A DNA stretch of 24,524 nt, taken from positions 1 to 24,524 of the IMG/VR virus record IMGVR_UViG_3300031718_000043; one strand, given 5' to 3'. Below, one piece after another: positions 1 to 24,524 of this stretch. Origin of the DNA: a virus. Within the stretch, counting starts at the first letter, position 1; each line of letters starts with the position of its first letter. A program made the translations under genes and the position numbers. The notes beneath the pieces are model-generated. The model saw only the letters and a program-made list of their open reading frames with translations. It did no database searches and was not told where the DNA came from.

Positions 1-13
1 CGATTGATTCGTA

Positions 14-106
14 ATGACCATATCAACCCGAACCATCATCCAAATGATAGCCGCTGCCGCGTTTGGGTATTTCGGGGCGCATGTGGTTTGGTGGGTTTGT
101 TCGTAA
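14..106 (+). CDS. small single-span membrane peptide (hypothetical)
   Basis: A 30-residue reading frame with ATG at 14 and TAA at 104-106. Its middle (AAAAFGYFGAHVVWWVC) is hydrophobic enough for one membrane span and its N-terminus has a single Arg, so it would be a tiny inner-membrane peptide. The ATG overlaps a TAA at 12-14 that closes the frame entering from the left edge, the same TAATG junction used elsewhere in this window. That suggests translational coupling to a gene cut off by the window. I recognise no family. Such short frames arise by chance, so confidence is limited; the coupling and the predicted promoter directly downstream are the only support. Confidence 0.35.
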   Translation: MTISTRTIIQMIAAAAFGYFGAHVVWWVCS

Positions 107-116
107 AAACTTGTCC

Positions 117-144
117 TTGATTTAAGTAAAAATTTTGTTAATAT
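117..144 (+). promoter_or_regulatory. predicted sigma70-type promoter for the replication operon
   Basis: TTGATT at 117-122 and TAATAT at 139-144 are separated by 16 bases within an AT-rich stretch. Transcription would start near 150, exactly where a strong hairpin begins. It would drive the two replication genes that follow. Consensus-based prediction only. Confidence 0.45.
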
Positions 145-148
145 GATC

Positions 149-183
149 GAGGCCGGGAGAGTTAGCAGCTCTCAACCGGCCTC
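149..183 (+). promoter_or_regulatory. leader hairpin at the predicted 5' end of the replication mRNA
   Basis: GAGGCCGG (149-156) pairs with CCGGCCTC (176-183). Inside it GAGAG (157-161) pairs with CTCTC (169-173), leaving an AA bulge and a seven-base loop. That is 13 GC-rich pairs. No U-run follows, so it is not a standard terminator. It lies between the predicted start of transcription and the start codon at 212. It could stabilise the mRNA, form part of an attenuator, or be a protein-binding palindrome in DNA. Confidence 0.5.
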
Positions 184-211
184 TGACCTAACCGACAAGG
201 GATGTTTGCCG

Positions 212-1027
212 ATGGCTGATAAATATATAGAACAATCATTTGGCTCATTCAACGGCAAATGTAAGCCGCAAGACCCATCATCCCTTATTATGCCTTTTGG
301 GAAGCATAAAGGTTCAACTGTAGCTGAGTTGCTGGCTAAAGATCCTGGATACGCTGAATGGGTTATGTCTCAAGGATGGCTAGCAGAACGGTTTGCCGAG
401 ATTCATGCGGCCATTGCTTCACGGGGAACGCTTTCTGACGACACGCCAGAGCATAACGCTTTGCAAGCGCGGTTTCTGGATGAAAATTTCCGGAATGCTT
501 TTCTAAATTTGCTTGATTTGGACTTTATTAAAATAGCCGATTGTGAGCAGAAGAAGCACTTAGTAAATGACGCGTTCGCCGCTTACATCGAAAAATATAA
601 AAAGGATGTTGGCAGACGCCATGATGAGTATTGGAAATTCACCTTTCAAGAAAAGATTGAGTTCTTGTCTGAGAAAGAAGGATTTGATCTAGAAAGTTAT
701 AAACTTTTTACATCGGTTGAATTTGAGAGAAAATTAGTCGATGTTGTTATCAACTGGGCGCATTCAATAACTCCTGTAAAACCATCCTATAATGAATACT
801 ATTCATTAAAAGTCGAAATTAAGCCAGAAATCGGTGATGACTATCCCTCGATCCTACGGCAGATGCAAAGGGTTGGGTGTAAGTACTTAGTCACGTTAAA
901 ATATAACGGGAAGGGCGTAAGCGAGCCTGTATTAAAGCAGATATTTGAGGCTAGCGGATATTCTCTTGTCTTTGTCCGGGATATTGAGGCTATAATTGCA
1001 GCTTCGCGCGGTGGTAATGACTTATAA
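212..1027 (+). CDS. replication-associated protein with exonuclease X C-terminal-like domain
   Basis: A 271-residue protein. Residues about 24-65 contain MPFGKHKG, followed by a Leu- and Trp-containing helix. This is the signature of the small domain found at the C-terminus of exodeoxyribonuclease X and in many short phage proteins (DUF3820-like). No DEDD exonuclease core is visible, so a nuclease activity of its own is not supported. Residues 75-271 are charged and not recognised. The ATG at 212 was chosen over one at 143 because AAGGGA lies 9 bases upstream, whereas 143 falls inside the predicted -10 box, just before the leader hairpin. The stop TAA overlaps the ATG of the primase-helicase by one base, so the two are probably co-translated and act together in DNA replication or repair. 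Confidence 0.7.
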   Translation: MADKYIEQSFGSFNGKCKPQDPSSLIMPFGKHKGSTVAELLAKDPGYAEWVMSQGWLAERFAEIHAAIASRGTLSDDTPEHNALQARFLDENFRNAFLNLLDLDFIKIADCEQKKHLVNDAFAAYIEKYKKDVGRRHDEYWKFTFQEKIEFLSEKEGFDLESYKLFTSVEFERKLVDVVINWAHSITPVKPSYNEYYSLKVEIKPEIGDDYPSILRQMQRVGCKYLVTLKYNGKGVSEPVLKQIFEASGYSLVFVRDIEAIIAASRGGNDL

Positions 1028-3264
1028 TGGCAACCGCATTTCCTGTTGGCTTGGATGATCTTAATCAATTTGTTGATGCGCTATTCCGTTATGCAGACCC
1101 AGATAGCTACATATCCCTGCGAGCCTTTGATCAGGTAGACCGTACACAGCCGCCTATCTTAATTGAGGCGGTGCGTGTCGAAGAAGGCATGCAGGCTATT
1201 GTTTCAAAAGCGGCCAGGGCAAGCACGCGCGCGGCTAACCAAATGCGTCCGGGGGTTTTTGCTCCCCCGATAGCCACGTTCCGAACAGCTAAGAGCGCTG
1301 CAGCGTCAGACGTCCTAAATGGGGTCGCAATCAGTGTCGAAATTGACGCCGGAGACCCAATTTCTGCCCGGAGGAGGTTGGAACACCTGCTCGGCCCGGT
1401 AACGATTGCCATGCATTCCGGGTCAGAATGGGAAGACCCAAACACAGGCGAAATACACCCCAAAACGCATCTTCATTGGCGCTTAAGTGAACCGACGAGA
1501 ACGCCGGAGGAGTATACCTTACTCCGCCGCGCACGGGATGCTGCCGCTACCCTCGTAGGCGCTGACCGTACAGCTATTCCGCCCAATCATCCCTTGCGTT
1601 GGCCAGGATCGTGGAACCTAAAGGCAGTCCCACGCATTGCCAAGATTTGCGCAGGAAACGTAGCCTCGGAGGTCCACCTATCTGATGCCGTTGAAAAGCT
1701 TGAAGAAGCTATAGAAGCAGCGGGCTTAAAGGTTGCTCGGGAAGCGCATGCGCCCAATACGACGCCAGAGGCCCGCATTGATAAAGTTCAATCAGCCCTT
1801 CTATCTATCCCCAACGAAAATCTTGAATGGGACGAATGGAATAAGATCGGCATGGCCGCGTGGCGTGCAACTGGTGGCTCAACTGAGGGTTTGCTTGCGT
1901 GGTCGGACTGGTCTGCCAAATGCGGCAAGCACAATGACGATGCATGCGCGGCTCGGTGGCAACATTATGCGATAAGCCCTCCAAGCAAAATTGGTGCAGG
2001 GACTATATTTTATTTAGCCGCTCAAAGTGGCTGGGGAAAGGTAGAAAACTACGAACCAATCCAAATGGATGAGAGGGAATCTCCTCCATGGGATATTTAT
2101 TTTGATGGGATGCCCGAAATCGAGCCAAAAAAGGCTCTTGAAAAAACCCGACTCTGGAAAATAGAACAGGGATGGGAAGAGACGGATATTCCCCTGCGCC
2201 CATGGATTGTTCAAGGGTATCTTCTAAGGGGTAGTATTACTGTCGTTTCTGGCCCTGGAAGCGCTGGGAAATCATCCCTTATGGTTGCTTGGGCGCTTAG
2301 TATGGCTCTAGGTGTTCCGTACGGCAATTTTAGGCCAATACGTCCATATAAGGTGTTATCTTATAACGTTGAGGATGACAGGGACGAGCAGTTACGTCGA
2401 ATTTCGGCGTCTTGCCGGCAATTCGATAAATCCCCCTATGATGCCGTTCAAAACCTAAGAATGGTCGGCCCCACCGAAATGGGCACACTTTTGCACCTTG
2501 GGCCTGATGGTCGACTTCTCTTTAATACGCCTGTCATGCATGAGCTTGAAGAGTATATCGACCTCTGGAAACCAGATGTTGTTATGCTTGACCCGTTCGT
2601 TGAGCTTCATTCATCTGAAGAAAACGACAATACTGCCATCAGGCAGGTATTAGCACGATTCCGGTCTTGGGCTGTTCAAATGAAGGTCGCTCTGGTCCTT
2701 TTGCACCATGCCAGAAAGGGCGGTTCGACGCCAGGGGATCCAGATAGCCTACGGGGGGCATCGGCCATTGTGGGGGCAGCGCGTGTCATCCTGACGGTCA
2801 ATACAATGACCGACGAAGAAGCCAGAGACATGCAGATCCCAGTAGACCATAGACGTGATTACTTCCGTCTTGACGGCGGCAAGATGAACTATTCCCGCGT
2901 TCAAAATGCTGATTGGTTCGAACGGGTAGAATATCACCTGGATAACGATGAGGGTGTTGCGGCTGCTGTGCCGTGGACACCTCCGAAGCAGGCGGTCGGG
3001 TTATCTCATGTCATGGCTATTATCACTGAAATAGAGCGTGGAACGGCTGATGGACCTTATTCGCCTAAACTATCAGGTGATAGCCGAAGCATCAAAAAGG
3101 CGATGGAGTTAGTCGGCGTAACGCTGCCAGACGCCCAAAAGGAGCTTCGCGACCTAGTTTTAAAAGACCCTGCCGTTTCCGTTTCTGAGTTTACAGACCC
3201 CACGACGCGGAACAAAAGGCAGGGCTTAAAGACACCAAATGGGCCGCTCGCGAAATGGTCATAA
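1027..3264 (+). CDS. primase-polymerase / RepA-type replicative helicase fusion
   Basis: A 745-residue multidomain replication protein. Residues about 100-200 look like an archaeo-eukaryotic primase (prim-pol) core: VEIDAGDP (E105 and D107 as metal ligands), HLHWRL with His150, and the RWPGSWN block near 191-197. Residues about 250-335 match a PriCT-2 primase C-terminal domain (WDEWNKIGMAAW). Residues about 390-600 form a RecA-fold hexameric helicase of the RepA/AAA_25 type, with Walker A GPGSAGKS (409-416), Walker B VVMLDP (Asp522) and the LLHHARKG motif. The C-terminal 130 residues may be a winged helix or DNA-binding tail. It should prime and unwind phage DNA. The repeat array beginning directly after its stop codon suggests an adjacent origin. 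Domain assignments rest on motifs; the helicase part is the most secure. Confidence 0.88.
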   Translation: MATAFPVGLDDLNQFVDALFRYADPDSYISLRAFDQVDRTQPPILIEAVRVEEGMQAIVSKAARASTRAANQMRPGVFAPPIATFRTAKSAAASDVLNGVAISVEIDAGDPISARRRLEHLLGPVTIAMHSGSEWEDPNTGEIHPKTHLHWRLSEPTRTPEEYTLLRRARDAAATLVGADRTAIPPNHPLRWPGSWNLKAVPRIAKICAGNVASEVHLSDAVEKLEEAIEAAGLKVAREAHAPNTTPEARIDKVQSALLSIPNENLEWDEWNKIGMAAWRATGGSTEGLLAWSDWSAKCGKHNDDACAARWQHYAISPPSKIGAGTIFYLAAQSGWGKVENYEPIQMDERESPPWDIYFDGMPEIEPKKALEKTRLWKIEQGWEETDIPLRPWIVQGYLLRGSITVVSGPGSAGKSSLMVAWALSMALGVPYGNFRPIRPYKVLSYNVEDDRDEQLRRISASCRQFDKSPYDAVQNLRMVGPTEMGTLLHLGPDGRLLFNTPVMHELEEYIDLWKPDVVMLDPFVELHSSEENDNTAIRQVLARFRSWAVQMKVALVLLHHARKGGSTPGDPDSLRGASAIVGAARVILTVNTMTDEEARDMQIPVDHRRDYFRLDGGKMNYSRVQNADWFERVEYHLDNDEGVAAAVPWTPPKQAVGLSHVMAIITEIERGTADGPYSPKLSGDSRSIKKAMELVGVTLPDAQKELRDLVLKDPAVSVSEFTDPTTRNKRQGLKTPNGPLAKWS

Positions 3265-3435
3265 TCCGTGCATGTTCAATGCACCTTCCGTGCGCTGCAC
3301 GGATCTAATTTCCCTAAGGAAAATATACATCCGTGCAGCAGATCATACCCGTTGCAACTTCCGTGCACCTTCCGTGTCAAGGGACCCTAAGAACGGGCAC
3401 GGAAAGCACCCTTTAGAGGGTGCTATTTCCGTGCA
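3265..3435 (+). repeat. iteron-like array of TCCGTGC repeats (candidate origin or operator cluster)
   Basis: Eight copies of a TCCGTGCA-like motif lie in 171 bases. Forward copies start at 3265, 3287, 3330, 3360, 3371 (variant TCCGTGTC) and 3428. Reverse copies lie at 3296-3303 and 3396-3403. Copies 2 and 3 face each other to make a compact palindrome. All share TCCGTG or its near equivalent. The array begins at the stop codon of the primase-helicase. Iteron arrays next to replication initiators are typical of plasmid and some phage origins, so an origin is the leading inference; a repressor-binding cluster is the alternative. Confidence 0.65.
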
Positions 3436-3453
3436 AAGACCGTTCAGGGTCCC
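3381..3453 (+). other. long bulged hairpin, about 30 bp of stem
   Basis: Four nested helices close on a TTAG loop at 3413-3416: GGGACCCT (3381-3388) with AGGGTCCC (3446-3453), GAACGG (3391-3396) with CCGTTC (3440-3445), GCACGGAAA (3397-3405) with TTTCCGTGC (3426-3434), and GCACCCT (3406-3412) with AGGGTGC (3417-3423). Bulges of 2, 5 and 2 bases separate them. All 30 pairs are Watson-Crick. Two of the TCCGTGC repeats form one helix of the stem. It could be a DNA hairpin in an origin or a structured RNA. No U-run follows directly, so a simple terminator is unlikely. Confidence 0.7.
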
Positions 3454-3542
3454 GTAGAATTTTATAAGTTTAAGATTGACGCGAACGCGCAAAACGCACT
3501 TTTTTACACAGTGCGCAGGACGATGGGTCTGCGAAAATAAAT

Positions 3543-3599
3543 AGCGCAAATTGCGCTTTTCTGTTTGACAATAGCGCAATTTGAGCGGTATATACCGCT
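3543..3599 (+). promoter_or_regulatory. sigma70-like promoter overlapped by palindromic operators
   Basis: TTGACA (3565-3570) and TATATA (3589-3594) are 18 bases apart, one of the two best -35 boxes in the window. The -10 lies inside a perfect 16-base palindrome, AGCGGTATATACCGCT (3584-3599). Upstream is a 15-base palindrome AGCGCAAATTGCGCT (3543-3557), with a related half-copy AGCGCAATTTGAGC at 3572-3585 between the boxes. The upstream palindrome is followed by TTTTCTGTTT and could also act as a terminator. The arrangement suggests tight repression of the lipoprotein gene at 3629. Confidence 0.65.
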
Positions 3600-3628
3600 G
3601 CACAAATTGCCCTTAAACAGAGGAAATT

Positions 3629-3853
3629 ATGAAAACGCTCTTAGCAATTACCATTGCAGCCCTACTTTCCGGCTGCACAATCGAGCCTGATTCGTGGTAC
3701 TGTAACCAGAATGGCTACGTTCCCGGCACTGAGTTATACGCACAATGTCTAGAAGACCATGCGCAAGCACGCTTGCAGGCATCGGCCAATTTGCTGCAGC
3801 TTGGGGTGCAGGAAGAGCAGGTTCATTATCTTCAACCACCTCCGCCGCAATGA
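3629..3853 (+). CDS. small phage lipoprotein
   Basis: A 74-residue protein with a clear lipoprotein signal: Met-Lys, a hydrophobic stretch, then LLSGC with Cys16 as the lipidated residue. The mature part is about 59 residues, with two further Cys and a C-terminal PPPPQ tail. Thr17 rather than Asp follows the lipobox Cys, which by the enteric +2 rule favours the outer membrane. AGAGGAAAT precedes the ATG. It is the first gene after the palindrome-covered promoter at 3543-3599. It is not next to a visible Rz-type gene, so an outer-membrane spanin is not supported by context. A superinfection-exclusion or surface-modifying lipoprotein is possible, but the function is unknown. Confidence 0.7.
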   Translation: MKTLLAITIAALLSGCTIEPDSWYCNQNGYVPGTELYAQCLEDHAQARLQASANLLQLGVQEEQVHYLQPPPPQ

Positions 3854-4059
3854 GCCCAGTACAGGTTAGCGAAAGTCACAAAGGTACGCCTGACGATGCG
3901 CCCTATGTGCCGTCATGGTGTTATAAATCTGGCCCGCGCATGTGTCCTTGTGGTCATCATGAGGGATATCATAATGATGCGGGAGAATGCTTGCGGACGC
4001 ATGAGTGCCGATGTGTAGGCTTGCCACCTGATAAATTAACCCCGATTGATGAAGTTTAG
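3850..4059 (+). CDS. small Cys/His-rich putative zinc-binding protein
   Basis: A 69-residue protein starting at an ATG whose ATGA overlaps the stop of the lipoprotein gene, so the two are translationally coupled. Residues about 29-56 carry MCPCGHHEGYHNDAGEC followed by HECRC, a dense set of Cys and His that fits one or two zinc sites. CxCGHxxxxH motifs of this kind recur in small phage proteins of unknown role. An upstream start in the same frame (3745) would overlap the lipoprotein gene heavily and has no support. The shared promoter suggests it acts with, or at the same time as, the lipoprotein. Confidence 0.6.
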   Translation: MSPVQVSESHKGTPDDAPYVPSWCYKSGPRMCPCGHHEGYHNDAGECLRTHECRCVGLPPDKLTPIDEV

Positions 4060-4091
4060 GGGCGTATCGATCCACCTTATATCGTATGTGC

Positions 4092-4120
4092 TTGATCAGA
4101 CGCGCAAAGTGAAGTAATTT
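4092..4120 (+). promoter_or_regulatory. possible promoter upstream of terminase small subunit
   Basis: TTGATC (4092-4097) and TAATTT (4115-4120) have a 17-base spacer. The start codon of the next gene is only six bases past the -10 box, so a transcript from here would be leaderless or nearly so. The match to consensus is moderate. Confidence 0.3.
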
Positions 4121-4126
4121 TAAGAT

Positions 4127-4645
4127 ATGCCCACTGGAGATGACACGTACACGCCTGAAATCGCAGCGCTAATTTGCAAGCGCTTGGCGGACGGTGAGAC
4201 GCTCCGCGCAATTTGCCGCGATTTAGGGCGTCCCGCAGAAAGTACCGTGCGGAGTTGGGTTCTTGCAGATGTTAATGATTTCGCTGCGCAATACACGCGG
4301 GCGCGAGAGGTTGGCTATTTGTGTATGGCTGATGAAATCATTGATGAATCAAGATCTTGTCGTGATTCTGTAAAGAAAACTGTTAAGTCTGATGGTAGTG
4401 AAGAGCTTGTTTACATGGATGCCGTTGATAGGTCTCGAATACGAGTTGATACGCTGAAGTGGACGCTATCAAAGGTACTTCCAAAGGTTTACGGAGATCG
4501 CGTTGCGGTCGATGCTACGGTTAAGAACGCAAAACCCCTATCCGACGAAGAAGCCCTCGCAGAAATCGCAGAACTGAGCCAGCAACTTGGTGGTCGCTAT
4601 CAATTGGTGGAAGTGGTTGATGAGGATGAGTCAGATACAGAATGA
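4127..4645 (+). CDS. terS: terminase small subunit (Sf6-like)
   Basis: A 172-residue protein. The N-terminal 60 residues form a helix-turn-helix-like region (TYTPEIAALICKRLADGE, then CRDLG and TVRSW) typical of Sf6/P22-type small terminases that recognise the packaging site. The centre (about 75-125) carries the conserved block with DRSRIRVDTLKW and LPKVYGDR that defines this family. The C-terminus is acidic and probably contacts the large subunit. The large subunit is separated from it by five small genes, an interruption seen in some phages. No strong ribosome binding site precedes the ATG, which fits the possible near-leaderless promoter. Confidence 0.85.
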   Translation: MPTGDDTYTPEIAALICKRLADGETLRAICRDLGRPAESTVRSWVLADVNDFAAQYTRAREVGYLCMADEIIDESRSCRDSVKKTVKSDGSEELVYMDAVDRSRIRVDTLKWTLSKVLPKVYGDRVAVDATVKNAKPLSDEEALAEIAELSQQLGGRYQLVEVVDEDESDTE

Positions 4646-4832
4646 AGGCTACGGATATTTTTGGTTCCGTCATCATCAAGATGGATCGACATTTATAGCC
4701 TGTCGCGATGACGAGGACGGACTTTGGTTTATGCCAGGAGTTGACCATCCTATACGCGATATAACAGCTTATGCGACGCTATTGAGTGCCGTTCCGAGGC
4801 GTACAGAAGCGGGCGCGAGTATAGATCAATAA
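4620..4832 (+). CDS. hypothetical small phage protein
   Basis: A 70-residue protein overlapping the end of the small terminase gene by 26 bases. The ATG at 4620 is preceded by GGAAG at 4609-4613 with a six-base gap; an ATG at 4626 is the alternative. The sequence is aromatic-rich (GYGYFWF near the start, WFMPGVDHP in the middle) and looks like a compact beta domain. I recognise no family. The overlap implies co-translation with terS. Confidence 0.55.
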   Translation: MRMSQIQNEGYGYFWFRHHQDGSTFIACRDDEDGLWFMPGVDHPIRDITAYATLLSAVPRRTEAGASIDQ

Positions 4833-4836
4833 CCAC

Positions 4837-4865
4837 TTGCTATCCGCCCCCACTTAGTGTAATCT
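4837..4865 (+). promoter_or_regulatory. weak predicted promoter
   Basis: TTGCTA (4837-4842) and TAATCT (4860-4865) have a 17-base spacer in one of the few gaps between genes (4833-4899). GCGCGCAATATG follows, loosely resembling the GCGCAA half-sites at 3543 and 14963. The call is low-confidence. Confidence 0.3.
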
Positions 4866-4899
4866 GCGCGCGCAATATGTTAAAACGAGAGAAAAGCAA

Positions 4900-5499
4900 A
4901 TGACCGCAGACAACGTAATTACACATGATATCGCTTCGAGGAATATTTTAACGTTTCTTGAAGAAGGACGTCTTGTTCAAAAGACGTGGGATGATGATCG
5001 TGAGGGCCGTCATGTCGCGTGCCTTTTGGGGGCTTCTGGGGGTTTTAAATCGACTGATGAATGTCCGGCGTCCCTCATGCCGCGTTGGCTTGCTGATTGT
5101 ACGGTTACGCTGTTCGACGGGCTGGCACCTGCTGACGTGGGGCCTGTCGCCAAACGCTACGGTGTGCTGGTTGGTAAATGGTCGGTAATTTCGCCGGCTG
5201 GATGGGATGACACCCTGGGGCGCGGGATGGTCCGGCTGATCGATCAGGCGATTGACGCGGTTCCCGCGAGCGCAAAAACGCAATCGTACTGGCCAGCCAT
5301 CGCGGAAGCTTCGGAGCAGTGCAAAGCGGCGATTATCTCGAAAGATAAGAGCGCCGGCGCCGGCGCCGGCGCCGACTACGCCGCCCGCGCCATCGACTAC
5401 GCCGCCCGCGCCATCGCCTACGCCGCCGACGCCGCCTACAAGTCCCTATTCACGGCGCTACTGGACGAGATCGAACGCGAAATAGAGAAGTGCGCATGA
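4900..5499 (+). CDS. hypothetical protein with C-terminal Ala-rich heptad repeats
   Basis: A 199-residue protein of unknown function preceded by GAGAGAAAAG. Residues 1-145 look like a globular domain. Residues 152-158 are alternating Ala-Gly, followed by two identical heptads DYAARAI (159-172) and a third degenerate one AYAADAA, ending in an acidic/basic helix. The Ala/Tyr heptads predict a long amphipathic helix or coiled coil. Repeats of this type occur in some phage and immunity-like proteins, but the resemblance is too general to assign a function. The DNA of the repeat is far more GC-rich than its surroundings. The stop overlaps the next ATG (ATGA). Confidence 0.6.
   Translation: MTADNVITHDIASRNILTFLEEGRLVQKTWDDDREGRHVACLLGASGGFKSTDECPASLMPRWLADCTVTLFDGLAPADVGPVAKRYGVLVGKWSVISPAGWDDTLGRGMVRLIDQAIDAVPASAKTQSYWPAIAEASEQCKAAIISKDKSAGAGAGADYAARAIDYAARAIAYAADAAYKSLFTALLDEIEREIEKCA
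5353..5433 (+). repeat. in-frame tandem repeats: GCCGGC hexamers, then a 21-bp unit
   Basis: Positions 5353-5370 are three perfect GCCGGC hexamers, with a fourth (GCCGAC) at 5371-5376 overlapping the next array. A 21-bp unit at 5374-5394 is repeated exactly at 5395-5415, and a diverged third copy follows. All units are multiples of three, so copy-number change would lengthen or shorten the helix without a frameshift. Confidence 0.85.
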
Positions 5500-5681
5500 C
5501 CACATCCGAATTAGAACGCGCTGCTTTAGCGTTATACGGCCCAATGTGGCGGCGTGAATTATCCAAAGATCTGGATGTAGATATTAGCACTTTGCGTCGT
5601 TGGATGGAGCGCGAGACGGTTTCGCGCATGGTTGAGTTGGCGGTTGAGGGGCTGCATGCGAGGGGAGTTACAGTGCCGTGA
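5496..5681 (+). CDS. small helix-turn-helix protein
   Basis: A 61-residue protein. The middle (WRRELSKDLDVDISTLRRW) fits a helix-turn-helix: a helix, a turn around DVD, and a recognition helix STLRRWMERE. It may bind DNA as a small regulator. The ATG at 5496 overlaps the previous stop (ATGA) and has GAGAAG five bases upstream; a GTG at 5490 is less likely. It sits in a chain of small genes between the terminase subunits. Its targets are unknown. Confidence 0.6.
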   Translation: MTTSELERAALALYGPMWRRELSKDLDVDISTLRRWMERETVSRMVELAVEGLHARGVTVP

Positions 5682-5884
5682 GTGATTTGAATTTAATCGG
5701 CAAACTTTTGGTGATTGCGGACGACTTACAGAACAATCTGTTAAATGAAGATCATAAGATTGTTCGTGAGGCCGTTGCTCTGATTAACGCTCAGAGGGCC
5801 GAAAAACGCGCGGATGATGGTATATCTGAGTATTATATGATGCTGAGTAAGATTGCGGATGAGCCCAGAATTGACCTGGGATAA
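5678..5884 (+). CDS. hypothetical small helical protein
   Basis: A 68-residue protein starting at GTG, whose GTGA overlaps the stop of the helix-turn-helix gene; AGGGGAG lies 10 bases upstream. It is predicted to be mostly helical and carries an acidic C-terminus. No family is recognised. Its end overlaps the next gene by 26 bases. Confidence 0.5.
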   Translation: MSDLNLIGKLLVIADDLQNNLLNEDHKIVREAVALINAQRAEKRADDGISEYYMMLSKIADEPRIDLG

Positions 5885-6341
5885 GGACATCCCAATCCCA
5901 ACCAAGCAGCCAAAATGGGATTTTGAGAACGCTGAGATTGGCTGGAGTATGGCGTTTGAAACCAAGTTTGAAGCGCATAAGTTTGCCAATGCTTTGCGGG
6001 TGTGGGCGCGGGTTAATGGTAAGAATTGGGGGGCGTTAATTGGTCCGGAATATCGCGTTTGGATTGTGGAGAAGCGAGCGTGGAAGGGATCGAACGCGTT
6101 GTCTAAGCACAATAAGGATATCGTAGACACTGCGTTGCGGCTTGTTTCCCTGAATAACGCTCCACGTGGAGCGCCAACCGAACCATCAACCGACACAGAC
6201 GAAGATATCATGCTTTCCGTCGATACGCGAAAAAGTGGTGGTGTGACGATTGGAAAGCAGCCGGAAGCGCGGCCAGTTGAGGTTGCGGATGAGATTACGC
6301 CTACGGGACGCAGGAAGCGCAAGAGGACGGACGCGCTTTAA
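5859..6341 (+). CDS. hypothetical protein
   Basis: A 160-residue protein. ATG at 5859 is preferred over an in-frame TTG at 5853. Residues 1-85 look like a compact domain with several Trp (WDFENAEIGWSMAF, NWGALIGPEYRVWIV). Residues about 100-160 are polar and probably disordered, ending in a very basic tail (TGRRKRKR) that could bind DNA or a terminase partner. The TAA overlaps the ATG of the terminase large subunit by one base, so it is coupled to packaging. It contains a 16-base palindrome centred on CACGTG at 6158-6173. Confidence 0.55.
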   Translation: MSPELTWDKDIPIPTKQPKWDFENAEIGWSMAFETKFEAHKFANALRVWARVNGKNWGALIGPEYRVWIVEKRAWKGSNALSKHNKDIVDTALRLVSLNNAPRGAPTEPSTDTDEDIMLSVDTRKSGGVTIGKQPEARPVEVADEITPTGRRKRKRTDAL

Positions 6342-7972
6342 TGGCTCATCCAACTTTAGAAAGAGCCCTAAAAGACCTGCGTGAGAAGCGGAAGGCACAG
6401 ATTAAGCGTGAATGCGAAGAGGATCTATGGGCATTCGTTTGTCATTTCTGGGATATTGTTGAGCCGTCAAACCCATTAATTGATGGGTGGGTTCCTAAGG
6501 CGGTGTGCCTGCATTTGCAGGCCATTACAGAGGATAAAATACAACGCTTGCTGGTCAATGTGCCTCCAGGCTGCATGAAATCGCTCTTATCATGTGTATT
6601 TTTCCCGGCTTGGGAATGGGGACCGCGTAATATGCCATCGACGCGGTATGCGGCGTTCTCATATACCAGCACGCTTACCGAACGCGATAATGACCGGCTC
6701 ATGCACCTTGTTAACTCACCGCGTTATCAAGAATTCTGGGGTGATCGATTCCAGGCTTATGGTGGACAGGTTAAGGTTAAGAACGATCACACAGGATGGA
6801 AGCTGGCTACTTCAATCTCAGGTGTGGGAACCGGGGAAAGAGCGGATCGTCTTTTATTGGACGATTTAAATAACGTCAAAGAAGCCGAATCTAAAGCCAT
6901 CCTTGAAAGCACGAACAAGTGGATACGTGAGGTCATGCCTACACGTCTTAACCATTTGGCGCGGTCGGCCATTATCAACATCCAGCAGCGCACGGCGGAA
7001 GATGATGCCACGGGCACGCTGATTACGGCTCGTGATGACTGGACGTGGCTTATGATACCGATGCTGTACGATCCAGGGCGGCACTGTTCCACGGATATCG
7101 GATGGTCGGATCCGCGTTCGGTAGAGTTTGAGCCATGCTGGGAAGAGAGATTCCCGGCGGAAGAGGTTAAGAAGCTAGAGCGCGAGATGGGGCCTTATGC
7201 GTGGGCCGGACAGATGCAGCAGTCTCCTGCTCCACGTGGAGGCGGGATTATTAAAACCGAGTGGTGGCAGGATTGGCCATCTAAGCACACGCCGCCGTTG
7301 GACTATATTGTGGCATCTCTTGATACAGCCATGACCGAAAAGGAGGAGTCCGATTATAGCGCCATGACGATATGGGGTTCTTTCCAGTCGGGCGGGACAA
7401 TTATCGGAGATGAAAGCCAGGGATATGACTTTGTAGCGGGATCGGACCTGTTTTCGGATGAAGGCCCTGCGCGGTTAGCCGTTACAAACGCTTCTTTGCC
7501 AAAAATCCTCCTCATCCATGCTTGGAAGGAACGCCTAGACCTGCCTGCATTGGTTGAGAAAGTTATCATGAGTTGTGTTAAATACCGTTGTGACTCTGTG
7601 GTCATTGAGACAAAGGCTCACGGGTACGCCGTTATTCAGACTATACGCGAAATGCTTGCTCATAAGCCATTTTCTGTTGTACCGTATGATCCGAGGAAAT
7701 ATGGCGATAAATCAGCGCGGCTTTATTCGGTTCAACATTTGTTCTCAGAGGGTATGATTTACGCGCCGCTTGAAAAGGCTTGGGCGGATATGGTTATCCA
7801 GAATGTTGCGCAATTTCCGCGTGGGGCTCATGATGACCTGACCGATACCGTTTCGGCTGCGTTGCAGCATTTGCGAATGAGGGGTTTTGCGCCTCGGAAA
7901 GAAGACGCGGTTGCTGGTGTTATAGGTGCGTTAAGACACAAATCAACTCCTAAACGACTTTATGACACGTAG
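6341..7972 (+). CDS. terL: terminase large subunit
   Basis: The packaging motor ATPase and nuclease, 543 residues. The N-terminal ATPase has a Walker A-like VPPGCMKS (74-81, Lys80) and Walker B LLLDD (171-175), followed by the coupling region with NIQQR. The C-terminal RNase H-like nuclease carries acidic residues at SLDTA (Asp328), VIETK (Glu423) and HDDLTD (Asp498/Asp499). This arrangement and length match large terminases of the headful or P22/Sf6-like kind. It starts at an ATG overlapping the previous TAA. It works with the small subunit at 4127 and docks on the portal at 8902. Confidence 0.95.
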   Translation: MAHPTLERALKDLREKRKAQIKRECEEDLWAFVCHFWDIVEPSNPLIDGWVPKAVCLHLQAITEDKIQRLLVNVPPGCMKSLLSCVFFPAWEWGPRNMPSTRYAAFSYTSTLTERDNDRLMHLVNSPRYQEFWGDRFQAYGGQVKVKNDHTGWKLATSISGVGTGERADRLLLDDLNNVKEAESKAILESTNKWIREVMPTRLNHLARSAIINIQQRTAEDDATGTLITARDDWTWLMIPMLYDPGRHCSTDIGWSDPRSVEFEPCWEERFPAEEVKKLEREMGPYAWAGQMQQSPAPRGGGIIKTEWWQDWPSKHTPPLDYIVASLDTAMTEKEESDYSAMTIWGSFQSGGTIIGDESQGYDFVAGSDLFSDEGPARLAVTNASLPKILLIHAWKERLDLPALVEKVIMSCVKYRCDSVVIETKAHGYAVIQTIREMLAHKPFSVVPYDPRKYGDKSARLYSVQHLFSEGMIYAPLEKAWADMVIQNVAQFPRGAHDDLTDTVSAALQHLRMRGFAPRKEDAVAGVIGALRHKSTPKRLYDT

Positions 7973-7980
7973 AGAGAAAA

Positions 7981-8334
7981 ATGCTTAAAATTGAATTCCA
8001 TGAGAGCGACGCAAAATCACTTTTTGAGCTGTTCTATGACAAAAAGGCTTTCCCGCCCTCCCTTCACAATCGGAAATACTTTGTCGAGATAGATGTAAAA
8101 GATCCGAAAATAAGGGATTTGCGTCGGTCGAATCTTATTAAGGTTGGTTCGATGGAGTCTTGCCTTCTAATCCAGTGGGATACAGGACCGGAGGCTGTTG
8201 AAAAAGGTACGCCAAGGATGGCGGCTAAGCTGAATGATTTGGGGCGGCTGATCTATGATCTGTATGTAAATAGTGGCGGTCCAAATAGAGAAGTAATCGA
8301 AGCTCCAGTGCAATCAATTGGCTATGACGCCTAA
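7981..8334 (+). CDS. hypothetical protein
   Basis: A 117-residue protein of unknown function, eight bases after the large terminase stop and preceded by GAGAGA. The sequence is mixed alpha/beta, with charged segments and no membrane span or recognised motif. It is the first of a chain of five short genes before the portal. Confidence 0.55.
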   Translation: MLKIEFHESDAKSLFELFYDKKAFPPSLHNRKYFVEIDVKDPKIRDLRRSNLIKVGSMESCLLIQWDTGPEAVEKGTPRMAAKLNDLGRLIYDLYVNSGGPNREVIEAPVQSIGYDA

Positions 8335-8512
8335 ACAACCCACCTTCACCGGCCAATGGTTATCTCCGGAGCGGCTTGGCTATATCCGTAGGGATGACCT
8401 ATGTACGTATTTGGTAGAAGTCTGGCAATCTCCAGATGGCAAAATACGCGAGTGGGATGCGACTAAAGGTCAACCCAAGATATTCGTTGATGATGGTGCG
8501 GGTGTACGATGA
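8324..8512 (+). CDS. hypothetical small protein
   Basis: A 62-residue protein beginning at ATG 8324 inside the end of the previous gene (11-base overlap); an in-frame TTG at 8318 is less likely. It is rich in Trp and Asp and reads like a small beta domain (YLVEVWQSPDGKIREWD). No strong ribosome binding site is visible. No family is recognised. Confidence 0.5.
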   Translation: MTPKQPTFTGQWLSPERLGYIRRDDLCTYLVEVWQSPDGKIREWDATKGQPKIFVDDGAGVR

Positions 8513-8709
8513 GCGGTATGACGATAGTTGAGCGGTTGCGTATGAGTGCATCTAAAGATTTGCACGAGGATTGGTATAAGCGGGAATGTCGAGAAGCGGC
8601 TGACCGGATTGAGCTTCTGGAGGCTGCACTGCGCGTTATTATGGAGGATATGGATGATGATTCTCTAACGGAAGATATTCGGCGCATTGCGGCTCAGGCA
8701 CTCCAATGA
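8509..8709 (+). CDS. hypothetical small coiled-coil protein
   Basis: A 66-residue protein joined to the previous gene by ATGA. Residues 28-45 (AADRIELLEAALRVIME) form a heptad-like helix, a pattern common in small phage accessory proteins where C-REAADRIE-LE is repeatedly seen. It is probably a helical dimer. Function unknown. Confidence 0.55.
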   Translation: MSGMTIVERLRMSASKDLHEDWYKRECREAADRIELLEAALRVIMEDMDDDSLTEDIRRIAAQALQ

Positions 8710-8801
8710 GGGAATTTGCCAAGTTTCTCGTGATTGCAGTAAGCCTAACCGTATTATGGACATTGATTTTCATCCATTTTATGATACGTAGTGTGCCATG
8801 A
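8706..8801 (+). CDS. 31-residue single-span membrane peptide
   Basis: ATG at 8706 overlaps the previous stop (ATGA), and its own TGA overlaps the next ATG. The peptide has a basic start followed by one hydrophobic span of about 20 residues (ending FIHFM) and then Arg. It would be an inner-membrane micro-protein. The overlaps on both sides are the main argument that it is translated. Holin-like activity is conceivable for a single-span peptide, but nothing specific supports it. Confidence 0.5.
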   Translation: MREFAKFLVIAVSLTVLWTLIFIHFMIRSVP

Positions 8802-8905
8802 GTGAACCTGCCGCAGACGAATATAGTTCGATAGCCGACCTTAAATCGTGGGCGGATAGTCTATTGGGTGAAGATAAGACGTCTGATGATAAGGTATCCG
8901 AGTGA
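8798..8905 (+). CDS. 35-residue acidic peptide (hypothetical)
   Basis: ATG at 8798 forms ATGA with the previous stop, and its TGA overlaps the portal's GTG (GTGA). The peptide is acidic and hydrophilic (DEYSSIADLKSWADSLLGED). It links the membrane micro-protein to the portal gene in an unbroken coupled chain, so it may exist mainly to carry ribosomes into the portal gene, or as a real small protein. Confidence 0.45.
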   Translation: MSEPAADEYSSIADLKSWADSLLGEDKTSDDKVSE

Positions 8906-11064
8906 GCGATACACTGGGTGCCCTTCTCGCATCGGCCAATATGCGCGAAGTTCCGCCGCCTCGTCCTGTTGCTCAAGAGCCGGATTTAGAGATCGTTATC
9001 GATGGCGCGGCAGAGCCTAAAATGGACCCTTCGGGCGCTCTGATGACTGAATTACCGGACGGTTCGCTGTCCATAGATTTTAGTGGCGGCGCATCAAAGC
9101 CCAAGCTGTCCGACAAGTTTAATGACAATCTAGCAGAAACGCTGGGCATGGAGATGGGCACGATTGCTCATCAACTCATTACTGAGATCGATGGCGATAT
9201 TGCCGGCCGCGCCGAGTGGATGGATATGCGGGAACAGGGCCTGGAGCTTCTGGGCCTGAAAATTGAACAACCGCGCGGGGATGTGGGCAATTCAAGCGCA
9301 CCGCTTGAAGGTATGTCTACAGTCCGCGCGCCAACGTTGCTACAAGCTTGCCTCCGGTTCCAGGCCAACGCACGCGGCGAGCTATTGCCAGCAATGGGGC
9401 CGATTAAGGTTGTCAACAATGGCGCTGAAACGGGAATTGCCGATGAGTGGGCGGAAATCCTCGAAAAAGATTTGAATATTTATCTGACGCAACGCGCGCC
9501 AGAATATTATCCCGACACTGATAGGATGCTGTTTTATGTGGGATTTGGAGGATCCGGATTTAAGAAGGTCTATCACTGCCCTCTCCGTCGTCGCCCAGTC
9601 AGTGAGAGCGTCGATGCCGCAGACATCATCGTTGATGCGGGTGCGACAGATTTACGCAACGCGAGGCGTATCACTCACCGCCTTAGAATGCGGGACAGCC
9701 TCGTACAACGGATGCAACAAGCCGGAATCTACCGAGACGTAGAGCTATCGCAGGCGTCGTATCAGCCGGATCAGGACGAACAGGCAGAGGCACGCATTCA
9801 GGGCGTTGACCCAATGCCGCAGCGTCCTGAAGACAATGACCGGACGATTTATGAAGTTCTTTGTGAGCGTGACTTTGGCGAGCATCCGGACGGGATGCAT
9901 TTGCCGTACAAGATTGTCGTAGACAAGGATTCGTCGCAAATCCTTGAAATCCGTCGTAATTGGCAAGAAGATGACCCGATGTACATGCCGGTCAACATGT
10001 ATGTTCGGTATCCTTATGTCGAAGCGATGGGGATTTACGGGATTGGGTTGCTGCATATCATTGGCAACCTGACCAAAGCCATGACGGCAGCTATCCGCGA
10101 GATGCTAGATGCCGGCATGTTCGCTAATTTCCCTGGCTTTGTATATTCTGAAGGCGTTCAACGGCAGGAAACGAACGAATTTCGTATTCCGCCCGGTGGT
10201 GGCATGCGTATTCAGACTGGTGGCTTGCCGATCCAGCAAGCCGTTATGCCGATGCCGTATAAAGATGTGTCGTCCTCTTTAATGCAGCTTGTGACATCCC
10301 TTATGAGTATGGGGGATAAGCTGTCTGGGACAGCGGAACTGCCGACCGGGGAAGGCATGCAAAATGCTCCGGTCGGGACGACTCTTGCGATCATCGATCA
10401 GGCGACTAAAACGCTGGATGCGGTCCATAAACGTATCCATGCAGCCCAAGCAGAAGAGTTTAGGCTGTTAAAAGACCGGTTTTTAGAAGACCCTGAGGCG
10501 TTTTGGCGTCACAATCCTGATGGAGCGACGAATTGGGACAAGGAAACCTTTGTCCAAGCGCTTGGATTGGTTGATTTGGTGCCTGTTGCCGATCCAAATA
10601 CCCCGACACATACGCATCGGCTAATGAAGGCTCAAGCTTTGGTGCAGTTGGCCATGACTCAACCGCAGATGTTCAATCCCCGTGCTGTTGCTGAGCATAC
10701 GATGCGACTTTTGGGCTTCCAGAATCCGAGTGAATTCCTAGCTGATCCGAATGTCGCGCCGCCGCCCAATCCGCAGATGATGGCCGTCCAGCTTCAGCAG
10801 GCCGAATTGCAACAAAAGACACAAAACGATGCCGCGCGCATCCAGTTGGATGGCCAAAAGAATAAAATGGAGCTTCTTAAGGCTCAAATTCAGGCTGCTG
10901 TTGATCGTCAGGAGATTCAGTCGCGCAATTCGCTTGACAGCGCGAAATTGCAGCATGAGAAGCGTGTAGATGGTGCGCAAATGACGACAGATGCTCTTGA
11001 ACATATGGGGCTCGGCTCTGTCCCGCCAATGGCTAATGCTGGTCCAAGTGGAGGCTTACAATAA
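8902..11064 (+). CDS. portal protein (P22-like)
   Basis: A 720-residue portal, close to the usual length of P22-type podovirus portals. The first 80 residues are an acidic, low-complexity extension. The core follows, with the family-typical stretch APTLLQACLRFQANARGEL near residue 145, the GFGGSGFKKVY block near 215, and the ring-forming region around 375-500 (YVRYPYVEAMGIYGIG, GGGMRIQTGG). Residues about 605-690 are a Gln-rich coiled coil, the likely barrel or tail of the portal. It begins with GTG overlapping the preceding stop. It forms the dodecameric vertex through which terminase packages DNA, and its TAA overlaps the next ATG. Confidence 0.9.
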   Translation: MSDTLGALLASANMREVPPPRPVAQEPDLEIVIDGAAEPKMDPSGALMTELPDGSLSIDFSGGASKPKLSDKFNDNLAETLGMEMGTIAHQLITEIDGDIAGRAEWMDMREQGLELLGLKIEQPRGDVGNSSAPLEGMSTVRAPTLLQACLRFQANARGELLPAMGPIKVVNNGAETGIADEWAEILEKDLNIYLTQRAPEYYPDTDRMLFYVGFGGSGFKKVYHCPLRRRPVSESVDAADIIVDAGATDLRNARRITHRLRMRDSLVQRMQQAGIYRDVELSQASYQPDQDEQAEARIQGVDPMPQRPEDNDRTIYEVLCERDFGEHPDGMHLPYKIVVDKDSSQILEIRRNWQEDDPMYMPVNMYVRYPYVEAMGIYGIGLLHIIGNLTKAMTAAIREMLDAGMFANFPGFVYSEGVQRQETNEFRIPPGGGMRIQTGGLPIQQAVMPMPYKDVSSSLMQLVTSLMSMGDKLSGTAELPTGEGMQNAPVGTTLAIIDQATKTLDAVHKRIHAAQAEEFRLLKDRFLEDPEAFWRHNPDGATNWDKETFVQALGLVDLVPVADPNTPTHTHRLMKAQALVQLAMTQPQMFNPRAVAEHTMRLLGFQNPSEFLADPNVAPPPNPQMMAVQLQQAELQQKTQNDAARIQLDGQKNKMELLKAQIQAAVDRQEIQSRNSLDSAKLQHEKRVDGAQMTTDALEHMGLGSVPPMANAGPSGGLQ

Positions 11065-11591
11065 TGAGTAATGAACGTCGTGAACAAGGCCATAAGTCTC
11101 ACGCTGAGAAGATGGCCCGCATGCTTGGCAAAGCCGAACACCACGCCGATGAGGACGTTAAGGTCCATGAGCGAACGAAACCGCATTTGAAGCCTGCACA
11201 GATTGCCGCGATTGCTGATCGCGAAATTGAGATGAAGGGCAAGCCGAAGAAAAAGCGGCTTGATCGTGCAGCCCGTAAGAAGGGTGGTCGCAGCGGCAAG
11301 GGTGATGTGAATATCATCATTGCTCAGAAGCCGGACCAAGCGCCTATGGGTATGCCGCCCGGTGCTATGGGCGCGCGTCCTCCGATGATGCCGCCACCGC
11401 GTCCGCCGATGGCTCCCCCTCCGCAGGCTGCTGCTCCGATGCCGCCCGCTGGTGGTGCTGCCGGTATTCCCCCGCAGATGCCACGCAAGAAGGGTGGTCG
11501 CGCCGATCATCCGGATATTGACATGCATTATGGTGCGGGCGGCGGGCTGGCGCGGTTGGAAAAGGCGGCAAAAATTGGTGCCCGTAAGTGA
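11064..11591 (+). CDS. basic, proline-rich protein with RKKGGR motifs
   Basis: A 175-residue protein immediately after the portal (TAATG overlap). Residues 1-90 are highly charged (Lys/Arg/Glu/His). Residues about 92-138 are a Pro/Met/Ala-rich linker. Two basic motifs, RLDRAARKKGGR (about 65-76) and PRKKGGRAD (about 139-147), flank the linker and share an identical 15-base DNA core. The same RLDR-x-x-RK-x-GG motif occurs in the protein at 20965. It is probably a virion or assembly protein that binds nucleic acid or the capsid. The family is widespread in podoviruses by my recollection, but its role is not known. Confidence 0.6.
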   Translation: MSNERREQGHKSHAEKMARMLGKAEHHADEDVKVHERTKPHLKPAQIAAIADREIEMKGKPKKKRLDRAARKKGGRSGKGDVNIIIAQKPDQAPMGMPPGAMGARPPMMPPPRPPMAPPPQAAAPMPPAGGAAGIPPQMPRKKGGRADHPDIDMHYGAGGGLARLEKAAKIGARK

Positions 11592-11791
11592 CTGCACTCC
11601 GTACTTACAAAGACCAATTCCCCATTTCCATGGGGGATATTGCTTGGTCTGAAAGCAAGAAGTCCGTTGTTACCGTGACGGAAAACAATCTAGGCGTTTC
11701 GCTTGATGTGACTATTTCGGTTAATGGCCTGTCGGATGGTTCTGTACCGATTGCGGATTTGGTGTTTTTGCGTAGGGGCGCGCGAGTATGA
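11588..11791 (+). CDS. hypothetical small protein
   Basis: A 67-residue protein starting at GTG within GTGA at the end of the previous gene. Residues 10-60 suggest alternating beta strands (KKSVVTVTENN, SLDVTISVNG, ADLVFLRRG). It may be a small virion component. Family not recognised. Confidence 0.5.
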   Translation: MTALRTYKDQFPISMGDIAWSESKKSVVTVTENNLGVSLDVTISVNGLSDGSVPIADLVFLRRGARV

Positions 11792-11970
11792 CATTAGGTT
11801 TGGAGCCATCCCGCATTATCCTGGATAGCGAAAGAATAATCAGGGAATACATCGAACAAGGTTTTGTACCCAGAGTTTATATCGAAATGCACGGCTTCGA
11901 ATGGCTCCCCGAAGGAGAAAAATGGCAATATGATCATGAGCGAGACGGCGTAAAAAGGAGAGTGGATTGA
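11788..11970 (+). CDS. hypothetical small protein
   Basis: A 60-residue protein joined by ATGA to the gene before. It is mixed charged with a central aromatic segment (VYIEMHGFEWLPEGEKW). Its stop overlaps a TTG start for the next gene. No family recognised. Confidence 0.45.
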   Translation: MTLGLEPSRIILDSERIIREYIEQGFVPRVYIEMHGFEWLPEGEKWQYDHERDGVKRRVD

Positions 11971-12164
11971 GTCTATCCTTAGATATCCGCGCTCTACGTG
12001 AAGCGGCCCAAAAGATAGAAAATGAGCAGAGAGCGCTAGCGAAATCCGTAGTGGAAACTAAACTAGCTGACTATGCGGCTTACACAGAACGGCGTGGCGA
12101 GTTTTATGGACTGAATAAGGCGCTGGAAATACTACAAGACGTTGAGAAAAGATTGAGCAAGTAA
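11967..12164 (+). CDS. hypothetical small helical protein, TTG start
   Basis: A 65-residue protein. The start is a TTG overlapping the previous TGA (TTGA), made convincing by AGGAG at 11956-11960 with a six-base gap. The sequence is almost entirely helical with heptad character (REAAQKIENEQRALAKSV and KALEILQDVEKRL). It is probably a small coiled-coil dimer. Function unknown. Confidence 0.55.
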   Translation: MSLSLDIRALREAAQKIENEQRALAKSVVETKLADYAAYTERRGEFYGLNKALEILQDVEKRLSK

Positions 12165-12177
12165 TCAGGACGAGAAA

Positions 12178-12426
12178 ATGACCGGACTTCCGGACTCAGC
12201 AAGCCTAACCAGACGAGAATACGCAATCAAAGTAGCGGGAACGGCATTGGTTCGTGCAAACGGTATTATCCTTCAATGGAAGCCGGAAGAGAACGAGACA
12301 GATGTTCAATTCTCGGAACGCTGCATTAATTTCATTGCGACCGTAACTGTAAATGCATTCCAAGTTGCCATGGATGGCATGCTTGATGAAGTAGCCTTAG
12401 TTAAACAACCGGAGAATAATCAGTGA
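12178..12426 (+). CDS. hypothetical protein
   Basis: An 82-residue protein preceded by GGACGAGAAA. It appears helical, with a hydrophobic C-terminal half (CINFIATVTVNAFQVAMDG) that is too polar to be a confident membrane span. Its TGA overlaps the GTG of the co-chaperonin gene, so they are translationally coupled and may be expressed in fixed ratio. Confidence 0.55.
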   Translation: MTGLPDSASLTRREYAIKVAGTALVRANGIILQWKPEENETDVQFSERCINFIATVTVNAFQVAMDGMLDEVALVKQPENNQ

Positions 12427-12845
12427 CGACGACAGCTATGTTTCATGAGATCGACCCACGCGTGGATTTGCAGAACCGTATTGGGAACATCGATCATATT
12501 AAGTTGCTCCACAATCAGGTTCTGGTGGCGACGTATATCCGTCCCGAGAAGACTAAGGGCGGATTGTACATCCCGCAGGCGTCCCGTGACGAAGATAAGC
12601 ACCAAGGCAAAGTTGGCCTTGTGATTGCCAAGGGTCCGCTTGCCTTTGTGAGCGATAACCAGACTGATTTCCACGGTCAGAATGTCGATCTTGGCGACTG
12701 GATCAGTTACCGCATGTCCGATGGCTGGCAGTTTACGATTAAGGGTAATCCGACATCGGATAATCCTAAGGGTGAATGGCACTGCCGTATGTTGCAGGAT
12801 GTGGATATCAAGGCTGTTATTTCTCATCCGGACGATTTGATGTGA
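12423..12845 (+). CDS. GroES-like (Cpn10) co-chaperonin
   Basis: A 140-residue protein that matches the GroES fold in order. It opens with HNQVLVATYIRPEKTKGG (30-47), equivalent to the first strand and mobile loop of GroES. GGLYIP (46-51) occupies the place of the GroEL-binding hydrophobic tripeptide. Then come GKVGLVIAKG, VDLGDWISY (the conserved 'GD-V-Y' strand) and a C-terminal DVDIKAVI strand. It is longer than bacterial GroES (about 97 residues), with an N-terminal extension and an insertion near 72-85, as in phage co-chaperonins such as T4 gp31. It likely caps the host GroEL to fold a phage structural protein, and it sits next to the scaffold. GTG start in GTGA. Confidence 0.82.
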   Translation: MTTTAMFHEIDPRVDLQNRIGNIDHIKLLHNQVLVATYIRPEKTKGGLYIPQASRDEDKHQGKVGLVIAKGPLAFVSDNQTDFHGQNVDLGDWISYRMSDGWQFTIKGNPTSDNPKGEWHCRMLQDVDIKAVISHPDDLM

Positions 12846-13045
12846 TGGCGAAGAAACCGCAGGCTATCGAGGCTGTAAATTCTGGTGTTACAAACCTAGG
12901 GAACGGCGCAGGCCTTCATTATACCAACTTTTCGGAAAAGCGTGTTGCCGCCATCGAATCCTACCTAGTCAATCTAGGCAATGCGATGGGCCACATAGGA
13001 ATTCCGTCGTTTAAGCCATATTCTGGGGATGAAAATGACAACTGA
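12845..13045 (+). CDS. hypothetical small protein
   Basis: A 66-residue protein whose ATG shares one base with the co-chaperonin stop (TGATG). It is mildly basic at the start and includes two similar segments (TNLGNGAGLH and VNLGNAMGHIG) that look like an internal repeat. It overlaps the scaffold gene by 11 bases. Family not recognised; the location suggests a head-assembly role. Confidence 0.5.
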   Translation: MAKKPQAIEAVNSGVTNLGNGAGLHYTNFSEKRVAAIESYLVNLGNAMGHIGIPSFKPYSGDENDN

Positions 13046-13904
13046 ACCAAAAGACGATGACATCGAGATCGTCCACGCGGATACGCCGACCGAAGTTGAA
13101 GTGATCGAACAACCCGCAGCCGCAGCGGCCCCCACGGTTGAGCAGGGAATTGCCGATCTACAGCGCCAGCTTGAATCAGAACGTGCCGCGCGGGCTATCG
13201 CAGAACAGCGCGCCAACACCGCACAGGTTGAGGCTGGGCAGTTTAAAACGCAGGCCGAGCAAAGCCAGTATACCGCGATTAGTCGGGCGTTGGATGCGGC
13301 TAACGGGGCGGCGGAATCGGCTGAAGCGCGGTATGTCACGGCGATGGAGGCAGGGGATTATAAAGCCGCCGCTAAAGCTCAGTCAGAAATGGCGCGCATT
13401 GCCGCTCAACAAACACAGCTTGAGGCCGGTAAGTCTCAGATGGAGGCGATGCGGAATTCTCCGCAATACCGCCAGCCGCAACAGCAACAGCGTGTTGATC
13501 CGAATAGCTTTGAGGGACGCATTTCTAACGCTACGCCGCGCACCCAGCAATGGTTGCGGGCGCATCCTGAAGCCGTGACAGATCCGGAGAAGAACGCCGA
13601 GGCCCTATTGGCACATCAACGTGCCGTGAAGGCTGGCCATGCGCCGGATAGTGATGCTTATTTCAACTATGTGGAGCAGGTTATGGGCTATCAGCCCGCA
13701 CCACCGGCCAAACAGCGCCAAGCCAATCAGTCTGCACCTGTTACGCAGCAATCTCGCCAGCCCGCAGGACAGCAGACGAAGACCACATTTACGATGACGC
13801 CGAAGATGCGCGAATTGGCCGCTATGTCCGGCGTGCCAGAGGCAACTTGGGCTAAACAGTATCTTGCCGGCCTTAAAGACGGCAGCCAAGAACCGATTCA
13901 CTGA
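13035..13904 (+). CDS. probable head scaffolding protein
   Basis: A 289-residue protein with the character of a phage scaffold: acidic N-terminus, a long Ala/Glu/Gln-rich coiled coil (about 35-135), a Gln/Pro-rich linker, a helical region, and a basic C-terminal segment (about 250-280) that could bind the capsid. There is no protease motif. The ATG at 13035 has GGGG six bases upstream and is preferred to the one at 13029. It lies between the portal and the capsid gene, where scaffolds are normally encoded, although here an extra module separates it from the capsid. Assigned from composition and position rather than family motif. Confidence 0.65.
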   Translation: MTTEPKDDDIEIVHADTPTEVEVIEQPAAAAAPTVEQGIADLQRQLESERAARAIAEQRANTAQVEAGQFKTQAEQSQYTAISRALDAANGAAESAEARYVTAMEAGDYKAAAKAQSEMARIAAQQTQLEAGKSQMEAMRNSPQYRQPQQQQRVDPNSFEGRISNATPRTQQWLRAHPEAVTDPEKNAEALLAHQRAVKAGHAPDSDAYFNYVEQVMGYQPAPPAKQRQANQSAPVTQQSRQPAGQQTKTTFTMTPKMRELAAMSGVPEATWAKQYLAGLKDGSQEPIH

Positions 13905-13915
13905 GGAGAGCAATT

Positions 13916-14422
13916 ATGGGCCGTCCCCCGCTACGTCATGATTCCGAACCCGTCCGCGACAATTTGCGCAAGCGTCGCCGTAAATCGACGGATGATAAGT
14001 TTGAGGTTCCGAAAGAACTGAAAATTCCCGGTCAGTCTTATGAATGGAAGACTGAAAGCGTGCTTGGAGATGAAGGCCTCCATGTTATGCATATGAACGG
14101 TTTGGCTGAAAATGGCTGGGAGCCGGTTCAGCTTTCCGAGATGCCGCATTTTGGTCGCCCTGGTGAAAGCGGCGTTGTTCGTCGTGGTGGCCAGATCCTC
14201 ATGAAGCGTCCGATTGAGCTTACCAAGGAAGCTCGCATTGAAGATTATCAGATTGCGCGCGCTGAAGTTGATGGTGTGATGGGTCGTATGCGTAGTGCCG
14301 ATCCTACTGGCAACCCGCACATGCCGGCGCGAGGTAATCGGGCTGATGTGAAGTATGATGGAATGCCAAGTGAATATGCGGTGGTTAAGAGCGCGACCAC
14401 CCAGTTGACTTTGGATGATTAG
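13916..14422 (+). CDS. hypothetical virion-associated protein
   Basis: A 168-residue protein preceded by GAGGAGAG. The N-terminus is very basic (RKRRRKS near 19-25). The centre contains NGWEPVQLSEMP and RGGQILMKRP, a pair of blocks I have seen in uncharacterised proteins near capsid genes of podoviruses. The rest is helical and ends in acidic residues. Position suggests a head protein or assembly factor. Function unknown. Confidence 0.55.
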   Translation: MGRPPLRHDSEPVRDNLRKRRRKSTDDKFEVPKELKIPGQSYEWKTESVLGDEGLHVMHMNGLAENGWEPVQLSEMPHFGRPGESGVVRRGGQILMKRPIELTKEARIEDYQIARAEVDGVMGRMRSADPTGNPHMPARGNRADVKYDGMPSEYAVVKSATTQLTLDD

Positions 14423-14424
14423 TC

Positions 14425-14640
14425 ATGACCATTGATCTTAATCCTCAGGGATACGATCCGCAGGGGTATGACCACAATTTGCCGGATCTGGTGATTGGGC
14501 AGATTGGCCCGCTAAATGCCGCTCCATTCAACATCAAAACGGAGCTTGAGAGGGCGATCAAATCAACTCGCGACTACCCTCAGCAAGTTGATTTGATCCG
14601 TCTGTACATTGAGACTTATGGGGCAATTCCGCATCCTTAA
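14425..14640 (+). CDS. hypothetical small protein
   Basis: A 71-residue protein two bases after the previous stop. It starts with a near-repeat (NPQGYDPQGYDHN) and continues as a short helical domain. No clear ribosome binding site is present, so translation probably depends on the upstream gene. Not recognised. Confidence 0.5.
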   Translation: MTIDLNPQGYDPQGYDHNLPDLVIGQIGPLNAAPFNIKTELERAIKSTRDYPQQVDLIRLYIETYGAIPHP

Positions 14641-14644
14641 AGAG

Positions 14645-14713
14645 ATCACGGGGCGTTCGTTGCTGCCCTTCTCGGCCCTTCTGACCGGCATGGGGCGTGA
14701 TATAGGCCGGTCA
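14645..14713 (+). other. two interleaved inverted repeats (possible pseudoknot) before the gene at 14728
   Basis: ATCACG (14645-14650) can pair with CGTGAT (14696-14701), and TGACCGGC (14682-14689) with GCCGGTCA (14706-14713). The arms alternate, which is pseudoknot topology. The second hairpin alone, followed by CTTTTAG, is terminator-like but weak. It lies 14 bases before the next start codon and next to its ribosome binding site AGGAAA. Confidence 0.4.
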
Positions 14714-14727
14714 CTTTTAGGAAACGC

Positions 14728-14958
14728 ATGACCGTTTTACAGTTGAATCCGACCATTCCCATGATTACGCCGCGTGGGAATGGTTATGCGTTATTTCTCA
14801 TAAATGAAAGCGATGAACACCATATTCAGTGGGTAGTTGCCCAAGATGATGGCACAATCTGGACATGGCAAAATCCAGACGTGCGCATGCAGCAAAACAT
14901 TACAATGCACCGCCAAAAACCGGGGCCTATAACATCACAGGCGTTGACGAACATCTGA
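14728..14958 (+). CDS. hypothetical conserved-type small phage protein
   Basis: A 76-residue protein with TTAGGAAACGC before the ATG. The pattern MITPRGNGYALFLINES, HHIQWVVAQDDGTIWTW, NPDVRMQQNITM is one I associate with small proteins common in podoviruses of alphaproteobacteria. It folds as a short beta sheet with a 'drawn' W-x-x-x-N-P-x-[VI]-R-x-x-x-N-I-T motif. Its role is not known. It is the last gene before a 378-base non-coding gap. Confidence 0.6.
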   Translation: MTVLQLNPTIPMITPRGNGYALFLINESDEHHIQWVVAQDDGTIWTWQNPDVRMQQNITMHRQKPGPITSQALTNI

Positions 14959-14962
14959 ATAT

Positions 14963-14977
14963 AGCGCATATTGCGCT
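14963..14977 (+). promoter_or_regulatory. 15-base palindrome matching the one at 3543 (operator or terminator)
   Basis: AGCGCATATTGCGCT differs from AGCGCAAATTGCGCT (3543-3557) at one base, the seventh. Each arm is 7 bases around a single centre base. It lies five bases after the stop of the gene at 14728. As RNA it could be a 5-bp hairpin, but only TTATTG follows, so termination would be weak. The conserved arms in two distant non-coding gaps suggest a binding site for a shared regulator. Confidence 0.5.
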
Positions 14978-15336
14978 TATTGCGGCACCACGGAAGGACG
15001 TGGGACAGGCCAACGACTGTCGTGATGTTTGAGGAAAAAGAGGCAACCAATTCTTTCCCTCTGGCAAAGACCAAGCTGTTATCAAGCGCAGCCCGCAACA
15101 AAATTATTCCAGTGCGTGACCTTTCAAGGAGAGCTAGCGACGATCCGAAATGCCGATCCTGCCTAACCGATTAGACTGGAATAGTTGTCGACTCTATCGG
15201 GGTGGTCAAACCTTATCACGCTGCAAAAGGTCTAGAGGGTAAGGATCGGAATCGCTACTTGACTGGATTACTGTATTTTAACTAACCGACCGCGTTAATT
15301 TTAAGTATTTTTTAGAAAATATGCGCGGTGAAATAA
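14978..15336 (+). other. non-coding region with several possible RNA helices
   Basis: No convincing gene: the only frames are a TTG-initiated 67-residue one and a 49-residue ATG one (15025), both lacking a ribosome binding site and any plausible domain. Inverted repeats are frequent: CCACG/CGTGG (14988-14992/14999-15003), ACGAC/GTCGT (15013-15023), AGAGG/CCTCT (15039/15058), and CCGATCCT/AGGATCGG (15153-15160/15242-15249). The last encloses CCGAT-AGA/TCT-ATCGG (15167-15200). TTGACT at 15259 has no well-spaced -10. The region is a candidate leader or small RNA gene for the downstream exported module. No tRNA features are seen. Confidence 0.4.
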
Positions 15337-15792
15337 ATGTCTCGTTACCTGTGGCTGTTGCTTCTTTTGTTGCCGATTTCGGCTCATGCACAGTCATCGC
15401 CGCCTCCTAGTGCAACGTATTGTATCAATGGAAACTCGTCTTGGGTTCCCTGCTCTTTCCCATATCCGATATCCGTTTCTCATGGTACTTCCATAGGCGG
15501 AAGCCTGACAACGGGAGGAACTTGGCAGCAAATTGCCGCTGCAGAGCCGGGCCGTGTCAGATTTTATATTCAAAATTACTGCTCTGCTGCCACCGAGGGC
15601 ATTCCGACCGCAGAAAGTATGTTTATTGCCCTCTCACCAACACAACCAAGCGGAACCCCGCAAGCCAACAATGCCATGGAGGTAATTCCATGCGCGAGTT
15701 ACGACACAAGTATTACAATTGTAGGAAATACGGCGATTTGGGTTTATGCAGCGACTACTGGGCATACATGGAATGGAAATGAGTTTCCATGA
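15337..15792 (+). CDS. Sec-exported phage protein, small
   Basis: A 151-residue protein with a textbook signal peptide: a Tyr-Leu-Trp start, six consecutive Leu, and cleavage predicted at AHA|Q after residue 18. The mature domain has four Cys (an even number, consistent with disulphides in the periplasm). A GGTWQQIAAAEPGRVRFYIQN block resembles beta-rich domains of phage structural proteins. The ribosome binding site is weak (GGTGA). Its stop overlaps the next ATG (ATGA), so it is made with the fibre-like protein downstream. Whether it ends up in the virion or the cell envelope cannot be told from sequence. Confidence 0.65.
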   Translation: MSRYLWLLLLLLPISAHAQSSPPPSATYCINGNSSWVPCSFPYPISVSHGTSIGGSLTTGGTWQQIAAAEPGRVRFYIQNYCSAATEGIPTAESMFIALSPTQPSGTPQANNAMEVIPCASYDTSITIVGNTAIWVYAATTGHTWNGNEFP

Positions 15793-17513
15793 TAAAGAAC
15801 ATACTACTCGGCGCGATTATTCTTTCTGGGTTTTCTTGTAGTGCGCACGCCCAGGTTGTCGTTAATCCGGGAATTCTGCCGTCATCCCCGCTGATCGCGG
15901 GAAGTTGTGTTCAGGCAACAGGCCCCTTTTCTATTGCGACAACATCTAGTGCATGCGGCTCCGGCAGTGGAAGCATTGGCGGTCCAACCTCCTCAACTGC
16001 TGGAGATATTGCCACATGGAATAATACTACAGGCACCCTATTGGCGGATTCCGGGCTATCCGCATCCTTGGTCCCTCGGCTAAACGCACCCAATACATTT
16101 ACCCTATCTAATATCATAGAGAATGGTGAGAGCGTTCCAAGTACATCGCCAAGTATAACCGCGCAAAATGCGGCAGATACAGCGGCTTTGTTGTTTCTGC
16201 CGGATTTGGACGTAGGCGATTACGATCCTTTAGCGCAAGCCGGGGATGCCGGCATTATCGATGGCACGGCAAACAATGAAAATTTCGGTGTCACTGTTGG
16301 TTTGTGGTCCACGAGTACGCCAACCGGGTTTCGAATCTCCTCAACAGGTGTGAATTTCGCGCAGAGGCCGACGTTCAATGGAGCAACGCCTTGGGATAGC
16401 GCAAACCTTACACCTTCAAACTATGCGACGATTGCGGGAAATAACACGTTCACCGGCACAAATACGTATTCAGCGCCGGTTGCGCTTAACCAGGGCGCTA
16501 CGATTGCGTCCTTCTTTTCCCTCACGACACCGGTAATCAACTTCGCTGGGAACCCGCCTGCCAGTGATCCCATCAATGGGCTGTATTACGGCGGCAATCC
16601 GATCTTCTATATCGTTCCCAATACTGGCGTGTATGTGAATGGGGATGGGAACAATCTATATTTGTCATCTGACGTCGGTTCCGAATCCCCTGGCTGCTTC
16701 ATAAATACCTCTGGATTGATGACCTGTGATGCAGGACTTACCGTGTCGGCTGGAGCGACTTCCCTTGGTAGTGCGACAGTTGCAGCGCCTGCCTTAAGTG
16801 ATAATAGTACATCTATTCCTTCTACAGCCTGGGTTAATTCCGTAATATCCACCGCAATTGGTGGGGGCGGAACGCCGACATTCGGCAATACGACAATCAA
16901 CGGTTCACTTACAGTAAGTGGCGTTACCACTTTGCCGGGGATTGCTGTTTCAACCACTGCGCTAAACAGTACGAACCCATTTGATGCGCCTACATTTAAT
17001 GCGACCGGGACCGGCATTGGTCAGGGGCTGATTTCTGCTGGATACCTAACGGCGGCTGGACCGGTCACGTTGGGCAATAGTTCCAATTCAAGCATCACGT
17101 TGTACGGCAACGTTGCCATCGGCTCTGGATCAGAATCCGGGACACTTACAGTTCATAATGGTATAACCACGCCAGCGGTCACCGGAAGCGGTTCTACACC
17201 CACGATTTCAACCGGGTCTGGTGCAGGGACTGACGCGAGTTCGAGTGTTGCGGGTACTGCGCTGAGTGGGTCATTCGCTATTACCGCAGGGACAAATCCG
17301 GTAAATGGTGGAGTTGTAGCCACGATAACGGCGATAAACACCTCGTTCCCCTCGGTTCCGTTCTGTGTTGTCTCTTCTGGGAGCGCCTCTACTGCAATCC
17401 TTTATACAACTCCTAGCCTTAGCTCCGGCACGCTTACCGTGGCCTTTACGCTGGCGAATAATGAGCAATTGGCGAGTGGGACAAACTATGTTTACAATTG
17501 GTTTTGCCCATAA
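15789..17513 (+). CDS. Sec-exported fibre-like repeat protein
   Basis: A 574-residue protein with an N-terminal signal peptide and the same AHA|Q cleavage site (after residue 21) as the gene before it. The mature part is Ser/Thr/Gly/Asn-rich and fibre-like. It has STAGDIATWNNTTGTLLADS near 70-90, repeated TFxGTNTYS and TTINGSLTVSGVTTL strands, and the ALSDNSTSIPSTAWVNS motif typical of tail-fibre proteins (about 335-352). Six Cys are present after the signal. A C-terminal beta domain ends with NWFCP. The short GG-T-L-x-V-S-G units resemble those of the fibre at 23421. A secretion signal on a fibre is unusual for a protein expected to assemble in the cytoplasm. Confidence 0.7.
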   Translation: MIKNILLGAIILSGFSCSAHAQVVVNPGILPSSPLIAGSCVQATGPFSIATTSSACGSGSGSIGGPTSSTAGDIATWNNTTGTLLADSGLSASLVPRLNAPNTFTLSNIIENGESVPSTSPSITAQNAADTAALLFLPDLDVGDYDPLAQAGDAGIIDGTANNENFGVTVGLWSTSTPTGFRISSTGVNFAQRPTFNGATPWDSANLTPSNYATIAGNNTFTGTNTYSAPVALNQGATIASFFSLTTPVINFAGNPPASDPINGLYYGGNPIFYIVPNTGVYVNGDGNNLYLSSDVGSESPGCFINTSGLMTCDAGLTVSAGATSLGSATVAAPALSDNSTSIPSTAWVNSVISTAIGGGGTPTFGNTTINGSLTVSGVTTLPGIAVSTTALNSTNPFDAPTFNATGTGIGQGLISAGYLTAAGPVTLGNSSNSSITLYGNVAIGSGSESGTLTVHNGITTPAVTGSGSTPTISTGSGAGTDASSSVAGTALSGSFAITAGTNPVNGGVVATITAINTSFPSVPFCVVSSGSASTAILYTTPSLSSGTLTVAFTLANNEQLASGTNYVYNWFCP

Positions 17514-17538
17514 TTCTAAAAATACCCAGCAAATCCTC

Positions 17539-17567
17539 TTGACAATGCATTAGATTACTGTCTATCC
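17539..17567 (+). promoter_or_regulatory. predicted promoter for the capsid operon
   Basis: A perfect TTGACA (17539-17544) is followed after 16-17 bases by TCTATCC, a weak -10. Transcription would begin at about 17574, immediately before a strong hairpin. It would drive the decoration and capsid genes separately from the exported module upstream. Confidence 0.45.
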
Positions 17568-17578
17568 ACAATCAGAAC

Positions 17579-17599
17579 CTCTTTCCGAGCCGGAAAGAG
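17579..17599 (+). promoter_or_regulatory. 9-bp leader hairpin of the capsid transcript
   Basis: CTCTTTCCG (17579-17587) pairs perfectly with CGGAAAGAG (17591-17599) across a three-base loop AGC. A second hairpin, TCCGCA/TGCGGA with a GCTA loop (17662-17677), lies just before the ribosome binding site AGGTG. Neither has a U-run. They could stabilise the abundant capsid mRNA or regulate its translation. Confidence 0.55.
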
Positions 17600-17692
17600 A
17601 AGGCTTGTGGCGACATAAGCGAGGCAATGATCGGGGCGGGCCGCTTCGGGACATCGCGCTATCCGCAGCTATGCGGACAATGCAGGTGTTCT

Positions 17693-18313
17693 ATGGCAAA
17701 TATAAATGCCCCCTACGGTTTCCGTACCGTTTCCTACCTTGATGGGCAGAGTCCGAATTACGCCCCCACTCAGCGCCGTATTCTGAAGACCAACACCACG
17801 CCGATTTTTCGCGGCGACGTTGTGGCTCAGCAAGCTACTGGTTACATCGCCCTTGCAACCCCCGGAACCACGCAGATCGCGGGCATTTTTGACGGTTGCG
17901 AATACCTTTCCATTTCTCAGGGTCGCACGGTTCGTTCGCAGTTTTGGCCGGGCAATGATGCGCTGCTTGATGTCGCGGCCTTCGTGATCGATAGCCCGAA
18001 TGCCGTTTTCCAGGTTCAGTCTGGCAACGGTGGCCCGGTTGTTTTGGCCGATATCGGTCAGAACATCAATTTCAATGCGGGCACTGGCGGCAATACCTTC
18101 ACCGGTATCTCTGGTCAGTTTGCGGACTTCGCGACGATTGGCTCAGCGATTACGCTGCCATTCCGCATCATCAATTTTGCCGGGAATTCCGGTTACGTGA
18201 CGGGTGACGGACCCCCGGCAATCGTTGGGAACGGATCGGATGGCACCACCCCGTTTAATACCATCTACGTCACGTTCAATAACCAAGACTATAAATCGCT
18301 GACCGGTATCTAA
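17693..18313 (+). CDS. probable head decoration / capsid-stabilising protein
   Basis: A 206-residue, Gly/Asn-rich, largely beta protein directly upstream of the major capsid gene. ATG at 17693 (MANINAPYGFRTV) with AGGTG four bases upstream is preferred over an upstream ATG at 17627, which would place the leader hairpin in coding sequence. The N-terminal stretch INAPYGFRTVSYLDGQ and the middle (RRILKTNTTPIFRGDVV) look like beta-barrel decoration or head-stabilising proteins that accompany gpT-like capsids. The assignment relies on position and composition; no catalytic motif is present. Confidence 0.65.
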   Translation: MANINAPYGFRTVSYLDGQSPNYAPTQRRILKTNTTPIFRGDVVAQQATGYIALATPGTTQIAGIFDGCEYLSISQGRTVRSQFWPGNDALLDVAAFVIDSPNAVFQVQSGNGGPVVLADIGQNINFNAGTGGNTFTGISGQFADFATIGSAITLPFRIINFAGNSGYVTGDGPPAIVGNGSDGTTPFNTIYVTFNNQDYKSLTGI

Positions 18314-18324
18314 GGAGATAACTG

Positions 18325-19239
18325 ATGCCCATTAATCTTAGTTCGATTAAGAACGAACTTCTCCCCGGTCTCCGCGCTCTTACCGGTACTTATGATCAGA
18401 TCCCCCGCGAGTGGGACCAGATGTTTGATGTTGGTAAGTCTGAGATGGCGTTGGAACGCACTGTCGAGATGGCGTATCTCGGCTTTGCCCAGCTTAAGAC
18501 CGAGGGCGCAGCCACCACGTTCGATAACGCTGCCGGTGAGCGTTTTGTGTGGAACCAAGAGCATCTGGAAATCGCTCTTGGCTATGCCATTACCCGCAAG
18601 GCTGTGGACGACAACCTTTACAAGCGCCAGTTTAATCCCGCCAACCTGAATATGATGCAGTCCTTTAATCAGACTCAGGAAATTATTGGCGCAAACGTGT
18701 TTAACACGGGCAATGTGTTTAACGCTGCGGTTGGTGGTGATGGCGTTTCTCTGTTTAACACAGCGCATCCGATTGATACCGGTACGTATTCCAACACATT
18801 CGCGACCGCTGCCGATCTGAATGAATCTTCGCTCTATAATGCGATGATCCAGATTCGTACCCAGTTCCTGGATCAGCGCGGACTCAAAATGTATGCGCGC
18901 GCTCGCAAGCTGGTGATTCCGCCTGCTCTTGAGCCGACCGCCATTCGCTTGGTCAAGACCGCATTGCGTCCCGGTACTGCGGATAACGATATCAACGCGA
19001 TTTCCTGGCTCACGGGTGGCTTGAAGGACGGCTATCTGGTCAACGACTATCTGACCAGTTCGTTTGCTTGGTTCCTACTAACCAACATCAAAGGGCTGCT
19101 CTATCTGGAGCGCGTCCCGTTTGAAATGGATATGCAGGTGGACTTTACTACAGACAACCTCCTTGTAAAAGCGTACTCCAGGTATTCGTTTAGCTATTAC
19201 AATCCCCGCGCTGCTTTCGGAACCTTCCCAACATCCTGA
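18325..19239 (+). CDS. major capsid protein (Mu gpT-like)
   Basis: A 304-residue protein preceded by TAAGGAGATAAC, one of the strongest ribosome binding sites in the window. Length and layout match Mu gpT-type major head proteins, an HK97-fold group. The N-terminal helix runs into REWDQMFD, then ERTVEMAYLGFAQLKTEG, a middle with HLEIALGYAITRKAVDDN, the FNTAHP loop (about 149-154), a basic strand KMYARARKLVIPPALEPTA (about 191-209), and the C-terminal DNLLVKAYSRYSF strand. No propeptide or protease is evident. It forms the head shell with the scaffold at 13035 and the decoration protein at 17693. Confidence 0.9.
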   Translation: MPINLSSIKNELLPGLRALTGTYDQIPREWDQMFDVGKSEMALERTVEMAYLGFAQLKTEGAATTFDNAAGERFVWNQEHLEIALGYAITRKAVDDNLYKRQFNPANLNMMQSFNQTQEIIGANVFNTGNVFNAAVGGDGVSLFNTAHPIDTGTYSNTFATAADLNESSLYNAMIQIRTQFLDQRGLKMYARARKLVIPPALEPTAIRLVKTALRPGTADNDINAISWLTGGLKDGYLVNDYLTSSFAWFLLTNIKGLLYLERVPFEMDMQVDFTTDNLLVKAYSRYSFSYYNPRAAFGTFPTS

Positions 19240-19320
19240 GGTTGTAGCAAATCTTAGTAGCCAAGGGTTTTTACGGTCTAATGCAATTTTCGACACCAGC
19301 TTCTATTGTGCGTTCTCCGT

Positions 19321-19347
19321 TGTGTGTGGTAAAGAATACCGCACATA
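19321..19347 (+). promoter_or_regulatory. hairpin just upstream of the endonuclease ribosome binding site
   Basis: GTGTGGTA (19324-19331) pairs with TACCGCAC (19337-19344) with one G-U pair and a five-base loop AAGAA. Three more pairs, one of them a G-U wobble, extend the stem to 19321/19347. It ends a few bases before AGAAGG, the ribosome binding site for the gene at 19365, in the 125-base gap after the capsid gene. It may limit read-through or translation of the endonuclease. Confidence 0.5.
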
Positions 19348-19364
19348 ACGAGAAGGTATGCGAA

Positions 19365-20450
19365 ATGAAAGAGAGTGGGCTTACTGTCGAGAGGATTCGA
19401 AATGTTCTCGACTACAACCCAGAAACTGGCGCTTTAAAGTGGCGGATTGCCTTGTCGCGTCGGACTTCTGTTGGTTCTGAGGCTGGTGTTAAGGGGACAA
19501 ATGGACGCCGTTATGTCCAAGTGCTTGGCGAAAAGTTGCTTGCTCATAGATTGATTTGGTTTTACGTCCATGGCGTTTGGCCGACAGCCAATATATCGCC
19601 CAAAAATGGAGATTATGATGATCTCCGTTTGGAAAATCTCCGTGAACAATCTCTTTCAGAGACTTCGTTTAAGGGATTTCGCGCAACTTCCAATAAGAGC
19701 GGCATAAAGGGCGTAAGTTGGAGTTCAAACAAGAATAGATGGCTTGCAGTGATTACGCGGGACTATCGCAGATATCATATCGGATACTTTATCACGAAAG
19801 AAGAAGCCGCAGCCGCTTATGAGGCGGCAAACCTTGAATCTCCGGATAAGCGGTATGCGAATGTTCGTCCTTATAGGAAGCTAAAATCGCGTAAACACCT
19901 ATGGGGAATTTGGAGCCAGTTGATATCTGAAGGAAACAAAACGGCATGGCTCACATATGATGAGTTTGCTATGGATATCAAAGAGGTTCCCTCAGCTAAA
20001 TCCACGATCATAGCCAAGGATAAAAGCCTTCCAATTGGCCCAAACAATTGGGAGATTATGGTGCCCGTTAGTTCTAGCCTGAGGTATTCTGAAAATAAAA
20101 AGTATCGTGAAAATAATCCTGATAAATGCAGGGCATATGAATTAAAACGTGATTTTGGTATCACTATCAGTCAATATGAGGAAATGCTGTCTGCGCAAGA
20201 TGGCTGTTGTGCTGTTTGCGAGCGCCCGGAACGTGTTATGCGTGGTGATAAAGTAAAGCGTCTTGCGGTTGATCACGATCACACGACCGGAAAAATTCGT
20301 GGACTTCTTTGTTCTCACTGCAACCAAGCAATTGGGAAATTTGAGGATAATCCTGTTTTTATGAACAGGGCGTCGAATTATGTTATTAAGCACCGGGAAG
20401 ATGAGAAGTCTCTTCCTAACAACGTCGTCAAACTGAAGGAGGCCCGCTAA
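19365..20450 (+). CDS. composite homing-type endonuclease: HNH-like + AP2 + endonuclease VII
   Basis: A 361-residue protein of three known modules. Residues about 8-95 resemble HNH_3 (LDYNPETGALKW, AHRLIWFYVHGVWP, DLRLENLR), but the usual IDHINGD reads ISPKNGD (77-83), losing the Asp and catalytic His. Residues about 111-157 are an AP2 DNA-binding domain (SGIKGVSWSSNKNRWLA). Residues about 178-234 end with IGPNNWE, a block seen in phage HNH proteins. Residues about 244-332 match recombination endonuclease VII: zinc ligands C282/C285 and C316/C319, the DHDH motif (303-306) and Asn320. ATG 19365 follows AGAAGG. It is a free-standing selfish gene inserted after the capsid gene; its TAA overlaps the next ATG. 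Confidence 0.85.
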   Translation: MKESGLTVERIRNVLDYNPETGALKWRIALSRRTSVGSEAGVKGTNGRRYVQVLGEKLLAHRLIWFYVHGVWPTANISPKNGDYDDLRLENLREQSLSETSFKGFRATSNKSGIKGVSWSSNKNRWLAVITRDYRRYHIGYFITKEEAAAAYEAANLESPDKRYANVRPYRKLKSRKHLWGIWSQLISEGNKTAWLTYDEFAMDIKEVPSAKSTIIAKDKSLPIGPNNWEIMVPVSSSLRYSENKKYRENNPDKCRAYELKRDFGITISQYEEMLSAQDGCCAVCERPERVMRGDKVKRLAVDHDHTTGKIRGLLCSHCNQAIGKFEDNPVFMNRASNYVIKHREDEKSLPNNVVKLKEAR

Positions 20451-20953
20451 TGGCAGGTCCAGGCACCCAATGGACGGGGCCGCTTCTCAGCGGTCCCATT
20501 AAAGACCCCGGTGATTTGCGTGGGCCGGTTAATATCGGCCATGCAGTATTGCGCCAGACCGCAACTCTAACTGCGAACGGTACAAATACCGTAACCTTCC
20601 AGTTTAACTTGCCTAGCGGCTCACAGATTATCAACTTTGATGTTGATACGACACTCGCTTGGAATTCTGGAACGTCGGATAGCTTGACAATTGGCTTGAC
20701 GCCGGGTGGATCTGATTTTCTAAGTGCGGTCAATGTTCAGGCGACCGGTCGCGCAAATATAGGGCCGATTGGTTCGACGGTGCCATTTTCAGCGACTCAG
20801 CTTTCAGCAATGAGTCAGGTTGGTACAACGCCGTCTAATGGCGTGCCTGTCTTTGCCACCGTAACGCCGGCTGGTACGGCAGCGACTACGGGTATCACTT
20901 TCGTGACTATCATCTATGTTCAAACTGTCCAGCTACTTGCTGGTGACGCTTAA
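20450..20953 (+). CDS. probable virion structural protein
   Basis: A 167-residue, Thr/Gly/Ser-rich, all-beta-looking protein. It opens with MAGPGTQWTGPLLSGPI and has FDVDTTLAWNSGTSDSLTIG in the middle (about 64-83), blocks that recur in uncharacterised structural proteins beside podovirus capsid genes. It may decorate the head or sit at the head-tail junction. Its ATG shares a base with the endonuclease stop. The endonuclease therefore appears to have inserted precisely between the capsid gene and this one. Confidence 0.6.
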   Translation: MAGPGTQWTGPLLSGPIKDPGDLRGPVNIGHAVLRQTATLTANGTNTVTFQFNLPSGSQIINFDVDTTLAWNSGTSDSLTIGLTPGGSDFLSAVNVQATGRANIGPIGSTVPFSATQLSAMSQVGTTPSNGVPVFATVTPAGTAATTGITFVTIIYVQTVQLLAGDA

Positions 20954-20964
20954 AGGAGCTTACC

Positions 20965-21459
20965 ATGGCAGCTTACAAACACGGCGGCGATGTTCATAAG
21001 GCCGTCAAAGAAAAGTCGATGCATCATCTGGCGCATCATGAAGCTAAGCACCGCAAGACTGGTGGCCGCGCAGATGCAGGCGAAGAGAACGCTGACGATG
21101 ATAGCGAGGGCGATTCCCGCGCGCCGCGTGGTTGGGTTATGAAAGAGCCCGATACTGACATGTCTTACACGAAGGATTCCAATGTGATTGGTGAATCTAA
21201 GGGTGAAGAGCGTAAGCGCGGCGGTAAGGTGAAGAAGAAAGTCATGCGCAAGCATGGCGGCAAGACGGAACACAAAGAAAAGAAGCACCTTGGACACATT
21301 GAAGGCGAAGAGAAGAAGCATCGCCTTGACCGTCCTGGCCGTAAGCGTGGCGGTGGTGTTGGCTCTGACACGTCGCCGTTGACGACTGCGAACCGCACTT
21401 CTGAGCGTCGTGGTCCGACCGATGCTGATGATGATCGTGGTATCACGGGGGAATACTAG
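20965..21459 (+). CDS. Lys/His/Gly-rich protein, zero-frame product
   Basis: A 164-residue, highly charged protein with AAAGGAG before the ATG. It contains repeated basic glycine motifs: HRKTGGRAD (about 30-38), RKRGGKVKKK (near 77-86), and RLDRPGRKRGGG (near 120-131), the last shared with the protein at 11064. It is probably unstructured and may bind nucleic acid, the capsid or other virion proteins. The zero frame ends GITGEY and stop at 21457-21459. The next frame continues with a closely similar HRKTGGRAE motif, so the real product may be longer through a -1 shift at the G-run 21447-21451. Confidence 0.65.
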   Translation: MAAYKHGGDVHKAVKEKSMHHLAHHEAKHRKTGGRADAGEENADDDSEGDSRAPRGWVMKEPDTDMSYTKDSNVIGESKGEERKRGGKVKKKVMRKHGGKTEHKEKKHLGHIEGEEKKHRLDRPGRKRGGGVGSDTSPLTTANRTSERRGPTDADDDRGITGEY

Positions 21460-21480
21460 CCCTTCACCGTAAAACCGGTG
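21447..21480 (+). other. candidate -1 ribosomal frameshift site
   Basis: Five Gs (21447-21451) let a Gly-tRNA on GGG (21448-21450) re-pair perfectly one base back. Downstream, CACCG (21465-21469) and CGGTG (21476-21480) form a hairpin with a six-base loop. The heptamer G-GGG-GAA is only partly canonical, because the A-site does not re-pair fully. A lost G in the run, by mutation or sequencing error, would look the same. Confidence 0.45.
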
Positions 21481-21701
21481 GCCGCGCTGAAGGTGGCCAC
21501 TCGGGAGAAGGGCATAAGAAGCCGGAAAAGTGGATCAGTGGAGCCATCCGGCATCCAGGGGCCTTGCATAAGTCTCTTGGTGTTCCTGAAGGCGAGAAGA
21601 TTCCGGCTAAAAAGCTTGAGAAAGCTGAGAATTCGAGCAATCCGAAACTTGCTAAGCGGGCGCGGCTTGCTGAAACGCTTAAGAAAATGCATCACGGCTA
21701 A
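21450..21701 (+). CDS. -1 frame extension of the gene at 20965 (no start codon of its own)
   Basis: An open stretch of 83 codons to TAA at 21699-21701. It is bounded upstream by TGA at 21432-21434 and has no ATG, GTG or TTG until a TTG at 21564. It reads as genuine protein: HRKTGGRAE near its start repeats the motif of the zero-frame protein. The rest (EKWISGAIRHPGALHKSLGV, then EGEKIPAKKLEKAE and a Lys-rich helix ending KKMHHG) is a domain I recall from many phage proteins. Joined by a -1 shift at 21448-21450 the product would have 245 residues. Re-initiation at TTG 21564 would cut the domain in half and is less likely. Confidence 0.6.
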   Translation, partial: GILALHRKTGGRAEGGHSGEGHKKPEKWISGAIRHPGALHKSLGVPEGEKIPAKKLEKAENSSNPKLAKRARLAETLKKMHHG

Positions 21702-21727
21702 TTCTGGCCTGATGCGCTGGAGGTGTG

Positions 21728-22069
21728 ATGCCTAACCCGTTTTATGCGACAGTCACGGCTCCGGGAACGACGATTTGCATGCCGGATTATCGGCAAGCAA
21801 CGTTTAATGTGAATGTGCAAGTGTTCGTTCCAGCGGGAACAACCGTTTCCTATGAGGTTGACTTCTCCCTAGACGATCCAAACTTGAATCTTTCGTCCGG
21901 TTTGCCGCCACAGGAATGGGCGGCTTTGTCCGGATTTCCTGCCGGATCAACCGCAACCCTTACATCAGCCGTTCAAGCGCCTGTCGCGGCTTTGCGGCTG
22001 AATATCGCGTCTATCACTGGTGGGCCGGTGTATTTCAAAGTCCTCCAGGGCGACTTTGTTGGCACGTAA
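21728..22069 (+). CDS. probable small virion protein
   Basis: A 113-residue, beta-rich protein with GGAGG just upstream of ATG 21728 (a GTG at 21725 is less likely). Alternating strands (ATFNVNVQVFVPAGTTVSYEV and AALRLNIASITGG) suggest a single sandwich domain. It lies between the Lys-rich protein and the connector, where podoviruses often encode a small head or tail protein of this kind. Function unknown. Confidence 0.55.
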   Translation: MPNPFYATVTAPGTTICMPDYRQATFNVNVQVFVPAGTTVSYEVDFSLDDPNLNLSSGLPPQEWAALSGFPAGSTATLTSAVQAPVAALRLNIASITGGPVYFKVLQGDFVGT

Positions 22070-22078
22070 GGGGGATGT

Positions 22079-22786
22079 ATGAGCCAAAGCACCCTCGGAG
22101 GAAATAGCGGAACTTTTTCGTTCCAACCCTCAGCTTCACAGTTAATCCTATACGCATTTGGCCGTTGCGGCATTCGAGGCCCGCAATTGCAGGCTGAGCA
22201 TATGCGTGATGCTACCACCGCTATGAATATGATCCAGGCGGATTGGGCGAATGATCAGGTTAATTTGTGGACGGTGGAGCTGATCACCGTTCCCTTGGTT
22301 TTTGGACAGACTTCTTATCCAGTTCCAGAGAATGTCATTCTGATTTTGGACGCATATTTAGAGATCAATCCGGGTACATCTAATCCCATTGATCTTTATA
22401 TGTATCCGATCAGTCGGACAGAATATGCAGCTTTCCCCGACAAAGTGACGCCAGGGAGGCCAACAACATATTGGTTTGATCGGTTGATTTCTCCGAATGT
22501 CTTTATTTGGCAGCCGAGTATAAATGCCTCGTGGACTTTTAACTATTATGCCTGCCGGCAGATTATGGATACCAATACGCAGAATGCCCAGCAGCCAGAG
22601 ATACCGTATGCTTGGCTAAAGGCATACTCAGATGCCCTGAGTGTTGAATTGGCGGTTCTTTATGCCCCAGAGAAGGTTGCAATTCTGCAGCCTTTAGCGG
22701 CGGCATCGTATAAGAGAGCCAAAGCCATGGGTGCTGAAAGATCTCCTTTGTTTATCTTCCCAGGTATAAACAACTACTTTAGGTAG
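22079..22786 (+). CDS. head-tail connector / tail accessory factor (P22 gp4-like)
   Basis: A 235-residue protein preceded by AAGGGGGA. The pattern matches connector proteins related to P22 gp4: LILYAFGRCGIR (about 21-32) followed by an amphipathic helix (MNMIQADWANDQVNLW). Next come YPVPENVILILDAYLE and the PISRTEYAAFPDK block (about 118-130), then GRPTTYWFDR, and a helical C-terminus with YAWLKAYSDALSVELAVLYAP. It should bind below the portal and extend the channel for tail attachment. It is longer than P22 gp4 (about 166 residues), as in many environmental podoviruses. Confidence 0.8.
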   Translation: MSQSTLGGNSGTFSFQPSASQLILYAFGRCGIRGPQLQAEHMRDATTAMNMIQADWANDQVNLWTVELITVPLVFGQTSYPVPENVILILDAYLEINPGTSNPIDLYMYPISRTEYAAFPDKVTPGRPTTYWFDRLISPNVFIWQPSINASWTFNYYACRQIMDTNTQNAQQPEIPYAWLKAYSDALSVELAVLYAPEKVAILQPLAAASYKRAKAMGAERSPLFIFPGINNYFR

Positions 22787-22791
22787 AAAGT

Positions 22792-23421
22792 ATGTCGTGG
22801 CGTTTTCACGGTCGAGCAAGAGTTTCGGTTACCAATCCCCGCGCGTGGGGATCGTGTGACCGTTGTTCGTTCTGGTACTTACGTGACGAACTTCAATGGC
22901 AATACGAATGGAACGCCAGAACCTTATACAACACAAGGCTGTTGGTTTGTCACATCTGTTACGATAAGCCGTTTCAACATTTTCAGGCCATAGTTGTACC
23001 GCCTGATCCAGTTCCGGTCATGAACCCGCGTCCTGATCTTTACCAATTGATGCAGGATGGTCCAACCAACCTCATGGATCAGAACCAAGAGGTAATCTTG
23101 GATACGACTGGTGCACCCATTCTAGCTACACCAAACGGCACCCTAAACACGCCTCCATATCCCTTCTCTGGCTTTACAATGCTGCGCGCGGAGGGCGGAG
23201 GCCCCATAAATCAGGTTGTCGTTCGTGATGATGCCTATTCTGTGCAATCCACCTTGCTGAATGACGTGCAGATAACCGACACAATGGGAGGCCCGGTATT
23301 TTCGACCACGCCGATGACAGGTCCAAATACGGCTTACAACAATCAAAACCGCTTTAATAATCCACCGGGGCAAGTAACATCGCAATATGGCTTCCCTGTT
23401 GTATTGGAGATTCCGGACTGA
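22792..23421 (+). CDS. four-cysteine putative zinc-binding phage protein
   Basis: A 209-residue protein. Residues 22-56 carry CDRC, then FWYLRDELQWQYEWNA and CHIC: two CxxC pairs 32 residues apart, a likely zinc knuckle. This block, followed by VPPDPVPVMNPRP (about 69-81), is one I recognise from uncharacterised proteins located after the connector gene in podoviruses. The C-terminal 120 residues are Thr/Pro/Asn-rich and look like a flexible or fibre-like tail. It is probably a virion or tail-assembly protein. Its TGA overlaps the ATG of the fibre gene. Confidence 0.6.
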   Translation: MSWRFHGRARVSVTNPRAWGSCDRCSFWYLRDELQWQYEWNARTLYNTRLLVCHICYDKPFQHFQAIVVPPDPVPVMNPRPDLYQLMQDGPTNLMDQNQEVILDTTGAPILATPNGTLNTPPYPFSGFTMLRAEGGGPINQVVVRDDAYSVQSTLLNDVQITDTMGGPVFSTTPMTGPNTAYNNQNRFNNPPGQVTSQYGFPVVLEIPD

Positions 23422-24524
23422 TGCCAAATTTCACGAATTTCCCGGCTCCAAATCTTCCCTTAACTGGCACGGAAGCTCTGATGATTGCGCAGGCCCAGAA
23501 TGGGCAACTTGTGACCTGCACCGCTACGGTTGCGGAGATCGGCACAGGCGCGATTGGTGGGGCGCTATCATCGCCTCCACCGATTGGGAACGTGACGCCG
23601 AACACGGGGGCGTTCACAACTCTTGATGCTCAAACGATGTCTGTTTCCGGGAATGAAACAGTTGATGGAACACTAAACGTTGTTGGCAATACGACGGTAA
23701 ATAATCTCACGGTTGAAGGCACATTCACCACTCCTGTTCCTGTTCTCCCCGCACAAGCTGCGAATACGTTCTTTGCAGGTCCTGCGTCTGATGGCTCAGA
23801 ACCTCCTGCATTTCGAGATATTGTGTCTGCCGATATTAACAGCGCGCTTACGACTCCTGGGCCAATCGGGTCAGGATCTCCAAATGTCGGTGAATTCACA
23901 ACTGTTTCTGCTTCAAGCGAAATTACAGCAAACGGTGTTGGAACCGGCCTAAATGTTGTGAACAATGCGGCTATAGGTGGAAATTTATCTGTTACGGGGA
24001 ATTCTGCACTATCAACTGTAACTTCATCTGGGGAAATTGCAGCGAACGGCGCAGGAACGGGTTTGAATGTGGTCAATAATGCCTCTATTGGAGGGGCGTT
24101 GACTGTATCTGGCGAGCTTGAGGCGAATGGCGCGGGAACGGGGATAGCTGTTGCGAATAATGCAACTGTCGGTGGGACGCTTAGCGTAACTGGCGCATCT
24201 ACTTTGGAAAATGTAACGGTTGGCGGAACCTTAGGGGTAACTGGAACCTCTGTTTTGTCTGGAGAAGTTTTAGCAACAGCTTCTGGGACGGGGTTATCTG
24301 TTGCCAACAATACTACAATTGGGGGAACGCTAGGAGTATCTGGGGCATCTACTCTTGCTTCTGTAGTGGTTACGGGAATCTCCACGCTTTCCACTGTAAA
24401 TGCATCTGGTGAAATTACTGCAAATGGTGCTGGAACTGGATTGGCCGTTACTAACAACGCGACCGTTGGTGGGACTTTAGATGTAACTGGAACTTCTATA
24501 CTTGGCGTTGTTAACGCATCCGGT
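23421..24524 (+). CDS. tail fibre / spike protein, 3' end outside the window
   Basis: An open frame of at least 368 codons with no stop before the right edge, starting at ATG in TGATG. Residues 1-110 resemble the start of other phage fibres (PNLPLTGTEALMIAQAQNGQ, then GNVTPNTGAFTTLDAQ). From about residue 163 it consists of repeats with the pattern SGEITANGAGTGLxVxNNA, [IV]GG-x-L-x-V-[TS]G. Such Gly/Thr/Asn-rich repeats build trimeric beta fibres that bind the host surface. No signal peptide is present, in contrast to the fibre-like protein at 15789. The receptor-binding tip would lie beyond the window. Confidence 0.8.
   Translation, partial: MPNFTNFPAPNLPLTGTEALMIAQAQNGQLVTCTATVAEIGTGAIGGALSSPPPIGNVTPNTGAFTTLDAQTMSVSGNETVDGTLNVVGNTTVNNLTVEGTFTTPVPVLPAQAANTFFAGPASDGSEPPAFRDIVSADINSALTTPGPIGSGSPNVGEFTTVSASSEITANGVGTGLNVVNNAAIGGNLSVTGNSALSTVTSSGEIAANGAGTGLNVVNNASIGGALTVSGELEANGAGTGIAVANNATVGGTLSVTGASTLENVTVGGTLGVTGTSVLSGEVLATASGTGLSVANNTTIGGTLGVSGASTLASVVVTGISTLSTVNASGEITANGAGTGLAVTNNATVGGTLDVTGTSILGVVNASG
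23910..24524 (+). repeat. diverged tandem repeats in the fibre gene
   Basis: About five units of roughly 30-45 codons share ANGxGTG, NNA or NNT, and GG-x-L-x-V-[TS]G. They begin near 23910, 24018, 24102, 24270 and 24399. The protein pattern is well kept while third codon positions differ widely, so the repeats are old or recombining rather than recently duplicated. The repeats also create a long open frame on the minus strand (23630-24457), which I regard as a shadow. Confidence 0.7.

Follow-up and report, generated by a model that had tools for sequence, protein, structure and literature searches.

The window analysed here is the whole stretch of 24,524 nucleotides of a viral record (IMGVR_UViG_3300031718_000043). 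It encodes a 745-residue primase-helicase, and the gene is followed directly by a non-coding array of short repeats at 3265-3435 (Table 1). An earlier note, made from the letters alone, had described eight TCCGTGC-type repeats, two of them inverted and six forward, in an array that begins at the stop codon of the helicase. Both points were confirmed: seven copies of TCCGTGC or GCACGGA are exact (five forward, two inverted), an eighth, forward copy has one mismatch, and the first base 3' of the reading frame is 3265. Elsewhere in the window there is one further exact copy, at 23467. Within 250 b after the helicase stop, the commonest 7-mer occurs 7 times compared with 1.9 +/- 0.35 times in shuffled sequences, none of 60 shuffles reaching 7. 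A DNA similarity search of the array against known phages gave no significant match, and literature searches found no paper describing the TCCGTGC array.

Table 1. Coordinates of the helicase gene, its proposed reading domain, the repeats and the hairpins in the window
Feature	Position	Strand	Remarks
Primase-helicase gene, 745 aa	1027..3264	+	PriCT_2 (residues 255-331), RepA-type AAA_25 helicase (382-566)
C-terminal winged-helix-like domain, proposed repeat reader	codons 3001..3231 (residues 659-735)	+	AF2; tail identity predicts repeat
Residue 729 (Asn), proposed specificity residue, predicted wing	codon 3211..3213	+	strongest association with repeat positions 4 and 5 among helicase columns
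Repeat 1, TCCGTGC	3265..3271	+	exact copy
Repeat 2, TCCGTGC	3287..3293	+	exact copy
Hairpin 1 (HP1)	3294..3339		repeats in arms, around TTTCCCTAAGGAAA (3309-3322)
Repeat 3, inverted	3297..3303	-	exact copy
Repeat 4, TCCGTGC	3330..3336	+	exact copy
Repeat 5, TCCGTGC	3360..3366	+	exact copy
Repeat 6, variant TCCGTGT	3371..3377	+	one mismatch; 11 b after repeat 5
Hairpin 2 (HP2)	3381..3453		tip GCACCCTTTAGAGGGTGC (3406-3423); fold -51.2 kcal/mol, z -8.75
Repeat 7, inverted	3397..3403	-	exact copy; left arm of HP2
Repeat 8, TCCGTGC	3428..3434	+	exact copy; right arm of HP2

The product of 1027..3264 matches AAA_25 (1.5e-33) and PriCT_2 (1.4e-16) in Pfam. Its best match of solved structure, by sequence as well as fold, is the hexameric helicase RepA of plasmid RSF1010 (phmmer, 1g8y, 8e-11; Foldseek, 1nlf, E 4.5e-12, TMt 0.79). 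The protein had been called a prim-pol/RepA-type helicase, of which the RepA-type part stands, whereas the N-terminal 250 residues match no Pfam primase: Prim-Pol and RepB_primase gave no match in the product, PriCT_2 is its one primase-related match, and D5_N and DUF927 were likewise sought without a match. Homologues carry Prim-Pol (L092, L117) or a weak RepB_primase match (L086) at the N-terminus, some consist of the helicase only, and three plasmids encode a separate Toprim protein upstream. Given these differences at the N-terminus, the primase partner varies; what recurs is the pair of helicase and array. At the other end of the chain, AF2 predicts helices at 659-671, 689-695 and 701-713 and strands at 718-723 and 730-735 (pLDDT about 85-94, mostly >90). 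The predicted topology of three helices and a beta hairpin is that of a winged helix; the isolated C-terminal domain had no significant Foldseek match in the PDB.

Arrays behind related helicases

Pattern scans built on a single helicase protein gave nothing, and an alignment of six sequences worked. Homologues came from phage-plasmids, viral contigs and genomes, mostly of Alphaproteobacteria, the nearest being from Gluconobacter (47%). Copies of any 7-mer were counted on both strands of the gap behind each helicase gene, with the gaps behind other ORFs at these loci as controls. At least four copies of one 7-mer were found in 84/146 helicase gaps (57%) and in 14/1137 control gaps (1.2%), and at least five in 64 and 3 of these, respectively. 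A CCC-AT-GGG palindrome was present in 61/147 helicase gaps versus 3/1137 control gaps. Directly 3' of the helicase stop, even distant homologues have a CCCTATAGGG- or CCCTATAGGGG-like palindrome flanked by short forward and inverted repeats. In the 118 arrays called, the median distance from the stop codon to the first repeat is 3 b, both orientations occur in 116, and the usual spacing of adjacent copies on one strand is 8-11 b; two repeat sets are visible, and the largest gap has 41% AT compared with a locus average of 38%. By strict count, the array is absent in about 40% of homologues (in some it is shifted or degenerate), and none adjoins the helicase gene of Rhizobium phage RHph_X2_26. 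At locus L108, a 250-b stretch with 15 copies of the 7-mer CCAGCTC lies outside the helicase gap, ~2.5 kb past the helicase stop.

The repeats themselves change from element to element. There are 34 distinct 7-mers in 59 elements, and copies within one element are alike; such uniformity within and difference between elements is expected for one sequence-specific reader. Of the nearest relatives, L091 keeps TCCGTGC (TTCCGTGC, as in the window) and Gluconobacter L169 has TCCATGC, while other homologues have GGTGGAGCA, GGTGACGCA, TTTTACGCA and more. Conservation in relatives with the same helicase, on which the earlier note had staked its reading, was thus found for the layout but not for the repeat sequence, which usually differs between elements.

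A small terminase gene begins ~0.7 kb downstream (4127), as might suit a packaging site (pac/cos). This explanation is extremely unlikely: arrays follow the helicase regardless of the next gene, phage-plasmid relatives have the array with no small terminase gene beside it, and three phages (L003-L005) share the terminase (64-75% identical to that of the window) yet contain no homologue of the window helicase. Their replication module differs, and they were therefore dropped as comparators; the module has evidently been exchanged between related phages. On reading, the module of L004 consists of primpol-like and VirE-type helicase genes.

Candidate reader of the repeats

Repeats were oriented by a shared GC(A) end, of which GC was demanded by the caller and the following A (74%) was free, and loosely fit xTG[4][5]GCA (xTGnnGCA-like). 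Identity over helicase residues 601-745 predicted repeat similarity when identity over 381-600 was controlled for (partial Mantel 0.335, 0/1000 permutations); in the reverse test, the AAA core (381-600) controlling for the tail gave no prediction (-0.06). Individual cases illustrate this. L117 is 95-98% identical to L120, L127 and L132 in the AAA region and 34-39% in the tail, and its repeats are unrelated to theirs; L167 and L232 share 86% of the ATPase core and 25% of the tail. By sequence comparison, the repeat tracks the winged-helix-like C-terminal domain predicted for the helicase, not its ATPase core.

In plain mutual information over all repeat positions, position 1 was dominated by lineage and singled out no helicase column. 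Repeat positions 4 (z 7.8, next column 4.5) and 5 (z 8.6, next 6.7) were each best associated with residue 729, on the turn that leads into the second strand of the predicted wing, itself an alignment-poor region. In 55 non-overlapping nearest (sister) pairs, a design that lessens shared ancestry and does not eliminate it, residue 729 was the best of 308 columns (p 2.5e-6), followed by 725 in the same wing. Positions 4-5 were kept in 13/19 pairs with the same residue 729 and changed in 32/34 pairs with different residues. A test set comprised 33 new elements whose helicases were <85% identical to the first set; its scans took in the last 60 b of the gene, an overlap that the first set lacked. 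In it, K/R at 729 went with G at position 4 in 19/19 and A/C at position 5 in 18/19, E/D with C at position 4 in 4/4, H with C at position 5 in 2/2, and M/N with G at position 5 in 6/6. The window helicase has N729; elements of that class usually show G at position 5, but the window repeat has T.

Because tail and array are adjacent, their joint exchange by recombination could yield part of the tail-repeat correlation; it would not account for the signal at the single column 729. A broader proposal is that RepA-type helicases with their own interchangeable origin-reading domain form a widespread class of phage replicon, in which a wing residue largely sets two iteron bases and specificity is predictable from the protein. 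We regard this proposal as evenly balanced between true and false. The candidate code for positions 4-5 shares that standing: K/R may specify GA/GC, E CG/CT, M TG/GG and H NC. These residue-729 rules would amount to a directly testable protein-DNA recognition code, and would explain why related phages have different iterons. If two bases depend largely on one wing residue, origin specificity in the proposed class could diversify quickly, probably as an escape from incompatibility or cross-replication.

Folding of the array

The array strand folds with -90.3 kcal/mol (z -8.8) into two hairpins, both missed by the earlier note. HP1 has a homologue in L091 and L169, namely their CCCTATAGGGG block. 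Since TCCGTGC copies sit in the two hairpins, part of the repeat pattern consists of hairpin arms; the tandem same-strand copies at 3360 and 3371 are not accounted for by hairpin pairing. A rival reading is a stem-loop origin recognised by structure, or a single-strand initiation site, in which the repeats would be arms and nothing else. The two hairpins are very stable and folds are strong in relatives also (mean -87.7 kcal/mol per 200 nt in helicase gaps vs -73.6 in control gaps), and plasmid pRN1 cannot do without the stem-loop behind orf904, the sequence of which is not conserved (PMC4234260). We nevertheless consider such an origin unlikely, as direct tandem copies outside the hairpins carry the same element-specific sequence, the repeat bases covary with one column of the protein alignment, and a counterpart of HP2 was sought and not found in L091 and L169, the nearest relatives.

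The high folding energy would also fit an RNA element of the helicase mRNA, be it a terminator, an attenuator or a 3'-UTR structure, and the lack of an Rfam family match for the array region is listed on the same side. This is very unlikely, since terminator-like sites lie within or after only 3 of 118 called arrays, covariation of repeat and protein does not suit an RNA role, and at L167 an intrinsic terminator separates helicase gene and array, an arrangement that on reading recurs at L240. With about 120 b and 390 b, respectively, and a terminator between helicase stop and array, these two loci show that the array can sit apart from the gene. The two arrays (L167 6200-6410, L240 6480-6690) are near-identical TCCGTGCA arrays with a CCCCCCTTTAGGGGGG core.

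Relation to described replicons

The earlier statement that the array could not be matched to a described phage origin was only partly right, as the layout is shared with the PICI/SaPI replicon and pRN1 (PMC7581432, PMC6092414, PMC4234260). As here, iterons lie immediately 3' of the initiator-helicase gene in PICI/SaPI (Pri-Rep-ori; SaPIbov1, SaPI5, EcCICFT073) and SCCmec Cch2. The C-terminal domain of SaPI Rep helicases recognises iterons directly downstream of their own gene, and Cch2 shows the same recognition in vitro (PMC7581432); here, repeat and C-terminal domain covary strongly. PICI origins have two iteron sets flanking a presumed melting site (PMC6092414), an AT-rich stretch, whereas the centre of the present arrays is often a CCCTATAGGG palindrome. 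The PICI/SaPI and Cch2 helicases are of the D5_N/DUF927 type and belong to satellites and islands (PMC7581432); those described here are RecA-fold, RepA-type (AAA_25) enzymes and, unlike PICI/SaPI, are hosted by phages, prophages and phage-plasmids, mostly alphaproteobacterial. If the origin reading holds, such similarity of layout between different helicase families would point to convergence, or else to an origin-reading domain that has been exchanged.

In pRN1 (ORF904) and Bordetella phage BIP-1/BPP-1, too, a structured origin lies 3' of the gene for a primase-helicase, the stem-loop of BIP-1 being a prediction; for pRN1 the description includes a stem-loop but no iterons, and in vitro assays detected no specific binding (PMC4234260). 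The BPP-1 protein has PriCT_2 as here, but it matches D5_N, unlike the product of 1027..3264. The pRN1/BPP-1 helicase is of the D5_N/SF3 type, and because the present helicase is RepA-type, the family, which would work much as these do, is a member of neither the PICI/SaPI nor the pRN1 type. In BPP-1 (L249 1100-1220), tandem TTTGCCTCG 9-mers are mirrored around a palindrome ~450 b behind the primase gene, beyond antisense bbp28; this iteron-like candidate is not among the repeats mentioned in the pRN1 paper (PMC4234260).

The RepA helicase fold is common to RSF1010, whose oriV has iterons and ssi hairpins (PMC4234260). There a separate RepC reads the iterons, while here helicase and putative reader are one chain. 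The helicase of the satellite P4 alpha protein, which works with ori/crr, belongs to a different family than the RepA type. Alpha joins primase, helicase and origin binder in one chain, with a winged helix reading repeats, and its primase is Toprim-type, unlike here (PMC4234260). What is new is the spread of the layout with a RepA-type helicase through phages, prophages and phage-plasmids, the change of repeats element by element, and a candidate recognition code.

Putative origin function

The proposal that the array is an iteron origin recognised by this helicase is supported by comparison, in that the array is almost confined to this helicase family and the repeat appears to track the C-terminal domain. 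GC skew, suggested as a check, showed no origin-like switch in the window or when averaged over loci with arrays. We consider that 3265-3453 is probably the phage replication origin, with TCCGTGC as the iterons read by the upstream primase-helicase (probability roughly 0.8). What the data establish is a repeat array placed behind the gene, found again with other sequences in homologues, and repeat bases that correlate with the C-terminal domain and with residue 729; that the protein binds, melts and primes there, and that 3265-3453 acts as an origin, is what we infer. The primase-helicase would bind the iterons via its own C-terminal winged-helix-like domain and load itself as a RepA-type hexamer at the 3' end of its own gene. 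The same protein could then open the duplex where repeats flank the palindrome or hairpin, and prime synthesis at that site.

Evidence of binding by itself cannot tell an origin from a control site, and the helicase might bind the array for copy-number or incompatibility control, as at P4 crr, or for autoregulation, while initiation takes place elsewhere. We find this quite unlikely: an array 3' of the gene is ill-suited to promoter autoregulation, a palindrome recurs within the array, and the same position is the origin in PICI/SaPI replicons (PMC6092414, PMC7581432). If the origin reading is true, sequence could be used to locate origins in hundreds of phages and phage-plasmids, most of them from Alphaproteobacteria.

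Other features of the window

At 3543-3600, GCGCAAATTGCGC-type palindromes overlap a TTGACA..TATAT stretch ahead of a small lipoprotein-like ORF (3629-3853), and look like a repressor-controlled promoter separate from the array. The product of 12423-12845 is a small protein weakly similar to phage GroES-like co-chaperonins (PHROG 3188, 1.2e-9). Between structural genes, 19281-20450 encodes a protein that fuses HNH endonuclease-like and endonuclease VII-like halves, with PHROG matches to both.
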